Of a stretch of 64,000 nt of DNA, positions 1 through 64,000 are shown one piece after another. The stretch's first letter is position 1. Every line of letters starts with the position of its first letter. The notes below the pieces were generated by a model. It was not told the origin of the DNA. It did no database searches and saw only the letters and a list, made by a program, of their open reading frames with translations. Source of the stretch: Bacteroidota bacterium (GTDB taxonomy: Bacteria > Bacteroidota > Ignavibacteria > Kryptoniales > JAKASW01); assembly GCA_021811615.1 (NCBI GenBank), contig JAJZNW010000061.1, positions 62,001 to 126,000 of the forward strand. The letters are read 5' to 3'. The translations under genes were made by a program, and so were the position numbers.

Positions 1-3000
1 GGCCGAGATCGGTGATAACCGCGTGGATCGTTTCCCGATGGCTCGCAAATACCCCGAGCCCTTCCTCACCGTTTTTCGCAGTAAGAACTGTGTATCCTCG
101 CGGGACAAGCGTATCAACGAGCATCTTGAGGAGCATTTCCTCGTCTTCAATCACGAGGACCGTTTCAGTTCCCACGGGGTATGTTACTGCACGCTTTTCG
201 GTTCTGCTTTCACTTTCCAGCGATGCCGGAGGGAGATAGACTTCAAAGGTCGATCCCTTTCCCTGCTCACTCACCAAGTTGATGAATCCCCCGTGATTCT
301 GGAGTATAGAATACACCATGGCAAGGCCGAGCCCTGTCCCTTTGCCAGGTTCCTTTGTTGTGAAGAAAGGATCGAAGGCTTTCCGACGCGTTTCCTCATC
401 CATGCCGATGCCGGTGTCGGTTATCCTGATGGCAACGTAATCCTGGTCGACCGCCGCCGGAAATTTCGAAGCGACATAAGCTCTTTCAGCGGTCGAGGAA
501 GAGAGAGTCAAGGTTCCCCCCTGCGGCATGGCGTCCCTGGCGTTGATGCAGAGATTCATGAACACCTGATGAAGCTGCGTGGAATCGCCTACAACGCCGG
601 GTATACTCCCGTCAAGATCGGGGCTGATGAGAATGGTCTTAGGAAAAGTCTCTGTTAAAAAGGCTATCGTGTCACGAATGATTTCGTTGACGGAGACGGG
701 CTTGAAGACAGTTTCGGTCTTCCTGGCAAACGTCAGGAGTTGTCTTACGAGGGAGGCGCCTCTCTCTGATGCTTTTTCAATGGATTCGATGCTTCTTGCC
801 GCGCTTTCCTTGTCTAGCCCATTTTCCCTGAGAAGCGTCGAATACCCCATAATCACGCCGAGAAGGTTATTGAAGTCATGCGCAATGCCTCCCGCAAGGG
901 TGCCGAGGCTTTCCAGCTTCTGTGACTGGATCAGCTGGCGTTCAAGCTCACTTCTTTTGGACTCTATCGCACGCAGTTCGGCTTCCGTCTTTTTGCGCGA
1001 GGTGATATCCCGGATGACACCTACTGAGCCTTTTGTATCGCCGTTGCTGTAGGGAGTCGCATCAAGTTCCCCGTAGAAGATGGACCCGTCTTTTCGTTTA
1101 AACTTCAGTTCAAGGTTCTTACTGGAATGTCCAGCTTCTCCTTTCATCATGAAAATACCAGGTGCGCGCTCTACGTCGTCTTCGGAAAGGAACTGCGTGA
1201 ATTCCCTTCCGGCCATTTCCGACGGATGGAATCCGAACATTTGTTCGCTGAATGGAGAGACGTAAAGGATTACACCGTTCGAGGCGGCGACGAAGACGGT
1301 ATCCGTCAATTGTTCCATGATCGATCTGAATCTCTTTTCGCTTTCCCGTACAGCTCTTTCCGCCACCTTTCGCTCGGTGATATCCTGCAGGTAACCGTGC
1401 CAGGTTATTCCGTTGTCAGCGTCTCGCACCGGCATCGACCTTCCCTCGATCCAAACTTCCCCTTTTACAGGATGAAGATACCGAAATTCGTCGTGCCACA
1501 TCGTCATGGTGCGGGCGGATTCGGCTATGGAGTTATTTATGTGCCCAACGTCGTCGGGATGGAAGTGTGCGAATACCGGCGACAGATCCTGGGCCAATTC
1601 TTCCTGGGAATAACCGTAGAGGTCCATGACGGCGGCGCTTGCATACGGCATGCAGGCGGTGCCGTCAGGTCGCAAGCGAAACGAATGTATAACGCCCGGC
1701 GCCGTCTCCGCAACCATGGCGATCCTGTCGCGCTCTTCCGATAATGCGATCTCGTTCCGCCGTCTTTCCTCGCTAACCTCCATCGCATCGAGCGCGAATG
1801 AAATGTCGAGCCCCATTTCCTCCAGAAGCCTGATTACCTCAGGCATGAAGATGTCGGCTTCGTAGGCATAGATTGTCAGAACGCCTATTACCTCGCCATT
1901 GAGGCGAAACGGTACCGCCGCCGCCGCGTTAAGTTTGTACACCAGGAGGACTTCTCTCCAGTGTTTCGTCTCGAGCATACCGGGCACATCGCCGCTTGTT
2001 ACGACCCTGTTTTCCTTCACGGCGGTGCTCAAAAGGCCACCACGGTATTGTGGCGACTCGATATCGATCACGGAATACGGGCGGTCGGGAATACCGGACC
2101 CTTTCCACTCATTCAACTCCAGGCTGTGCCGCTCCTTATTGTACAGTCCGACCGCCGCGAGCGGAAATTCGCCGAATTGAAGCGCAAGGTCGCAGATCGA
2201 GGCGAAGAGCTCCTTACGCCCTTTCACCCGAACGATTGTCTGGTTTATCTGGCTGAGTGCCGCGTATAGCCGGGTAAGATACCTGATCCTGTCCTTTGCC
2301 AGCTTTGCTTCTGTAATGTCTTGAAAAGTTCCCCGCAACTTGACTACTCTGCCGTTTTCTTTTATAGGATGGCCTATCGTCCTGACCCACTTGCGCTGTC
2401 CATCGGCAGCCCTCAATTCAAGTTCCAGATCGTATGATTCACCGTTCTCGATAGCTTCCCTTACCGCGGACTCGATGCGTTCTCTATGTATTCCCTCATA
2501 AAAACTCAAACCCAGCTGAGCATTTGTCTCCATGCCCGGTTCCAAGCCATGGATCCTCGCGGTCTCCTCGGTCCACGTTCCCGTGAGATCATCGGTGCGA
2601 AACTCCCAGGCTCCTATGTTCGCCATCCTGCTCATCTCATCGAGGAGGAAGCTCTTGTCGATGATGGATTGCTCGACCATCTTGCGATCGGTTATATCTT
2701 CAATAGAGCCTTCGTAGTAAAGCGTGTTCCCTTTCTGGTCCCTGACGGCGCTCGCACTTTCCCTGAGGTAAACAATGCTGCCGTCTTTTCGTGTCCACCC
2801 TGATTCCAGCCCGAGGACAATACCTTCAGACTCTATACGTGAAATGAAATCATGCCGCGAATAACCCGGTCCGAATCCTTCATTCGGCAAATCTCTTTTC
2901 TGTAATTCCTCGAGGCTTTCAAAACCGAGCATTTGCAGAAGCGCCCTGTTCGCCATGAGGACTTTTCCATCCGGAGTGGTTCTGTAAAATCCAATCGTAG

Positions 3001-3982
3001 TATTATCGAATACCGACCTGTATCTCTCTTCGCTCTCAAGGAGAGCCCGTTCCATCTCCCTGCGCGTATCTTCTGCTTTGAACTTCCCGAAGCCGAGCGC
3101 AATGTTTTCCCCTATTGCTCCTAGTAAATGCAGGTCACTTTCTTCAAATGCTCCTTCCTCCGCCGCAGCGAGAATGAATACTCCCGCATTCTTTTTTTCA
3201 GACTTAAACGGCACTGCCGACGCAGAACGCAGGTTACGCTTAGCGGCTTCATCGAGCCAATAAGAATTCAGCCCGTCATTTTGAAGAGCACGGCTGATGA
3301 CGACTTTTCCTGACATTAGCGCCCTGCCCTGAAGGGAGAGCTGAAATTCGCGCGAATCAAGGGAGAGGGTTTGATATGGGGGGAGGCCGTACCTGGCGTC
3401 CTTCCAGGCGGCGAGCGTTATCGTTTTGCGGGCATCATCGAGCAGGCCGACGGAGGCCAGCGTGAATCTTCCCGTACCTGTTGCCGCCTCACAAATCTCC
3501 CGGAAATAGGAATCTCGGTTCTCGGCATGAAGGATCGCACTGTTGATGCGGCTAAGAGTTCCGTATATGCCGGACAGACGATTCGATTCGTTCGACGCGT
3601 TCTTCAGGCTGCCGATATCTCTTACAAGAGAAACGTAAGTGCCGTCCTCAAGCGCGTGGACTGCCAGATCTACATCAAGGGCCGAGCCATCTTTCCGAGT
3701 GACAACCATGTCGCGGCCCCGCTCGTCATGCGCGCTTCCTCCCTCGGGGCCCGCGGCCTCGTTTGAGTCACGCGACGGGATCAGGTCGGAGAACGAAAGG
3801 CGGAGCATCTCATCGCGAGTGTAACCGAAAATGCGACACGCGGCAGCGTTGACATTCCTGCATCTGCCCGTCGAATCTGTTATTATGATCCCATCGATGG
3901 ATTTCTCGAACAGTGTGCGGCCGAATTCCGGGGAGAGAGATAACTGCGTATTAGGTCTAAGAATATTTCTGAACTTGCTCAT
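1..3982 (-). CDS. Multi-PAS/GAF hybrid sensor histidine kinase, C-terminus cut by window edge
   Basis: The reverse strand is open from an ATG at 3982 to base 1, at least 1327 codons. Reading it gives, in order: PAS (about residues 15-125), GAF, PAS, PAS, GAF, PAS, PAS, a HisKA dimerisation helix, an HATPase domain and a receiver domain. The H-box reads AGGIAHDFNNLLG with the phospho-accepting His near residue 1035 (bases 878-880). The ATPase G-box reads GKGTGLGLAMVYSI. The receiver contains VLVIEDEEM and VITDLG; its candidate phospho-Asp is at bases 8-10, so only its end is missing. No membrane segment or signal peptide is seen, so it should be cytoplasmic and sense soluble or redox ligands. 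The signal is unknown. It is the first gene of its transcription unit as far as the window shows, with no linked response regulator visible. Confidence 0.93.
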   Translation of the reverse strand, partial: MSKFRNILRPNTQLSLSPEFGRTLFEKSIDGIIITDSTGRCRNVNAAACRIFGYTRDEMLRLSFSDLIPSRDSNEAAGPEGGSAHDERGRDMVVTRKDGSALDVDLAVHALEDGTYVSLVRDIGSLKNASNESNRLSGIYGTLSRINSAILHAENRDSYFREICEAATGTGRFTLASVGLLDDARKTITLAAWKDARYGLPPYQTLSLDSREFQLSLQGRALMSGKVVISRALQNDGLNSYWLDEAAKRNLRSASAVPFKSEKKNAGVFILAAAEEGAFEESDLHLLGAIGENIALGFGKFKAEDTRREMERALLESEERYRSVFDNTTIGFYRTTPDGKVLMANRALLQMLGFESLEELQKRDLPNEGFGPGYSRHDFISRIESEGIVLGLESGWTRKDGSIVYLRESASAVRDQKGNTLYYEGSIEDITDRKMVEQSIIDKSFLLDEMSRMANIGAWEFRTDDLTGTWTEETARIHGLEPGMETNAQLGLSFYEGIHRERIESAVREAIENGESYDLELELRAADGQRKWVRTIGHPIKENGRVVKLRGTFQDITEAKLAKDRIRYLTRLYAALSQINQTIVRVKGRKELFASICDLALQFGEFPLAAVGLYNKERHSLELNEWKGSGIPDRPYSVIDIESPQYRGGLLSTAVKENRVVTSGDVPGMLETKHWREVLLVYKLNAAAAVPFRLNGEVIGVLTIYAYEADIFMPEVIRLLEEMGLDISFALDAMEVSEERRRNEIALSEERDRIAMVAETAPGVIHSFRLRPDGTACMPYASAAVMDLYGYSQEELAQDLSPVFAHFHPDDVGHINNSIAESARTMTMWHDEFRYLHPVKGEVWIEGRSMPVRDADNGITWHGYLQDITERKVAERAVRESEKRFRSIMEQLTDTVFVAASNGVILYVSPFSEQMFGFHPSEMAGREFTQFLSEDDVERAPGIFMMKGEAGHSSKNLELKFKRKDGSIFYGELDATPYSNGDTKGSVGVIRDITSRKKTEAELRAIESKRSELERQLIQSQKLESLGTLAGGIAHDFNNLLGVIMGYSTLLRENGLDKESAARSIESIEKASERGASLVRQLLTFARKTETVFKPVSVNEIIRDTIAFLTETFPKTILISPDLDGSIPGVVGDSTQLHQVFMNLCINARDAMPQGGTLTLSSSTAERAYVASKFPAAVDQDYVAIRITDTGIGMDEETRRKAFDPFFTTKEPGKGTGLGLAMVYSILQNHGGFINLVSEQGKGSTFEVYLPPASLESESRTEKRAVTYPVGTETVLVIEDEEMLLKMLVDTLVPRGYTVLTAKNGEEGLGVFASHRETIHAVITDLG

Positions 3983-4320
3983 GAATCACGGGAAACGACG
4001 GAGTTCCGTTTGTCTTTGTTTGTCCTATAGCGAAAAGGTTCGCCGGCTTTGTAAGCGAAGGCGTACTTTTTCGAAAGGTTGCAACTATGGAATGGGGATA
4101 TCCTCGGCCAGAACGGACAAAAACCACTAACGGAAATTCGGCTATCAAAAACCTTTCCCGTGCCATGAAAGGTGCTTCTCTAACACGCCAATACCCGCTC
4201 CGTGAATCCATCAGGCCATTGGTTTGGTTATCCCAAATAACTGGACGACTACCAACAATATGGCCAATCGAGGGAACTTTTCCAAAGTACAAGGCCCTTT
4301 CGGCAAGTCTTGTCTCCGAC
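3983..4320. other. Intergenic region upstream of the sensor kinase
   Basis: About 340 bases separate the kinase start from the terminator of the next gene. Both strands are open over much of the stretch (reading frames of about 130 codons each way, at 3957-4361 and 4087-4491). Neither has a ribosome binding site, a recognisable domain or a sensible end: the plus frame runs through a terminator and into the neighbouring gene. I treat it as non-coding leader and promoter region. I could not pick a convincing promoter. Confidence 0.5.
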
Positions 4321-4358
4321 AAAAAAAAACCGGGAGGTAAGAGTGTCTTTCCTCCCGG
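4321..4358 (-). terminator. Rho-independent terminator of the small secreted protein gene
   Basis: On the minus strand an 8-bp perfect stem (CCGGGAGG with CCTCCCGG, 4351-4358 and 4330-4337) with a 13-base loop is followed directly by a run of nine T (4329-4321). It lies about 40 bases past the stop codon at 4397, as expected for the end of that transcript. Confidence 0.85.
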
Positions 4359-4396
4359 CACTTTCCTTCAATTGCCCGGCTGTTTGAAGTCAGGCG

Positions 4397-4804
4397 CTAT
4401 CTCATTCCCCGGCGTGCCCAGACAGGTCGACCATTGTCATCACGCAATGTCAACGTTTTACCGCCGTACTTCACTACCGCAGCCGCAATGAAGTCATTAC
4501 CGTTGAATTGCATCTTTGAGCCTGTGATTACCACTGCCTCGCCCGCCTTGAATGAAATCTCCTGCCGGTCGAGATAGAAAGCAGGTCCGATGTGGACGGG
4601 GATAGTTCCGCTGCTATCCTTCACCGTGAGCTGGATCATCTGGAAATTTCCTCCTCTGCCGGTGAGGGTATCGACGCTCTGGATCGTCCCGGTAATGGTA
4701 GTGACCGTGGACGGGTCGTAGAACATGCGGCGTTGTCCCATTCCCTGGCCGAACGCGGTGACTGCAATCAGTGTCAGCGCTGAAAACACGAGAAGATTTT
4801 TCAT
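4397..4804 (-). CDS. Small secreted beta-barrel (OB-fold-like) protein
   Basis: A 135-residue protein. I start it at the ATG at 4804 because that gives a clean signal peptide (MKNLLVFSALTLIAVTAFG, cleavage near FGQG) and a GGGAG ribosome site just upstream; a longer in-frame start at 4855 would put a hydrophilic tail in front of the signal. The mature part alternates short beta-rich segments (TTITGTIQSVDTLTG, FQMIQLTVKDSSGTIPVHIGP, EAVVITGSKMQFNGNDFIAA). This resembles small periplasmic OB-fold proteins that bind metals, nucleotides or oligosaccharides. No catalytic motif is seen. It is a single-gene unit with its own terminator. Function is unknown; the fold call is by pattern only. Confidence 0.75.
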   Translation of the reverse strand: MKNLLVFSALTLIAVTAFGQGMGQRRMFYDPSTVTTITGTIQSVDTLTGRGGNFQMIQLTVKDSSGTIPVHIGPAFYLDRQEISFKAGEAVVITGSKMQFNGNDFIAAAVVKYGGKTLTLRDDNGRPVWARRGMR

Positions 4805-4934
4805 ACCTGGTGCTCCCTTCTTTTGTTTGGAAAATGCATCTGTATAGGCGGCCATCGGCGCGCCGAAATAACATACTTTTTGTTAGATGCGTAAACCGGA
4901 AAAAGGGTTGAATCTTCGCACGCAGAGACCGTTA

Positions 4935-5513
4935 TTATTTCCAGAACCCGGCGAGGTCTTCAGCGGAAACAAGCGGCATAAGGTTCTTCAAGTTCGCGAG
5001 CGAACGCTCATGCCCTTCCTTCGAGGGAGAAGATACCGCGTCGGAAACCACAACCGGGAAGAATCCCCTGTTCCCAGCGGCACGCGCGCTCGATTCGATC
5101 CCCATCTCGGTTGAAATTCCTGTGAACACGATTGTAGAGATCCCGGCGTTTCTGAGCATCAGTTCAAAGTTCGTCCCGATGAATATATCCGCGGTATTCT
5201 TGTTCATCACGATGTCCTGCCGCTCCGGATTAATGTAGAGATCGTACGCATCGGGGGTTCTATTGATACTCCACTGCCTCCTCTTCATCATGAATTTCCT
5301 GGCGGCCGACTCGAACCTCTCAGGAAGCGGAGTGATTTTCGTGAAGAGAACCGGGATATCTTTTGATCTTGCAGCGGGGGCCAGTTTCTGAACATTCTTT
5401 AGAAATTCATCCTTGTTGAAAATCGTCTCGACCAGCATTTTCTGAATATCCCAAAGAACCAATATCGACCTCTTGGGCTGAAGGAATTCAGAAATCTCTT
5501 CGATGTTGCTCAT
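4935..5513 (-). CDS. Isochorismatase-fold hydrolase lacking the catalytic cysteine
   Basis: A 192-residue cytoplasmic protein starting at an ATG behind AGGAGA. It has the alpha/beta isochorismatase (cysteine-hydrolase superfamily) layout: the first-strand Asp in ILVLWDIQ, the Lys in [10 protein letters not shown], and the cis-peptide/nucleophile-loop region [15 protein letters not shown]. In nicotinamidase and N-carbamoylsarcosine amidase the loop reads G-x-x-T-x-x-C. Here the Cys position is Gly, as in EntB-type isochorismatases, which hydrolyse a vinyl ether without a nucleophilic Cys. An amidase role is therefore unlikely; a vinyl-ether or other hydrolase, or a non-catalytic role, is more plausible. 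No siderophore or phenazine genes lie nearby, so the substrate is open. It is monocistronic, with its stop 130 bases from the next start downstream. Confidence 0.85.
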
Positions 5514-5720
5514 TGTGGTTTCTCCTCTAAATGTGCTTTTTTATGAATTAGACGTTAAGTGCACCATGAAGTCACACGCCTTCCCCTGGAGGATACGATA
5601 AGCGGTTCTGTTTCGCAAGCAGGCACACGGCCGCCAAGAGGGACGCCAATGCCGCAAATAGCAGAGGAGGATTTGCGAATGACATGAATGGGTTACATAT
5701 GCGCTATCTGGGAATAGAGG

Positions 5721-5742
5721 GGGGAAGCTTCGGTGCTTCCCC
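5721..5742 (-). terminator. GC-rich hairpin past the helicase gene
   Basis: GGGGAAGC (5721-5728), a six-base TTCGGT loop and GCTTCCCC (5735-5742) form a perfect 8-bp stem about 70 bases beyond the helicase stop. The T-tract on the minus strand is poor, so termination is probable but not proven; the site could also be an mRNA 3-prime stabiliser. Confidence 0.4.
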
Positions 5743-5808
5743 TCATTGTTTCAAGAATCAAAAGGACTTCGTCCGCATCCGGAACCGGACGCAGATTGTA
5801 CCCCGATA

Positions 5809-7029
5809 TTATCTTCGGCCTGATCTCTCGTTTCGGTGACGGCGATGGGCACTCTTTCTTGAAGGATGCTCATCTGAAGCGGGCTTGTTTTCAAACTTAT
5901 GAGGAACAGGCACCGGGGCGCGTTTTTTGAAATCGTCCAGCTCCTTCAGCGTGATATCGCCGCGATACTTGAAAAGGATCTGCTGGAAGAATTTCTTCTC
6001 CTCTTCGGTTGCCACGAGAGATACAGCTTCACCCTTCTGTCCGGCGCGGGCTGTCCTTCCGACGCGGTGTGTGTACGATTCCACATCCTTCGGGATCTCG
6101 TAGTTGTAAACATGTGAGACGTCGTCGATGTGCAGGCCGCGGGCCGCAACGTCCGTCGCTACGAGAACCGTGAACTTCTCCCTCCGAAAATCATCCGTTA
6201 CTCGCTCTCTCTGCGGCTGAGACATGTTTCCGTTCAGCGCACGCGCCTGGATACCTATCTCAGTCAGCTTCTTGGAGACTTTCACAGTTATATGTTTCCG
6301 GTTGCAGAAGACAATCGCGAGGTGGCGCTCCTGTTCGAGCAGATCGGCCAGAAGATCCAATTTTCTATCCGGTGAAACCCGGTAATAAGTCTGCTTAAGG
6401 TAAATCGGCTTAACGGTCGCTTCGAACCTCACGTTCTTCGGGTTGCGCAGATACTTTGACGCAAGCTTCTCAATCTCCTTCGGTACAGTTGCGCTGAATA
6501 GGAGCGTCTGATGTTCAGCCGGCAGTTTCGACGCAATGCGTTCGACGTCTCTTATGAATCCCATGTCGAGCATTCGGTCCGCCTCATCGCATACAAAATA
6601 CTTCACCGAATTGAGTCTCACCGCGTTCCTGTTCAAGAGATCGATAAGCCGTCCCGGTGTGGCGACTATGATGTTAGCCTGTCTGAGCTTCGAGGCCTGG
6701 ACGTTTATCGATACTCCGCCGTAGACGGGGACTATGCCGAGGTGTTTTCCTGCGGAGAATTTTATGAATTCTCCGGCGACTTGTGTCGCGAGTTCCCGGG
6801 TCGGTACGAGTATCAGCGCCTTCAGACCGTCGCGTCGGGTGAGCTGTTCAATTATCGGTATCGCGAAGCTCAGCGTCTTCCCTGAGCCTGTTTCCGATTG
6901 TGCGAGGACATCTCTCCCGCCGGTAATGGCCGGTATTATTTGTTCCTGGACCGGTGTTGCAACCGTGATTCCCTGTGCTTCGAGTAATTTCGTTATCTCA
7001 TCACTGAGCACAAAAGACTGTGATTTCAT
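5809..7029 (-). CDS. DEAD-box ATP-dependent RNA helicase (RhlE-like)
   Basis: 406 residues with the full DEAD-box motif set in order: Q motif with ATPVQEQIIPAI, motif I AQSETGSGKT, Ia PTRELA, TPGRLIDLL (Ib), DEADRMLDMGF (II), SAT (III), VATDVAARGLHIDDV (V) and HRVGRTARAGQKG (VI). A basic tail rich in Lys, Arg and His follows the second RecA domain, as in RhlE, and probably binds RNA non-specifically. It should unwind RNA duplexes in ribosome assembly or mRNA decay in the cytoplasm. It is monocistronic. The subfamily (RhlE versus other short DEAD proteins) is inferred from length and tail only. Confidence 0.95.
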   Translation of the reverse strand: MKSQSFVLSDEITKLLEAQGITVATPVQEQIIPAITGGRDVLAQSETGSGKTLSFAIPIIEQLTRRDGLKALILVPTRELATQVAGEFIKFSAGKHLGIVPVYGGVSINVQASKLRQANIIVATPGRLIDLLNRNAVRLNSVKYFVCDEADRMLDMGFIRDVERIASKLPAEHQTLLFSATVPKEIEKLASKYLRNPKNVRFEATVKPIYLKQTYYRVSPDRKLDLLADLLEQERHLAIVFCNRKHITVKVSKKLTEIGIQARALNGNMSQPQRERVTDDFRREKFTVLVATDVAARGLHIDDVSHVYNYEIPKDVESYTHRVGRTARAGQKGEAVSLVATEEEKKFFQQILFKYRGDITLKELDDFKKRAPVPVPHKFENKPASDEHPSRKSAHRRHRNERSGRR

Positions 7030-7432
7030 TAAAACCTTTCATTTAGAATGTGACAATAAAGTATATGGGAATCAGTTGCTGAGAAGGATTACGGGTTTTC
7101 TGTTGTCAGAAGTATCCTTAGAAGAAGACCAAATCCCGGCTTCTGAACACCGTCGCCCGTTCTTCTATACAGGTAGGGAGAAGATGTTGCTTTCTTGGCC
7201 TTAATATAACACGTCCGGGGGAAAAGTCACAGACAATTCGACACGATCTTCGAAGCCTCGATGAAAAACGTGTATTTGCGCCGATTGAGCCCCGTCTCAG
7301 GCGGTCTTTAGCCCCGTTTGTATTGCGCTTGTATTGCGCTACAATTGCGCTCAACCCTCGTTTCTATTCCGAATTGGGACCGGGCAGGATGCGCACTTGC
7401 CGGTTTCGGGATCCCAAAATATTTAAGCCGTC
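7030..7432. other. Intergenic region between cydB and the helicase gene
   Basis: About 400 bases with no credible gene. Near the cydB end there is an imperfect inverted repeat (TTGGGA at 7374-7379 and TCCCAA at 7412-7417, with pairing CCGG-rich arms inside), a possible transcript end for cydAB. The middle holds three tandem 11-base units (listed separately). The part next to the helicase start presumably contains its promoter, which I could not identify. Confidence 0.5.
7319..7351. repeat. Three tandem 11-bp repeats
   Basis: Two identical units (TGTATTGCGCT) and a third differing in its first bases (ACAATTGCGCT) follow one another without gaps. The period is close to one helical turn. They lie in the cydB-helicase intergenic region, about 290 bases before the helicase start. 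No function can be assigned. Confidence 0.7.
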
Positions 7433-8476
7433 TTACTCGCCTTTTGTCTGCGCAGAGACTTTTCCCGAGAGATTCCTATAAACGAACGTGAAGTAAACGA
7501 CGACGAGTATCATGCCGATAATCCACCAGACAAGTCCGACCTGCAGGCCGTACATGCTTGCCGAAGCGGTGTATGCCGTCAGGTTATACGAAGGGTTTGT
7601 CGTCGAGACGATCAGGTCGGGGAACAGAGTGCCTGCCATCGATGCGAGAATACCGGCTATGAAGACAATCGAACCGAGGAAGGGTCGAATATCATTTGCT
7701 CCTTTGAGGGCAGGCGGGATATAGAAGAGACCCGCCAGAGAGATCACGAGAAGGAGGAGAGGCCACACTCGGGCTACAAGCGGTGCGAAAAATTCCGGCC
7801 GTACTGTCGGAGTAAGGGCGAACGTAACCGCCGCAAGCGCGATCACGATCCACCAAAGACGTTTCGCCAGGGCGATGCTCCTCTCGCGCACTGGGCCGTC
7901 CGCCTTCCAGACCAGGAAAAGGGCGCCGTGCAAGGCAAGGACAGCAAGCGCGAAGAGGCCAGCCACGACGGTGTAGTAATCGAGTATCCCGATAGACGGA
8001 TGGATGAGCATGTTGGTGAAGAGCGGTATGGCGAAGTAGCCGTCTGCATTCAGGGGAACGCCGCGGACGATGTTGCCAAAAGCTGCACCAAGGATGATGA
8101 CTATCAGTATGGAAGCGAAGCGGAATGTCCAATCCCAGAACTCGTACCACAATTTATACGGCTCGTGGGAGCGCAGCTCTATAGAGAGACCACGAAGGAT
8201 CAGGAGCCAGAGGAGGATGATGAGCGGCATATAGAAGCCGCTGAACCCTGCGGCGTACGCACGGGGAAAAGCGAAGAACAATGTGCCGCCCGCAGCAAGC
8301 AGCCACACTTCGTTTCCGTCCCATACAGGGCCGACCGCACTCAGAACCTGGCGCCGATCGGCATCGGACTTCGCCACGAATCCGTAGACGATGCCGGCGC
8401 CGAAATCGAAGCCGTCGAGGACGACATATACGATCAGCATTGCGGTGAGCAATGAATACCAGAGCGGTTGCATCAT
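7433..8476 (-). CDS. cydB: Cytochrome bd ubiquinol oxidase subunit II
   Basis: 347 residues from the ATG at 8476, which sits one base after the cydA stop and behind GGAAGGAT at the end of cydA; an in-frame start further up would lie inside cydA. The N-terminus (MMQPLWYSLLTAMLIVYVVLDGFDFGAG...) and the segment VGPVWDGNEVWLLAAGGTLFFAFP are typical of CydB, with about nine hydrophobic helices. It pairs with CydA in the inner membrane to reduce oxygen to water with quinol, giving high-affinity, low-oxygen respiration. It is translationally coupled to cydA. No cydX-like mini-gene is apparent after it. Confidence 0.97.
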   Translation of the reverse strand: MMQPLWYSLLTAMLIVYVVLDGFDFGAGIVYGFVAKSDADRRQVLSAVGPVWDGNEVWLLAAGGTLFFAFPRAYAAGFSGFYMPLIILLWLLILRGLSIELRSHEPYKLWYEFWDWTFRFASILIVIILGAAFGNIVRGVPLNADGYFAIPLFTNMLIHPSIGILDYYTVVAGLFALAVLALHGALFLVWKADGPVRERSIALAKRLWWIVIALAAVTFALTPTVRPEFFAPLVARVWPLLLLVISLAGLFYIPPALKGANDIRPFLGSIVFIAGILASMAGTLFPDLIVSTTNPSYNLTAYTASASMYGLQVGLVWWIIGMILVVVYFTFVYRNLSGKVSAQTKGE

Positions 8477-8477
8477 A

Positions 8478-9800
8478 TCAATCCTTCCCTTCCGCGTATA
8501 CGGGGCCGCGTGCGATTTCACGTCCCACGAGATAGAGGAAGACGACCCCTATCACGAAATAAAGTCCTACGAACCCGATAGTAGTAAAGACCACGTCGCC
8601 CGTATTTACCATCGGAGATGCTGCGGCAGTGGTCTTAAGCAGGTTGTAGACTATCCACGGCTGTCTACCGAGTTCGGTAGTAAGCCAGCCTGCCGTAGTT
8701 GCGATATAGGGAAAAGGGAAAGCGAGCATGAGAAGCCAGAGGACGGTTCTGGTTTTCTCGAGACGTTTGAGATAGATGAGAAGCGCGCTTATTGCCATGA
8801 GAGCGAGTATGAGTGTACCGAGGCCAACCATGATATGATAGGCATAGTAAAGAAGCGGGATGTTATCCGGCCAGTTTTCCTGAGGGAAGGCATCGAGCCC
8901 TTTGACCGTGGCGTTGAAAGATCCGTACGCCAAAAAGCTCAGCATCCCCGGTACGACGATAGGGTTTTCGAGAGTTTGCTCCTTAACGTTGGGCTGCCCG
9001 ATGATTGCCAGAGGAGCCATGCTCCCGCTCTTGAACACACCTTCGAGAGCGGCGAGAGCGGTCGGCTGATAATCGGCCACGAGCTTACCGTTCTGATCGC
9101 CGGTCGGGAAGATCTGCAGGACGCTCGCGACCAGGGCTGTTATGACGCCGACGCGGAGGAAGAGACTCGATTCCTCGTGGTATTTGCCTATGAGTTTCCA
9201 GAGGGCTCCGACCGATGCCACAACTGTAGCGGCGGTGATCACCGAGGCGCTCATGTTGTGTGCATATTCCCAGACTGCCCACGGATTCAAAACGAACTGC
9301 CAGAAACTGGCAAGCTGAAGAGTGCCGTTCGCACCGACAGCGTATCCGACGGGGTGCTGCATGAAGGCATTGGTGGCAATTATGAAATAGCCCGAAAGCC
9401 AGCTCCCCGCGCACAGTCCCGCAGCCACAGCGAAGTGGCCGCGTCGCCCGAGCTTCTTCTCGCCGAACAGGAAGAGTCCGAGGAGCGACGATTCGAGGAA
9501 GAAGGCGAAGACCCCCTCCATTGCAAGGGTCTGGCCAATCACGCCTCCCGCGAAATTTGAAAAGCCCGCCCAGTTGGTCCCGAACTGAAATTCCATCGGG
9601 ATACCTGTGACGACGCCGACCGCGAAGTTGATCGCGAAGATCCGTGCCCAGAACCTTGCCGCCCTGTTCCATTTGTCATTATTCGTCCTGAGGTAGCGCC
9701 ATTTCATGAACACTATGATCAGCGCCAATCCCATAGTCAACTGTGGAAACAGGTAGTGGTAGGTTACAGTGAAAGCAAATTGCAAACGATCCCAAAGCAT
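8478..9800 (-). CDS. cydA: Cytochrome bd ubiquinol oxidase subunit I
   Basis: 440 residues, the short Q-loop length class. Visible features are the N-terminal TVTYHYLFPQLTMG segment with a haem-ligand His, the EYAHNMSAS segment with a second candidate haem His, and GRQPWIVY near the C-terminal part. Nine or so membrane helices are evident. It carries the haems b and d and the quinol site of the oxidase. It is the first gene of the cydAB pair, whose only other member follows one base downstream. It fits an organism living at low oxygen; nothing links it to the sugar genes that follow. Confidence 0.97.
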   Translation of the reverse strand: MLWDRLQFAFTVTYHYLFPQLTMGLALIIVFMKWRYLRTNNDKWNRAARFWARIFAINFAVGVVTGIPMEFQFGTNWAGFSNFAGGVIGQTLAMEGVFAFFLESSLLGLFLFGEKKLGRRGHFAVAAGLCAGSWLSGYFIIATNAFMQHPVGYAVGANGTLQLASFWQFVLNPWAVWEYAHNMSASVITAATVVASVGALWKLIGKYHEESSLFLRVGVITALVASVLQIFPTGDQNGKLVADYQPTALAALEGVFKSGSMAPLAIIGQPNVKEQTLENPIVVPGMLSFLAYGSFNATVKGLDAFPQENWPDNIPLLYYAYHIMVGLGTLILALMAISALLIYLKRLEKTRTVLWLLMLAFPFPYIATTAGWLTTELGRQPWIVYNLLKTTAAASPMVNTGDVVFTTIGFVGLYFVIGVVFLYLVGREIARGPVYAEGKD

Positions 9801-9975
9801 TGCATAATCCCTTCTAACGGTACCAATGTACTCCCCGCCTGTTTTTCAATCAAGGTGGTACAGGTCAGGCTCTACATCAACCGGGATTGAACTTTTGAAG
9901 GGCAGGCATAGATTTAGACCGATGCCCGACAAATGCACGAAGCCGAAAGGGTTTCGTGCATGCGGCGGTAAAGAG

Positions 9976-10044
9976 CGCGGCGAGCGGGGAAGTCTCAGAG
10001 ATCGGCATGTCTACCGCAGGCATTCGTCTCCTCCGCTCGCCGCG
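9976..10044 (-). terminator. Long stem-loop at the end of the fucosidase/hexosaminidase operon
   Basis: A perfect 12-bp inverted repeat (CGCGGCGAGCGG at 9976-9987 and CCGCTCGCCGCG at 10033-10044) encloses 45 bases just past the fucosidase stop at 10057. On the minus strand it runs into CTCTTTACC. The strong stem suggests transcript termination or 3-prime-end protection, although the T-tract is short. Confidence 0.5.
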
Positions 10045-10056
10045 TTTGTAAGGTGC

Positions 10057-11532
10057 TCAGTATTTTACATCCATAGTTTGCGGATGGCCGGCGACCCTGG
10101 AGATTTTAAGGACCCATGCATACTTGCACGGCGGATGTTCCTGAAAACCTTTCGGGACATCGGCTTCGAACCCTTCCCCGACCTTCTTCCATTTCAGCGG
10201 AGTATCGTTGTATCCGAGAAGAGTCAGCTTTGCATCCTTCGCGGGGCAGATGTTATCCATCCAGATCCTGGAAGGAGGGGCGTGCTCGCCTTTGTCGGCG
10301 AGGTAAATCGCATAGGTGGTACCGTCATCCAGCTGGGTGAGGCAAACTTTACCTTGTTTGTACGGAGCCACAGGATGAGTGTCATAGATCGCCTGGCTGT
10401 TCACCTTCATCCAATCGCCGATTCCCTTGAGGCGCTCGTATGCGACCGGAGACCACTGGCCCTGTCCGTTCGGACCGATATCGAGGAGGAGGTTTCCGCC
10501 CTTGGAGACTATTCCGACGAGGATGTCGATGAGCTTGCGGACGGATTTGTAATCGTCGTGAGCCTTATACGACCAGCTGGTGCCCATCGTCATGCAGGTT
10601 TCCCAGGGATAGGGCAGCGGCTTGGACGGGACGGTATTTTCAGGAGTGAGGTAATCCTGGTACGGACCGGTGACGTCACGATCGACGACGATCAGCCAGG
10701 GCTGTTTCTTCCTGGCATTTTTCACGATGAGGGGCATATCGATATTCTGGCTCTGCGGGTACACGGGATAGTTTGCCGCCAGTTTCTCTTCGTCGATGGT
10801 ACGCTGTGATTTCGTCCTCACCCAGCCGGCGTCGAGCCAGAGGATGTCTATCCGGCCGAAGTTGCTCATGAGCTCATTTATCTGGGTTTGCGTATAGTTG
10901 ACAAACTCCTGCCAGCGATGCGGGTGGCGTTTGATATTGTAGTTTGGATTCCTGTCCGGCGTCGCGAAGTTCGGCCACCAGTAGTAGGGACAGTGCCAGT
11001 CCGCCTTCGAGAAGTAGGCTCCGATCATGAAACCGTCTTTCCTGAAAGTATTAAAAATCACTTTCGCGACATTCGCGCGCGGGTTCGTGTGGAAAGGACA
11101 CTCGGGACTCGTGACCTTAAAGTTGGTAGTCTTAGTATTGAACATACAGAAGCCATCGTGATGTTTTGTTGTAAAGACTACGTATCTCATGCCGGCATAC
11201 TTCGCCGCCTTCGCCCATTTCCCCGGATGGAAATGATGCGGATCGAACGTCTTGATGAGGTTATCATATTTCTTGACGTAGTCGCAGTAGTTCGAGTCCT
11301 TTCTCACTTCCCACGGTTCGTCCTCGGAACAAATCGACCACGATTCGACGATTCCCCACTCGCTGTAAATTCCCCAGTGCATGAGGAGGCCGAATTTCCT
11401 GTCGTGCCATCTATGGAGGTTATTGAGGACGGCGGTGTCCGTCTCCGGGTAATATTTCTGCTGATCGGTCTGGGCCATCGAGATGCCGGAGGCCAACAGT
11501 AGAAAGACGAGAGCTGTTAAGATTTTTTTCAT
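10057..11532 (-). CDS. Secreted alpha-L-fucosidase, GH29
   Basis: 491 residues with a signal peptide (MKKILTALVFLLLASGISMAQ) behind AAGGAG. The GH29 barrel shows KFGLLMHWGIYSEWG near residue 50, TTKHHDGFCMF near 122-131 and the nucleophile strand DILWLDAGWV, in which D234 is the expected nucleophile. LLLDIGPNGQGQW is the conserved late-barrel segment. A short beta domain finishes the protein. It removes terminal alpha-L-fucose from glycans in the periplasm or outside. It lies 39 bases after the GH20 gene and is probably co-transcribed with it. A second GH29 enzyme at 24928 is only distantly similar, so the two probably act on different linkages. The general acid cannot be assigned from sequence alone. 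Confidence 0.93.
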   Translation of the reverse strand: MKKILTALVFLLLASGISMAQTDQQKYYPETDTAVLNNLHRWHDRKFGLLMHWGIYSEWGIVESWSICSEDEPWEVRKDSNYCDYVKKYDNLIKTFDPHHFHPGKWAKAAKYAGMRYVVFTTKHHDGFCMFNTKTTNFKVTSPECPFHTNPRANVAKVIFNTFRKDGFMIGAYFSKADWHCPYYWWPNFATPDRNPNYNIKRHPHRWQEFVNYTQTQINELMSNFGRIDILWLDAGWVRTKSQRTIDEEKLAANYPVYPQSQNIDMPLIVKNARKKQPWLIVVDRDVTGPYQDYLTPENTVPSKPLPYPWETCMTMGTSWSYKAHDDYKSVRKLIDILVGIVSKGGNLLLDIGPNGQGQWSPVAYERLKGIGDWMKVNSQAIYDTHPVAPYKQGKVCLTQLDDGTTYAIYLADKGEHAPPSRIWMDNICPAKDAKLTLLGYNDTPLKWKKVGEGFEADVPKGFQEHPPCKYAWVLKISRVAGHPQTMDVKY

Positions 11533-11571
11533 TTTATTCTCCTTTTACAATCCAAATCGATCGAGTTATAC

Positions 11572-13815
11572 CTAGTTCGCGAAGAGCTCATCCGTGAAGA
11601 TCCACGCCTTTGCGCCAGCTCCGGGATGCCACGGGGGACAGACTCCGATGTTTTTGGCGACGACCCTGAAGTATCGTACATCCTCGGGCTTGATGGTTAT
11701 GACAAAATCCTTCTCAATGCTCGCCGGGTTCCTCTCGGAGATATCGTTCTTCACGACGCCGACGCGGGTGAAGTTCTTCCCGTCCTTCGAGACGAAGAAC
11801 TGAACGTACTCCGGCATAAAGATGTAGGAGCTGGTAGACTGAAGGAAGCCCGCTCCCAACTCCGAGATCTTTTTTTCCTTTCCCATATCGACGGTCGCGT
11901 CGAGGCCGGTCCCCTTGAAGCCCTGCCAGAGCCCGTCCTTGAAATTGAGGGTCCCGCGTATTCCATCGACGAGTCCGCCGGGTCCTCCTGCGGTATACTC
12001 AGGCGAATAAGGATTTGCGAGCGTGACTTCGGATCCGAGCGCCTTGTCTATCATAAAAGAAAGTACCAACGGGTTGCCCGCAAGCCGGCCGTTCATTTCG
12101 GCCTGCGCGATGAATGTGCCGGTAGTATCCATCGAGACGGGGCCATGGTACGGATGCGAGTCCGACATTGTCAACGTGTCTCCGATCGTATAGCGGAGAG
12201 AAATTCCGGATTGTGTCGGCTTGAGCGAAACCACGAAGGCACGCGTGTCCTTTTCAAACTCCGTTCTGTATGTCATGGCTTTTTGTTCGAGACCGTAATC
12301 GACGCCGAGGTATGCAAGCCTGCCGTATTGGACCTGGAGGCGCTGATGGAAGTTGTCGAAGTTCTTGTTTTGCGGATTCGTCCAGGCATCTTCGGCAATT
12401 GCAAGGAGACGGGGGAACATTTTAGAATCGACTTTCTGCTGAGGGGCGTGCTCGCTCCACATACTCGCCTCGGTTCCGAGCACACGCTGCTGCTGAGAGG
12501 GGGTCAGTCCCGGCGGGATCGGGTTGAATGAGTACACGGAATCGAGGCTGAGATCGTCCGCATCCCTGCTGAGATATGTGTACTCGCCCGGAGACACGAT
12601 TGTGTAATCTCCGTTCCGAACCGCCTTGATCGCGCCGTCAATTCCCTGCCACGATTCGACCACGGCACCGGGCAGAGGGCCCTCCCCTTCGAGTATCTCG
12701 TTCCAGCCGATGATCTGTCTCCCTTTCGATTCGAGGAATTTCTGGATCTTTCGTATGAAGTAGCTCTGAAGCTCATCCGTATTTTTCAGCCCCATCTGCT
12801 TCATCAGTTTCTGACATCCAGCATTCTGTTCCCATTCCGTCTTGGGGACCTCATCGCCACCGATGTGTATGTAATGCGACGGGAAGAGCCGGACCACTTC
12901 GGACAAAACATTCTCGAGGAAGGTGAAAGTGGACTTCTTGGCGGGATCATATATGTTCGGGTAGACTCCCCATTGAGTGCCGACCTGGAACGGACCCGGG
13001 ACGCAGGCGTTTTCCGGATATGCCGCGAGCGAAGCCTGGCAGTGTCCGGGCATCTCTATTTCCGGAACAACGGTGATGAAGCGGCTCGCCGCGTATGCGA
13101 CAATCTCCTTAATCTCCTTCTGAGTATAGAAACCTCCGTATCTTTCACCGTTTCCTTCATTCCGCCAGGCGCCGACGGAAGTGAGCCGCGGGTACTTCTC
13201 GATCTGAATCCTCCATCCCTGGTCGTCGGTAAGATGCCAGTGGAAGACATTGAACTTGTAATACGCGAGCAGATCGATATAACGTTTTATGAAGGCCGGC
13301 GCCATGAAATGTCTGACGCAGTCGAGATTGAGACCGCGCCATGCAAACCTCGGATAGTCGACTATGGTACAAGAAGGAATCTTGTATGTACCGTTTACGG
13401 CGGAATCGGGCAATGGAATCAGCTGAAGGACGGTCTGTAAACCTCTGAAGAGCCCTTCCTGCGTCTGCGCGCTGAGGACGACACTCTCGCGTGATACGTG
13501 AAGCGAGTAAGCTTCGGGGCCAAGCCCATTGAATGCCTTGTCGAGGTTGAGGACAATACTGTTCCCGTTTGCAGCTTGCGTGCGATCGATCCGCAAACGC
13601 AGGTGAGTGAAAAACGCGAGCTGGTCCCGGAGATACGCACCGAGCCTGTCCTTGCTCCCCGGACAGACGATGGAAGTGGTACGCGATAGCGAGAACGAGC
13701 CGTTGCCGTAAACGATCGAGTTCGGTTCGGGTACGACGTCGATCAGCGGATGGGCGAATGCCGATACGTTCAGGGAAAGGAGCGAGACGATGAGAGGTAT
13801 GATGAGTCTTTTCAT
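11572..13815 (-). CDS. Secreted beta-N-acetylhexosaminidase, GH20
   Basis: 747 residues. Signal peptide MKRLIIPLIVSLLSLNVSAFA, then the GH20b N-terminal domain (to about 150), then the barrel: RGLNLDCVRHFMAP (160-173), FNVFHWHLTDDQGWRIQI (188-205) and the catalytic pair in HIGGDE (D321, E322). The C-terminal 150 residues form a discoidin (F5/8C)-like module (LWQGFKGTGLDATVDMG... ending in YFRVVAKNIG). It releases terminal GlcNAc or GalNAc by substrate-assisted catalysis. With the adjacent fucosidase it suggests a glycoprotein or mucin-like glycan target. It is separated from the upstream lut genes by a hairpin at 13898-13914, so it may have its own promoter. Confidence 0.94.
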   Translation of the reverse strand: MKRLIIPLIVSLLSLNVSAFAHPLIDVVPEPNSIVYGNGSFSLSRTTSIVCPGSKDRLGAYLRDQLAFFTHLRLRIDRTQAANGNSIVLNLDKAFNGLGPEAYSLHVSRESVVLSAQTQEGLFRGLQTVLQLIPLPDSAVNGTYKIPSCTIVDYPRFAWRGLNLDCVRHFMAPAFIKRYIDLLAYYKFNVFHWHLTDDQGWRIQIEKYPRLTSVGAWRNEGNGERYGGFYTQKEIKEIVAYAASRFITVVPEIEMPGHCQASLAAYPENACVPGPFQVGTQWGVYPNIYDPAKKSTFTFLENVLSEVVRLFPSHYIHIGGDEVPKTEWEQNAGCQKLMKQMGLKNTDELQSYFIRKIQKFLESKGRQIIGWNEILEGEGPLPGAVVESWQGIDGAIKAVRNGDYTIVSPGEYTYLSRDADDLSLDSVYSFNPIPPGLTPSQQQRVLGTEASMWSEHAPQQKVDSKMFPRLLAIAEDAWTNPQNKNFDNFHQRLQVQYGRLAYLGVDYGLEQKAMTYRTEFEKDTRAFVVSLKPTQSGISLRYTIGDTLTMSDSHPYHGPVSMDTTGTFIAQAEMNGRLAGNPLVLSFMIDKALGSEVTLANPYSPEYTAGGPGGLVDGIRGTLNFKDGLWQGFKGTGLDATVDMGKEKKISELGAGFLQSTSSYIFMPEYVQFFVSKDGKNFTRVGVVKNDISERNPASIEKDFVITIKPEDVRYFRVVAKNIGVCPPWHPGAGAKAWIFTDELFAN

Positions 13816-13897
13816 TTTGTTTCACCTTCGATGGAGTTAAAGTAGAAGGGACTTCACTTCCATGGTTATCGTAACAGGCAATAGTTTCAAATTATTC

Positions 13898-13914
13898 CCG
13901 CAGCAAAGCTGCGG
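13898..13914 (-). terminator. Short perfect hairpin after the lactate-oxidation genes
   Basis: CCGCAGC, AAA loop, GCTGCGG forms a 7-bp stem 11 bases beyond the stop of the fused LutB-LutA gene. On the minus strand it is followed by GAATAATTTG, a weak T-tract. It is probably an attenuating terminator between the catabolic genes and the downstream glycosidase pair. Confidence 0.45.
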
Positions 13915-13924
13915 CTATGACGGT

Positions 13925-16147
13925 TCAGAGCATCTCGTCGATGAACTCTATCGGGTGTTCCACGCGGCGTGACAGCTCGTCGTGGATCTGTTCACGGCAG
14001 GAAGTGCCGCTGGCAAGAACTGTTACAGCGGCATTCGATTGAACGCTCTTCTCAATTTGGCGTCCGAGATCGCTGCCGATATTCCTGCTGATATCATAGA
14101 ATTCCTTCTTATACCCGAAGCTTCCGGCCATACCGCAGCATTCCACGCTGGAAGTTTCCACATCCAGACCGAGTCTCCTGAAGAATTGCGGTGCAGCTTC
14201 ACCCGCTCCAATGGTCTTCAGCTGACAATGGGCATGGTAGAAAATCATGGGTTGGGTCGCACGCTTACGGACCTTCTGCTCCAGCAGCTGCCGGAATTCA
14301 GGATATCTTTCGGCGGATAAGTTGAGCCACTCCAGCGGATCGAACGTGTGCGCCTTGAGTACCGAGAAAACGTCGTTGGCATCGAGAAGCTTCGCATAGT
14401 CGAGCCTGAACATACTGAGCACGCTGGGTTCGGCAACTATAATGTCCGCGCCTCCGTCGATGAGTTTCTTGAGGTAGACAGCGAGTGTTACCGCGCTCTT
14501 CCTCGCCGATTCGAGGAGTCCCTGCGATTGGGCGCTTCGCCCGTCTTCCATGACTCTGGTGAGGGCCACAGGAAACCCGAGTTTCTCGAACACGCGGACG
14601 GCAGCCATCCCGATCCCGGCATTCTGGTAATTTGTGAACACGTCGGCAAAAAGGAACAGTTTCCTCGCGTCCGGATACAGAGCCGCCGGCGGCATGTTTT
14701 TCTTCCTGTATACTGCATATTGCCGTGCCAGAGTCTTCTTCGCAAATGGCGGGATACTCCTGCGCCTATCGACGCCGGCAAACTTCTCGAGTACCGCACG
14801 GCTCGGAGAGAGACCGTTGATCCAGTTCGAGAGTGCCGGGGCAAGGGAAGCGAACTTCGCCATCGAAGAGAAATTCCCGAAGAATCTTTTCTCAAGCGAA
14901 GGGGCTCCTTCGCTCTTCATCAGCCTTTCCTTGATGACGGTATTCAGCCGCGGTATGTCTATTCTCACAGGGCAATTCGGCACACACCTGCTACAGCCGG
15001 TGCAAAGCTCCGCGAATCTTCCTTCCTCGAGGTTACCTGACGTACCGACAGTCCAGGCCCCGCCGATTCCGCCGGTATAGCACTCTCCGCCGAATGCATG
15101 GCCGCCGACTGCCTGGAACGTAGCACAGACGTTCATGCAGGCACTGCACCTCACACAGTAGAGAGCCTCTCTCAGGTCGGGGTCTTCTCTCATCTTCATC
15201 CGGCCGTTGTCGATGAGGACGAGATGGAACTCCCTCCTTGCGTCTTTCCGGCCGTTCAGATTAAGCACCGGTAGATCGAGAGGGGGCTCGAGAATGTTGG
15301 TGTAGGACGAAAGAGGCTGCCCGGTTCCACTCGCTGCGAGTAGCTCGATGAAAGTCCCGAAATCCTTTTTGCACGGAATGATCTTTTCGATTCCGGCGAT
15401 CGCGATGTGAACGGCGGGGAGCTGAGTCGTCAGCCGTATGTTTCCCTCGCTTTCGACGAGGAGTATGGTACCCTCGTCCGCCGATACAAGGTTGGCGCCG
15501 GTAACGCCGACGTCGGCGGCAAGGAATTTCTCTCTGAGAATATCACGGGCAAACTCCGTCAGCTGTTCGCCGGTGTCGAGCGGCTTCGCGGTATTGAAGT
15601 GTTCCTTGAAGAGCTTCGAGATCCGTTCCCTGCTCCTGTGAATCGCCGGAGCCACGATATGGGACGGCTGCTCTTTCGACACCTGAAGAATGAACTCCGC
15701 GAGATCCGTCTCCGCGACCTCGATGCCCGCGTCCTGCAGGGCGGGGTTAAGGCCGATCTCCTCCGACGTAATGGATTTAGCCTTAACCACAAGTCTGGCA
15801 TCGAAGGACCTGCATACATTCCTTATGTAGCTCGTTGCTTCCGCTTTTGTCCGGGCGAGAAAGACCTTTCCACCGCGCGCCTCGATGGACCGGGTAAGTC
15901 TTTCGATGAGGCCGGGCAGGTTTTGAATCGAGCTCTCTTTGATTTGTCTTGCGCGGTCTTTCAGCTCTTGGTAGTCATCGAGTCTGCCGACAGCCGTGTA
16001 CCTGTTGGTATTGAACGTCTGCGTGTTCAGCCTGAGCGCATCGCTCTCTATCCGCAGTGCCATCCCGATCGCCTTCCGCAGCGATTCCTTGGAAGACTTG
16101 TTCGCCACTTCTCTCGGATGGACATCGTTGAATGACGTCTCGCTCAT
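13925..16147 (-). CDS. Fused LutB-LutA lactate oxidation iron-sulfur protein
   Basis: 740 residues from the ATG at 16147, five bases past the lutC stop; a TTG seven codons earlier is an alternative. The N-terminal part is a LUD domain (GVTGANLVSADEGTILLVESEGN). Two 4Fe-4S motifs follow: CVRCSACMNVC and CTGCSRCVPNCP. The last 270 residues are a LutA/GlpC-like CCG region. Its second half keeps HAHCQLKTIG, VECCGMAGSFG and SGTSCREQI, but its first half has lost the cysteines (FADVFTNYQ and MEDGRSAQSQGLL where FxDCFTNY and CCGRPLxSKG are usual). With LutC it should oxidise L-lactate to pyruvate, here the lactate made from fucose. Most bacteria encode LutA and LutB separately. Confidence 0.88.
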   Translation of the reverse strand: MSETSFNDVHPREVANKSSKESLRKAIGMALRIESDALRLNTQTFNTNRYTAVGRLDDYQELKDRARQIKESSIQNLPGLIERLTRSIEARGGKVFLARTKAEATSYIRNVCRSFDARLVVKAKSITSEEIGLNPALQDAGIEVAETDLAEFILQVSKEQPSHIVAPAIHRSRERISKLFKEHFNTAKPLDTGEQLTEFARDILREKFLAADVGVTGANLVSADEGTILLVESEGNIRLTTQLPAVHIAIAGIEKIIPCKKDFGTFIELLAASGTGQPLSSYTNILEPPLDLPVLNLNGRKDARREFHLVLIDNGRMKMREDPDLREALYCVRCSACMNVCATFQAVGGHAFGGECYTGGIGGAWTVGTSGNLEEGRFAELCTGCSRCVPNCPVRIDIPRLNTVIKERLMKSEGAPSLEKRFFGNFSSMAKFASLAPALSNWINGLSPSRAVLEKFAGVDRRRSIPPFAKKTLARQYAVYRKKNMPPAALYPDARKLFLFADVFTNYQNAGIGMAAVRVFEKLGFPVALTRVMEDGRSAQSQGLLESARKSAVTLAVYLKKLIDGGADIIVAEPSVLSMFRLDYAKLLDANDVFSVLKAHTFDPLEWLNLSAERYPEFRQLLEQKVRKRATQPMIFYHAHCQLKTIGAGEAAPQFFRRLGLDVETSSVECCGMAGSFGYKKEFYDISRNIGSDLGRQIEKSVQSNAAVTVLASGTSCREQIHDELSRRVEHPIEFIDEML

Positions 16148-16151
16148 TTTT

Positions 16152-16682
16152 TCACACCAGCACAATGATTAGGAGTTTTCCGGGGCCATGAACACCTCGG
16201 ACTAAAGGGCCCATGTCCGCGGTAGCACTCGGGCCGGTGATGAAGGAGAAACTCCGGTGCAGGGCTTTCCCCTCGAGAAACTCTTCCGAGAACACGTCGC
16301 GCGGGCGCGGGACAATCGCATTCGCGTCAAGTACGGCGATGTGTTTTCTCGTGAGGCTGCTGGCCGGACCGGTTAGCTCGCGTCCTATCGAGACGCAGAT
16401 CGACCCAGTGGTCGCGATGCCGCAGAAGGCGTCCGTCACGCCGGTTCCAATCGTTTTCATTTCATCGACGGACGGCCGGGTCACGACTCTTTGGTTTTGC
16501 CGGAACCTGGAGAAGAGCCGGGGATCGACATCTCCATCGCAGGCGAAGAAGATCGGTCCATCGCCTGCATTGCGCAACAGCGCTTCATTCAATGCTTCGG
16601 GGTCGCGCTTCACCGTTTCCACGGCAGCGGTCGTACCGGCAGCGTTGGCGAGAAACAGCCCGATCAGATCGATTCCAGACAT
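16152..16682 (-). CDS. lutC: LutC-like LUD-domain protein
   Basis: 176 residues made almost entirely of a LUD domain; TGVTDAFCGIATTGSICVS is the diagnostic stretch. LutC is the small soluble subunit of the LutABC lactate dehydrogenase system. It lies 41 bases after the aldolase/dehydrogenase gene and 4 bases before the fused LutB-LutA start, so the three genes are one unit. No clear ribosome site precedes the ATG, which suggests translation coupled to the gene upstream. The context (lactaldehyde to lactate just before) gives the substrate: L-lactate. Confidence 0.87.
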   Translation of the reverse strand: MSGIDLIGLFLANAAGTTAAVETVKRDPEALNEALLRNAGDGPIFFACDGDVDPRLFSRFRQNQRVVTRPSVDEMKTIGTGVTDAFCGIATTGSICVSIGRELTGPASSLTRKHIAVLDANAIVPRPRDVFSEEFLEGKALHRSFSFITGPSATADMGPLVRGVHGPGKLLIIVLV

Positions 16683-16723
16683 CTAAGTTTAGTCCGATTA
16701 GACATAATCATTTCGTTACACGT

Positions 16724-18844
16724 TCATCTAACGAAAGCTGCGGCGACGCCGCCGTCGACGTTCAGCACGTTTCCTGTCGATTTATTGAGAAGACCGCAGA
16801 CGAAAGCGTAGCAGGCATTGGCGATATCTTCAGGATTTATTATTTCGTTGAGTATAGTCCGCTTCGCGTAGAAAGCGGGAAGCTCCTCGACTTTGACGCC
16901 GTAAGCTTTCGCGCGTCCTTCTGCCCAGGCACCGCTCCATATCTTGCTGTCCGTAATGACCGCATCGGGGTTGACGACATTGACGCGGATCTTGTCCTTC
17001 CCGAGCTCGGCGGCATTGAGCCTGCTGAGGTGGAGCTGCGCGGCCTTCGCGGAGCCATACGCGGCATTATTAGGACCGCTCACGAGCGCGTTCTTGCTGA
17101 CGATATTCAACACATCGCCGCCGAAGTTTTGCTTGCGCATAATCTCGACGCCTTTTTGAGTGACGAGGAATTGCCCTTTCACCATCACATCGAACTGCAA
17201 ATCCCAGTCTTTCTCAGTATGATCCTCTATGGGTTTCGAAATAGAAAGGCCCGCGCAGTTCACGACGATGTCGACACCGCCGAATGCGAGGGCCGCATCG
17301 TGGAACAGGCTCGTGATGTCTTCGACGCTAGTGACGTCGAGTTTTCCTGCGATGAACGCATCGTTTCCGTACTTCTTCGCGAATTCGCTTTTCGCGCCTT
17401 CCAGCCTATCGCGGTCGTTGTCGCAGATTACGACGCATGCGCTTTCGTCGGCAAACTTCTTCGCGATCGCCTTTCCGATCCCGCCGGCGCTTCCCGTGAC
17501 AAGTGCGACTCTTCCGCTCAGTGCCTTCGGCTTCGGCCGTCTGGCAAGTTTAGCCTCTTCGAGAAGCCAGTACTCGATGTTGAAGGCTTCCTGCCTCGGC
17601 AGCGCCACATACTTCGAAATCGCCTCTGCGCCCTTCATCACGTTGATGGCGTTAATGTAAAATTCGGCGGCAACCCTTGCAGTCTGTTTATCCTTTGCGA
17701 AGGTGAACATACCGATGCCGGGATAGAGAATCACGACCGGGTTCGGATCGCGGAGTGCGGGACTGTCGTGATGTTTGCACTCGTTGTAATAGTCTGAATA
17801 CATCTTTCTGTACGCTTCGAACTGCGGCTCCAGCTTCGCCTTCACCTTCTCCACGTCGCCGACGTCGTCGGCAGGTTTCAGGTCGAGGACGAGCGGGCTG
17901 ATTTTCGTTCGGAGGAAATGATCCGGGCAGCTCGTGCCCATCTTAGCCAGCCTGTCGAGGTCTTTGGAGTTAACGAATTCGAGGACTCTTTCCTCGTCGG
18001 TGAAATGTCCGACCATGCGAGCATGCGAAGAGCAGTATCCGCGGAGCACCGGCGCGAGCATCGCGGCTTTCCCGGACCGCTGCTCTTTTGAGGGAGATTT
18101 CACGATCGCGCCGCCGAAGACCGCCTGCTGCCTGTAAATCTTTTCCTCGACATACTCCGCGCACATCTCGATTACTTCGAGAGTATTCATATAGCACTCG
18201 TAGGAAGTATCGCCCCATGTGAAGAGGCCATGAGAGGCGAGTATCATTCCGCGGATGCCTGGATTCTCGTCGACATGCTGCCTCAGTTTCAGTGCAAGGT
18301 CGAAGCCGGGGCGCTGCCAATCCACCCATCCCACGGTTCCTCCGAAAAGTTCTCTGGTGATTCGCTTGCCATCCCTTGACGCTGCGATCGCAATTGTAGC
18401 ATCGGGATGAAGATGATCGATATGCCTGAAGGGGAGGAAGCCATGGAGCGGCGTGTCGATCGAAGGGGCCTTCGAGTTGAGGTCGAAGATGCAGTGGTTG
18501 AACAGCCCGACCATTTCGTCCTCGTGATCGCGTCCGCGGTACACATGCCTGAGATTCCTGAGCCGCTCGACATAGAGGGCTGCCAGGCCGCTTTTGGTCA
18601 TGGTTCCCAGGTCACCTCCGGAACCTTTGACCCACATGACTTCGGATTCTTTCCCGGTAAGAGGGTCGACCGCCGCGGCTTTGCACGAAGTGTTCCCGCC
18701 TCCGTAATTGGTAAGCCTAAGATCCGCGCCCAACAGGTTTGAGCGATAAACGAGCAAGCCGACTTCATCACCCTTGAACTCAGAAGCTTTCGAATCGCTC
18801 CACAGATAACTAACATGCTTAAGTCTTTTTTTCTTATCGGACAT
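16724..18844 (-). CDS. Bifunctional class II aldolase / short-chain dehydrogenase (RhaEW type)
   Basis: 706 residues in two domains. The first 400 are a class II (zinc) aldolase with HIDHLHPDATIAI and ASHGLFTWGD carrying candidate metal-binding His. The last 270 are a Rossmann-fold SDR with VTGSAGGIGKAIA, the NCAGLS segment and the YGSAK catalytic Tyr-Lys pair. In characterised relatives (RhaEW) the aldolase splits L-rhamnulose-1-phosphate into dihydroxyacetone phosphate and L-lactaldehyde, and the SDR oxidises lactaldehyde to L-lactate. Here it sits in a fucose locus that already has a FucA aldolase. The SDR half may be the needed activity, or the locus may handle both deoxyhexoses. It feeds the lut genes directly downstream. 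Confidence 0.9.
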   Translation of the reverse strand: MSDKKKRLKHVSYLWSDSKASEFKGDEVGLLVYRSNLLGADLRLTNYGGGNTSCKAAAVDPLTGKESEVMWVKGSGGDLGTMTKSGLAALYVERLRNLRHVYRGRDHEDEMVGLFNHCIFDLNSKAPSIDTPLHGFLPFRHIDHLHPDATIAIAASRDGKRITRELFGGTVGWVDWQRPGFDLALKLRQHVDENPGIRGMILASHGLFTWGDTSYECYMNTLEVIEMCAEYVEEKIYRQQAVFGGAIVKSPSKEQRSGKAAMLAPVLRGYCSSHARMVGHFTDEERVLEFVNSKDLDRLAKMGTSCPDHFLRTKISPLVLDLKPADDVGDVEKVKAKLEPQFEAYRKMYSDYYNECKHHDSPALRDPNPVVILYPGIGMFTFAKDKQTARVAAEFYINAINVMKGAEAISKYVALPRQEAFNIEYWLLEEAKLARRPKPKALSGRVALVTGSAGGIGKAIAKKFADESACVVICDNDRDRLEGAKSEFAKKYGNDAFIAGKLDVTSVEDITSLFHDAALAFGGVDIVVNCAGLSISKPIEDHTEKDWDLQFDVMVKGQFLVTQKGVEIMRKQNFGGDVLNIVSKNALVSGPNNAAYGSAKAAQLHLSRLNAAELGKDKIRVNVVNPDAVITDSKIWSGAWAEGRAKAYGVKVEELPAFYAKRTILNEIINPEDIANACYAFVCGLLNKSTGNVLNVDGGVAAAFVR

Positions 18845-18925
18845 AATATTTTGCCTCTCGAAGATCTTTCTTGTTATTTCGTGTCATCATTTCCAGAATA
18901 GTTTTCAATCAATAAACCGGTGCAG

Positions 18926-19150
18926 TTAAACGCTCATAGGTTTCCTGTTGAAGAAAGACAGGAGTGCCCCACCGGCTATCAGGATCGCTCCCCACCAGAT
19001 GCTCATGTGCAAACCGCGCAGAGCGATGTCGAGATCGATCGGAAAGATCAGGTAATAGATACCGGCAGCCGACACGAGCACGCCTATTACGATCAACACC
19101 CAGCCTACGAAATACCAGATCGGCTTCATTTGAGTTACGCCATCGATCAT
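18926..19150 (-). CDS. Small two-helix membrane protein next to the sugar symporter
   Basis: 74 residues, starting at an ATG eight bases after AAGGAG. Two hydrophobic helices (WYFVGWVLIVIGVLVSAAGIYY and a second containing WWGAILIAGGALLSFF) are joined by a short loop. It lies 21 bases behind the sodium/solute symporter gene and 80 before the aldolase gene, inside the operon. Small membrane proteins are often found beside SSS-family transporters, so an accessory role in transport is the simplest guess. No family is recognised with certainty. Confidence 0.75.
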   Translation of the reverse strand: MIDGVTQMKPIWYFVGWVLIVIGVLVSAAGIYYLIFPIDLDIALRGLHMSIWWGAILIAGGALLSFFNRKPMSV

Positions 19151-19171
19151 TTCAGTTTTCTCCTTTCGACA

Positions 19172-20833
19172 TTACCAGAACACGATGTTAAGAACGATGA
19201 AGATTACGGTAGTGACGGATGCCCAGAAGATCGGCTTCTTGAGGAGCGGTACCTGTTCGACCTCGGAATCGCGGGTCAGTCCGCGGACGAGTCCGACCAG
19301 CTCGGCCTCCGGACGTTTTTCGGTGAAGAAGCTCACCCCCACTGCAATGCCCGAGCTGATGAGCCAGGCCCACATGGCGCGCCAGAAGTTTGCGGCCATG
19401 GCGCTCGCCTCGCCTCCTGGAGCGATTGCACCGGGAGTGATCCATCCGAGTTCGAGTGCCATAAACATCGAAAAGGAAACGAGCGTGCCGATCAGCATTC
19501 CCCAGAACGCGCCGTCGGGTGAAATCCATTTCACGAACATGCCGAGAAGTATCACTGCGACTGCGGGTGCGAGTATCCAGGACGAGATCGCCTGGAGATA
19601 ATCGATTATGGTAGGCATGCTCCTCGCCCAGTAAGCTCCGACGATGCTGAGCAAAATGCCGACGAGGGTCGCGACGCGCCCCATCCATATCAGGTGTTTT
19701 TCAGAGGCTTTCTTATTTATCACCGACTGGTATATGTCGTAGGTCCAAACCGTATTGAAGGCGCTCATGTTGCCTGCCTGACCTGCCATGAACATCGCTA
19801 TGAGCGCGGTGACACCTACGCCGACGAGTCCGGGAGGAAAGAATCGCATCATCAGGAGCGGGATGACGGAGTCATAATTAATTTTCCCGCCAGTGTGCAG
19901 CAATGTGAATCCGCTGTGAGGGTCGCGCATGAGAGCGAGTCCCACCATGCCGCTGCCTACCACAACGAAACCGAGTAAGATCTTGAAATAGGAGCTGATG
20001 ATGGGCGCCATCCTCGCTGAGCGTACATCCTTGGCTGAGAAAGCGCGCTGGATGATGAGGAAATCCGTCGTCCAGTATCCGAACGAGATTCCGAAACCGA
20101 GGCCGAAGACGAGTGCGGGCCATCCAAGTTTCATAGGGTTATCGGCAGCGCTACCCGTTATGGACCAGAGGTGAGTATAGACCTGCGGAAGGCTGGCGAA
20201 CGCCTTGGTGGGGCCGCCGAGGTCGATAATTCCGAGGATCGGAAGGAGCAATATGCCTCCCCAGATAAGGAAGAACTGAATGACCTCGGTAAATATCGCG
20301 GAGAGAAGTCCGCTGAGTGTTATGTAAAGGGCGACGAATCCGGCAGACAGCCAGATGCTGAGGTCCCAGTTCCAACCAAGAAAAGTCTTCAGGACTAGTG
20401 CAAGTGCGTAGAGGGAAATGCCGGATGACAACACGGTCATCACAGCGAACGATATCGCGTTCAGGACGCGGGTCTTCTCATCGTACCTTTCCTTCAGATA
20501 TCCGGGTGTCGACTTAATCCGGCCGTTGTAATAGAAGCGCATCATGAACACCCCCAGGAAAAGGATGGCCGGGATGGCACCGATCAGGTAGAAGTGAAGT
20601 GCGAAAAGCCCGTACTCGGCTCCCTGGCCGGCGTAGCCCACCACTTCGAGGGCGCCCATGTTTGCCGACATGAAAGCGACTCCGGCCACGAAAGCGCTGT
20701 TCCTCCGTCCTGCGAGGAAATAGTCGCTGTCGGTCTTCGTAAACTTCTTCAGGTAGAACCCGACCCAGACGACGAAGCCGAGATAGACGACAAGGATTGC
20801 CCAATCGAACACAGTCATCGAGATAGTGTGCAT
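19172..20833 (-). CDS. Sodium/solute symporter (SSS family), probable fucose transporter
   Basis: 553 residues with about fourteen hydrophobic segments. The early sequence SDYFLAGRRNSAFVAGVAFMSANMGA and the segment FGISFGYWTTDFLIIQRAFSAKD are characteristic of SSS sugar symporters (SglT/YidK-like). It moves a sugar across the inner membrane with sodium. Position between the kinase gene (18 bases upstream) and the small membrane protein gene, within a LacI-controlled fucose operon, makes L-fucose the likely cargo. It would work in parallel with the ABC importer at 52801-58621. Confidence 0.92.
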   Translation of the reverse strand: MHTISMTVFDWAILVVYLGFVVWVGFYLKKFTKTDSDYFLAGRRNSAFVAGVAFMSANMGALEVVGYAGQGAEYGLFALHFYLIGAIPAILFLGVFMMRFYYNGRIKSTPGYLKERYDEKTRVLNAISFAVMTVLSSGISLYALALVLKTFLGWNWDLSIWLSAGFVALYITLSGLLSAIFTEVIQFFLIWGGILLLPILGIIDLGGPTKAFASLPQVYTHLWSITGSAADNPMKLGWPALVFGLGFGISFGYWTTDFLIIQRAFSAKDVRSARMAPIISSYFKILLGFVVVGSGMVGLALMRDPHSGFTLLHTGGKINYDSVIPLLMMRFFPPGLVGVGVTALIAMFMAGQAGNMSAFNTVWTYDIYQSVINKKASEKHLIWMGRVATLVGILLSIVGAYWARSMPTIIDYLQAISSWILAPAVAVILLGMFVKWISPDGAFWGMLIGTLVSFSMFMALELGWITPGAIAPGGEASAMAANFWRAMWAWLISSGIAVGVSFFTEKRPEAELVGLVRGLTRDSEVEQVPLLKKPIFWASVTTVIFIVLNIVFW

Positions 20834-20851
20834 GCAGTTTCCCTTTATTAG

Positions 20852-22399
20852 TTAGAAGTTAAAAGGAGCACTCTTGTACGCTTCATCCCATTCACGAGTA
20901 TTCTCGGGAAGATATTTTTTCAGCTGAAACGAGTTAGCGACAATTTTCCTTGCCAGGTCCAGCGAACCGACCCGGCCGAGGGCCATCGCCTGAGTCAAAG
21001 CATTGCCGACTACGGTCGCCTCGACGGGACCCGCCACGACGGGGATTCCGGCGGCATCGGCAGTGAAGCGGTTCAACATTTCGTTCTGCGAACCGCCTCC
21101 CACGACATGGAGTCTCTCGATTTTCCTTCCGGTCACCGCGGTCAGTTTTGCCAATGCCGATTTGTATTTGAACGCCAGGCTTTCAAATATACTCCGGACC
21201 AATTCGCCCATTGTTTGCGGGCAGGCCTGACCGGTCTTCCTGCAGAACGAAACGATAGCCTGGTACATGTCGGGAGGATTCAGGAAGATATCGTCGGCCG
21301 GATCGAACATACATTTAAATGCCCGGGCGCCGGAAGCGGCTGCAATAAGTTCCTCGTACGTGTAGCGCCTACCATTCGATTCCCATCTCCTCATGACTTC
21401 CTGGAGAAACCACATGCCCGTGATGTTCTGGAGGAAAGTTATTTTACCTCCGACGCCGCCTTCGTTGGTGAAGTTGCCAGCAAGCGATTCCCCACCGATG
21501 ATAGGTCCATCGCTTTCGACGCCGATGAGCGACCAGGTCCCCGAACTGAGATACGCCCAGCCGGTCCCTGACGCTGGTATCGCGGCCACGGCACTTGCGG
21601 TGTCGTGACTCCCGACCGCAATCACGTCGAGGTGCTTAAGCCCGACTTCCGCAGCGATATCTGGGAGTAATTTCCCGATCACTTGGCCGGGCATCACGAT
21701 AGGGCGCATAAGCCGTGAAGGGAAACCGAGAGTCGAAAAAATGGTCTCATCAAATTTCCTCGACTCGGCGTTGAGAAGCTGAGAGGTTGAAGCGATCGTG
21801 TATTCCGACACCTGCCTGCCGGTCAGCAGATAGTTAAAAATATCCGGCATAAACAGGAGGCTGTCGAAATCATCCCAACAGTTGCCCGGATCTTCCATCA
21901 AGCTGTACAGCTGGAAGACAGAATTGATTTGCATCAGCTGTATGCCGGTCCTGGAGTAGATTTCTTCGCGAGGGATTTTCGAGAAGACTCTTTCCATCGT
22001 GCCGTTTGTTCGCGAGTCTCTGTAGGTAAACGGCGGGGAGAGGGTTCCGTCACTCTTTCTGACCAGGCCGAAGTCGACACCCCAGGTGTCAACGCCGATA
22101 GATACGATATCGCTATGACCTTTTTCAACGGCAAGCTTCAGTGAGTCTTTCAGCTGCTGAAACAATTCCGTCAAATCCCAGTGCCAATGACCGGACAGCT
22201 CTACAGGGACATTCTGAAACCTGTGCACTTCCTCCAGCGAGATTCGTTGACCGTCGAGCATTGCGACGAATGCGCGTCCGCTTTCCGCGCCAAGGTCCAC
22301 CGCGAGGAATTTGACCGGAGCAACCTTGTCAAGGTCCCGGACCTTGACAGGGCGATGATCAGCGCTTGCCATAGAGCGGGCCGAAGTTCCTGCATGCAC
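20852..22399 (-). CDS. FGGY carbohydrate kinase (rhamnulokinase/fuculokinase)
   Basis: About 515 residues. Starts are ambiguous: GTG at 22399 has AAGGAG nine bases before it and is chosen; ATG at 22372 or 22423 are alternatives. The conserved part opens with [18 protein letters not shown] and continues with [13 protein letters not shown] (catalytic Asp), [10 protein letters not shown] and HVVGGGSQN, all typical of rhamnulokinase-type FGGY kinases. It phosphorylates a ketose at O-1 in the cytoplasm. Since the gene overlaps the end of fucI and fucA is next to that, the substrate is probably L-fuculose. The rhamnulokinase-like sequence also leaves L-rhamnulose possible, matching the RhaEW-type aldolase downstream. 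No rhamnose isomerase is present in the window. Confidence 0.9.
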
Positions 22400-24176
22400 G
22401 GAAGTCAGCTCCTTCAAGGTCATCTGTGCCGAAGGCGCTCCATGCGCTCGGTCTGTATATCCTTTCGGTCGGAACGTTGTGCATGTTTACCGGGATGCGA
22501 AGCATCGAGGCGAGCGTGATCAGCTTGTCGCCGATGTGACCATAGCTTATCGCGCCATGATTCGCTCCCCAGTTGGCCATCACCGAATAGACATCCTTGA
22601 AGGCACCGCTCCCCGTCAGATTTGGGACGAACCATGTGGTGGGCCACGTCGGGTTCGTTCTCCTGTCGAGTATTGCGTTCACCTTATGCGGAAGTTCGAC
22701 CGTGAAGCCTTCCGCGATCTGGAGGACGGGACCTAAGCCTTTGACAAGATTAATGCGCGACATCGTCACCGGCATTCCTCCCTCGGTAAGGAACTGGGAT
22801 GAGAATCCGCCGCCGCGGAAATACTCCCTGTCGGCGGGGCACCACTTCGTAGCCTTCAGGCAATCGGACGCTTCGTCGGACGATATTTCCCAGAACGGCT
22901 TCATGGCGGGTTTACCTTTCAGCCTTTGCCGCCCGGTCGCGTCCAGGGCGGATGACCCGGAGTTGATAAGGTGTATTATCCCGTCTGCAGCTTTTCCTTT
23001 CATGACGTGGCCCGAGACCCGTTTGACCGCGGCGGGACTCCAGTAGGTCCTGACATCGGAGAACATCTGCGCGGTGTCCGAGACAAGATGGCCGAAAGCC
23101 ATCGTAGCTCCGTTGAGGCTATCGTTTTCCGTCGCGACGGTATATGGCTCGCGAATCCCGTTCCAATCGAAGGAAGAATTCAGGATCGCCTCGAGAAAAT
23201 CGCCGTTCGGGAAATGGTCGGTCCATTGTCTCTGTCCCTGGAACCCGGCTACGAGCGCGTTATGGCCCATCGCCTCTTCTCCGAAGCCGAGTTCGGCGAG
23301 CCTTTCGTTGCCGATCATAAGATCTCTTGCGATGAGCGCCATCTTAACGACCGTTTCCCATTCAAAGTCTTTCCTCTCCCTGGATGCGCGGTTCTTCGGC
23401 GAGTTGATGTCCTCGCCCTCTTCGCAGAAACTCTTCGTCCAGTCGAAGGCTCTCTTGTATTCTACCGGATCGTAGATCCCTTCTTCAATTCTCCGGATAA
23501 ATTCCGACATATCTACGGATTCGTTTCTCATGCCGAGATAATCGGCGAAGAAGTCGTGGTTGACGATAGAGCCCGCAATTCCCATGGAGACGGATCCGAA
23601 GGAGAGATAAGACTTGCCCCGCATTTCCGCGACCGCGAGGCCTGCTTTGGCGAACCGAAGGAGTTTCTCCCTGACGTCGGCGGGTATTTCGGAGTCTGAC
23701 TTGTCCTGGACGTCTCTTCCGTATATTCCAAAGGCGGGGAGACCTTTTTGCGAATAGCCTGCGAGTGCCGCGGCAAGATAGACGGCGCCGGGTCTTTCGG
23801 TGCCGTTGAATCCCCAGACTGCCTTTGGAACCAACGGATCGCTGTCCATCACTTCGGTGCCGTAACACCAGCACGGGGTGACGGTGAGTGATACTCCGAC
23901 CCCCTCGCGTGCAAACTTCTCAGCTGCATCGGCCGCTTCGGCAACGCCGCCGATGCAAGTGTCTGCGATAACACATTCAACAGGAAGACCGTTAGAGTGG
24001 CGCAGGTTCCCGGTAAGGAAGCCCGCGGCGTTCTTCGCCATTTGCATCGTCTGGTTCTCGAGCGATTCGCGGACTCCTTTCCTTCTCCCGTCTATGACGG
24101 GACGGATACCGATCTTCGGCATACTTCCCCGCAGGCGCTTCGCGGGGTGATTCAAACGCATGGTTTGTTTGCTCAT
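22359..24176 (-). CDS. fucI: L-fucose isomerase
   Basis: 605 residues starting at an ATG behind AAAAGGAAACCC. N-terminal motifs [20 protein letters not shown] and [11 protein letters not shown] match FucI. Metal ligands are visible: E350 in [10 protein letters not shown], an Asp in SDVRTYWSP, and a His in [14 protein letters not shown], corresponding to the Mn site of the E. coli enzyme. It converts L-fucose to L-fuculose (and often D-arabinose to D-ribulose). It is 36 bases after fucA and its 3-prime end overlaps the kinase gene, so the three core pathway genes are translationally linked. Confidence 0.96.
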
Positions 24177-24212
24177 TGGGTTTCCTTTTCTGTTCGATTG
24201 CCGGATAGTGCA

Positions 24213-24878
24213 CTATTCCAGGGTAAGGTCTTTCCTTGCTCCAAATTTCTCGCGCAGCGGGATGAGGCTGTCGACCTGCTCTTTAGCGAGGGTATTGACT
24301 CTGCCCAGCTGGCGGGCGACGAATTGTATCATCGCGGCCTGCTCCAGGGTTTCCATTTTGTCGTATGCGTCCATGACGCTGTAGCCGACGGTCAGGGCGC
24401 CATGGTTCGCCAGAAGAAACGCGTCATGGTCCTTAAGGTGTTTGGAGATTTGGTCGTAGAGGTCGCTGTGACCGGGCGTTCCGTAGTCGACAATCGGGAC
24501 GATGCCGAGCCTGATGATAACTTCCGGGAGGACCATCTTATCCAGCGGTATCCCCGCCACCGCGAACCCGGTAGCATAAGGCGGGTGCGCATGACAAACG
24601 CTCATAACGTCGGGCCTGTCCCTGTAGATTTTCAGATGGAAGTCGGATTCCGAAGAAGGCTTTTTATCGCCTTTCACCAGCCTTGCATCCATGTCGATGA
24701 TTATGAGATCGTCGGGCTTCATAAACCCCTTGCTGGTGCGGGTCGGAGTAATAAGCACGTTTCCGTCATCGAGCCGGGCGCTCATGTTACCGTCGTTGGC
24801 GGCGGCATAGCCTCTGTTGTAGACACGCCTGCCGACTTCAACCAGCTCTTCTCTCAATCGTTGCACATCCTGTTTCAC
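24213..24878 (-). CDS. fucA: L-fuculose-1-phosphate aldolase (class II)
   Basis: 221 residues. I place the start at the GTG at 24878, seven bases after AGGAG; a longer frame begins at another GTG at 24923 without a ribosome site. The class II aldolase signature is complete: NDGNMSARL, SSESDFHLKIY (acid/metal Glu), VCHAHPPYATGFAVAG with two metal His, and LANHGALTVG with the third. It cleaves fuculose-1-phosphate into dihydroxyacetone phosphate and L-lactaldehyde. It lies 49 bases after the GH29 gene and 36 before fucI. The FucA call rests on context; related aldolases act on other 1-phosphoketoses. Confidence 0.9.
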   Translation of the reverse strand: MKQDVQRLREELVEVGRRVYNRGYAAANDGNMSARLDDGNVLITPTRTSKGFMKPDDLIIIDMDARLVKGDKKPSSESDFHLKIYRDRPDVMSVCHAHPPYATGFAVAGIPLDKMVLPEVIIRLGIVPIVDYGTPGHSDLYDQISKHLKDHDAFLLANHGALTVGYSVMDAYDKMETLEQAAMIQFVARQLGRVNTLAKEQVDSLIPLREKFGARKDLTLE

Positions 24879-24927
24879 TATCTCGCTCCTGTTAGAGTTC
24901 CAAATTCGTAATCTGCCGCACACACTT

Positions 24928-26472
24928 TCACTTTCTGACGCCGAGATATTTTACGGGAAGCTCGAACAGCCCGAAGTCCGCAAGAGTGGGATTGAGTCTC
25001 GACCTTTCGATAACCAGCCGGACCCGAGCTGTGGTAACCGGGCTGAAACGGAGAAGCCTTTTGTAACCGACGGTGGTTCCCCCGGTCAGCTTCTGCCACC
25101 CGCTTCCGTTCCAGTAATCGATCCGGAACTTTCCGATCCTCTGGCCTACGGTGATCTGTTCCTGAAGCATTGCCACGTCGAAGGTTTCCTCATGCGGCAG
25201 ATCGAACACCATGGAAGCCGTATCGACACCCACCGGCCCTTTCCAGTACTTTCCGTCCCCGAATAGCGACGAGGCAATCCGGCTGTCCGATTCGCCGTCG
25301 ATGGAAACCTTCGCATTCCCTGCAAAGTTATTCCTGAAAGTCTCCGAAAGCACCTTGTGCAAACCCATCAGAGACTTCACGTCGTATTTGGAAATCAATC
25401 CTTTCCTGTCCGGCGGGACGTTCAACAAGAGGACGGAATTCCTTCCGACCGAACTGAAATAGATGTCGACGAGATCTGCGACAGACTTCACGGAAGTGTC
25501 TTCCGAGGCATGATAGAACCAGCCCGGACGGATTGAGACATCGGTCTCAGCCGGATACCAGAACAGTCCCTTCGCATCGTAAAGCATCTCTCTGCTTCCG
25601 AGGACTTTTCCCATATAATTATGCGGTGTGAATACGCGGTCAACAGGATGGAGAGAGTCTTTGATTTTCGAGGGAGTAAGTGAACTCAGGTCGATCGGCA
25701 GGACGTCCCATTCGGTCTTTCTACCGACACCGGATTCGGTGCCCACCCACCTGATGTCGGGACCCATGATCGCAATAAGGGCATTCGGCTGGAGTTTGCG
25801 TACCAGCTTGTAGTACGCGTGCCAGTCGTACACCTGCTTCTTCGGATAGTCAGGTGCTATACCGCCGTCAAACCACACTTCGGTGATCGGGCCATAGTTG
25901 GTGAGGAGTTCCCTGAGCTGGTTTTCATAATATGCGTTGTAAGCCGGCGTGCCGTAACTCGGCGCTTCCTGGTCCCAGGGCGAGAGGTAGAGTCCGACAT
26001 TGAGGCCATACTTTCTGCAGGCATTCACGAACTCGCGGACGACGTCGCCCTTTCCGTTTTTCCACGGGCTGTACTTGACGCTGTACTTCGTGTACTTGCT
26101 GGGCCATAGACAGAAACCGTCTTCATGCTTCGCGGTGAGGATTGCCATCTTCACGCCGGCTTCCTTGAGAACACGGGCCCACTGATCGCAGTTGAGGTCG
26201 GTAGGGTCGAAGAGTTTCGGGCTAGCAGTTTTCTTCGCCCATTCGACTCCGGCGAAGGTATTCATGCCGAAGTGAACGAAGGCGTTGAACTCCATCTTCT
26301 GCCATGCATACTGTTGAGGAGAGGGGACGACGCGGGCGGCTTTGGCGACGATCTCCGCTTTCGTGTCATTTGGGCCGATCAGCGCATAATTTTTCGCGTG
26401 CTGAGCCAGAGAAAGTCCCTGGGAAGAAAAAAGGTAAGCGAGGATAAAGAGGGTGTGAATCGGCTTTTTCAT
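24928..26472 (-). CDS. Secreted alpha-L-fucosidase, GH29, with C-terminal binding domain
   Basis: 514 residues. Signal peptide MKKPIHTLFILAYLFSSQGLSLAQ. The barrel shows FNAFVHFGMNTF near residue 62, ILTAKHEDGFCLWPS near 111-125 and nucleophile strand TEVWFDGG with D202. The last 130 residues form a discoidin-like beta-sandwich (VSIDGESDSRIASSLF onward, ending LADFGLFELPVKYLG). It belongs to the GH29 branch that tolerates substituted fucose (1,3/1,4 linkages), judged by overall pattern. It is the first gene of the fucose operon, immediately behind the predicted promoter and LacI operator. This fits a feed-forward loop in which fucose released outside induces its own catabolism. Confidence 0.93.
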   Translation of the reverse strand: MKKPIHTLFILAYLFSSQGLSLAQHAKNYALIGPNDTKAEIVAKAARVVPSPQQYAWQKMEFNAFVHFGMNTFAGVEWAKKTASPKLFDPTDLNCDQWARVLKEAGVKMAILTAKHEDGFCLWPSKYTKYSVKYSPWKNGKGDVVREFVNACRKYGLNVGLYLSPWDQEAPSYGTPAYNAYYENQLRELLTNYGPITEVWFDGGIAPDYPKKQVYDWHAYYKLVRKLQPNALIAIMGPDIRWVGTESGVGRKTEWDVLPIDLSSLTPSKIKDSLHPVDRVFTPHNYMGKVLGSREMLYDAKGLFWYPAETDVSIRPGWFYHASEDTSVKSVADLVDIYFSSVGRNSVLLLNVPPDRKGLISKYDVKSLMGLHKVLSETFRNNFAGNAKVSIDGESDSRIASSLFGDGKYWKGPVGVDTASMVFDLPHEETFDVAMLQEQITVGQRIGKFRIDYWNGSGWQKLTGGTTVGYKRLLRFSPVTTARVRLVIERSRLNPTLADFGLFELPVKYLGVRK

Positions 26473-26583
26473 GATTGGCTTCCATTTTGACGGGAGAAGA
26501 ACGCACGCGGAGGTGCGAAAATCAGGATAACGGGTCGGCAGGGATCAGATCGAAGCATTGATGCGCTCCTCCGCGCGGTAAAA

Positions 26584-26601
26584 ATGTTAAACGTATAACA
26601 T
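26584..26601. promoter_or_regulatory. Predicted LacI-family operator
   Basis: ATGTTAAACGTATAACAT is an 18-bp palindrome with 16 of 18 positions symmetric and a central CG, the usual design of LacI-family sites. It lies about 110 bases before the fucosidase start and 29 bases downstream of the predicted -10 box, where a bound repressor would block transcription. The LacI-family gene is directly upstream. Confidence 0.65.
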
Positions 26602-26630
26602 ATTTTCGGATTATCGGTCGATCACCTGCC

Positions 26631-26659
26631 AGTATAATAACAAGATGTTTTAATGTAAA
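26631..26659 (-). promoter_or_regulatory. Predicted promoter of the fucose operon
   Basis: On the minus strand TTTACA (26659-26654) and TATACT (26636-26631) are separated by exactly 17 bases. This is a near-consensus -35/-10 pair placed in the 318-base gap between the LacI gene and the first operon gene. Sequence-only prediction. Confidence 0.6.
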
Positions 26660-26790
26660 GGGTTTTCTTCGGCGAATTCAGGCGGGGCCGGACTGGCCGG
26701 GATCGCAACCCTACGGGAGTACGCTCTCAAGACTGAGGCGACCGGTGATTCCCATTTGCAGGTCTCCACTGCCCGATGGAGTCGATCCCT

Positions 26791-27789
26791 TCATTTTTGC
26801 TTCGCGCAGGATTCCCTGATCACCAGCTCCGGTTTCAGGAAAATGTTCTGTCTCACTTTTTGTTTTGGATTCTCGATCTTCGAGATGAGTATCCTGGTAG
26901 CGTTCCTACCCAGTTCTTCTATCGGCTGCCGGACATGCGTGATGCCGGGTGTAAATATCTCACTCCCCGGTATCTCATCGTACCCCACAAGGGAGACGTC
27001 ACCGGGTATTTTCAATCCGAGTGATGCAGTCGCCTTGATTGCGCCTATCGTCATCAAGCTGTTGAAAGAGAAAATAACTGTCGGCGGGTCGAGGTCGCTT
27101 AGAAGCCGAGAGACAGCCGCGAATGCCCTTTCTTCCATAAATTCGCAGTTGTGAACATAGCGGGAGAAAACTTCGATATTGTTTTTTTTCATCGCATCGG
27201 AAAAGCCGCGGTACCTCTCGATATCGGGAAAGAGCATACCGGGTCCCCGAAGAACGGCGATCTTGCGGTGCCCGCTGGCGATGAGATATTCTGTCAATCC
27301 CACCGCTCCTTCGTAATGGTCGGTAGCCACGAAGTCGACGTCGATTCCGGAATACACCCTGTCGACAAGCACCGTGTTTACCTTCGCCTTGATGAGATAC
27401 CTCACCGACGCTTCCGAGTGCGGCACGATGAGGATACCGTCGACGCGGTGTGCCAGGAAGGTCCTCACGAGCTTCATTTCATCCTCGGGATCTTCGTCCG
27501 TATTGCAGAGAAGCGTCGTATAGCCGAATCGTCTTGCGTACTCCTCAACGGACCTGAACCAGCTGTTGAAAAAAGTGTTCTTTATGTCGGGCATGACTAT
27601 GCCGATCGTGTTTGTACGCCTTTTTACAAGAGAGCGTGCGACCTGGCTCGGCTGGTACCCGAGTTCCTCCATGACGCGCTTGACCTTCTTGATCGTTTTA
27701 GCGCTAACCTTTTCGGGTTTATTGAGGACCCTCGACACGGTCATCACCGATACTCTCGCCCTTCTTGCGACGTCGTGGATTGTTGCCAT
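26791..27789 (-). CDS. LacI-family transcriptional regulator
   Basis: 332 residues. The N-terminal helix-turn-helix reads TIHDVARRARVSVMTVSRVLN, followed by the hinge region (VARSLVKRRTNTIGIVMPD) and a two-lobed sugar-binding domain of the periplasmic-binding-protein fold. The hinge residues and AR-SL motif are typical for binding CG-centred palindromes. It is encoded immediately upstream of the fucose operon in the same orientation, and a matching palindrome lies between them, so it is probably the local repressor responding to fucose or a phosphorylated intermediate. The effector is inferred. Confidence 0.93.
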   Translation of the reverse strand: MATIHDVARRARVSVMTVSRVLNKPEKVSAKTIKKVKRVMEELGYQPSQVARSLVKRRTNTIGIVMPDIKNTFFNSWFRSVEEYARRFGYTTLLCNTDEDPEDEMKLVRTFLAHRVDGILIVPHSEASVRYLIKAKVNTVLVDRVYSGIDVDFVATDHYEGAVGLTEYLIASGHRKIAVLRGPGMLFPDIERYRGFSDAMKKNNIEVFSRYVHNCEFMEERAFAAVSRLLSDLDPPTVIFSFNSLMTIGAIKATASLGLKIPGDVSLVGYDEIPGSEIFTPGITHVRQPIEELGRNATRILISKIENPKQKVRQNIFLKPELVIRESCAKQK

Positions 27790-28223
27790 AAAATCCTACC
27801 CATCAGTGATTGCAGTAAAATGAACAATGCTCTTCCTCATTGGAACGTACCCGGGAAGAAATCCGTATCAATCTCGCCATTACTCCGATGTTTTCCAACT
27901 GTCCCTGGCCGATCTCAAACGGTGGGATGGCAACTGAGCAGTACTTCCTTCATCAATTACCTTTGATGAAGCGAGATACACTTAAGTCGGACAGGATTGG
28001 CATTTAGCCTGAACTGATAAATTTGAAGCGCAAGCCGACGTAATATTTGCGATGATGCAATGTCATACAACGCGAAGCGGACCGGCCCACATTATGCTTG
28101 ATGCTGAACCTGACAGACGACAGCCCATCCGATGCCCGCCTTTTATTTCGTTTCGAGAGTGCCATTGCTCCCCGGCGACCGGCACCGGATTCTCGAAACA
28201 CGAAGCTGACACGCAGCAGCCTG
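27790..28223. other. Intergenic region between the DUF5989 gene and the LacI gene
   Basis: About 430 bases. Overlapping frames of 60-95 codons occur on both strands but none has a ribosome site or recognisable sequence. The LacI-gene end should hold its promoter. I see no convincing -35/-10 pair, terminator or RNA gene. Confidence 0.5.
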
Positions 28224-28433
28224 TTAGAAAAGCGAGTAAATAAACGGAGCCAACGCCGTACCTTGAGTAAGGACGATGAAGACGGCAAGGAGGATGAGTA
28301 TCGTCAGAATAGGGCCGAGCCACCATTTCTTGCGAACTTTCATGAACGACCACAACTCACCGAAGATTGAAAACCTGCCGGTGTATTTTCTGATTGTCTT
28401 CGCGGTCCGGGATTTCTTTTTGGAATTACTCAC
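28224..28433 (-). CDS. DUF5989 small membrane protein
   Basis: 69 residues from the GTG at 28433, six bases after AAGGAG; a TTG at 28448 is within the ribosome site itself and is unlikely. A basic N-terminus is followed by ELWSFMKVRKKWWLGP and one hydrophobic helix, ending TALAPFIYSLF, the DUF5989 pattern. The gene is 21 bases behind the carbamoyltransferase gene. DUF5989 proteins recur with NodU/CmcH carbamoyltransferases and SxtJ-like proteins; their role is not known. A membrane scaffold or partner for the carbamoyltransferase is a reasonable inference. Confidence 0.88.
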   Translation of the reverse strand: MSNSKKKSRTAKTIRKYTGRFSIFGELWSFMKVRKKWWLGPILTILILLAVFIVLTQGTALAPFIYSLF

Positions 28434-28454
28434 GGATAGCTCCTTCAAATAAAA

Positions 28455-30191
28455 TCAATCCAGCTCAAAATTCTCTTCGACTTTTTCTTCCACGGGATTT
28501 CCCAAATCGTTCTTGTCGACCAGAAAGCTCCCGATGACAAGACTATCCATGCCGGTCCTCATAAAACATTTCCAGGCATCTTCAGGGGTACAGACGATCG
28601 GTTCACCGCGGACGTTGAACGAAGTGTTGATGATAACCGGGCAGCCAGTTTGCCTGTCGAACTCCGAGATAAGGTCGTAGAATAGAGCGTTCTGCGCGCG
28701 GGAGACGGTCTGGAGTCTTGCCGAACCGTCGAGGTGGGTAACGGCGGGGACCACTCTTTTGTCAGCGCGGACGTTAGCGACGAACAGCATGAACGGAGAA
28801 GGCCGGCCGAAATCGAAGTAATCCCGCATGCGGTCCTCGGTCACGGCAGGAGCAAAGGGACGAAAACTTTCGCGGAACTTGATTTTCAAATTGACGACGG
28901 ATTGGTTCTTCGGATTGCGCGCGTCTGCGAGGATACTTCTGTTCCCGAGAGCGCGCGGGCCGAACTCCATCCTTCCCTGGAACCAGCCGACGACTTTCTG
29001 ATCGGCGATTCTCCCGGCAGTCTCCCGGAGGAGTTGTTCACGTCCGAGCTTCGCGAACGAGACTTTCTTTTCGCGGAGGAGGTTCTCGATCTGTTCATCC
29101 GTAAACTCCGGGCCGAGGAAGACATCGTTCATCTCGTACGACCTTGGATAGCCGAGAACGGTATTATACGCGTAGTAGGCAGCTCCGACGGCACCTCCGG
29201 CGTCGCCGGCCGCAGGCTGGACAAATACATTCTCGAAGGAAGTCCCGGAGAGTATCCTGCTATTTGAGACGCAGTTCAGCGCGACGCCGCCTGCCATGCA
29301 GAGATTCTTCGCCTTAGTCTCACGTTCGATATGGCGCGCCATGCCCACGACAATCTCATCGGTCACTTTCTGGAGGGAGGCCGCGACATCTTTGTGAAAC
29401 TGCGTCAGCTCCGACTCGGGTTGGCGGGCAGGTTGACCGAACAGCCTGTCGAACCTCGAGCCTGTCATTCGAAGTCCATATTCGTACGTGAAGTAACGCA
29501 TATCGAGACGGAAGCTTCCGTCGCCGGCGACCCGGACGAGGTTCTCCATGATCGTCCGGTAGAATCGCGGCTCGCCGTAAGGAGCCAGTCCCATCACCTT
29601 GTACTCGGCGCTGTTTACTTTGAAGCCCAGATAATAAGTAAATGCCGAATAGAGAAGACCGAGTGAGTGAGGAAACGAGATGCTCTTCAGGAGTTTTATG
29701 TCCGTACCATGACCTATTCCATACGTCGTGGTTTCCCATTCGCCAACACCGTCTGTAGTCAGTATTGCAGCATCCTGGAAAGGGGAAACGAGGAAGGCGC
29801 TTGCCGCATGGGAAATGTGGTGTTCGGCAAAGAGTATCTCGCCGTCATAGTCAAGGTCGTTGCGTATAGTCTGCGGTATCCAGAGCTTCTTGCGTATCCA
29901 GACGGGCATCGCCTTCAGGAAAGAGAAGAGTCCCCTCGGCCAGGTGGCGATGTAGGTCTGGAGGATGCGGTCGAATTTCACGAACGGCTTGTCATAGAAA
30001 ACGACATAGTCCAGGTCTTCCGCTTGAATACCCGCGGAGATCAGACAATATTCGATCGCCTTCGCGGGGAAATCCTGATCATGCTTCTTGCGGGAGAAGC
30101 GCTCTTCCTGTGCGGCAGCGACGAGTCTTCCGTCCACGACCAGCGCCGCCGCTGCATCGTGGTAGAAGCATGAGATGCCGAGAATATTCAT
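28455..30191 (-). CDS. O-carbamoyltransferase (NodU/CmcH family)
   Basis: 578 residues. The N-terminal ASKHA-type domain begins MNILGISCFYHDAAAAL and includes AAQEERFSRKKHD, AEHHISHAASAFLVSPF and TTDGVGEWETTTYG. The C-terminal YrdC-related domain includes GWFQGRMEFGPRALGNRSILAD, IKFRESFRPFAPAV and INTSFNVRGEPIVCTPEDA. The family transfers a carbamoyl group from carbamoyl phosphate (through carbamoyl-AMP) to a hydroxyl of a sugar or natural product. The three-gene unit SxtJ-like, carbamoyltransferase, DUF5989 has spacings of 9 and 21 bases. No biosynthetic cluster surrounds it, so the acceptor is unknown; a cell-envelope glycan is possible. Confidence 0.93.
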   Translation of the reverse strand: MNILGISCFYHDAAAALVVDGRLVAAAQEERFSRKKHDQDFPAKAIEYCLISAGIQAEDLDYVVFYDKPFVKFDRILQTYIATWPRGLFSFLKAMPVWIRKKLWIPQTIRNDLDYDGEILFAEHHISHAASAFLVSPFQDAAILTTDGVGEWETTTYGIGHGTDIKLLKSISFPHSLGLLYSAFTYYLGFKVNSAEYKVMGLAPYGEPRFYRTIMENLVRVAGDGSFRLDMRYFTYEYGLRMTGSRFDRLFGQPARQPESELTQFHKDVAASLQKVTDEIVVGMARHIERETKAKNLCMAGGVALNCVSNSRILSGTSFENVFVQPAAGDAGGAVGAAYYAYNTVLGYPRSYEMNDVFLGPEFTDEQIENLLREKKVSFAKLGREQLLRETAGRIADQKVVGWFQGRMEFGPRALGNRSILADARNPKNQSVVNLKIKFRESFRPFAPAVTEDRMRDYFDFGRPSPFMLFVANVRADKRVVPAVTHLDGSARLQTVSRAQNALFYDLISEFDRQTGCPVIINTSFNVRGEPIVCTPEDAWKCFMRTGMDSLVIGSFLVDKNDLGNPVEEKVEENFELD

Positions 30192-30200
30192 TTTATGGCG

Positions 30201-30449
30201 TCAGAACTGATGACGTGCCTGGTCGGCACCATGGATAACTTGTTCCTTCTCTTTCCAAAACGAAGGGGACGAATCGGCTCCATGCGAAAGAAGGTCTTTG
30301 CGCAGGATTCGCACTATCAGCGACATCGCACCGATAATCACGATGTAGAAAACGGTAAGGAGGATCGCCGCATTCACGGCACCGAGAAACCGGCCCAACG
30401 CCATCCACCATGTGTAAAGTACGTGCGCCGCCTTCTTCATAAGGTCCAT
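30201..30449 (-). CDS. SxtJ-like small membrane protein
   Basis: 82 residues from the ATG at 30449, behind GGAGAGGAG; an upstream frame start at 30482 would include the ribosome site. Two short hydrophobic segments (WWMALGRFLGAVNAAILLTVFYIVIIGAMSLIVRIL) precede a hydrophilic tail. The LG-x(2)-N-x(2)-I-L layout is like SxtJ-family proteins that accompany carbamoyltransferases. It is first in the three-gene unit. Its promoter (30472-30501) abuts the transposon insertion. Confidence 0.8.
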   Translation of the reverse strand: MDLMKKAAHVLYTWWMALGRFLGAVNAAILLTVFYIVIIGAMSLIVRILRKDLLSHGADSSPSFWKEKEQVIHGADQARHQF

Positions 30450-30471
30450 CGAATTCTCCTCTCCTAGTGTC

Positions 30472-30501
30472 AATATATCCAATTTGCAGAATGATATGCA
30501 A
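30472..30501 (-). promoter_or_regulatory. Predicted promoter of the carbamoyltransferase unit, abutting the transposon
   Basis: Minus strand TTGCAT (30501-30496) and TATATT (30477-30472), 18 bases apart, lie 23 bases before the SxtJ-like start. The last two bases of the -35 box are part of the 8-bp target duplication, so the transposon entered right at the edge of this promoter. Confidence 0.6.
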
Positions 30502-30507
30502 AGTGCC
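30500..30507. repeat. Left target-site duplication (AAAGTGCC)
   Basis: The same eight bases occur immediately outside the right end of the transposon at 33451-33458. An 8-bp duplication fits IS1-family insertion. Confidence 0.9.
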
Positions 30508-30526
30508 GGTAGTGTCTCAGTTTGAA
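30508..30526. repeat. Left terminal inverted repeat of the transposon
   Basis: GGTAGTGTCTCAGTTTGAA; its exact reverse complement is at 33432-33450. The two ends diverge directly inside. Confidence 0.95.
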
Positions 30527-30547
30527 ATAGTTGTCCAAGCTGAATGC

Positions 30548-30576
30548 TTGACCGTTCAAGTACCGTTTCGTATCTT
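30548..30576 (+). promoter_or_regulatory. Predicted promoter of the H1-like gene
   Basis: TTGACC (30548-30553), 17 bases, TATCTT (30571-30576). The start codon at 30582 is only five bases past the -10 box, so the transcript would be leaderless or nearly so. That agrees with the lack of a ribosome site. Confidence 0.5.
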
Positions 30577-30611
30577 TCGGCATGAAGAAACCGAAAAGAC
30601 CGAAAGATACG
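30569..30611. repeat. 12-bp inverted repeat over the promoter and start codon
   Basis: CGTATCTTTCGG (30569-30580) and CCGAAAGATACG (30600-30611) are perfect complements separated by 19 bases that include the ATG of the H1-like gene. It could be an operator covering the -10 box or a hairpin masking the start codon. Confidence 0.75.
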
Positions 30612-30818
30612 AATCAGTTGGCTAAGAACGTTGTGGACTTAGCAACGGGTGAAGCACAGGAAGCGCAAACTAATAACGGCAAGAATCCCGCTGCTGTTGC
30701 TCTTGGAAGATTAGGCGGCTTAAAAGGGGGAAAGGCGAGAGCGAGAAAGCTTTCGAAAGCGCAACGGGTAAAGATCGCGAAAAAGGGGGCTGAGAAAAGG
30801 TGGAAATCGAGGAGGTAA
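30582..30818 (+). CDS. Histone-H1-like small basic protein (transposon passenger)
   Basis: 78 residues, very rich in Lys and Arg. The core NPAAVALGRLGGLKGGKARA is a widespread motif of small basic proteins often labelled histone-H1-like or nucleoid-associated; the tail (KLSKAQRVKIAKKGAEKRW) continues the Ala/Lys pattern. It may bind nucleic acid. No ribosome site is present; a predicted promoter ends five bases before the ATG. It is the first passenger from the left end of the transposon. Homologues of this type turn up often on mobile DNA, so its presence here is not surprising; its role is unknown. Confidence 0.75.
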   Translation: MKKPKRPKDTNQLAKNVVDLATGEAQEAQTNNGKNPAAVALGRLGGLKGGKARARKLSKAQRVKIAKKGAEKRWKSRR

Positions 30819-30829
30819 GCGGAGTGCGC

Positions 30830-31279
30830 TCAAGTCGAAATCCTAACGCGACCTGATTTCCCGTCGTACTCCATAGTCAAATCCTGCAAGAAAGTCCTTC
30901 CTAACAAAGCTTGGTGAAGCTGTCCACCTGCGACTAAATCAACTCCGGCGAATGTCCCATATTGAATAATGCGCAATGGAGGTACTGCAATTTGCGCCAG
31001 ATAAATGTTGGTCTTGTACTTACCAGCAATGCCCGCGATCTCACGACGGTCCACTACGGGTAGTTTAAGTACGCTGGCAAGCAGATTATCTATGCAGGAC
31101 TGTGCGGCTCCAGTGTCAACCAAAGCTTCCACGTCCGTGATAGCAGGCACCGGGTCCGTCGCACTGCCGGCCACCCAATTGGGATCAAATCCTATGCTGA
31201 CGGATATAGTAGGTCCGCGATAGATTAAGACTGCGTTCCCGTTAGGAAGGTTCTGGAAACCGCACTCTGTATCAGGCAT
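30830..31279 (-). CDS. Retropepsin-like aspartic protease (transposon passenger)
   Basis: 149 residues. ALVDTGAAQSCID carries the DTGA active-site motif of single-domain aspartic proteases, followed by a flap-like segment (IAGIAGKYKTNIYLAQIAVPPL) and LLGRTFLQDLTMEYDG, the second conserved block of bacterial retropepsin-like enzymes. Such enzymes work as dimers, each chain giving one Asp. The start overlaps the end of the DUF5678 gene by 8 bases, so the two are co-translated. Substrate unknown; no signal peptide, so it acts in the cytoplasm. Confidence 0.8.
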   Translation of the reverse strand: MPDTECGFQNLPNGNAVLIYRGPTISVSIGFDPNWVAGSATDPVPAITDVEALVDTGAAQSCIDNLLASVLKLPVVDRREIAGIAGKYKTNIYLAQIAVPPLRIIQYGTFAGVDLVAGGQLHQALLGRTFLQDLTMEYDGKSGRVRIST

Positions 31280-31514
31280 GTACGATGTTGTACATTACGG
31301 ATGCGGGAAGGACAACCGGAGGTGCTCCAACCTGCCTAATGAGATATGGGCCAGCACCAAACCTTTGGACAGCGTCGCGGGCCGCCGCTTCGAAGCTGTC
31401 ATATATCCCTGTGCGTTGCTGGTCATGAATGACCACCCACTTACCCATATAGGAAGTCTCCAGCTCTTCTCGCATTTGTTCATAAGCTTCGATTTCTTTT
31501 GTTAGGTCAGCCAT
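31272..31514 (-). CDS. DUF5678-like small protein (transposon passenger)
   Basis: 80 residues behind GAGGGAGATGAA, with a strong predicted promoter upstream. After a charged helix (EIEAYEQMREELETSY) comes GKWVVIHDQQRTGIYDSFEA, the DUF5678 core, and a segment ending in YLIRQVGAPPVVLP. This pair of small DUF5678 protein and retropepsin-like protease recurs in bacteria. The pairing and 8-base overlap suggest that the small protein is a partner or substrate of the protease. No function is established. Confidence 0.78.
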   Translation of the reverse strand: MADLTKEIEAYEQMREELETSYMGKWVVIHDQQRTGIYDSFEAAARDAVQRFGAGPYLIRQVGAPPVVLPASVMYNIVHA

Positions 31515-31532
31515 TTCATCTCCCTCATTGAA

Positions 31533-31561
31533 AATATACGGTTCCAGATAATGTTTGTCAA
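31533..31561 (-). promoter_or_regulatory. Predicted promoter of the DUF5678-protease pair
   Basis: Minus strand TTGACA (31561-31556), 17 bases, TATATT (31538-31533): a near-perfect -35/-10 pair 19 bases before the DUF5678 start. Confidence 0.75.
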
Positions 31562-31632
31562 CTCGTACACAGTGCGACTACCCACTATATCGGAATCGAA
31601 AACGAAAAGTTTAATCAAATTGAACTTTATGC

Positions 31633-31661
31633 TTGACTTCTCAAGCACCGCGTGCTATATT
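31633..31661 (+). promoter_or_regulatory. Predicted transposase promoter with flanking operator-like repeat
   Basis: TTGACT (31633-31638), 17 bases, TATATT (31656-31661). Inverted repeats TCAAGCAC (31641-31648) and GTGCTTGA (31662-31669) bracket the -10 box, a likely binding site for an autoregulator. The transposase ATG is 26 bases downstream behind GAGG. Confidence 0.72.
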
Positions 31662-31687
31662 GTGCTTGATGATAAAACGAGGTCAAC

Positions 31688-32518
31688 ATGAGTAACAGGC
31701 TTTCACTTGAGAAACGAACGCAGATAATCGGAATGCTCGTTGAAGGGAACAGTCTCCGTGCAATCTCCAGGCTTACCGGTGTGTCATTCAATACGGTTAC
31801 AAAGCTTCTCGTGGATGTGGGGACCGCTTGCCAAAAATACCACGATCAGAACGTCCGCAATTTGACCTCGAAACGTGTCCAGTGCGATGAAATATGGTCT
31901 TTTGTCTACGCCAAGGAAAAGAACCTGCCGGAGGAGATGCGCGGCCAATTCGGAGTAGGAAGCATTTGGACTTGGGTAGGTCTGGATTCTGATTCTAAAC
32001 TTGCAATCTCGTGGCTTGTCGGAAACCGCGATTCGGATTATGCACGAATATTCATGCAAGACGTTGCCGACCGGCTCAAGAACCGCGTACAGCTTACCAC
32101 AGATGGATTGAAAGCCTATTTAGAAGCGGTCGAGGATGCTTTCAATGGACAAATCGATTTCGCACAGTTAGTGAAGCTCTACGGCCCTTCATTGGATCCC
32201 GATCATAGATACACCCCTGCCGAATGCATTGCCACCGAAACGCACATAATAAGTGGACATCCCAACGAAAAGCACGTTTCAACAAGCTACATCGAAAGAC
32301 AAAACCTTACGATGCAGATGCAGATGCGGCGTTTCACACGCTTAACCAATGGCTTTAGCAAGAAGGTAGAGAACCACAAGCACGCAATTGCCTTGCATTT
32401 CATGTACTATAACTTTGTGCGGATTCACAAAACATTGCGCGTTACTCCCGCAATGGCCGCAGATATCACCAAAAAGCTTTGGAAAATCGAAGATTTGGCC
32501 CTTTTGCTGGAAGATTGA
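31688..32518 (+). CDS. IS1-family transposase
   Basis: 276 residues in a single frame, without the frameshift of classical IS1. The N-terminus holds a helix-turn-helix (NSLRAISRLTGVSFNTVTKLL). The DDE catalytic core shows D in QCDEIWSFV, D in LTTDGLKAYLEA and E in SYIERQNLTMQMQMRRFTR, the last being the IS1-type E(8)R(x)K region. It is the enzyme that moves the 2943-bp element in which it lies. The protein looks intact, and the 8-bp target duplication fits the family. It resembles the single-ORF IS1 subgroup first known from archaea and widespread in environmental bacteria; subgroup placement is from memory. Confidence 0.92.
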   Translation: MSNRLSLEKRTQIIGMLVEGNSLRAISRLTGVSFNTVTKLLVDVGTACQKYHDQNVRNLTSKRVQCDEIWSFVYAKEKNLPEEMRGQFGVGSIWTWVGLDSDSKLAISWLVGNRDSDYARIFMQDVADRLKNRVQLTTDGLKAYLEAVEDAFNGQIDFAQLVKLYGPSLDPDHRYTPAECIATETHIISGHPNEKHVSTSYIERQNLTMQMQMRRFTRLTNGFSKKVENHKHAIALHFMYYNFVRIHKTLRVTPAMAADITKKLWKIEDLALLLED

Positions 32519-32571
32519 AGGGGTGTACTTGACTTTCCCAGATCGTTTTGTTAACATTGTCCCGAAAGGAT

Positions 32572-32660
32572 GCTGAGGAAGCGGGAGTCGAACCCGCAAT
32601 GCCGCGTAGCATGACGAATTTTAAGTTCGTTGCCTGTATCCACTCAGGCATTTCCTCAGC
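32572..32660 (-). tRNA. tRNA-like gene, anticodon UAA (Leu), unusual acceptor region
   Basis: On the minus strand a cloverleaf is clear: D arm GCC...GGC with GAGTGG in the loop, anticodon stem ACGAA/TTCGT with loop CTTAAAA (anticodon UAA, reading UUA), a long variable arm ATGC...GCAT (class II, as in Leu), and T arm GCGGG TTCGACT CCCGC. The acceptor helix can extend to 9 bp (GCTGAGGAA with TTCCTCAGC). With a normal 7-bp acceptor (32658-32574), position 8 is A rather than the near-universal U and the discriminator is G rather than the A typical of Leu. No CCA is encoded. It lies inside the transposon, 53 bases past the transposase stop. Function as a tRNA is uncertain. Confidence 0.75.
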
Positions 32661-32697
32661 CGAAGTTCTTTGGGTAGATGCGAAAACGAAAATGTCA

Positions 32698-32719
32698 GCC
32701 TCACCCGTTAAGGTGAGGC
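32698..32719. terminator. Perfect hairpin between the tRNA-like gene and the right-end passenger
   Basis: GCCTCACC, CGTTAA loop, GGTGAGGC: an 8-bp stem. No T-tract follows on either strand, so it may be an RNA structure or protein site rather than a terminator. Confidence 0.4.
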
Positions 32720-32781
32720 GAAATTAGTAGTTTTAGCACGTTACTCATTAACCTGTCCTTTCATTTCGTTACGGTTTATTT

Positions 32782-32808
32782 AAGGGCTCCTTGCACGAGC
32801 CCTTTTTT
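32782..32808 (+). terminator. Rho-independent terminator
   Basis: AAGGGCTC (32782-32789), loop CTTGCAC, GAGCCCTT (32797-32804) followed by a T run to 32808. It would end plus-strand transcripts from the transposase. The same stem lies just past the stop of the minus-strand gene at 32807 and may serve both directions. Confidence 0.75.
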
Positions 32809-33205
32809 ATTGCTGTACTGGCTGGGGAATCGGCCTCAACTTATAGAACCCGCGACCACCCTTTTTCAGTGTCCCGTTTGGTTTCTTGGCGTTTAACGAC
32901 AAAATCGAGCGAACGGCCTTTGAAAACTGCTCACCCTTCTCTCCAATGCCCTTTTCAACGCTAAATTCAAAGATTTCGGAGACGCGAACGGCCCGATTTT
33001 CGCGTTGGATTAGCTCAACAGCAGCATCCAACACCTCCTTTGTTTTTGAATCGCCTTGTGGTTGCCTCAAAGGCTTGGGCTCGCTGAATTTTAATGGTAA
33101 CTGTGCGCGTTCATCGGTATCCCCGAGGAGTGTCAAAATTGCCGCTTCGCGCTTTCGGAGCAGCTCCAATTCAGCCTTCAGGTCAGCAAGTGTTTCTCGT
33201 TTCAT
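32807..33205 (-). CDS. Unknown transposon passenger with possible winged-helix domain
   Basis: 132 residues. The N-terminal 30 residues form a charged coiled coil (LADLKAELELLRKREAAI). Residues about 55-125 (KEVLDAAVELIQRENRAVRVSEIFEF ... KKGGRGFYKL) look like a small winged-helix fold of the HARE-HTH kind, ending in a G-G-x-G-F-Y wing. It has a strong predicted promoter with a palindrome over the -10 box, as expected for an autoregulated DNA-binding protein. It sits at the right end of the element. No family is recognised with confidence; regulator of the element's promoters is a guess. Confidence 0.68.
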   Translation of the reverse strand: MKRETLADLKAELELLRKREAAILTLLGDTDERAQLPLKFSEPKPLRQPQGDSKTKEVLDAAVELIQRENRAVRVSEIFEFSVEKGIGEKGEQFSKAVRSILSLNAKKPNGTLKKGGRGFYKLRPIPQPVQQ

Positions 33206-33224
33206 ATTCGCCTCTTAGCTTTCA

Positions 33225-33260
33225 TAGCGCAATATACGCTACTACGCTTATAAATGTCAA
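33225..33260 (-). promoter_or_regulatory. Predicted promoter with palindromic operator for the right-end passenger
   Basis: Minus strand TTGACA (33260-33255), 18 bases, TATATT (33236-33231). TAGCG and CGCTA (33225-33229, 33237-33241) form an inverted repeat around the -10 box. The remaining 170 bases to the right terminal repeat are rich in CGTT/AACG-type short inverted motifs but hold no gene. Confidence 0.7.
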
Positions 33261-33431
33261 TAGGTAATGCGGCGTTTCGTTAGGCGTAGTGGCGTTGTAT
33301 TGACAATGTAATGCGCAACGCGTTAGCGATAACACGGCGTTGCGCTTCAGGCTCAAGTAAACTATTGAAGCCATGCCGTTCGTTACGCATCGTGGTACAC
33401 TCCGGGGAATCTCCTCCTTTGACTACGTAAA

Positions 33432-33450
33432 TTCAAACTGAGACACTACC
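33432..33450. repeat. Right terminal inverted repeat of the transposon
   Basis: Exact reverse complement of 30508-30526. Confidence 0.95.
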
Positions 33451-33458
33451 AAAGTGCC
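33451..33458. repeat. Right target-site duplication (AAAGTGCC)
   Basis: Direct copy of 30500-30507. The following 128 bases up to the SGNH gene contain the A/T-rich TTATATAAGG, which may belong to that gene's promoter. Confidence 0.9.
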
Positions 33459-33586
33459 GGTGAACTCGATTACTCGCAAATTGGTTATATAAGGGATTCA
33501 CGTTAAGATACGCCCGATTCCAGCTCTATAGATATAGATTCCGAATGCTACTTCGATTTCTCCCCGACTAAGACTTAAGGACGCGA

Positions 33587-35608
33587 ATGAAGAACGACAA
33601 ACCCGAAGCCTCTAAACTTACCACGCGGAAGAAGGCAGTGTTCTTCCTGATCACCGTATCAATACCTATAGTATTCCTTGTCGCTCTCGAGATAGCTCTC
33701 AGGATCTTCGGATATGGTTACAGCATGTCTCTTTTCAAGAAACACGTTGTATGGGGGAAGACATATTACCAGATGAACCCTGACGTGAAGTACCGATATT
33801 TCGGCGCTTCCCAATTTCAGCCGGCGACGACGCCGGCTTTCTTCCAGGAGCCGAAGCCGAAAGGAGTGTACCGGATATTCTGTCTGGGCGAGTCGACGAC
33901 TTCGGGCTATCCATTCTATTTCAACGGGGCATTCCCGGCGTATCTGCAGACGAGGCTTGATCTCCTGTTCCCACACAGGAAAATCGAGGTTATCAACCTC
34001 GGCATGGTGGCGACGAACAGCTACACCGCGCTGGACATCACAAGGGAACTCGCCAGGTATCAACCCGACCTGATCATCTACTACGGCGGACACAACGAAT
34101 TCTACGGCGCGCTCGGCGTAGCATCCAACCTCTCGGTCGGTTCATACCGGGCGGTAACGGAGCTCTACCTTGAGCTGGTGCGACTAAGGACGTTTCAGCT
34201 TGTTCGCAATGTGATCCACGGAATAGCGGGACTATTCGTTCAACAGAACAGCGACTACGCGCGCGGGACGGAGATGCAGCAAGTGGCACAGGGCCGACTC
34301 GTGCCGTACGAGAGTCCGATGTATAAGGCCACTTACCGGATATTCAAAGACAACCTCGAGGCCATGAAGAGATACTGCCGGTCAAAAGGCATTCCCATCA
34401 TAATGGGAACGCAGGTATCCGACCTGCGCGATCAGCCTCCTTTCGTGTCGGGAAACACGCCGGGGATTTCACAACAGGCTGTCGCGGCATTCAGTGCTCT
34501 GTTCAAGGACGGGATCGTCCTGCAATCGGAAGGCAAGTGGGATTCCGCGGCAACTGATTACCGGAAGGCAATTGCGCTCAACCCACTTTACGCAGATGCG
34601 CATTACCGTCTGGCACAATGTCTCGATACGACCGGTTCGAAGTTCCAAGCGCTGCAACAGTATACAATTGCAAGGAATTACGACGAGCTCCGGTTCAGGA
34701 CGGACAGCAACTTCAACGACCTTATCCGTTCGATGGACAACGACAAATACTGTTATGTCGCGGACGTCGTCAAGGCGTTCAAGGGCGCATCGCCGGATTC
34801 GCTCATCGGTCACAACCTGATCTTCGAGCATCTCCACCCCAACTCGCGGGGAGCGTTTCTCATCGCCAAATGTTACGCCGGCGTCATGAGCAGTGCGGGT
34901 CTCTTAGCCCCGCATGAAGCGTGGGAGGCTGCCGACACCGTGAGTGAGGCGACGATATGGCACGACCGGCTGGTGACAACGATAGACGAAGACATGGCAA
35001 AGGCTTCGGTCTCCTGGCTGACATCCGGGTGGCCTTTCAAGGACAAGGAGCCCTCGCTGCGATCGGTCCCACGAACCGACACACTCGATTGGATATCGGA
35101 ACAGGCTGTAGCGGGAAAAATATCATGGATCGGCGCACACGTGGAGGCGATCGATTACTTCGAGCGGCGCGGGAACTGGAGCGAGGTGGCGGGTATTTAC
35201 AGATCTCTCCTTTACCTGTCCCCCCTGGATTTGCAGCTTCATTCAGATCTTGCGCAGGCTTACATGAAGGAGGGAGAGAACGCTCTTGCCGAAAGGACGA
35301 TGCTCGCTTCGGCCGGGATCTATCGGGATTATCAGACCTACAAGACGTTAGGGGACATCATGATGCGGCTCTCGAAACCGGACAGCGCGGCGGGGTTCTA
35401 CCTGGAGATGAAGGAATTCGCCTCGACTACTGAGGAGAAGATGCGGAGCGGGCTGGTACTGAGCTATGCGTATGCGCGCGCGGGCCGGTTCCAGGATGCG
35501 AAGGCGGAACTCTCGGAGTTACTCCAACAGAATCCGAATTTCGGGATGGCCCGCAGACTCCTCGGAGACATCGAAGCAATGGAAAACAAGCCGCAGACCG
35601 GGAAATAG
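33587..35608 (+). CDS. Membrane-anchored SGNH hydrolase-like protein with TPR repeats
   Basis: 673 residues. An N-terminal signal anchor (VFFLITVSIPIVFLVALEIALRIF) holds it in the membrane. An SGNH/GDSL domain follows: block I FCLGESTTSGYPFY with the nucleophile Ser, block III YYGGHNEFYGA, and block V-like HLHPNSRGAF with the catalytic His. TPR-type helices lie between about 300-360 (AFSALFKDGIVLQSEGKWDSAATDYRKAI) and again in the last 150 residues. SGNH proteins with this anchor and TPR layout commonly accompany carbamoyltransferase-DUF5989-SxtJ cassettes, and here the gene diverges from that cassette once the transposon is removed. It is likely an O-acyl esterase or transferase acting on envelope glycans; substrate unknown. 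Confidence 0.87.
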   Translation: MKNDKPEASKLTTRKKAVFFLITVSIPIVFLVALEIALRIFGYGYSMSLFKKHVVWGKTYYQMNPDVKYRYFGASQFQPATTPAFFQEPKPKGVYRIFCLGESTTSGYPFYFNGAFPAYLQTRLDLLFPHRKIEVINLGMVATNSYTALDITRELARYQPDLIIYYGGHNEFYGALGVASNLSVGSYRAVTELYLELVRLRTFQLVRNVIHGIAGLFVQQNSDYARGTEMQQVAQGRLVPYESPMYKATYRIFKDNLEAMKRYCRSKGIPIIMGTQVSDLRDQPPFVSGNTPGISQQAVAAFSALFKDGIVLQSEGKWDSAATDYRKAIALNPLYADAHYRLAQCLDTTGSKFQALQQYTIARNYDELRFRTDSNFNDLIRSMDNDKYCYVADVVKAFKGASPDSLIGHNLIFEHLHPNSRGAFLIAKCYAGVMSSAGLLAPHEAWEAADTVSEATIWHDRLVTTIDEDMAKASVSWLTSGWPFKDKEPSLRSVPRTDTLDWISEQAVAGKISWIGAHVEAIDYFERRGNWSEVAGIYRSLLYLSPLDLQLHSDLAQAYMKEGENALAERTMLASAGIYRDYQTYKTLGDIMMRLSKPDSAAGFYLEMKEFASTTEEKMRSGLVLSYAYARAGRFQDAKAELSELLQQNPNFGMARRLLGDIEAMENKPQTGK

Positions 35609-35726
35609 TCTTCCCATTTGGCTCGGGAATCGCCGCAGCAAGCGCGATGGAACGGTTAAGAGGAAACGTCCGGTGACGACCGCGTTTCGCGTAAAATCCG
35701 ACGGTTTGCGGGGACGCGGGAACAAA

Positions 35727-36437
35727 TCAGAGAGAGAACGAACTCCTAACGAACTCTTCAAATTTCTTGTCTATATCCGACGACGGCAAAAGGATTTCGC
35801 GTGTGCTGTCGAGATGCTTCTTCATAGCTTCTTCCGCAGCGACGGAGTTACCGTTCAATAAAGCCTGAACGATTTCCTTATGCTCTTTAACGGTAGTGTC
35901 GATCCTTCCCGGTTTGTGCCCTGAAATGAATCGGATGCGGTGGATCTGGCCCATGAGGTTGTTGATGATCCGATGAGCTCTTTTGTTGCCTGCGGCCTGG
36001 AGGATAAGGCTATGGAGCCTGGTGTCGGCCTCGAAAGAGAGAACGCTGTCCTTGAGTTTCACCGCCGTATCGAGCTGCTTTCGGATATCTTTGAGTTCTT
36101 TTATGTGCTGAGGAGTAAGCTTCGTTGCGGCAGACCGCGCCGCCGCCGTCTCGAGGGCGAGGCGGATCTCGAGAACCTCCTCGATATCTTTGTCGGTCAG
36201 CTCTGCGACGAAGACTCCCCTGTTCGGCACTACCCTGACCAGGTCTTCCTGCTCAAGCCTGCGAAGCATTTCCCTGACCGGCGTGCGGCTCACTCCGAGC
36301 CGATCGGCAAGTTCGTCTTCTCTGATAGCCTGGCCCGGTCTCAACCTGTGTGCTATGATGTCGGCCCTCAGTGACTGATATATTTTCTCCTTAGAGATTT
36401 GGCCGGTGGCTGAATCTTCGGCCGATTTTCTCTTCAT
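35727..36437 (-). CDS. GntR-family regulator with FCD domain
   Basis: 236 residues. N-terminal winged helix with IYQSLRADIIAHRLRPGQAIREDELADRLGVSRTPVREMLRRLEQ-type sequence (residues about 20-85), then the all-helical FCD effector domain (EVLEIRLALETAAARSAA, DTRLHSLILQAAGNKR with metal-binding Asp/His pattern). FCD-type GntR proteins usually sense sugar acids, lactate or related organic acids. It sits behind the dehydrogenase and split-dehydratase genes in the same orientation and is convergent with the SGNH gene. Likely local repressor of that sugar-acid set; no operator could be identified. Confidence 0.92.
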   Translation of the reverse strand: MKRKSAEDSATGQISKEKIYQSLRADIIAHRLRPGQAIREDELADRLGVSRTPVREMLRRLEQEDLVRVVPNRGVFVAELTDKDIEEVLEIRLALETAAARSAATKLTPQHIKELKDIRKQLDTAVKLKDSVLSFEADTRLHSLILQAAGNKRAHRIINNLMGQIHRIRFISGHKPGRIDTTVKEHKEIVQALLNGNSVAAEEAMKKHLDSTREILLPSSDIDKKFEEFVRSSFSL

Positions 36438-36810
36438 AAGAAACCTCTCCTCCAGTCTTTAGCTTATAGCGGAAAATATCTAACGCTCTCCGGCCACAAA
36501 CAAAATGATTCCGACGCTCTACGGTGACTATACTAATGAAAGTTTACCATGGTTGTGCCTCATATGCAAAGGATATAGCGACCCGGATAGTTCACATCAT
36601 GATAAAGGAAGGGGAGAATAGCGCGGTCCGCAAGCCCGAAGCTTGCGAACCGTGACTAAAACATTATTGATGGAGGGAGTGAAGCGGGGGAAGAATCTGT
36701 GCAGAAGAGTTCAATGCAGAATCGCCGGCAAGAACTTGAATGACGGCACGATCCATCGGGATCAGTGAATTGCCGGCCGGAGGTCGTCCACGAGAAACGG
36801 CGACCAAATG
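36438..36810. other. Intergenic region between the Ldh2-family gene and the GntR gene
   Basis: About 370 bases without a credible gene. A hairpin with one mismatch (GGTCCGCAAGC at 36625-36635, loop CCGAA, GCTTGCGAACC at 36641-36651) lies in the middle and may end the upstream transcript. The GntR promoter should be in the AT-richer part near 36440-36600; no clear boxes are seen. Confidence 0.5.
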
Positions 36811-37884
36811 TCAAAACGGAGAAGGTACTTTCAATTCCACTGCGAGAGCTGAGAGTTCCTTGATGACCGATGGTTCAACTGCGATACCATCCTTCGCTCT
36901 CTTTTGCCTCGTTCGGAATTTCCTTTCGCCGGGCAGGTTGATTTCGCCGACGCCGGGTCTTTTCTTCGAGGACTTCAGGTCGGCGGTCATGGCTTTGGTT
37001 CTTTCCATGAAATCGGCTCTCGGCATGAAAGCTTCGACGTTGATGGCCATCAGCATATGGCCGACGTTGGCGGGATGCTTCATGTCTTTGTACATGGAGT
37101 TGACACGTCTTCCGTAACCGCCGCCGGTCAGCACACCGGAGAGGATATCTACCATGAGAGCGAGAGCATAGCCTTTCGGGCCTGCCATGGTCAGCACCGC
37201 ACCGTCGAGCGCCTTCTGCGGATCCGTCGTAGGATTACCATCAGGATCGAGAGCCCAGTCAGCTGGTATCGGGGTTCCGGTACGTGCTGCCGCGACGATC
37301 TTTCCGCGTGCCACGATGCTTGTCGATGTATCTATGATTATCGGGTTGCCGGTACCGGTCGGCACAGCCATGGCGATCGGGTTTGTCCCGAAATAGGCCT
37401 CGTAGCTTCCCCAGGGCGGAAGCGCGGGTTCGGCATTAGTGAACGCCAATCCGACAAAGCCGGATCGTGCGGCTATCGCGCAGAAATAGCCCGCCGCTCC
37501 GAAATGTTGGCTGTTTATGACTCCGACGACACCGACGCCGCACTCCTTTGCCATGTTAACGGCTTCACTTATTGCCTTCGTACCCGCAACCTGTCCAAGT
37601 CCGTTCCTGGCATCCAGCACACCGGCAGCGGGCATGTTACGGTGAAACTCCATCTTTGCCCTGCCATCGATCAGGCCGAGAGAGATTCTCTTGAGGTATA
37701 CGGGGAGCCGCGAGACACCGTGTGTATCGATGCCGAGGAGGTTTGCCTCGACAAGACTCTCGGCCAGCACTGACGCATCGGTTTCACCGACTCCGGATTT
37801 CTCCGCAAGAGCTTTCACAAACTTCGTCAGCTCTACCGCACTAATAGTCTTCCTTGTATCTGTCTTAACGCTTTGATTATCCAT
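36811..37884 (-). CDS. Ldh2-family NAD(P)-dependent oxidoreductase (malate/lactate/sulfolactate type)
   Basis: 357 residues. NLLGIDTHGVSRLPVYLKRI holds the conserved THG(V)xR motif with the catalytic His; GVVGVINSQHFGAAGYFCAIAAR, FTNAEPALPPWGS and FGTNPIAMAVPTG are further signatures of the malate/L-lactate/ureidoglycolate/sulfolactate dehydrogenase family (unrelated to classical LDH). It oxidises a 2-hydroxy acid or reduces a 2-oxo acid. The next genes upstream encode a split UxaA-type dehydratase, so the substrate is probably a sugar acid or sulfolactate. Which one cannot be told from sequence. The 269-base gap before it may hold a separate promoter. Confidence 0.9.
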   Translation of the reverse strand: MDNQSVKTDTRKTISAVELTKFVKALAEKSGVGETDASVLAESLVEANLLGIDTHGVSRLPVYLKRISLGLIDGRAKMEFHRNMPAAGVLDARNGLGQVAGTKAISEAVNMAKECGVGVVGVINSQHFGAAGYFCAIAARSGFVGLAFTNAEPALPPWGSYEAYFGTNPIAMAVPTGTGNPIIIDTSTSIVARGKIVAAARTGTPIPADWALDPDGNPTTDPQKALDGAVLTMAGPKGYALALMVDILSGVLTGGGYGRRVNSMYKDMKHPANVGHMLMAINVEAFMPRADFMERTKAMTADLKSSKKRPGVGEINLPGERKFRTRQKRAKDGIAVEPSVIKELSALAVELKVPSPF

Positions 37885-38153
37885 TTATCAATTCACCATA
37901 GTTTGTGGTTCTGTCGCTATTATCGTCAAATGCCTGCCGAACGTTTTGTCCGCCGACGTTTCTCCAGCGGCATAACATCCTAACTAATTTACTCAGACGA
38001 CGAGACTGGCGCGAGTTTCGAGGGCCCGCCGGCAGCAACTGCCGGAGTCCGTACAGCCCTCTCACTCAAAGAGACTTTCGGCAGACCGATCACCCGGCAC
38101 GCGGAACATCGTTTGCCGCCTGCATGCCGGTGTGATTTGTCTGTCCTGGAAGA

Positions 38154-39311
38154 TTACGCGCTTCTATACAGCTTCGTAAGCACGAACTCCTTGTGTCTCA
38201 GCACTTCCGCGGCAGTGAGCCTTCCCGAAAGAGTCCTGAGCAGCATATCCATAAGGGCGTCTCCAGCCTGGTCAAGCGTCTGCTCGAGCGTGAGGACTTT
38301 TTCGACGGACACGTCTATATGTTCCGACATCGTCGCGGCGGTGTTCGGATTCGCCGTAAGCTTAATCACAGGGACGATCGGATTACCTATAATATTTCCC
38401 TGCCCCGTCGGGAAGAGGTGAGCGATTGCACCGCCGGCCGCAAAGAGGGTGACTGCTTCCGCAGCTGCAGACGACGTATCCATGAAATGCAGTCCTTTCC
38501 CATTAGGTGCCTCTGCGGGCGAGAGGACTCCGTCAACTTTCAGCTTGCCGATCTTCTGGATATTGCCCATCGCTTTCTCTTCGATGGTGGTGAGGCCGCC
38601 GGCGATATTGCCCTGAGTCGGCTGCGAACCGAGGAGATCGGAACCCTGTGCTTCTATCATGGCATTGTAGTCGTTGAAGATGTCCATGAACTTCTTTCTA
38701 AGCGCCGGAGTTTTCATCCTGTCGGCGACAATCTGCTCGCCGCCGGTAAGCTCCGAAGTCTCACCGAACATTACTGTGCCACCCGCGGCAACGAGCCGTT
38801 CGAAGACCTTTCCGACGGTCGGGTTTGCGCCGAGGCCGGAAGTCGTGTCGGATTCGCCGCACTTCGTGCTGATCACGGCGTCCGCAACGTCGATTTCCTC
38901 TCTCTGGAGTTCGGAAACCTTCTGAACCAGACCTTTTGCCGCACGAGACGCCTTCTCGATCGTCTTCAGGTCTCCCGATTTCTCGATCGAAAACACCTCG
39001 ACGGGTTTTCCTGTCTTTGCTATCCCCTCTGCGACCTTGTCGGCCCATTTCGGCTCGATGCAAATCACGACGGCGGCGGCGACGTTCGGGTTCCTGCCGG
39101 TGCCTATCATGGTATCGAAGAACAGCTCGAGGTCCGCCCCGAACTGCAGCCTTCCATAAGCGTGAGGAAGCGGAAGTGTACCGCTGACGAGGGATGCAAC
39201 TCCCTCAGCCGCTGAATTCGACAGATCGTCGACAGGAATTATTGCGACGTGATTTCTTGCAGCAACCGAACCGTTTTCGCGGCGATATCCAAGGAACTTA
39301 TATTTTGACAT
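38154..39311 (-). CDS. UxaA-family dehydratase, large subunit
   Basis: 385 residues corresponding to the C-terminal domain of altronate/galactarate dehydratases. Conserved pieces: [60 protein letters not shown] and [12 protein letters not shown]-like [14 protein letters not shown], with Cys and acidic residues that bind the metal. It overlaps the small-subunit gene by 14 bases. In split form this family includes altronate-type dehydratases and the SuyB subunit of sulfolactate sulfo-lyase. Together with the Ldh2-family enzyme downstream, a sugar acid or sulfolactate pathway is implied; the substrate is not determined. Confidence 0.87.
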
Positions 39312-39594
39312 TTTGCCACCTATTGCTTTTTACGTTGTGAACATGCACATGCTGGCCGGCTTTTATCGCCTGCTTTGCTTTCCCTATCACTACTCCATAC
39401 TTCACGACATCATCCCCTTCCTTGATGTCTTTGAGAGCCACCTTGTGACCGAGTGGAACCGGATCTTTGGATTCAAGCGATATCACTTTGCTTGTTTCAA
39501 GGCAGGAGCCCGATATCTTCTCTCCGGCCTTGATATCCACTACTGCGACTCCCACGCTGTCGTGCTCGTCGTGTACCAGAAATTGTGGTTTCAT
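39298..39594 (-). CDS. UxaA-family dehydratase, small (SAF-domain) subunit
   Basis: 98 residues, an isolated SAF domain: [41 protein letters not shown] and a C-terminal HVHVHNVKS. In full-length altronate dehydratase this domain is fused at the N-terminus of the large domain; here, as in SuyA, it is a separate gene whose end overlaps the large subunit start. The start ATG follows AAGGCGAAACA. It probably closes over the active site of the large subunit. Confidence 0.87.
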
Positions 39595-39738
39595 TGTTTC
39601 GCCTTTTTTGGTTTGTTTGAATTCATCTATACTGCGTTAGGTGCAACTCTTGATTCAGAGACAAAATCCTCTGTGAGAACTTTTACAGCCATATGTCTCT
39701 ACATTCGAGTATCGAGATGGGAACCAACACGACCAGCT

Positions 39739-41979
39739 CTACCTGTAGTCCATCGCTTCTCCCATCTTATCGGTCATGTCGAACTCAAGGACCTTGTGCT
39801 TGTACAAATCCGAATATTTCAGGAAGAGCGTGTGAAGGGGTTCTCCATCAAGCTTGATAGATTTCACGTAAATATTCTTCGGCGAGAAATTCCGGGCGAT
39901 TATCGTGAAGGTATTCTTGCCGGGAGCCGTCAGATGCAAGGTTACTTTCGGGAAGAACGGCCTGCCGATCGCATATTCTTCCGACGCGGGACAGACGGGA
40001 TAGAAACCGAGCGTCGTGAAGATGTACCACGCGGACATCTGCCCGCAGTCGTCGTTGCCGGAGATGCCGTCCGGCGTATCGCGATAGTTGTTGTTCACGA
40101 CATTCGTGAGAATCGTATCTGCGTTCCAGGGTTGGTCGACCCAATCGTAAAGATATGGATAATGATTTTCAGGCTCGTTGTCATAAGCATAATGGCCGCC
40201 GCTGAAATTCTCGTCGAGCTTCGAAATGAAATTGTTCCGGCCCATAAGTTTGATCAGTCCAGGAACATCCTGCATGACACAGAAGAGATAGGTCCACTTG
40301 CTTCCTTCGGTAAACGCGGTATACTTCTTCGGATTGCCGGAGTAGAAGGAACCATCCGAGAGACGAGGCGTCATGAAGCCGGTCTTGGTGTCGAACAGAT
40401 TCCTGTAATTTTTCGAACGCTTCAAAAAGAAGCGATAGTCCTTCTCCTTGCCGAGTCCCTTGGCGACTTGTGCCACACAATAATCTTCGAGTGCGAATTC
40501 GAGTGTCGAGGATACCGATTCGTTCGTCTTGTCTGCGGGGACGTAGCCGAGCTTCTTGTAATAAGTCAGTCCTTGACGCGCCTCGTAGGAGGTCCATGGT
40601 GCCCGGTCCGCCCATCTTTTGTGCGTATCGCCTTCAGGCGGGGTCACCGCGTCTTTGTAAATCGCATCCCATGCTTCTTTGAGATTGTAGTTCCTGAATC
40701 CCCTGACGAAGGCATCCGCTATGATGGCGTCGCCCGGTGTACCGATCATTATGTTAGTATAACTCGGGTTCGGCCACTTGGGAATCCAGCCTCCTTCCTT
40801 ATACATGTTCAGCATCGACTGGATCATCGGGGAGACAACCCCGGGATCTATCAGCGTGAGAAGAGGATGCAGGGCACGGAACGTGTCCCACATCGAATAA
40901 TCTTCAAACAGGACTCCCTTGTGAATCTTCCCGTCGAAGGCGCTGTAGTAACGTCCTCCTTCGTAGAATTTCCTCGGAAAGAGGAGCGAATGGTACATCG
41001 CGGTATAAAAGATCGTCTGTTGAGCCGGCGTGGCACCGTGGATCCGGATAGTTTCGAGCAGGTTGTTCCACTTGTTCCTGGTCTGCATTTCAACCTTGTT
41101 GAAACTCCACGCGGGAATTTCTCTCCTGAGATTCGCTCGTGCCTGGTCGAGACTAATAAATGAAGACCCGATCCTGACTTTCACGGTGCCTGTTCCCTTT
41201 ACAGGGAACGTGACGAGGGCACCGATATTGGGCCCTCTCATATCCTGCTGGCCGTCATAGATTCTGACGCCGTCCGAATCTTCCCACGCGGTATACGCTT
41301 CGAACGGTTTGTCGAACTGCAGCACGAAGTAGCCGCTGAAATTCTTGATCTGCGGCCCCATGTCCTTTCCGTCGTAAACATTCATCCGGTCGGGATTATA
41401 ACCGATTATCTCGCGACGGTCGGGTGAGATGTGGACCCATCCTTCGTCGCCCGGCATCCGGCTCATCTCCACGAAGAAACGGGGAGTCGGACCTTTCGGA
41501 TAAGTAATCCTGAAGAAACCGCAGCGGGTAGTCGCGGTGATTTCGGTGCGTATCGCCGGCCCGCCGCTGTCCCCCATCTCCACAGAATAGTAATACGGCT
41601 TTCCGATCTCGGATCCGGGTATAATTGCCATCGCCCTGTCGTCACGACGAATCTTCGGGGAGCCGATTTCGGGCATGACAGTCAGGAAGCCGTAATCGCT
41701 CATCCAGATAGTCGGCTGGTGCGTTCCCATGAAGCCTTTGATGTACCTGTCTTCATAGCGGAACGGGAGCTGGCTTATGAAATTCAGTTGAGTCATCGGA
41801 GTCCAATCCGTCATGGCATGTGGCGGCGCGACCCACGGACAGACACCGCCGTAGTTCTTCACACCCTTAGGTCCGGTCGTCCCGATGAAGGTATTGACCA
41901 TATCGACCGGGTCAAATGGTTTGGCCGCGAGCGCGGCAGAAGAGATCAACATTAGTAGAAGTAATACCAAACGCCTCAT
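39739..41979 (-). CDS. Secreted GH92 alpha-mannosidase-family enzyme
   Basis: 746 residues. Signal peptide MRRLVLLLLMLISSAALAAKP, then the GH92 N-terminal beta-sandwich (DMVNTFIGTTGPKGVKNYGGVCPWVAPPHAM) and the (alpha/alpha)6 barrel with SMWDTFRALHPLL, ASSTLEFALEDYC-like SSTLEFALEDYCVAQ, HHYAYDNEPENHYPYLYDW and the family signature GNDDCGQMSAWYIFTTLGFYP. GH92 enzymes are calcium-dependent exo-alpha-mannosidases (1,2-, 1,3-, 1,4- or 1,6-linkages), acting by inversion. It lacks a sorting domain, unlike the GH92 at 47567, and is therefore probably periplasmic. Linkage specificity cannot be read from the sequence. Confidence 0.94.
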   Translation of the reverse strand: MRRLVLLLLMLISSAALAAKPFDPVDMVNTFIGTTGPKGVKNYGGVCPWVAPPHAMTDWTPMTQLNFISQLPFRYEDRYIKGFMGTHQPTIWMSDYGFLTVMPEIGSPKIRRDDRAMAIIPGSEIGKPYYYSVEMGDSGGPAIRTEITATTRCGFFRITYPKGPTPRFFVEMSRMPGDEGWVHISPDRREIIGYNPDRMNVYDGKDMGPQIKNFSGYFVLQFDKPFEAYTAWEDSDGVRIYDGQQDMRGPNIGALVTFPVKGTGTVKVRIGSSFISLDQARANLRREIPAWSFNKVEMQTRNKWNNLLETIRIHGATPAQQTIFYTAMYHSLLFPRKFYEGGRYYSAFDGKIHKGVLFEDYSMWDTFRALHPLLTLIDPGVVSPMIQSMLNMYKEGGWIPKWPNPSYTNIMIGTPGDAIIADAFVRGFRNYNLKEAWDAIYKDAVTPPEGDTHKRWADRAPWTSYEARQGLTYYKKLGYVPADKTNESVSSTLEFALEDYCVAQVAKGLGKEKDYRFFLKRSKNYRNLFDTKTGFMTPRLSDGSFYSGNPKKYTAFTEGSKWTYLFCVMQDVPGLIKLMGRNNFISKLDENFSGGHYAYDNEPENHYPYLYDWVDQPWNADTILTNVVNNNYRDTPDGISGNDDCGQMSAWYIFTTLGFYPVCPASEEYAIGRPFFPKVTLHLTAPGKNTFTIIARNFSPKNIYVKSIKLDGEPLHTLFLKYSDLYKHKVLEFDMTDKMGEAMDYR

Positions 41980-42068
41980 TTATCAGATACCTCCGATGAT
42001 TCTATGACGGGAGAACATTCCGGGGTGTCAGAGGGAAGTCCTCTCAAGCAATATGGAGAAAAGAATTC

Positions 42069-42093
42069 CCGGAGCCGGATTCGCCGGCTCCGG
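42069..42093 (-). terminator. Terminator of the GH79-PLL gene
   Basis: CCGGAGCCGG, five-base loop, CCGGCTCCGG: a perfect 10-bp stem 20 bases beyond the stop at 42114. On the minus strand it is followed by GAATTCTTTTC, T-rich. It separates this gene from the GH92 gene at 39739. Confidence 0.68.
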
Positions 42094-42113
42094 TGGTTAT
42101 GAAAGTCATGTCG

Positions 42114-45083
42114 TTATTTGACGAACATCATCTTCTTGACGGCGGTATAACTTCCGGCATCGAGCCGATAGAAATACACACCGCTCGGAAGCTTGCTCGC
42201 ATTGAAATTCACGTCGTACGCTCCCGGGTTTTCCTGCTGGTCTACGAGAGTCGCGATCTTCTGTCCGAGCACGTCATAAATTGTCAGCGTCACGAAGCTC
42301 GCCTTCGGAAGCTGGTAGCTTATGATCGTAGAGGGATTGAAAGGATTCGGATAGTTATCTGCCAAACTGTACTCCGTAATCCCGGAAGAGGTGTGCGCAC
42401 CCGCATAGGTTCCGATTCCGCTTGCCTTCCCGGAAGACCATGTCAGCCCCGGGCCGCCGAGGTCAGTACCTGACGCGCTCCATCCGTCCCAGCCGCCGCT
42501 TGTCGGCTGCCAGTCGGTCCACACGTTTCCATCATTCCCGATGGCAAACAGCTGCATTCTGAAATCCGCCGTGGTGCCGACCATCAGGCGCGGATTGAGC
42601 GTCACTCCGCCCGGCAATCCCATGTCGGTCCAGCCTGTCCACGCGCTGTCGACATTGACTTTGGATTGCCAGATGTTGAAGACGTGGTATGGGCTGGCGG
42701 CATCGACGCCGAGAAGGACCAGGCGTCCGTCTTTGTTTTGGCCGACGACGAAGCCTGGTTGTATCTGCATAGTGCCGAGATCTGCCCAGCCGTGCCAGCC
42801 GCCACTTGCAGGCTGCCAATCGTGCCAAACATCTCCGTTATAACCAATTCCGAAGAGTTCTACCTTGCCGTCGAGGTCGCGAGCTGCCCTCAGCACGTAG
42901 TCTGTGCTGGCACCTCCCATGTTTCCCATGTTAGTCCAGCCTCCGAAACTTCCGCCGGGATCCTGCTGCCATGTGTTGTAGACGTCATGACTCGAGGCGG
43001 TTGAGACTCCGATGACGATGAGCCTTCCGTCACCGTTCGGAACAACGACGAAGCCGGGCTCGAGAGTCTCGCCGGAAACTTCCGACCAGCCGGACCAGCT
43101 TCCGTTCGGAGCATTCTGAGTGTCGCGCCAGAGGTTTCCGCTTCCATCGAGGCCGAAGACCTGAAGGCTCCCGTCGGGATTCTTCGCCGACTGCAAACTT
43201 GTAATGCCTGCTCCGCCAAGGTCTATCCAGCTGCTGAAGCCGCCGCCGGGAGAAGTCTGGTACTTGAAATACACATCCGTCGTGGGCGTCGCGCCCGGGA
43301 TAAACATGGCCAGAGTATTGTCAAGCTGCTTGACCACTGCCGGACTGCTGCCCGCGGTCACTCCACCGCCGATGTCGATCCAGCCGGCCCAGTTCGAAGA
43401 ATCGCTGCTGTAATTTCCGTTCTTCTGCTGGTCGCGCCAAACGTTGCCGGTTCCATCGATGCCGAAGATTTGCAGGGCGCCGTTCTGGTTTATCTGGGTC
43501 GGGCCGACGTAACCGCTCGCGGCGCGAATGTGGACGACGGCAGCTTCCGTGTATGGAAGCGTGAATGTGGGCTGACCGCTCGAGTTGAGACTAAGCTCCG
43601 TCCACTTCCCGAGCTGCTGCGAGCCGTTGGAGATAGAAGCTCCGCCAAGCAATGCCGTCGTGTCCGAAGCGCCGCCGGTGGCACCTTCCGTCAAAGCCAT
43701 CCATTGCGCGCTCACCGCGGGGAACCCTTCCGGAACGATAGTCACGGCCGCAGACTGCGGGCTGCCGCTCCCGTGCTCTTTATTGATGATGGTCACGTAC
43801 GAATCCTGCGCATCGCCGACCGCGTAAGATGTAAGATTCACACCGTCGACGTTCGATGTAATGGAGTCGGATTCAACGTAGCCGTGACCGCCGAGGCCGA
43901 ACGCCTTAATTCCGTAGCCCATCGGATTGACCTTGTAGTCGCCGCTCGAAACCTGGTAAATGACATCGTTCTCGCCCCACTCCTTGTTATGGAAGTTGAC
44001 TCCGATGCATGCCTTGGTGTAGTTGGTGTTGCCTGTTATCGTATTAGCCGCGGCCCACCAGTGCATGAAGTCGAGTGCCCAGAGTGCCGTCCCGAAGCAG
44101 TTGCTCCCTCCGACGACATAGCCCGTGAAAGGATTTGCCTCCGTCTCACGGTAGCTCACTCCTGATGGAAGGACCGGAGCCCCAGCCGCATTGTACAAAG
44201 CGGGATAGTCGGAGTCGACGAAGTGGGAAGACAACATTGCGTCTATCATTTCCTGCGGCGTCAGTCCGGAACAGCTCTCGCCGGGATAATTATGGAACGT
44301 GACGAATCCGAAGGAGCTGGAGTTCGGGAATGTCCAGCCGGTTATGTCCTTCGCGAACTGAGTCGACCAGTCGACGCCGCTGACGGAAGTGTTGGTCGCG
44401 TTCAGAAGATCGCTTAAGGGCGGGTTGTTGACTACCGGATAATTGCTCCCCATATCGGGGCCGACATATTTTATTCCGCTCGCGCCGCCGGATATGTCGG
44501 TGGCGAACTCTTTCCATTCGGTCAGGTATCCCGAATAGTTCGGCGTCTCGGGGTCAGTCGTGTGGTACGGGCTGTTCCAATCCGGTTCGTTACCGATAGC
44601 TAAACCTTTCAGCTGGGAGCTGTAATGCTGCATGATATACTGCGCCCGCAGGCTGTCGGTAGCCTGGTTTGACAGTTCTTCCGATTCGTCCGTACTCAGC
44701 AGGCGTAACGAATAGATGACATTCACGTCAGCCGCCGACGCGAAACTGAACACCGCGTCGATGTCGGCATCGCTCGGAATGGCGACGCCGGAGGCGTCCA
44801 CCGAGCCGCCTCCGAGTCTGAGATCCCTTATGCCCATCTGTTGGAACAGGTCGATAATCTGATTGTTTGTCGCAGTGCCGGCATTATCGAAAAGGTATCC
44901 ACTCACGCCGGCATTGTCGTACAGTTCGCTTCCCGTCTCAAAGCTCAGCCCGACGAAGTCCGGCGGAATTATGTTTCCCTTGGATGCCGTATTAACACTG
45001 ATTGTTACCGGCGACTGAGCCATCGTAATCTGAGCTATTCCCATCAAACCAACTAAACAAATTGTAGCAGCAACTCTCCGCAT
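42114..45083 (-). CDS. Secreted GH79-like glycosidase fused to a seven-bladed PLL-type lectin, with T9SS sorting domain
   Basis: 989 residues from the ATG at 45083, behind GAGG; a longer frame to 45188 lacks a ribosome site and would bury the signal peptide (MRRVAATICLVGLMGIAQITMAQ). Residues about 30-500 match the GH79/heparanase-like clan A barrel plus beta domain: acid/base E166 in GNEPDW and candidate nucleophile E313 in YRETEANPF. Residues about 510-880 hold seven repeats with a W-x-x-W motif (WAGW, FSSW, WSGW, FGGW, WHGW, WTGW, WDGW), the design of the fucose-binding PLL propeller. The end (YPNPFNPSTIISYQ ... VYFYRLDAG ... MMFVK) is a type IX secretion sorting domain, so it is exported and surface-bound. 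Expected substrate: beta-glucuronides or related. Confidence 0.85.
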   Translation of the reverse strand: MRRVAATICLVGLMGIAQITMAQSPVTISVNTASKGNIIPPDFVGLSFETGSELYDNAGVSGYLFDNAGTATNNQIIDLFQQMGIRDLRLGGGSVDASGVAIPSDADIDAVFSFASAADVNVIYSLRLLSTDESEELSNQATDSLRAQYIMQHYSSQLKGLAIGNEPDWNSPYHTTDPETPNYSGYLTEWKEFATDISGGASGIKYVGPDMGSNYPVVNNPPLSDLLNATNTSVSGVDWSTQFAKDITGWTFPNSSSFGFVTFHNYPGESCSGLTPQEMIDAMLSSHFVDSDYPALYNAAGAPVLPSGVSYRETEANPFTGYVVGGSNCFGTALWALDFMHWWAAANTITGNTNYTKACIGVNFHNKEWGENDVIYQVSSGDYKVNPMGYGIKAFGLGGHGYVESDSITSNVDGVNLTSYAVGDAQDSYVTIINKEHGSGSPQSAAVTIVPEGFPAVSAQWMALTEGATGGASDTTALLGGASISNGSQQLGKWTELSLNSSGQPTFTLPYTEAAVVHIRAASGYVGPTQINQNGALQIFGIDGTGNVWRDQQKNGNYSSDSSNWAGWIDIGGGVTAGSSPAVVKQLDNTLAMFIPGATPTTDVYFKYQTSPGGGFSSWIDLGGAGITSLQSAKNPDGSLQVFGLDGSGNLWRDTQNAPNGSWSGWSEVSGETLEPGFVVVPNGDGRLIVIGVSTASSHDVYNTWQQDPGGSFGGWTNMGNMGGASTDYVLRAARDLDGKVELFGIGYNGDVWHDWQPASGGWHGWADLGTMQIQPGFVVGQNKDGRLVLLGVDAASPYHVFNIWQSKVNVDSAWTGWTDMGLPGGVTLNPRLMVGTTADFRMQLFAIGNDGNVWTDWQPTSGGWDGWSASGTDLGGPGLTWSSGKASGIGTYAGAHTSSGITEYSLADNYPNPFNPSTIISYQLPKASFVTLTIYDVLGQKIATLVDQQENPGAYDVNFNASKLPSGVYFYRLDAGSYTAVKKMMFVK

Positions 45084-45267
45084 AATTACCTCAACTATTT
45101 GTAAGGATGAATTGGTTCTTAAGAGCAACTGCTGGATCAATGCGGACTCCAGTATGTCTCTCGATTTAGAGTTCACGGTCAGAGACAACGGCCGGACAAA
45201 CGATTATGCGACTTGTTCCATCACCTCTCTTACGAATCAGTTTCCGATCTTACCGAAAACAAGCGTG

Positions 45268-47460
45268 TTACTCTTCCATCACCACGGCGGCCGACTGTGG
45301 AGGTATCCGCAGTATTCCCGAAGTGCCAACGGCGTCCGGATGTCCCGGAGTCGCGACAACGAGTTTCCCATGGTGCGGAATCTCGACCCTTGCCGTGATC
45401 GGCTTGCTGTTTTCAAGGTTGACGACGACTACCGCGCGTTTGCCCGCCGAAGTAACGAACACCGAATACTTGAAGGAGCCGTCAGCTTCTACATTCGCGC
45501 CCATCGTATCGCAGAATGTAGCGTCCCAGAGATAAGCCTTGTATTTGGCGCGAAGGGCGTCGATCTCTTTTCCATACGCCAGCGTGAGAGGGAAATCGGT
45601 CAGGTGGCCCTTGAAATAGTATGGCTCGTACTCGATGATATACCGGTCGAGAAGACAAAGGTTAAGCATGTCCCGGTCGTTGAATCCGGTCACCGCGACC
45701 ATGATGGGAGCGTGCGGGGCGATGTAGCGCTGGACCGGAGTCGAACCGGCACCGATTCGCGTATAAGTAAAAGGATAATACTGAGTGAGCCAATCCTGCG
45801 GTCCTTCTCCGGCGAAAAGGAAATTCCGGCCAGAGATGCTGTCGGCGGCGGCCCGAAGATCCCTGCCCATCGGCAAGTCCCCGGCATAGATGAATCCCGG
45901 CGGATTGTAGCCGTGACCTGGAGCGAAGCTGTACTTCACCGGCCCATGATGGCACACCTCGTCATAAAGCCAGCCGGATGCGCCGAGCGACAGGAGTTTG
46001 TCGAACTGACCGACCGCGATCTTTCGGTACGCCGGGTCCAGAAAATCCATGACGTATCGGCGATGATTGTTTATTCCCGCCAGCTGGACCGGCGTGTAGT
46101 AGCTGTAACCTCCCTGTTGATAAGGGATTCCGTAAGGGTCCGTCGCGGCATACTTGTAAAGCTCGGTCTTCGTCCATTCGGTCGTCATGTCGGCCCAGTT
46201 CAGTTTTCCGAACAGGATGATGTGGACGCCCATTGCCTGAATTTTCTTTATAGCATCGCGAAGCTGCTGGGTCGTACCGAGGTGCGGATCCGTCGACATC
46301 TCCGGGTCGTGACCGTCCTGGCCGCCGGTGTTCCAGCCTACAAGCTGAATCGCGTCGACGCCGTTCTCGGCACATTCCTTACCGTACGACACGAGACTAT
46401 CGTAAGGGACGCGCCAATCCTGCACCGGAGAATCGATCTGAAGCTGCTGCCACGCGCTTACCTTGTTCAGCCACGCAGGCAGGTGCGGCTCCTTGTACCA
46501 TGTCTTTCTCCATTCTTTGTACAGATCGACACCCGCGTGCCAGTCACCGCTGTAGCAGCGGACCACGACCGGAGCGAGCTCGAAAGTCGAGTTCGGGTGT
46601 TCGAAGATGAAGTGACAGGTCCTGAACTCGAGATGGACCGGCACGCCATGCGGCGTCGTCTTCCCATCGAGAGATTTTCCCGCGATGTAATTGGTCTGCG
46701 GAACAGCGTTGTTGATTTCAGAAACCAGTCCGGGATGCTGCTCGAAAGTGTATTGTATCAGGTAGGGCTGATTCGGATTCTCCATCTCGACGTAAACGCC
46801 CTTCGTCCTCGCCTGGATCAGGCAAAACAGACTGCGGTATGAATCGAACGTCTTGGTCGGATAAAAATCCCCCCAATATCCTTTTGCATTTATGAAATCG
46901 GGATAAATCTGTGCCGACTGAAGATTATCATACCAGGCGGTTCTCACACTGACATACGATTTGCTTGAAGGAGGATTGAAGTCGCCGAAGTAGGGATAAT
47001 CGAGGGTCTGTATCATCAGCTTGGAGTCATTTACGACCTTCCCGCCGAAAGTGAGGACGCCGTTGTTCAGTTTAACGTCGGCGGTGAAAGTTATCGGCAG
47101 CACTCCGCCGTGCTGGCTGAGGAGGTTCTTCCATTCGATTACGACTTCATGCTCAGATACTTTGTCAACTTTAACAGCCCGCTGCTTCTGGCCGAGGATG
47201 AAGTTGTCCTGACGGTCGGGGAGCGGCACGAGCATTCTGAAAGAGATCCCGAGGTCGGGCCGGCGTTCGATGGCCCATTGCGGGTCCTTACTTACGAGCC
47301 TCGTAAGCGCGCCAGTCTCCGAGTTGAACGCGACGAGAAGTTTGCTGTCCTGGAGGACGATTTCGCGCGCCACGGCAGACTGTCCGGCAGACATTACGAT
47401 CATCCATACGAGGAGTATTGTCCAAATGGACGAACCTCGAACTCTTCTATCTTTGTTCAT
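45268..47460 (-). CDS. Secreted DUF6259 glycosidase-like protein, paralog 1
   Basis: About 730 residues from the ATG at 47460, behind CAGGGAT; a TTG five codons earlier is the only longer choice. The signal peptide ends in AVAR. The N-terminal beta-sandwich (EIVLQDSKLLVAFNSETGALTRLV) resembles those of GH31/36/97-like enzymes. The central region is a TIM barrel with IQLVGWNTGGQDG, MGVHIILFGKLNWAD, FLDPAYRKIA and GASGWLYDEV, the last a candidate acidic nucleophile strand. FLFAGEGPQDWL may hold the acid/base. Two close relatives lie at 58618 and 60904. DUF6259 has no firmly known activity; an exo-glycosidase is expected. Confidence 0.85.
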   Translation of the reverse strand: MNKDRRVRGSSIWTILLVWMIVMSAGQSAVAREIVLQDSKLLVAFNSETGALTRLVSKDPQWAIERRPDLGISFRMLVPLPDRQDNFILGQKQRAVKVDKVSEHEVVIEWKNLLSQHGGVLPITFTADVKLNNGVLTFGGKVVNDSKLMIQTLDYPYFGDFNPPSSKSYVSVRTAWYDNLQSAQIYPDFINAKGYWGDFYPTKTFDSYRSLFCLIQARTKGVYVEMENPNQPYLIQYTFEQHPGLVSEINNAVPQTNYIAGKSLDGKTTPHGVPVHLEFRTCHFIFEHPNSTFELAPVVVRCYSGDWHAGVDLYKEWRKTWYKEPHLPAWLNKVSAWQQLQIDSPVQDWRVPYDSLVSYGKECAENGVDAIQLVGWNTGGQDGHDPEMSTDPHLGTTQQLRDAIKKIQAMGVHIILFGKLNWADMTTEWTKTELYKYAATDPYGIPYQQGGYSYYTPVQLAGINNHRRYVMDFLDPAYRKIAVGQFDKLLSLGASGWLYDEVCHHGPVKYSFAPGHGYNPPGFIYAGDLPMGRDLRAAADSISGRNFLFAGEGPQDWLTQYYPFTYTRIGAGSTPVQRYIAPHAPIMVAVTGFNDRDMLNLCLLDRYIIEYEPYYFKGHLTDFPLTLAYGKEIDALRAKYKAYLWDATFCDTMGANVEADGSFKYSVFVTSAGKRAVVVVNLENSKPITARVEIPHHGKLVVATPGHPDAVGTSGILRIPPQSAAVVMEE

Positions 47461-47495
47461 GTTATCCCTGTACAATTTCAGTTTTGAATGAGTTG

Positions 47496-47513
47496 TGGTT
47501 AAACGATTCGCCA
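47496..47513. promoter_or_regulatory. Weak CG-centred palindrome before a DUF6259 gene
   Basis: TGGTTAAACGATTCGCCA has 12 of 18 positions symmetric around a central CG and shares GTTAAACG with the operator at 26584. It lies 35 bases before the start at 47460. It might be a second site for the LacI-family regulator, but the symmetry is poor. Confidence 0.2.
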
Positions 47514-47566
47514 GGTTTCAGTCACCAGGCATTGTTCGAATGAGTTTTATCATCATACTCACGCAT

Positions 47567-50455
47567 TTATTTGAGCAGCATCATCTCTTTTGTCGCCGTG
47601 AATCCACCGGCAATCAGTACGCAGAAATAGACTCCGCTCGCGAAGCGGGCCGCGTCGAAGTTCACCTCGTAATTCCCAGCGCCCTGCCTCTCGTCGACAA
47701 GAGTCTCGATTGTCTGGCCGAGTACGTTGTAAACCCTCAGAGAGACATGTTGCGAAGAAGGAATGCTGTATCTTATTATCGTCGACGGATTGAAAGGATT
47801 GGGATAGTTCTGACTCAGGGCAAACTTCGTCGGCAGGCCGGCGGGCGGAGTGTTGATTGCCAGTATGCGGCCCGGTGTAACGAAGAGCTGCGGCTGAGTA
47901 TAGGCGCCTTGTCCGCTGTCGTTGACGGCCTCCACGCGCCAGTAATACTTTGTGCTCAGGCTCAACTTGCCGCCGTTTACGAGGCTTCTCAGTGCAAAAG
48001 TGGTATCTGTGATCCCGGCTGAATCCAGCGCGGCACTTGCGAATGCGTTGTCGGTTGAAATCTGGAGTTCATAAGACACGGCTCCGGGCACCGACTGCCA
48101 GACGAGCGAAGTGTCGCTCATCGTGAGCGTGTCTCCGGAAGCGGGCGACAAGGGCACCGGTACCGAAGGAGTGCCGAGTGGATATGAAGGCGGAGCGTCT
48201 GCGGCAGCCGCTGCCCAGCTGCTGTCCGCCGTAGATGACAGATTATACTCCAGCGTTCCACCGTTTGAGATGTCGGAGAATTTTATCCACGGTTTATTCC
48301 AGGTCTTCCCGTTCACAGACAAGCCTGTGACATACATCGAATAGTCTCCTGCGCCGTTTCCGGTGATAGTCACATCTCCGCCTTTGAGATGGAGAACCAC
48401 CTTCGGGAACAGCGGGCTCGCGAGGGCAAGCACATCGGAGCCGGGAAGCTCCGGATACATGCCCAGCGCCCCCCATATGTACCACGAAGACATTTCGCCT
48501 AGATCATCGTTCCCCGGATATCCATTGGGATTCGGCGAATAAAGAGAAAGCAAAGCGGAGCGTACTATCCTCTGCGTTGAGAATGGCTGGCCGATGAAAT
48601 CATAGATGTAAGGCGTTTCGAGGGAGGGTTCATTTCCCAACCAGGCGGAGGTAGTGTTCTGACCTGCATTCAGGACAGCGAAAAAGTTGTTGAGACGGCG
48701 TACCGCCACCGCAGGTCCGCCCATCATGTCAGCAAGTGTCTTCAAGTTGAATGGCACCATCCAGACATACTGCGCCGCACTTCCCTCGACGTACGCCTGG
48801 TCATTGTCGTAATTCGTGTTGTTGTTGACAAAGCCTGGAGCCCAGGAACCGTCGGTACGCCGCATCTGGATGTAGCCAGTTACCGGGTTGTACAGGTCAC
48901 GCCAGTACTGGGCGTGTTTCAAGAGGAGGGCGCTGTCGGTTGAATCGCCGAGCGCGGCCGCGAACTGCGAGACAGCGAAATCGTCAGTGTTATACTCGAG
49001 AGTCATCGAAACGTTGCCGTATCCGCCGTTCTGGTTCTCGGGAACATAGCCGAGTGTCAGGTACTGGCTCAGAGCGTTGCGCTCATAGGTATTCGTGCGA
49101 GGAGCATACACCGAAGGATCGGTGGCAGCTTTTACAAGTCCCTGCAGCGCGGCTGTAGTATCGAAATCTCTCGCGCCGAAGGCGTAGAATCCGGCGATGA
49201 TCGGCGCCGCCGGGTCTCCCATCATTACGCCGGTGTCGTAATTCGGAACGCCCCATCTCGGGAAAGCGCCCCCCTGCTGGTAATCCCTGAGAAGCGATTG
49301 CGCCATGTCGCTCGCGTGCTTGGGCGCGATCATGGCGAGGAACTGGCACTCGCTCCTGTAGATATCCCAGCCGGAGAAATTCGCGTATTGAACTCTTCCG
49401 TTCGTAGTTGTGTGAACCTTGCCGTCGTATCCCATGTACTGGCCGTTGACGTCGGAGCAGGTGCTTGGGAAAAGGAGAGCATGATAGAGCATGGAGTAAA
49501 ACGTCTGCAAATCCTGTGTTGATCCGCCGGTGACCTGTATCCTGTTGAGCCAGGAATTCCATGTACTGCTGTCGGCTGAAACAACCTCGTCAAATCCGGT
49601 GGAAGTCGCGACCGTGTTCGAAAGTTCGGCTTCGAGGTTAGCCTTCGCGTTGGCGACGCTGACATACGAGATGGACACCCGGACGAGGACCGTTCTGCCT
49701 GCGGTTGTATCGAACGTCACGTATGCGCCGGATGCACTTCCCTGCCCGGACGAATCGCCGGAAGTGAGAACGCTCCCGCTCCAGGTGCTGAAGGAAGAGA
49801 AAGGCTGGTCAAAGACCGAATAGAAATAAATTGTAGTCCCGCCGCCCGCGGTCGCTCCGCAGAAGAGCTTGCACGTCACCGATCCGCTTATGCTTTGGGC
49901 GGCAGAGTCGATCTGAATCGAAGACGCGCTTGCGCCGTTAACGGCGCTCGCGGCGTTGATCATCATGGTCTCCGCGTTTCCCGAAGGATAGGTGAAGCGT
50001 CCGAATCCGCATCTCGTGGTCGCGGCGAGTTCTATCTTTATGCCGTTGTCCAAAGTAACCGAGTAATAGCCGGGTTTAGCGCTTTCGTTGGTGTGAGAAA
50101 AGGAGGTTGCGAAAGCAGAGCGGCTCGACGGCGGCGTCGACGGAATCTGTCCGAGAAGAGGCATGAAACCGAAGTCCTCTCCGTACTGGCAGCCCGCCCC
50201 GCTCACATGATCGAGGCTGAAATCCCAAATTTGTGTGTTGTTGTACGAATATCCTCCCTTGTTAAGGCCGGTTTCCGGGCTCCACTGGAGCATACCGAAA
50301 GGCATATCAGCACCGGGAAAAGTATTCGCAAAGTTCGTCGTGCCGCAGAACGGATTGACGTATTGTACGAGGTTCTGGCTTCTTGCCTTCGAAGGCACAA
50401 GACAGCCTATAGCCAGAGCCAAGCCTGCCAGTTTAATCACCCAATTCTTGTTCAT
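47567..50455 (-). CDS. Secreted GH92 alpha-mannosidase-family enzyme with FnIII and T9SS sorting domains
   Basis: 962 residues. Signal peptide MNKNWVIKLAGLALAIGCLVPSKARS, then GH92 (VQYVNPFCGTTNFANTFPGADMPFGM; GWDIYRSECQFLAM; SMTLEYNTDDFAVSQFA; GNDDLGEMSSWYIWGALGMYP). After residue about 750 come a fibronectin-type-III-like module (PVPLSPASGDTLTMSDTSLVWQSV...YYWRVEAVND) and a type IX sorting domain (NYPNPFNPSTIIRYSIP ... GVYFCVLIAGG). It is thus displayed on the cell surface, where it should remove alpha-mannose from polymers or glycoproteins before uptake. It follows the TIM-barrel isomerase gene by 33 bases. Confidence 0.94.
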   Translation of the reverse strand: MNKNWVIKLAGLALAIGCLVPSKARSQNLVQYVNPFCGTTNFANTFPGADMPFGMLQWSPETGLNKGGYSYNNTQIWDFSLDHVSGAGCQYGEDFGFMPLLGQIPSTPPSSRSAFATSFSHTNESAKPGYYSVTLDNGIKIELAATTRCGFGRFTYPSGNAETMMINAASAVNGASASSIQIDSAAQSISGSVTCKLFCGATAGGGTTIYFYSVFDQPFSSFSTWSGSVLTSGDSSGQGSASGAYVTFDTTAGRTVLVRVSISYVSVANAKANLEAELSNTVATSTGFDEVVSADSSTWNSWLNRIQVTGGSTQDLQTFYSMLYHALLFPSTCSDVNGQYMGYDGKVHTTTNGRVQYANFSGWDIYRSECQFLAMIAPKHASDMAQSLLRDYQQGGAFPRWGVPNYDTGVMMGDPAAPIIAGFYAFGARDFDTTAALQGLVKAATDPSVYAPRTNTYERNALSQYLTLGYVPENQNGGYGNVSMTLEYNTDDFAVSQFAAALGDSTDSALLLKHAQYWRDLYNPVTGYIQMRRTDGSWAPGFVNNNTNYDNDQAYVEGSAAQYVWMVPFNLKTLADMMGGPAVAVRRLNNFFAVLNAGQNTTSAWLGNEPSLETPYIYDFIGQPFSTQRIVRSALLSLYSPNPNGYPGNDDLGEMSSWYIWGALGMYPELPGSDVLALASPLFPKVVLHLKGGDVTITGNGAGDYSMYVTGLSVNGKTWNKPWIKFSDISNGGTLEYNLSSTADSSWAAAAADAPPSYPLGTPSVPVPLSPASGDTLTMSDTSLVWQSVPGAVSYELQISTDNAFASAALDSAGITDTTFALRSLVNGGKLSLSTKYYWRVEAVNDSGQGAYTQPQLFVTPGRILAINTPPAGLPTKFALSQNYPNPFNPSTIIRYSIPSSQHVSLRVYNVLGQTIETLVDERQGAGNYEVNFDAARFASGVYFCVLIAGGFTATKEMMLLK

Positions 50456-50488
50456 CTTCTTTTCTGAATCCTCCTGACTGATTCTTCT

Positions 50489-51436
50489 TTAAGCGGAAAT
50501 AAGTTCTTCTTCCCTTTCCCTGAAATAGGTCGCGGTTTGACGGACCAGCTCGTCGAGTGCTTTCTTGTCGGGATTACCGTACATCGCAGGATACGGATCG
50601 CCGCCGGGACCGAGCGGTTCCGGAGTCACATAGCAGCCTGTCCGGTTGTATCCGATGACGTACAGGGCCATGATGATGGTATCGAGATCTATCGCACCTT
50701 CGCCGAGAGCGCACCTGTTGCTGTCCGCCATGTGGAGATTGGTCAGCTGATCGCCCGCCTCCAGAATGGCTTCGCCGATATGAGCCTCTTCCGTGTACAT
50801 GTGGTACACGTCGCCGTTTATATGGCCGATGCCCGGATGATTGACGGCCTTTATGTATTTCTTCGCGTCCGCGACGGTGTGGTTGAAACTCACTTCAGCC
50901 GATCGAATCGGTTCGATGGCGGCCTTGATTTTGTACTTATGAAAAGTATCCGCGACGAGTCTCAGCGACTCGACGCTGCGTTCGAATTCCGTGTCGTCAT
51001 ACTTTTGCGGCCGTCCGACCGCGCCCGGCACGACAAGGATGTAGCCTCCGCCGATCTCCTTTGTGAACTCCAGCTCGCGCCTGAGATAATCGACAGCCGA
51101 CTGGCGATGGATCGCCCGGTTGCTCGAAAGGTCGTTGTCAGGCGAGAACATACCGCACACTCCCGACACGGAGAGTCCGTGATCCGAAAGCACCTTCTTT
51201 GTCTCCGCCACCCGGTAGCCGAGGTCGGGACCGTAATGATTTCCGTGCAGCTCGATGAACCGGAACCCGTTCTTCTCGAGCCTCGCTGCCGAATCCGCCA
51301 GCGGTTCTATGCCGAATCCCCAATTGCTCCACGAGAGGTTAAACCGGGTCTTGAGTTTTTCCGGATACTTCTTCTTTATCTCCTGAAATGCGGAACGGAT
51401 CTTCTCATTCTTCAGTTCAAAATTCTGCTTTTTCAT
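50489..51436 (-). CDS. Sugar isomerase/epimerase (xylose-isomerase-like TIM barrel)
   Basis: 315 residues. The AP-endonuclease-2/xylose-isomerase-like barrel shows NGFRFIELHGNHYG, GGGYILVVPGAVGRP, KIKAAIEPI (metal Glu), GIGHINGDVYHMY (Asp and His), NLHMADSNRCALGEG (His) and CYVTPEPLG (Glu), a full metal-binding set for ketose epimerases or isomerases. The substrate is a free or phosphorylated sugar, unknown here. The gene precedes a GH92 gene by 33 bases and is separated from the cupin gene upstream by a repeat element. It presumably processes a sugar released and imported by this locus. Confidence 0.9.
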   Translation of the reverse strand: MKKQNFELKNEKIRSAFQEIKKKYPEKLKTRFNLSWSNWGFGIEPLADSAARLEKNGFRFIELHGNHYGPDLGYRVAETKKVLSDHGLSVSGVCGMFSPDNDLSSNRAIHRQSAVDYLRRELEFTKEIGGGYILVVPGAVGRPQKYDDTEFERSVESLRLVADTFHKYKIKAAIEPIRSAEVSFNHTVADAKKYIKAVNHPGIGHINGDVYHMYTEEAHIGEAILEAGDQLTNLHMADSNRCALGEGAIDLDTIIMALYVIGYNRTGCYVTPEPLGPGGDPYPAMYGNPDKKALDELVRQTATYFREREEELISA

Positions 51437-51454
51437 TTCAACTCCTCGATTAAG

Positions 51455-51601
51455 AAATTCTGAATCCTAAATGCTAAACTCTAAATAAATGAGAAACACA
51501 AAAATCCAAGACTGACTCATGACTTTCTATGGTGGAGTCGAGACAGTTAGCCTTCGTATTTCGGATTTGTTTAGAATTTAGATATTTAGAATTTCGAATT
51601 T
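51455..51601. repeat. Imperfect long inverted repeat of AT-rich CTAAA-type units
   Basis: About 47 bases at 51455-51501 (AAATTCTGAATCCTAAAT...) pair imperfectly with 51555-51601 (...ATTTAGAATTTCGAATTT). The reverse complement of the right arm, AAATTCGAAATTCTAAAT and onward, matches the left arm at most positions. Both arms are built of short degenerate TCTAAAT units and contrast with the GC-rich surroundings. It fills the gap between two operon genes and is likely an intergenic repeat family member or a small non-autonomous element; its transcript would fold into a long hairpin. Confidence 0.7.
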
Positions 51602-51604
51602 ATT

Positions 51605-52804
51605 TCAGACTGTCTTCGGCATATCGGGATGGTTGGGGCCGAAATGCTTGAGCATGACCATGGGCTGGAACTTGCTGTGGTTCGAGATGACCACTCCCGA
51701 TTTAGCCGCTTCTTCACTTACAAAATACTCGTCATTACTTGCCTGACCGAAACGCAGCATCACCGATGCCTCGGCATCGTAGACACCGAACTTGCCGTGT
51801 CCCTGTATGATGATGCATCCGTAGGCCGCTCCGTCCTTGACGGTTACCGTCTGTCCGGGCTGTATCGTCAGCTCCTTCGCGGCTATGTAATCGTTCGCGT
51901 AGATTACCCACTTCTCCGTATGTCTTCCGTCGGAATGCGGGCAGACGAGAGGCTTCCTGAAATTATGCCTCCTGTAATAAGGATCGACGTTCTTCTCCCA
52001 GTCCATCAGGCTCATCACGTAGTCAATGTCGTGCTTCTTATCCGGCGGACAATTTTCTACAAGGAACTCGTAAGGATAGACTTCGTTCGATGTAATATTC
52101 TCGTAAACGGAATTCACGTCGCTGTTCCACTGCGGCTCGTAGGTCAGGTACGATCCGGGCGCGTGGAGCACTCCCGGAGGAGTGAACCAGCCCGTTCCCA
52201 GCTCGATGCGATACGCGCGGGATAGCTCGGTTATGCGATTGTCCCCTTTCTCGTACATTAACAGCCGCTCTCTCACCATTTCTTTGGTTACGTCGGGGTC
52301 GAATCCGAAATACGTGGCAGGCAGCTCGCCCGGATAGTTGTTCATTTCGGGGGGAAAGTAATAAGCTTCCGGCTTGCCCAATCTTCCTACTGCTGCCGCG
52401 GCCTCGAAACTCAGATGCAGATGGAGGAACAGCGGCGCGAGGAAGTCGAAGAATTTCGAATACATCGGCCAGCCGCCGTATTTCTTCATAAGGTCCGTGC
52501 CGACAAGTAAATCCTTCAACTCTGTCACCGCATCTTTCAGAAGGAATTTCTCGGAGAGTTTCTCGCTGAACGGCAGAATGTAGCTCATGCCTTCATCAGC
52601 GGGAGCGAGTTCACCGTTCATCGCCGGGATCACGGACGAGAACCACCTCTCTTTGATGGATCCGCGCTTCGTGCCGAGCGCATAGTAATCGTCCGGGTGA
52701 AGTCTCAGTCGTCTGCCTGCCTTGCTGAACCGGCGTGGCACAAATGTCGGGATAAGGCGAAAGACGCCTTTCCCCTGGTCGAATGTCTCTTGAATCTTGT
52801 TCAT
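51605..52804 (-). CDS. Phosphomannose-isomerase-like cupin protein
   Basis: 399 residues. A type I phosphomannose-isomerase-like core is visible: LHLHLSFEAAAAVGRLGKPEAYYFPP with an H-x-H and the Glu of the zinc site, GTGWFTPPGVLHAPG with a further His, and a second cupin barrel near the C-terminus (TIQPGQTVTVKDGAAYGCIIIQGHGKFGVY). It may interconvert mannose/fructose phosphates or act on another free aldose. The start overlaps the end of the binding-protein gene by four bases (ATGA), so it is translated with the ABC importer. With three GH92 enzymes nearby, handling mannose is plausible, but the sequence is divergent from ManA. Confidence 0.82.
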   Translation of the reverse strand: MNKIQETFDQGKGVFRLIPTFVPRRFSKAGRRLRLHPDDYYALGTKRGSIKERWFSSVIPAMNGELAPADEGMSYILPFSEKLSEKFLLKDAVTELKDLLVGTDLMKKYGGWPMYSKFFDFLAPLFLHLHLSFEAAAAVGRLGKPEAYYFPPEMNNYPGELPATYFGFDPDVTKEMVRERLLMYEKGDNRITELSRAYRIELGTGWFTPPGVLHAPGSYLTYEPQWNSDVNSVYENITSNEVYPYEFLVENCPPDKKHDIDYVMSLMDWEKNVDPYYRRHNFRKPLVCPHSDGRHTEKWVIYANDYIAAKELTIQPGQTVTVKDGAAYGCIIIQGHGKFGVYDAEASVMLRFGQASNDEYFVSEEAAKSGVVISNHSKFQPMVMLKHFGPNHPDMPKTV

Positions 52805-53766
52805 TTCGTCTTTGCCATTTTTAGAAAATTATCCACATTCTCTTTCGTCACAAGCTGGAAGGGGATGTAGTTCAGATGTTGTACTTTTTTACCTTTAATG
52901 ATGTCGTAAGCGAGCTTGACCGCCATGCTTCCCTGGGCCTCGGCGTCCTGGTAGACGGTCGCCACCATTTTTCCGTCGGCAACATCCTGCAGCGCCTCCG
53001 GCAATGCGTCGGTACCGATCACGTAAATCTTCCTCTTTATTCCCGAGCCTTCGATGGCCCCGAGCGCGCCCATCGCCATCTCGTCGTTTTCGGAAATAAC
53101 GGCGTTGATAGTGCGGCCGGTTGAAAGCCAGTTCTCCATGAGATTCATTGCCTGTGCCCTGTCCCAGTTCGCGGTCTGCTCGGCAATTATTTTGATATGC
53201 GGATACTTCGCGAGCACCATCTTGATGCCCTTCGTTCGCTGGACTTCCGCGGAATGGCCGTAGGGCCCCTGGATCAGTACTACATTTCCATTCCCCTTCA
53301 GAAGCTTCGCGATGTACTCGGCCTGCATCATGCCGGCCACGCTGTCCGGCGAGCCGACGTAGGCATTGGCCTCGTTGAGGTTCGACACTACCGCGTTCAC
53401 GACAACGATGGGAACGTGATGCTTCACCGCTATATCGACTGCCGGGGCCGAGCCGTACTCGTCTTCCGGGTTGAGGATTATCGCGTTCACTCCCTGGTTT
53501 ATGAAATTCTCAGTTTGGCCGATCTGTTTTTCCGATTGGCCCTGTGCGTCGAGCTCGATAAGCTTCACGTTCAACTTCTTAGCCTCGGCTCTTATAGCGT
53601 TCTGCAGCCTGATGACGAACTGGTTGGACAGATCCTGGTATGAAACGCCGATGGTAATCTGGCCCTTCGCCTTCGGCTTGCCGCTGCAGCCTGCCAGTGT
53701 TGTCGCAACGAATATGCCCATGAAAAGGGCAGCCAGCCTGCCGTACTTAATTCTATTTGTTGTCAC
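52801..53766 (-). CDS. Sugar ABC transporter substrate-binding lipoprotein (RbsB type)
   Basis: 321 residues. Signal peptide ends in the lipobox TLAGC (residues about 22-26), so the mature protein is a lipoprotein. The type I periplasmic binding fold (ITIGVSYQDLSNQFVIRLQNAIR, VNAIILNPEDEYG, GNVVLIQGPYGHSAEVQRTKG, NAVISENDEMAMGALGA, IYVIGTDALPEALQDV) is that of pentose/hexose carriers. It delivers sugar to the RbsC/RbsA pair encoded at 56031-58621. It is linked by ATGA overlaps to fucU before it and the cupin after it. FucU in the same unit suggests L-fucose as ligand. Confidence 0.93.
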   Translation of the reverse strand: MTTNRIKYGRLAALFMGIFVATTLAGCSGKPKAKGQITIGVSYQDLSNQFVIRLQNAIRAEAKKLNVKLIELDAQGQSEKQIGQTENFINQGVNAIILNPEDEYGSAPAVDIAVKHHVPIVVVNAVVSNLNEANAYVGSPDSVAGMMQAEYIAKLLKGNGNVVLIQGPYGHSAEVQRTKGIKMVLAKYPHIKIIAEQTANWDRAQAMNLMENWLSTGRTINAVISENDEMAMGALGAIEGSGIKRKIYVIGTDALPEALQDVADGKMVATVYQDAEAQGSMAVKLAYDIIKGKKVQHLNYIPFQLVTKENVDNFLKMAKTK

Positions 53767-54191
53767 TGTATCAATCCTTTCTTCAGAATCAGATTTGCGT
53801 AGCGGGCCATTTCTCCCGTGGCAACGACCGCGTAAGCTTTCTTCGAGCGCTCGTAGAATGCGAATCGCTCCATCTGCTCGAAGCCCCTGAAATGCGGTTC
53901 ATGCTTCTTTATGACTTCCTCATAAACCGGCCAGATGTCGGGCTCATAGTTGTCGCCGGGCACCACCGACATCAAAGCGACCGGGTGATCGACAAACGTG
54001 TCGAGCGGGAATAACTCCATGACGGCGTCGAGAATCGGCGGTACCGGATGGCCGTCCAGCCGGACCAGCCTCTGCGCAATACTCGCAGCGGGAAAGTTTC
54101 CGTCGGCGATGACGATCTCGTCTCCATGCCCCATCTCCATCAGAATTTTCAGAAGTTCGGGCGACAGCAATTTGGAAATTCCTTTCAACAT
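53763..54191 (-). CDS. fucU: L-fucose mutarotase
   Basis: 142 residues of the RbsD/FucU family. MLKGISKLLSPELLKILMEMGHGDEIVIADGNFPA and the C-terminal RFAFYERSKKAYAVVATGE match FucU closely, including the GHGDE segment with the catalytic His and the late Tyr. It interconverts alpha and beta L-fucose in the cytoplasm, supplying the anomer FucI needs. It is placed four bases after the beta-helix gene and overlaps the binding-protein gene by four bases. This is the best evidence that the ABC system carries fucose. FucU is far from fucI (30 kb), showing the two loci cooperate. Confidence 0.93.
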   Translation of the reverse strand: MLKGISKLLSPELLKILMEMGHGDEIVIADGNFPAASIAQRLVRLDGHPVPPILDAVMELFPLDTFVDHPVALMSVVPGDNYEPDIWPVYEEVIKKHEPHFRGFEQMERFAFYERSKKAYAVVATGEMARYANLILKKGLIQ

Positions 54192-54195
54192 CGGT

Positions 54196-56034
54196 TCAGA
54201 AGCGCCTCCCCTGCCATACCTTCAGCAATTGCAGTCCGGGCCGCAAATCCTGAAACGGTCCGGGAGTCGGATTCGATTCCCCGCGGCTGAGTCCGAAATA
54301 GTCCTTGTCGATACTTACCGGTCTCCCATCGGGGGTCTGGTACGGAAGTCCAGGGATCGAAGCGAGGCCGAGCAATCGGGACGTCACGATCTCGCGCTTA
54401 CGCTCTTCCTTCCAGGAACTGTCATACTTGATCTGAAAGAACAGGCCGTCCTTTTTCCTGATGAGCCGAATCATCGGGTCATAATCGGGTTCGACGATGG
54501 GATCCCTTTCACAGGAACACGGCTTAGCGCCGTGGAGAAAGACATTTCCACCCATTTGCATCGGTAATCCTACGCTGTCATACTTGCCCATATCTGCCGC
54601 CCCGACAAAGATGTTGTTATAATACTTGTCATTTCCCATCGGGTTATTGTGGAAACCTGCAATCTCTGTCGAATGGGGTTCAAGGTAGGGCGTCTCACGC
54701 GGGTCAAATCCGAGCACTTGAATTGCCCCGGCAAACAGATTGTGGACGTAGGCGCCACCCTGAGAACGGTCCATGAGCGATACTTTCGAAAGGAATATAT
54801 TGTTGTCTATGAGGAACGGGCCATGATCGACCTCCACCAGAATGTCGGGGCCGAAGTTGCCGTCGAAGAGATTTCTCGACACGTGGGTACCTTGCGCCAT
54901 CCAATCGAGCCAGATGCCCAGGCATGTCCGGTAAATATGATTGTGTGTAATCTGCACATCGACGGCACCATGGAACTTGATGCCGGCCCTCTCCGCGCCC
55001 ATGAGCCAATTCCTGGTACAGATGTCGTAAATCGTATTTCCCGTAATAGTGCTGAAAGCCTCGCCCATACTTCCGACGATGCCGGCCTGCTCGCAGTGAC
55101 AAATGATGTTATCCTTCACGAGATGATGGCCTACGTTTTCCCTCGACCAGCCGTGCGCGAGAGCGCGTTCGATCGTCTTGACATATCCCTGGGCTGAATT
55201 TTCCGATGTGTTGTCCCACTTGTCGCCATACTTGCCGAGAGAAATGCCCGCGCACATCGAGTACCTGATGACGTTGTCCTCGATGATCCAGCCCTTGCTC
55301 CAGTCCGGACCGATCAGGCCTATCTGCTGCGTGGTAGGAGGCGCCCACTGAGTAGCGGCATCTTCCATGATGAAGCCGCGCACGGTGATGTAGTTGATCC
55401 CTGTTTTCGTGGGATAGAATACCGTCCGGCGCACATTGATTTCCGCATCTTCCCGGTCGGGATCCACTTCGCCGAACTGAGCCCATATCCTGGTACTATC
55501 TTTAGCGACCTTACCGAACCAGACGGAGTCGTTCCCGGCAGATGTAAGCACATCGTCAAGGTTGACCGCCTCAGAAAACCAGCGGCCGTTGAGGTAGACC
55601 GTACCGGTGTGACGAACGCGTCCTCTCGGGTTGTACCAATCGCCGTGGACAATGTCGCTGTAAGGATTGAAGCTTCCGAAGAATGAGTTCGGGAGAGTCG
55701 TTTCCCAGACGCCGTTCCGGACACGGACCCAGTTTCTAATCCTGTTCGAGCCGGTAATGATAACCTTCTGACCCGGGGCGGCCTCGTAGACGATGCGATC
55801 CGAATTCGATGTCCCCCCGCGCGGTGGGTCGATGCTCTCACGGTAAATCCCGGCCCGAACGATAATCGTATCCCCGGGTTGTGCCAGGTCCGCCGCGCGC
55901 TGGATTGTGCGCAAAGGGAGTTCAGCCGTACCCGGGTTCGAGTTCTTTCCCTTGACCGAAACGATGTACTCTCTTGCCTGCACACCGGCCGATAATACGG
56001 TGAGGAGGAACGCTATCCTCGCGAATGTTCTCAT
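54196..56034 (-). CDS. Secreted right-handed beta-helix enzyme, GH141-like
   Basis: 612 residues. Signal peptide MRTFARIAFLLTVLSAGVQAR; EYIVSVKGKNSNPGTAELPLRTIQRAADLAQPGDTI-type opening followed by repeated beta-helix coils (KGWIIEDNVIRYSMCAGISLG, HLVKDNIICHCEQAGIVGS, VQITHNHIYRTCLGIWLDW, LIDNNIFLSKVSLMD). The inserted segment IVHGDWYNPRGRVRHTGTVYLNGRWFSEA is typical of GH141-type proteins, whose founding member is an alpha-L-fucosidase of pectin (RG-II). A fucosidase or similar exo-activity fits the fucose context; polysaccharide lyase is the alternative. It overlaps the permease gene by four bases. Confidence 0.8.
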   Translation of the reverse strand: MRTFARIAFLLTVLSAGVQAREYIVSVKGKNSNPGTAELPLRTIQRAADLAQPGDTIIVRAGIYRESIDPPRGGTSNSDRIVYEAAPGQKVIITGSNRIRNWVRVRNGVWETTLPNSFFGSFNPYSDIVHGDWYNPRGRVRHTGTVYLNGRWFSEAVNLDDVLTSAGNDSVWFGKVAKDSTRIWAQFGEVDPDREDAEINVRRTVFYPTKTGINYITVRGFIMEDAATQWAPPTTQQIGLIGPDWSKGWIIEDNVIRYSMCAGISLGKYGDKWDNTSENSAQGYVKTIERALAHGWSRENVGHHLVKDNIICHCEQAGIVGSMGEAFSTITGNTIYDICTRNWLMGAERAGIKFHGAVDVQITHNHIYRTCLGIWLDWMAQGTHVSRNLFDGNFGPDILVEVDHGPFLIDNNIFLSKVSLMDRSQGGAYVHNLFAGAIQVLGFDPRETPYLEPHSTEIAGFHNNPMGNDKYYNNIFVGAADMGKYDSVGLPMQMGGNVFLHGAKPCSCERDPIVEPDYDPMIRLIRKKDGLFFQIKYDSSWKEERKREIVTSRLLGLASIPGLPYQTPDGRPVSIDKDYFGLSRGESNPTPGPFQDLRPGLQLLKVWQGRRF

Positions 56035-57053
56035 GCTTTTCCCTTCGATTTCTTGTCGAGCAGGACGGCAAGCACGATGATCGCGCCTTTCACGATCTGC
56101 TGCCAGTACGAGGAAACGTTCAGCATATCGAGACCGTTGTTCATCACGCCTATTATAAGTGCGCCGACGACAGTGCCAGTGATCGTTCCGACCCCGCCCA
56201 TCAGGCTGGTGCCTCCTATGACGGCAGCGGCGATGGCGTCAAGCTCATACCCTTCTCCGAGCGCCGGCGAGGCGGACATGACTCTCGAAGACAAGACGAC
56301 ACCGGCAACGCCCGCCAGTACGCCCTGGAGGATGTAGACGTAGATAAGAATCTTTTCCGTACTTATGCCCGACACCTTCGCCGCGAGTTCGTTTCCGCCG
56401 ACCGCGTAGACGTATCTTCCGAATCGCGTGTAGTGCAGGAGAAAAATTCCGCCGAGGATTACCATTACAAATATCACGACGGGTAGAGGTATGCCGGCGA
56501 AGTAGCCTGTACCGATCGTGTCATACGCGTTGCTCAGGTTGAACACCGGTCTGCCGCTCGTGTAAACGAGTGCCATACCACGGGCTGCGGTCATCATGCC
56601 GAGGGTTACGATGAACGGGGCAAGTTTGCTTTTCGCGATGAGGAAGCCGTTGAGCGCGCCGCAGACGAGACCGGCACCGAGGCCGACCATCAGTGGAACG
56701 ATCAGAGGATACTGGCCGGGATGAGCGAACGACGCCGCCATGACGGCCGAGAGCGCGAGTATCGAGCCGACGGAAAGGTCGATGCCGGCCGTGATGATCA
56801 CGACGGTTTGGCCGACGGCCAATATCCCGATCACCGAGATCTGCCGAAGAATGTCTATGAGATTCGCGGCGGTAAAGAATGGCGGCGATATAACCGCGAG
56901 CACGGCAACGAGAAGTACGAGCGCGAAGTAGATCCCGTATTTAGAGAAGAACCTTCCAGCGCGCCTGAGCTTTTCGATCCTCCGGTCTGCCGGGGACAAT
57001 ACGGCAGCCGTGTCGTTTCCAGTTACTTTTAGTTCGTCGGTAGGTGTCTCCAT
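56031..57053 (-). CDS. Sugar ABC transporter permease (RbsC type)
   Basis: 340 residues with about nine to ten hydrophobic helices. NLIDILRQISVIGILAVGQTVVIITAGIDLSVGSILALSAVMAA and the C-terminal AVIGGTSLMGGVGTITGTVVGALIIGVMNNGLDML are hallmarks of the RbsC/AraH/XylH family, including the cytoplasmic loop that docks to the ATPase. It is an inner-membrane homodimer forming the sugar channel. It is 11 bases after the rbsA-type gene and overlaps the beta-helix gene by four bases, an odd insertion of a secreted enzyme gene within the transporter set. Confidence 0.95.
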   Translation of the reverse strand: METPTDELKVTGNDTAAVLSPADRRIEKLRRAGRFFSKYGIYFALVLLVAVLAVISPPFFTAANLIDILRQISVIGILAVGQTVVIITAGIDLSVGSILALSAVMAASFAHPGQYPLIVPLMVGLGAGLVCGALNGFLIAKSKLAPFIVTLGMMTAARGMALVYTSGRPVFNLSNAYDTIGTGYFAGIPLPVVIFVMVILGGIFLLHYTRFGRYVYAVGGNELAAKVSGISTEKILIYVYILQGVLAGVAGVVLSSRVMSASPALGEGYELDAIAAAVIGGTSLMGGVGTITGTVVGALIIGVMNNGLDMLNVSSYWQQIVKGAIIVLAVLLDKKSKGKA

Positions 57054-57064
57054 TCAATGTGCTC

Positions 57065-58621
57065 TCAATTCATGAAGTGAATTGTTGCGCCGTCAGGGTT
57101 CCCCATCGCGGCCTTTATAATGCGCTCCTGGTCGAAATCCTTACGTTCGAATTCCCCGCTGATTCGTCCATGGTAGAGAACGATGACCCTGTCACATAAG
57201 CCGAGTATCTCCGGAAGTTCGGAGGAGACCATTACGATGGTTTTTCCCGTCTCGGCGAGACGTGAGATGATCCCGTAGATCTCCGCCTTGGCGCCGACGT
57301 CGATCCCGCGGGTGGGCTCGTCGAGGATGATGATTTCAGGATTGTTCAAAAGCCACTTCGACAACACGACCTTCTGTTGCGTTCCGCCGCTCAGCGTTCC
57401 GACAGGCTGATACCTGTCCCGGGCCTTAATGCGGAATTTCTTTATCTCTTCGTCCGCCGTTTGATTTTCCTTTTTCAGACGAATTACCTGTCCGAAGCGG
57501 CTGAAGGCTTTGAGGTTCACGAGAGATATATTATCCCTCACGGATGCGGTCAGGTTAAGTCCCTTCATCTTACGATCATCCGTGATCAGAGCAACGCCGT
57601 GCCGGATCGCGTCCGCGGGAGATTTTATTTTGGCTTCCTTGCCGTTCACCCTGATGGTTCCGCCGTCCGAGCCGCGGAGTCCGAATATCGTCTCCACAAC
57701 TTCCGACCTGCCGGCGCCCATCAATCCGGACAGACCCAGCACCTCGCCTTTGTGCGCTTTGAAACTGATATTGTCGAAGACGCCGCTTTGTGTGAGCCCT
57801 TCGACTTCGAGTGTAACGGGTCCTCTCTCTGTATTTGATTTCGGGAAAAGATCCTTAATCTCGCGACCTACCATACGGCTGACGAGGGTGTCACGGTCGA
57901 ATTCTTTTGCCTGACGAGTATCTATATATCGCCCGTCGCGGAGCACGGTTATCGTATCACAGATGGTGAAGATCTCGTCCATTTTATGAGAGATATAGAT
58001 GACGGCGATCCCCTTGGCCTTCAGGCCCGAAATCATTTCGAACAGCTTTGCAACTTCTTTGCCCGTGATCGCGGAAGTGGGCTCGTCCATGATGATGATG
58101 TTCGAGCTGTAAGATACCGCTTTGGCGATTTCCACCATCTGCATTTCTGCGACGGAAAGATTTCCCATCTTCTCATCCGGTTCGACGGAGATATCCATCT
58201 CGCCGAAAAGCCGGCGCGTCTGTTCTTTCTCTTTCCGGCTGTCGACTACTCGTGTGAGTCTGCTGTAAGGTTCGCGGCCGAGGAAAATATTCTGGCAAAC
58301 CGTCATATCCCTGACGGGGTTCAACTCCTGGTGGATCATCGAAATCCCGAGCCTTATCGCCTCTCTGGGCGAGCGTATGTCCACAAGATTCCCGTTCAGA
58401 TAAATCCGCCCCTCGTCCTTCTGGTGAATGCCCGCGAGGATTTTCATGAGAGTCGATTTTCCCGCGCCGTTTTCACCGGTCAACGCGTGGACCTCGCCGC
58501 GATTCACCTGCAGCTTAACGTCATCCAGTACCGGGACCCCTCCGAAGGATTTCGAGATTCCTTCCATGCGGAGGTACGGTTCCATTTGCCCGGTCGAGCT
58601 TGTGGAGAGGGGAATCGTCAT
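57065..58621 (-). CDS. Sugar ABC transporter ATP-binding protein (RbsA type, two domains)
   Basis: 518 residues with tandem ATPase domains. Domain 1: ALTGENGAGKSTLMK (Walker A), SMIHQELNPV (Q-loop), NLSVAEMQMVEIAKA (signature), IIIMDEPTSAIT (Walker B). Domain 2: degenerate Walker A GLSGLMGAGRSEVVE, intact TLSGGTQQKVVLSKWL and IIILDEPTRGIDVG. This asymmetric pair is standard for RbsA/AraG/MglA. It energises the importer. The start overlaps the stop of the DUF6259 gene upstream (ATGA), tying enzyme and transporter expression together. Confidence 0.96.
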   Translation of the reverse strand: MTIPLSTSSTGQMEPYLRMEGISKSFGGVPVLDDVKLQVNRGEVHALTGENGAGKSTLMKILAGIHQKDEGRIYLNGNLVDIRSPREAIRLGISMIHQELNPVRDMTVCQNIFLGREPYSRLTRVVDSRKEKEQTRRLFGEMDISVEPDEKMGNLSVAEMQMVEIAKAVSYSSNIIIMDEPTSAITGKEVAKLFEMISGLKAKGIAVIYISHKMDEIFTICDTITVLRDGRYIDTRQAKEFDRDTLVSRMVGREIKDLFPKSNTERGPVTLEVEGLTQSGVFDNISFKAHKGEVLGLSGLMGAGRSEVVETIFGLRGSDGGTIRVNGKEAKIKSPADAIRHGVALITDDRKMKGLNLTASVRDNISLVNLKAFSRFGQVIRLKKENQTADEEIKKFRIKARDRYQPVGTLSGGTQQKVVLSKWLLNNPEIIILDEPTRGIDVGAKAEIYGIISRLAETGKTIVMVSSELPEILGLCDRVIVLYHGRISGEFERKDFDQERIIKAAMGNPDGATIHFMN

Positions 58622-60840
58622 TGTTCCATTACCACTGCCGCTGAGCGTGGAGGAATCTGAAACGTGCCATCGGTGGGGACCGCATCGGGATGCTCCGGAG
58701 TGGCGAGCACAAGCTTGCCTGCGTGAGGAATCTTAACGTGTGCGGTGAATGTCTTCGGGCCCTGGTTGATTACCACAACGGCTCGCTTTCCGGTCGAAGT
58801 CACGAAGACCGAATATTTATACGCACCTGCAAACGGATGCCATCCTCCGCCCTGTCCAGGCGCGTTTCCTGTAACGAAATCAGGGTATCGATACTGGAAA
58901 TTAGTGGTGACGGTTGCACCCTCTGTACTTTGGTATTTCGCGTCCCAAAGATAACTTTTGTACTTTCTCCGAAGCGCATCGATTTTCTTGCCGTACGCGA
59001 GCGTCAAGGGGAAGTCGCTGAGCTTTCCTTTGAAGTTGTAAGGCTCATAACTAATGATGTACCTGTCGAGGAGGCAGAGGTTCAGCATCTCGCGGTTATC
59101 GAAGCCGATGACGGCGACCATGATGGGGAGGTGAGGAGCTATATAACGCGTGACCGGCGTGGTACCTTCGTTGACGCGTATGTATGAAAAAGGATAGTAC
59201 TGCTTCAGCCAGTCCTGCGGACCTTCACCGGCGAAGAGGAAGTTCGGATTGACGGAGTCGGCCGCGGCGTGAAGCTCTCTCGCGAGCGGCTCGTCTCCGG
59301 CATAAATGTATCCGGGAGGATTGTAACCGTGTCCCGAAGCGAAATTGTATTTCACCGGACTGTGCGTCGGGACTTCATCATAGAGGAAGCCGGCCGCGCC
59401 GAGCGCAAGGACTTTCCTGAACTGTTGGACGGCAATGGCTCTGTACGCCGGATCCAGGAAATCCATGACGGCAAACGCGTGATCGTTTATGTCGGCGAGC
59501 TGAAGCGGGGTGAGATACAGATAACCTCTCTTTATATAAGGAATGCCGTAGGGATCCTTCGCTTCATATTTGTAAAGATCCTTCTTGTACCACTCGGTCG
59601 TCATGTCTGCCCATGGGAACTTGCCGAAGAGGACCATCTTGACGCCCATCGCCTGTATTTTTCGGATCGCATCGTGGAGCTGCTGCCACGTACCGAGTCC
59701 GGGGTCGGTACTCAGAGACGGATTGCCGCCGTCCTGCCCGCCTTTGTTCCATCCGACAAGCTGTATCGCGCTGATGCCGTTTTCGGCGCATGCTTTGCCG
59801 TAATTTATGAGGCTGTCGTATGCAACGGCGTAGTTCTGAACCGGGGTATTGACTTGCAGCTCCATCCATGAGTTAACGTTCTGGACCCATGCCGGCAAGT
59901 GCGGCTTCCTGAACCACGTCGCCCTCCACTTCTTGTAAATATTTACGCCCCTGTGCCACCCGCCGCGATAACACTCGACGACAACAGGCGCCAGTTTCAT
60001 TTCGGTGCCCGGGTGCACGAAAACGAAATGGCACGTCCTGAATTCAAGGTGAACCGGCTTGCCTCCGATCTCATTTTCCTGCGGGACCTGGTCCGTTACG
60101 GAAGAAAGCACCCCGGGGTGTTGCTCGAAAGTAAATTGAAGGAAATAAGGCTGGTTCGGATTTTCCATCTCCACGTACACGCCTTCCTTCGGCGTCTGAA
60201 TCAGGCAGAAAAGGCTCTTATCGGAATTGAAGGTCTTTGTCGGGTAAACGTCTCCCCAGTAACCGAGTTCGTTGTTGAAATATGGATATATCTCGTCGGC
60301 ACCGAGGTTACCGTACCACATCGTTCTGACGACCATCGGTGTCTTTCGTGTCGGGGAGGTGAAGTCGCCGAAATAGGGATAATCGACGGTCTGGACCATC
60401 AACCTGGAATTGTTAACCACTTTGCTGCTGAAAGTCAGGACGCCGTCGTTCAGTGTCACTGTCGCGTCGAACGTAATCGGGATGATTCCGCCGTGCTGAC
60501 TGAGAAGGTTTTCCCATTTCAAAACGACCTCGTGATCGGAGACCTTCCTGACTTCGACTGCGTGCTGTTTCTGTCCCAATATGAAATCATCCTGACGATG
60601 CAGGAGCGGAACGAGCATCCTGAACGACACGCCGAGATCCGGCCGCCTCTCGACGGTCCAGCCGGTGGTCTTGTCCACCATCCTGGTAAGAGCGCCCGTC
60701 TCCGAATCGAAGCCCACGAGGAGTTTCTTATCCTGAAGCACAACCTCGCGGGCAGACACGGTTTGTGCGAACAGCATCGATGCGGAGAATATGGCCGCAG
60801 CGACGGTAAACAAGCGCCTGAACGTTATCTTTAGGTCCAT
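58618..60840 (-). CDS. Secreted DUF6259 glycosidase-like protein, paralog 2
   Basis: 740 residues from the ATG at 60840 (nine bases after GAAGG; another ATG three codons earlier touches the ribosome site). Signal peptide ends in TVSAR, followed by EVVLQDKKLLVGFDSETGALTRM. The barrel strands IQLVGWNKGGQDGG, MGVKMVLFGKFPWAD and GAAGFLYDEVPTH are shared with the paralogs at 45268 and 60904, and FLFAGEGPQDWLKQYYPFSY is nearly invariant. The stop overlaps the rbsA-type start by four bases. A specific insertion (FPVTKSG-like region near residue 650, GNAPGQGGGWHPFAG) is absent from the other two. Probable exo-glycosidase of unknown specificity. Confidence 0.85.
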   Translation of the reverse strand: MDLKITFRRLFTVAAAIFSASMLFAQTVSAREVVLQDKKLLVGFDSETGALTRMVDKTTGWTVERRPDLGVSFRMLVPLLHRQDDFILGQKQHAVEVRKVSDHEVVLKWENLLSQHGGIIPITFDATVTLNDGVLTFSSKVVNNSRLMVQTVDYPYFGDFTSPTRKTPMVVRTMWYGNLGADEIYPYFNNELGYWGDVYPTKTFNSDKSLFCLIQTPKEGVYVEMENPNQPYFLQFTFEQHPGVLSSVTDQVPQENEIGGKPVHLEFRTCHFVFVHPGTEMKLAPVVVECYRGGWHRGVNIYKKWRATWFRKPHLPAWVQNVNSWMELQVNTPVQNYAVAYDSLINYGKACAENGISAIQLVGWNKGGQDGGNPSLSTDPGLGTWQQLHDAIRKIQAMGVKMVLFGKFPWADMTTEWYKKDLYKYEAKDPYGIPYIKRGYLYLTPLQLADINDHAFAVMDFLDPAYRAIAVQQFRKVLALGAAGFLYDEVPTHSPVKYNFASGHGYNPPGYIYAGDEPLARELHAAADSVNPNFLFAGEGPQDWLKQYYPFSYIRVNEGTTPVTRYIAPHLPIMVAVIGFDNREMLNLCLLDRYIISYEPYNFKGKLSDFPLTLAYGKKIDALRRKYKSYLWDAKYQSTEGATVTTNFQYRYPDFVTGNAPGQGGGWHPFAGAYKYSVFVTSTGKRAVVVINQGPKTFTAHVKIPHAGKLVLATPEHPDAVPTDGTFQIPPRSAAVVMEQ

Positions 60841-60903
60841 TTTATGCATCCTTCTTTGGGGGAAGTTGGACTATCGATCACCGGCAGCGGCGGTGTTCCG
60901 CCT

Positions 60904-63066
60904 TCACTTCTCCATTATAACCGCCGCAGACAGCGGAGGTATTGTAAGCACGCCGGAGGTTGGAACCGCGTCCGGGTGCTCCGGCGTCGCGACGACAAGC
61001 GGCCCGTGGTGCGCCAGGGTTACTTGTGCAGTGATAGTCTTGTCCGTTTCCATGTTTACGACGACGACAGCCCGCTTGCCTGTTTTGGTAACGAACACGG
61101 AATATCTGCAGCGGCCGTCCGATCTGACGCTGGCGCCGATCGTGTCGCGGAACTTCGCGTCCCACACATAAGCTTTGTACTTCCTTCTCAGCGCATCGAC
61201 CTTCTTTCCGTAAGCGAGCGTCAGCGGAAAATCCGTGAGCTGTCCTTTGAAGTTGTAAGGCTCGTACTCGATTATATAGCGATCGAGCAAGCAGAAGTTG
61301 ATCGTCATACGATCGTCGAAACCGTTGACAGCCACCATCATCGGGAGATACGGGTCGATGTATCTTTCCACGGGCGTGGAGCTTGCATTGATCCGGAAAT
61401 ACGAGAAGGGATAATATTGTGTCAGCCAGTCCTGCGGGCCTTCTCCGGCAAAGAGAAAATTCCGATTGACGGAATCCGCTGCCGCATGGAGCTGCTCTCC
61501 GAGTTTGACCGCTCCCGGATAGATGTAGCGCGGAGGGACGTATCCGTGGCCGGGAGCAAAATTGTAAGCGTGGTTCGGGGGCTGGACGCAGACCTCGTCG
61601 TACAGAAATCCGTCCGCGCCGAGAGCGAGAGCTTTCCGGAACTGCTCAGCGGCGATATAGCGGTATGCAGGATCGAGAAGATCCATCACCGCGAAACGAT
61701 GGTTGTTGATGCCTGCAAGCTGCACGGGAGTGAGATAACTGTCCCCGCCGGACTGATATGGAATTCCGTACGGATCGGTGACGTCGAATTTGTAAAGCTC
61801 CTCCCTGTACCATTTTGTAGTAAGGTCGGCCCACGGGAATTTGTCGAACAGGATCATATGCACGCCCATCGACTGGATTTTCTCTATCGCGTCGTGCAGC
61901 TGCTGCCATGTTCCGAGTCCCGGGTCGGTGTCCATTGAAGGATTGCCGCCGTCCTGTCCTCCCTTGTTCCAGCCGACGAGCTGTATTGCGGTGACGCCGT
62001 TCTCGGCACATACCTTTCCGTACCTGACGAGCTCGTTGTAAGGGACGCGATAATTCTGAACGGGAGTATTGACCTGGAGCTGCTGCCAGGAGTTCACCTT
62101 CTCGGCCCATGCGGGGACGCGCGCAGGTTTGTACCAGGTCTTGCGCCAGCTCTTATAAATGTCAACGCCTGCATGCCAGTCGCCGCTGTAGGTCCGGACC
62201 ACTACGGGGACGAGCTTCGTCGTCGAATTGGGGAGCGCGAACAGATAATGGCACATGCTGAATTCGAGATGAACCGGCTTGCCGTCTATTTCATCCGTGT
62301 CGGGAACGGCATTGTCGATGGTCGACATGACACCAGGGTGCTGCTCGAACGTATACTCCAGCATGTAAGGCGCGTCCGGGTCCATCGTTTCCACGTAGAC
62401 GCCCTGTTCAGGAGCCGATCCTGCAGAAGAATGCGATTGTATCAGACAGAAAAGAGTATAGCTCGAAGCAATCATCTTGGTCGGATAAAGAACGCCCCAG
62501 TAGCCGAGCTCATTCTGGAAATCCGGATAAATCTCGTCCGAATTGAGATTGTCGTATCGCATAGAGCGGACGTTCATCCTCGAGTCACGAGTCGGCGGAT
62601 TGAAATCGCCGAAGTAAGGATAAGAGACGGTCTGAACTGTGAGTTTGGAACGGTTGACGAGCGTTCCGTCAAACGTGAGGACACCGTCATTCAACTTTGC
62701 AGTTGCCGTGAAGGAGATAGGAATAATCCCGTCATGCTGGCTGAGAAGGTTCTTCCATTCGATCACCACCTCACGATTCGATATTTTATCGACTTTCACG
62801 GCGCGTTGTTTCCGACCGAGTATGAAATTATCCTGGCGATCGGGAAGGGGCACGAGCATCCTGAAAGAAATACCGAGGTCCGGTCTGCGTTCGATCGCCC
62901 AGTGCGTCGTCTTGTCAACGAGCCGCGTCAAAGCTCCAGTTTGCGAATCGAAAGCCACAAGCATCTTACTGTCCTGTAAAACGACTTCGCGTGCAAGGAG
63001 TGTCTGACACGCGAGGATGGAAGAAACAAACAGGAGGACGATTATCCTCGATGGTAATCGAAACAC
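60904..63066 (-). CDS. Secreted DUF6259 glycosidase-like protein, paralog 3
   Basis: 720 residues, beginning at a GTG. Signal peptide MFRLPSRIIVLLFVSSILACQTLLA; a lipoprotein-like Cys (ILAC) lies inside it, but the A-R-E cleavage position shared with the paralogs favours ordinary processing. The same blocks appear as in the other two: IERRPDLGISFRMLVPLPDRQDNFILG, IQLVGWNKGGQDGG, MGVHMILFDKFPWAD, GADGFLYDEVCVQ and FLFAGEGPQDWLTQYYPFSY. Note FDKF in place of FGKF. It is 63 bases before paralog 2 and appears to be in the same transcript. The strong identity suggests recent tandem duplication with shift of specificity. Confidence 0.85.
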   Translation of the reverse strand: MFRLPSRIIVLLFVSSILACQTLLAREVVLQDSKMLVAFDSQTGALTRLVDKTTHWAIERRPDLGISFRMLVPLPDRQDNFILGRKQRAVKVDKISNREVVIEWKNLLSQHDGIIPISFTATAKLNDGVLTFDGTLVNRSKLTVQTVSYPYFGDFNPPTRDSRMNVRSMRYDNLNSDEIYPDFQNELGYWGVLYPTKMIASSYTLFCLIQSHSSAGSAPEQGVYVETMDPDAPYMLEYTFEQHPGVMSTIDNAVPDTDEIDGKPVHLEFSMCHYLFALPNSTTKLVPVVVRTYSGDWHAGVDIYKSWRKTWYKPARVPAWAEKVNSWQQLQVNTPVQNYRVPYNELVRYGKVCAENGVTAIQLVGWNKGGQDGGNPSMDTDPGLGTWQQLHDAIEKIQSMGVHMILFDKFPWADLTTKWYREELYKFDVTDPYGIPYQSGGDSYLTPVQLAGINNHRFAVMDLLDPAYRYIAAEQFRKALALGADGFLYDEVCVQPPNHAYNFAPGHGYVPPRYIYPGAVKLGEQLHAAADSVNRNFLFAGEGPQDWLTQYYPFSYFRINASSTPVERYIDPYLPMMVAVNGFDDRMTINFCLLDRYIIEYEPYNFKGQLTDFPLTLAYGKKVDALRRKYKAYVWDAKFRDTIGASVRSDGRCRYSVFVTKTGKRAVVVVNMETDKTITAQVTLAHHGPLVVATPEHPDAVPTSGVLTIPPLSAAVIMEK

Positions 63067-63149
63067 AAACTTCTCAATTCTTCATCGGTTGATGATGGAT
63101 TCAAAATCATTCAGGCAAACGGAAGGCGGCCAAATCAGGAGGAAGTGTT

Positions 63150-64000
63150 CTACCTGGTGGGAGGAGGCGCGTCTTCCTGCAAACTTCCCCATTCCCGGTA
63201 GGGAGTCGACCCCAGAACAAATCTCATCGTTGCGCCGTGGGAGATTTTCGAGAAATTGATCCACGGTTTGTTCCATACGCGGCCGTCAACTTCCAGGCTG
63301 TGAACATACGGACAGCCAGGAGCGGCTCCCCCGCCGATTATCGTGACCGTCCCGTTTTTCAAATGCAGGACGGCTTTCGCAAACATGGGGCTCCCGAGGA
63401 CGTACATGCCTACGCCCGGCACAAGCGGGTACATGCCGAGTGCGGAAAACACGTACCATGACGACAGAGCTCCGCCGTCATCGTTGCCGGGAATGCCGCT
63501 CGGGGAGTCGGTAAACAGCTCATCCTGGATACGGCGAACCACTTCTTGAGTGAGCCAGGGCGCGCCGGCGTAATCATAAACCCACGGATCGCCTTCGCAC
63601 GGCTCGTTCCCCATGAAAGCGAACGGGCTCGTATCGCCGGCGTTGAGATGGGTGAAATATTGGTTAAGCCTTTCGATAGCTCTGCTTTTTCCAGCCATGC
63701 TGGCGATAAGACCTTTCAGATCGAACGGGACCATCCATGTGTATTGCGACGCGCTTCCTTCGGTGTATCCGGCCCGCGTGTACGGAGTCACATCCTCCAC
63801 CCATTGTCCGGCGGTGTCGCGCGGCTGAATGTATCCGGTGGAAGGGTCATACAACCTTTTCCAATTCCAGGCTCTGCTTATGAACTTATCGTAGTCGGAT
63901 ACCTTTCCGATTGCGCGCGCGAACTGCGCCAGAGCGTAATCCGCACTTTCATATTCAAGCGTGACGGAAGCCGAACCGGGGACATAACCGAGCTTGATGT
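63150..64000 (-). CDS. GH92 alpha-mannosidase-family enzyme, N-terminus beyond the window
   Basis: The reverse frame is open from 64000 to a stop at 63150 (283 codons visible). Visible are LGYVPGSASVTLEYESADYALAQFARA, YTEGSASQYTWMVPFDLKGL, the GH92 signature GNDDGGALSSWYVFSALGMYPLVPG, and the C-terminal beta domain (AVLHLKNGTVTIIGGG, VWNKPWINFSKISHG). Its end resembles the GH92 at 47567 more than that at 39739. No sorting domain follows the catalytic part, so it is probably periplasmic. It lies 83 bases ahead of DUF6259 paralog 3 and is probably in the same operon. Confidence 0.9.
   Translation of the reverse strand, partial: IKLGYVPGSASVTLEYESADYALAQFARAIGKVSDYDKFISRAWNWKRLYDPSTGYIQPRDTAGQWVEDVTPYTRAGYTEGSASQYTWMVPFDLKGLIASMAGKSRAIERLNQYFTHLNAGDTSPFAFMGNEPCEGDPWVYDYAGAPWLTQEVVRRIQDELFTDSPSGIPGNDDGGALSSWYVFSALGMYPLVPGVGMYVLGSPMFAKAVLHLKNGTVTIIGGGAAPGCPYVHSLEVDGRVWNKPWINFSKISHGATMRFVLGSTPYREWGSLQEDAPPPTR

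Follow-up and report, generated by a model that had tools for sequence, protein, structure and literature searches.

Recurrent pairing of unusual tRNAs with small, probably DNA-binding proteins in the cargo of IS1-like transposons

The segment at positions 30508-33450 of the window (the whole 64,000-nucleotide stretch of DNA that was analyzed) is an inserted IS1-like transposon. It belongs to a group of elements made up of a transposase, nearly always a small basic protein of the KGG type, and an exchangeable cargo slot. The cargo that recurs in this slot is a two-part module, composed of a small, probably DNA-binding protein and a tRNA whose anticodon is predicted to misread. From these sequence features we infer, at a probability of roughly 40%, that the module is an exchangeable cassette resembling toxin-antitoxin or abortive-defense systems, in which a mis-decoding tRNA would be the effector and the partner protein its repressor. 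The features of the element are listed in Table 1.

Table 1. Features of the IS1-like transposon and its target site, in window coordinates.
Feature	Position	Strand	Remarks
Target-site duplication, left copy	30500..30507	.	8 bp, AAAGTGCC
Left terminal inverted repeat	30508..30526	+	19 bp, GGTAGTGTCTCAGTTTGAA
Core basic protein, KGG-type, 78 aa	30582..30818	+	family in 115/123 distinct complete elements
Retropepsin-like (clan AA) aspartic protease, 149 aa, cargo	30830..31279	-	PF13975 28.3 bits, cut-off 28.2
80-aa cargo protein	31272..31514	-	overlaps protease start; no family match
IS1-like DDE transposase, 276 aa	31688..32518	+	one open frame
Cargo tRNA, anticodon UAA, long variable arm, Ser/Sec-like body	32572..32658	-	ARAGORN, RF01852, RF00005
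ccWH cargo protein, 132 aa, coiled-coil and probable winged-helix	32807..33205	-	iterated profile search; folds by eye
Right terminal inverted repeat	33432..33450	-	19 bp, complement of GGTAGTGTCTCAGTTTGAA, 19/19 match
Target-site duplication, right copy	33451..33458	.	8 bp, AAAGTGCC

The element is 2,943 bp long, bounded by a perfect 19-bp inverted repeat and flanked by an 8-bp target duplication. An empty site was found in a sister species of the same genus (genome G010), in which both flanks are contiguous (87% identity over 4.4 kb) and a single target site, CAAAGTACCG, is present; the 6-kb stretch of G010 around this site contained no match to the element itself. Because the flanks in G010 are contiguous with a single target site, the ends and the duplication are beyond chance. 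The repeat, the duplication and the length of about 2.9 kb had been described in the initial annotation and are borne out by the 19/19 match, the two AAAGTGCC copies and the empty site; its reading of the element as an IS1-like transposon with passengers is backed by the same evidence together with the transposase. The assembly from which the window comes contains one copy of the complete element.

The transposase scored 27.1 bits against PF03400 (cut-off 24.1), over 41 residues only, and 63.6 bits against NF033558, below the cut-off of 100; its plasmid homologs (e.g., H1-H3) are annotated as 'IS1 family transposase'. Classic IS1 transposases consist of two frames joined by a programmed frameshift, a layout that is absent here, where a single frame of 276 codons was found; such a single frame is normal for one IS1 subgroup. 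IS1-family ends are inverted repeats flanked by a target duplication of 8-9 bp, in agreement with the 19-bp repeat and 8-bp duplication found here. A bare IS1 measures about 0.8 kb, as against 2.9 kb for the window element. Single-frame IS1 members that carry passengers are called 'transporter IS' (an ISMhu11-type grouping). With transporter IS of the IS1 family the window element shares a single-frame, IS1-like DDE transposase, inverted repeats, an 8-bp duplication and passengers, since genes unrelated to transposition lie between its ends (the protease, the 80-aa protein, the tRNA and the ccWH protein). It differs from them in its near-universal KGG protein gene and the tRNA in its cargo.

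Ends of the same kind with exchanged cargo, which the initial annotation had proposed to look for elsewhere, were found at many sites. Duplicates were dropped by identical transposase DNA (271 copies reduced to 205; L158 and L170 were also removed as identical copies, and so were L167 and L169, which duplicate L168), and the relatives with the same kind of ends comprise 123 distinct complete elements, in a set that includes loci fetched via cl23, one of the partner families described below (e.g., L197). The presence of a tRNA is scattered on the transposase tree, with 16 changes for 18 tRNA-bearing rows among 133, and the cargo has therefore often been gained and lost. The basic protein, in contrast, was found in 97 of the 101 distinct elements of an earlier, smaller set and is near-universal in the larger one as well (Table 1). 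It is therefore a core gene: the annotated H1-like basic protein is indeed present, but not as cargo. A plasmid relative's version is annotated as 'histone H1', and a Pfam search with the window protein gave no match.

Of the annotated protease/DUF5678 pair, the protease was recovered narrowly above the Pfam cut-off (and below that of TIGR03698), whereas no DUF5678 match was found in Pfam at E<=1; the 80-aa protein had no homolog among the element neighborhoods searched. A strong promoter had also been claimed for each cargo gene. Six promoter consensus matches were counted in the element against a mean of 3.2 (sd 2.0) in shuffled sequence, a number that is not significant, although four of the six lie just upstream of starts, those of the basic protein, the 80-aa protein, the transposase and the 132-aa protein.

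The window tRNA is real and combines a Ser/Sec-like body with the Leu anticodon UAA. It scored 37.4 bits against RF00005 (gathering score 29) and 47.8 bits against RF01852 (gathering score 47), so that what had been annotated as a tRNA-like gene scores as a tRNA, also by ARAGORN, and turns out to be one of a recurrent unusual set. The ARAGORN label, tRNA-Leu, was rejected: in two scoring schemes the nearest body is Ser, followed by Gly, with Leu outside the top listed. With tRNA-Sec (RF01852) it shares a score that reaches the family threshold, but the tRNA-Sec anticodon is UCA rather than UAA. The gene lies 148 bp downstream of the ccWH protein gene, on the same strand.

Related elements carry 19 further tRNAs, which score 41.9-68.1 bits against the Rfam tRNA family and so all pass its gathering threshold of 29. 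Six of them have the ochre anticodon UUA (L041, L095, L108, L114, L168, L387); five have a GCU or ACU anticodon on short-arm bodies of 74-78 nt (L066, L119, L429, L430, L222); three have an 8-nt anticodon loop with UCCC (L037 according to ARAGORN, L008 and L049 by eye); two have a Ser-type body with a UAG or UAU anticodon (L039, L072); and three are without clear type. The host and flank reference contained 102 distinct tRNAs after the element tRNAs (5 of 137 calls) had been taken out solely on the basis of their location, and among these neither a stop anticodon nor a four-base call nor a short Ser body was found. Stop anticodons thus occur in 6/20 element tRNAs versus 0/102 host and flank tRNAs, and all 21 reference tRNA-Ser are 84-96 nt long. 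Body typing was correct for 63 of 99 reference tRNAs and good for Ser and Leu only; the short-arm tRNAs were left out of it as unreliable. The class II element tRNAs fold with intact arms, CCA is gene-encoded in some (L041, L108), and the anticodon arm of L041 is, by eye, one base off that of a tRNA-Ser(UGA) (L331, genome G341); anticodon stems are poor in some short-arm tRNAs (L049, L066, L222).

Relaxed ARAGORN thresholds yielded mainly noise. Rfam did not support one candidate obtained in this way (L066, 6818-6911, UAU), and an alignment that included it was set aside. tRNAs near L007, L068, L081, L140, L184, L186 and L392, as well as a tRNA-Phe near L066, lie outside the recognized ends and were not counted as element-borne. 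Recoding of the elements' own genes by the ochre tRNAs was considered and rejected, as the five ochre-element transposases examined have no internal stops. These transposases end in TGA (four) or in TAA (one, with a 2-codon extension), and the partner genes in TAA in three of four cases (extensions of 0-8 codons) and in TGA in the fourth; therefore, no examined gene of the ochre elements needs ochre reading.

The tRNAs are usually accompanied by one of three protein families, ccWH, cl23 and cl25 (DUF5343), all of them probably DNA-binding. The window ccWH protein had no Pfam match above cut-off and no match in PADLOC or in a phage collection. Nothing usable came from comparison with the sequences of solved structures (best E values of 0.23 and 0.18). 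PADLOC returned weak matches only, for DUF5343 (PDC-M34A), and cl23 had one partial match among plasmids. The gene order is constant within each family: cl23 and the tRNA are divergent in 8/8 pairs, with a region of about 170-285 bp shared between them, whereas the tRNA follows on the same strand in 5/5 ccWH pairs (the L049 partner assigned by eye) and in 2/2 cl25 pairs, i.e., downstream in 7/7. The tRNA and its partner are thus a pair of small neighboring genes whose arrangement is constant, as in toxin-antitoxin systems.

Among complete elements, one of the three families is present in 8 of the 10 that bear a tRNA and in 9 of the 113 that lack one (p=9e-7, a value that is inflated because the families were chosen after seeing the tRNA-bearing elements). 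A tree-controlled test of the tRNA/partner pair was not significant (median p 0.22). Starting from the protein, such a tRNA was found in 4 of 8 new element-borne cl23 loci against a background of 10/123 (p=0.005); no tRNA was found in 6 of the 14 element-borne cl23 loci (L005, L009, L197, L388, L392, L431). In all 12 newly fetched loci, the cl25 partner lies outside elements and has no tRNA.

In the mechanism that we favor, the tRNA would be charged by the synthetase matching its body type, despite its anticodon; Ser and Leu synthetases are largely anticodon-blind. Once expressed, it would misread the stop codon UAA, possibly a four-base codon (GGGA), or sense codons that belong to a different amino acid, and so corrupt translation. 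The partner protein may keep tRNA expression low, a repressor role that fits the divergent arrangement of the cl23 pairs. Release upon loss of the partner or phage interference could then reward carriage of the element or punish its loss. In the window version, a tRNA with a Ser/Sec-like body would decode UUA, a Leu codon. Counting against the mechanism, a Ser-charged UUA reader would also harm the window element, in which UUA makes up 12/70 Leu codons; the tRNA density, no higher in elements than in flanks, the poor anticodon stems of some short-arm tRNAs, the cl23 loci in which no tRNA was found and the cl25 loci outside elements likewise speak against it. A broader reading, in which IS1-like elements of many phyla exchange suppressor-tRNA cassettes (nonsense, missense and possibly four-base) as a selfish or defense module, the tRNAs being RNA effectors restrained by a DNA-binding partner encoded divergently or upstream, is more tentative and in our view rather doubtful.

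Alternatively, the tRNA could serve as an RNA ligand or decoy that binds the partner or a nuclease (e.g., a host or phage anticodon nuclease), regulating or neutralizing it. The odd anticodon loops, the poor stems and the fixed position beside the partner would suit this role, and according to a review UAU allo-tRNAs show no activity in E. coli, with a guess that they are parts of transposons or toxin-antitoxin systems (PMC7609411). We nevertheless think it unlikely, given that all 19 relatives score as tRNAs, that those of class II fold with intact arms and that CCA is encoded in some (L041, L108). Moreover, what has changed in the Ser and Leu bodies is the anticodon, and such changes should leave charging possible. 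Addiction by informational suppression, in which the host gathers nonsense or missense mutations and cannot lose the element even if nothing is poisoned, appears less likely again: the ochre, GCU and possible four-base types do resemble informational suppressors, and none of the transposase and partner genes examined in the ochre elements depends on ochre reading, but the partner protein is left unexplained.

A codon supplement in the manner of phage tRNAs, for codons common in the element and rare in the host, would agree with codon usage, as UUA makes up 12/70 Leu codons of the window element against 23/1645 in 37 long ORFs from the remainder of the window, and UUA is the codon read by the tRNA. 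The body of the tRNA, however, is Ser/Sec-like rather than Leu-like; the high UUA share may simply signal recent arrival from an A+T-richer host, and six relatives read a stop codon, while the five transposases examined have no internal stop. This explanation is accordingly quite improbable. Least probable, with only a slim chance, is capture of host tRNA genes by accident, followed by decay. Element tRNAs are not denser than those of the flanks (10 in 374 kb versus 44 in 834 kb, many of the latter in arrays), some anticodon stems are weak, and the window tRNA is low-scoring; yet ordinary anticodons would then be expected, contrary to the excess of stop anticodons, and the same protein families recur beside the tRNA in the same arrangement.

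A search of open-licence papers turned up no IS1-like element described as carrying a suppressor tRNA. sufD-type tRNAs are +1 frameshift suppressors with which the UCCC-loop element tRNAs share the 8-nt loop, but the latter are natural, transposon-borne and putative four-base readers. Allo-tRNAs combine Ser-type bodies and a long variable arm with a wide range of anticodons, ochre and UAU among them, all of which are also seen in element tRNAs; one is reported to overlap a transposon-related ORF, and odd tRNAs of this apparently mis-decoding type have so far been mostly metagenomic and only suspected of transposon or toxin-antitoxin origin (PMC7609411). Identity with allo-tRNAs was rejected, as these have 8/4 or 9/3 acceptor/T arms (PMC7609411), whereas the class II element tRNAs examined fold 7/5 in ARAGORN structures. 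An extra acceptor pair is present in L072, and extra pairs are possible in the window tRNA. Unlike allo-tRNAs, the element tRNAs lie inside defined transposons and beside a partner gene.

IS1-like transposons thus offer a concrete genetic home for odd, apparently mis-decoding tRNAs, and a core protein is now identified for a large group of them. If the tRNAs are effectors, mistranslation would be a weapon or addiction device, which to our knowledge falls outside the known toxin-antitoxin types. The module resembles the HigBA, RmrTA-like, PD-Lambda-2-like and SocA-Panacea cassettes in its two small adjacent genes and its place in the cargo of this group, but differs from such toxin-antitoxin and defense cassettes in that no protein toxin was recognized in it. 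The cargo slot is also a hunting ground for undescribed defense systems; genes found in it among related elements include those for a HigB-type toxin, HTH+M78 proteins (RmrA, PD-Lambda-2_B) and SocA-Panacea.

The initial annotation had proposed a transposon here, and its boundaries were confirmed: the element is enclosed by a perfect 19-bp inverted repeat with AAAGTGCC on either flank. In a genome of the same genus (G010), the matching neighbourhood is unbroken at 87% identity with a single target copy, and a search of the fetched stretch gave no match to the element. This establishes the insertion as real and places it after the split between the two genomes. The element occurs once in its own assembly, where a short transposase scrap with same-type ends (L019) is likely the remnant of a related element. 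In the element's genes, UUA makes up 17% of Leu codons (1.4% in long open reading frames in the rest of the window) and G+C is 47.9%, compared with a window-wide 53.9%, so the element perhaps arrived recently from another host.

The transposase is IS1-like. It matches PF03400 above the cut-off over a short stretch and NF033558 below the cut-off, and its plasmid homologues are annotated as IS1 family. Relatives are widespread, with record titles spanning many phyla. A first set of loci, from the best 80 of at least 576 relatives in species genomes and the best 80 of 216 in viral contigs, held 103 complete elements (paired ends and an 8-bp duplication, at most one mismatch), 101 of them distinct, measuring 1.3-4.4 kb (median 3.1 kb). 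Adding three more transposase scans of viral contigs and a handful of loci found in other ways brought the full set to 271 transposase copies (205 distinct, 123 of these in complete elements). In L018 and L026, two elements of the group seemingly lie back to back, with the 8-bp AAATATTC between their ends.

The elements share a constant layout. The H1-like gene, previously counted as cargo, proved to be a near-constant feature: a small basic protein gene of this family (KGG protein) stands at the left end of 115 of the 123 distinct complete elements (97/101 in the first set), so it belongs to the core machinery or is an accessory factor, and is no cargo gene. One plasmid record names the protein histone H1. 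Variable cargo lies between this gene and the transposase, or to the right of the transposase. Among representatives of the larger clusters, to which annotation was confined, it included HTH+M78 proteins (PADLOC RmrA, PD-Lambda-2_B), a HigB-type toxin, SocA-Panacea and a ClpP-like protease, and a RES/Xre pair adjoins a plasmid transposase; toxin-antitoxin or defence-type genes thus often occupy the slot. The window's protease and 80-aa protein had no homologues in the other element neighbourhoods searched. A DUF3800-IX RNA (RF02968, 50 bits) was seen some kb from an IS1-like element in L184.

ARAGORN identified tRNAs in 10 of the 123 complete elements, and six partial elements have one directly before the transposase; four more were reached via a partner protein, giving 20 with the window's included. 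Both element ends are known for 14, with the target duplication intact in 11. All 19 relatives' tRNAs reach the Rfam gathering score (41.9-68.1 bits); the window's scores 37.4 bits. Six carry the ochre anticodon UUA, matching stop codon UAA, on Ser-type (L041, L095, L108, L387) or Leu-type bodies (L114, L168); for L095 ARAGORN gave TAAA, the loop nevertheless being the identical CTTTAAA. Five (L066, L119, L429, L430, L222) have GCU or ACU, for Ser codons, on bodies of 74-78 nt, compared with 84-96 nt in 21/21 reference tRNA-Ser. L037 has an 8-nt loop with UCCC, as do L008 and L049 when read by eye; for the latter two ARAGORN favoured 7-nt loops. Other Ser-type bodies bear UAA (window), UAG (L039) and UAU (L072), and L054 (CGU), L390 (CGU) and L163 (AGU) are ambiguous. 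Body typing is reliable for Ser and Leu alone. No stop anticodon, four-base call or short Ser body occurred among 102 distinct host and flank tRNAs, a reference set from which element tRNAs were excluded by place only. The window's genome also has a tRNA-Asp-like gene (L359, by eye) that scores 31.4 bits and whose 3' half is abnormal, perhaps an integration scar.

Three probable DNA-binding families, ccWH (coiled-coil plus probable winged helix, including the window's 132-aa protein), cl23 and cl25 (DUF5343), were present in 8/10 tRNA-bearing versus 9/113 tRNA-less complete elements. These families were picked post hoc, once the tRNA-bearing elements were known, and protein-only searches for cl23 were therefore run on 296, 385 and 345 genomes. 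Of eight new cl23 loci with transposase and/or KGG genes (L197, L387, L388, L390, L392, L429, L430, L431), four had a tRNA, against a background of 10/123 (p=0.005); adding L432, which has no more than a transposase scrap, gives 4/9 (p=0.008), and the figure for all known element-borne cl23 loci is 8/14. No tRNA adjoined cl23 at loci lacking KGG or transposase genes nearby (L198 and L199, checked 1.5 kb either side; L389, L391, L393-396, L433-435). For cl25, a protein-only search covering 396 genomes yielded 13 new matches, of which 12 were fetched; all of these lay outside elements and had no tRNA. The tree-controlled test of protein-tRNA pairs was not significant. On the transposase tree, tRNA presence changed 16 times for 18 tRNA rows among 133, so gain and loss of this cargo are frequent. 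A DUF5343 gene in L423 has one in-frame TAA inside the match, and the stretch fetched contained neither a transposase of the group nor a tRNA.

Gene order follows the partner. The cl23 and tRNA genes are divergent in 8/8 cases, with roughly 170-285 bp between them as judged from open-frame limits. In 5/5 ccWH (L049 by eye) and 2/2 cl25 cases the two genes share a strand, with the tRNA downstream of the protein gene. In the window, 148 bp separate the 132-aa protein gene from the tRNA, and no promoter-like site was found on the tRNA's strand within this gap.

Ser and Leu synthetases largely disregard the anticodon, so element tRNAs with Ser or Leu bodies should remain charged despite their odd anticodons and would misread codons. 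The transposase and partner genes examined in the ochre elements need no ochre reading. Given the toxin-antitoxin or defence cargo elsewhere and the likely regulator adjoining the tRNA, we tentatively read the tRNA as an RNA effector under the partner's control (probability about 0.4). That it acts instead as an RNA decoy or ligand seems unlikely, and addiction by suppression is less probable again. A role as codon supplement, which we rate lower still, would fit the UUA count of the window element (12/70 Leu codons, versus 23/1645 elsewhere in the window). That the tRNAs are decaying captures appears very improbable.

One review (PMC7609411) reports a suspicion that UAU allo-tRNAs belong to transposons or toxin-antitoxin systems. 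The class II tRNAs of the elements show the usual 7/5 arms and therefore fall outside the definition of allo-tRNAs. We found no published account of such transposon-borne tRNAs with partners in the openly licensed literature; the suspicion now gains a defined transposon, with ends and partner genes.

Directly upstream of the tRNA, six loci have a perfect hairpin with 11-14-bp arms and a 17-21-nt loop, raising the question of whether it is a terminator or a leader structure. Its pairing is maintained while the arm sequences vary among elements, and on one strand it is followed by a T-rich stretch in the four ochre loci that were aligned.

Coordinates of the window element and of features in fetched loci
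Feature	Locus	Position	Genome position
IS1-like element, 2,943 bp	window	30508-33450	
Element genes (UUA share)	window	30582-33205	
Upstream hairpin	L041	2844-2892	
Upstream hairpin	L095	5942-5982	
Upstream hairpin	L108	5921-5967	
Upstream hairpin	L387	5198-5241	
Upstream hairpin	L430	3719-3764	
Upstream hairpin	L390	5816-5854	
Paired elements	L018	60-3391	
Paired elements	L026		G049:C1:79328-85659
Likely element remnant	L019		G000:C87:4584-7763
tRNA-Asp-like gene	L359	139-232	G000:C9:5338-5431
DUF5343 gene	L423	2883-3554	G871:C149
DUF3800-IX RNA	L184	13927-13990
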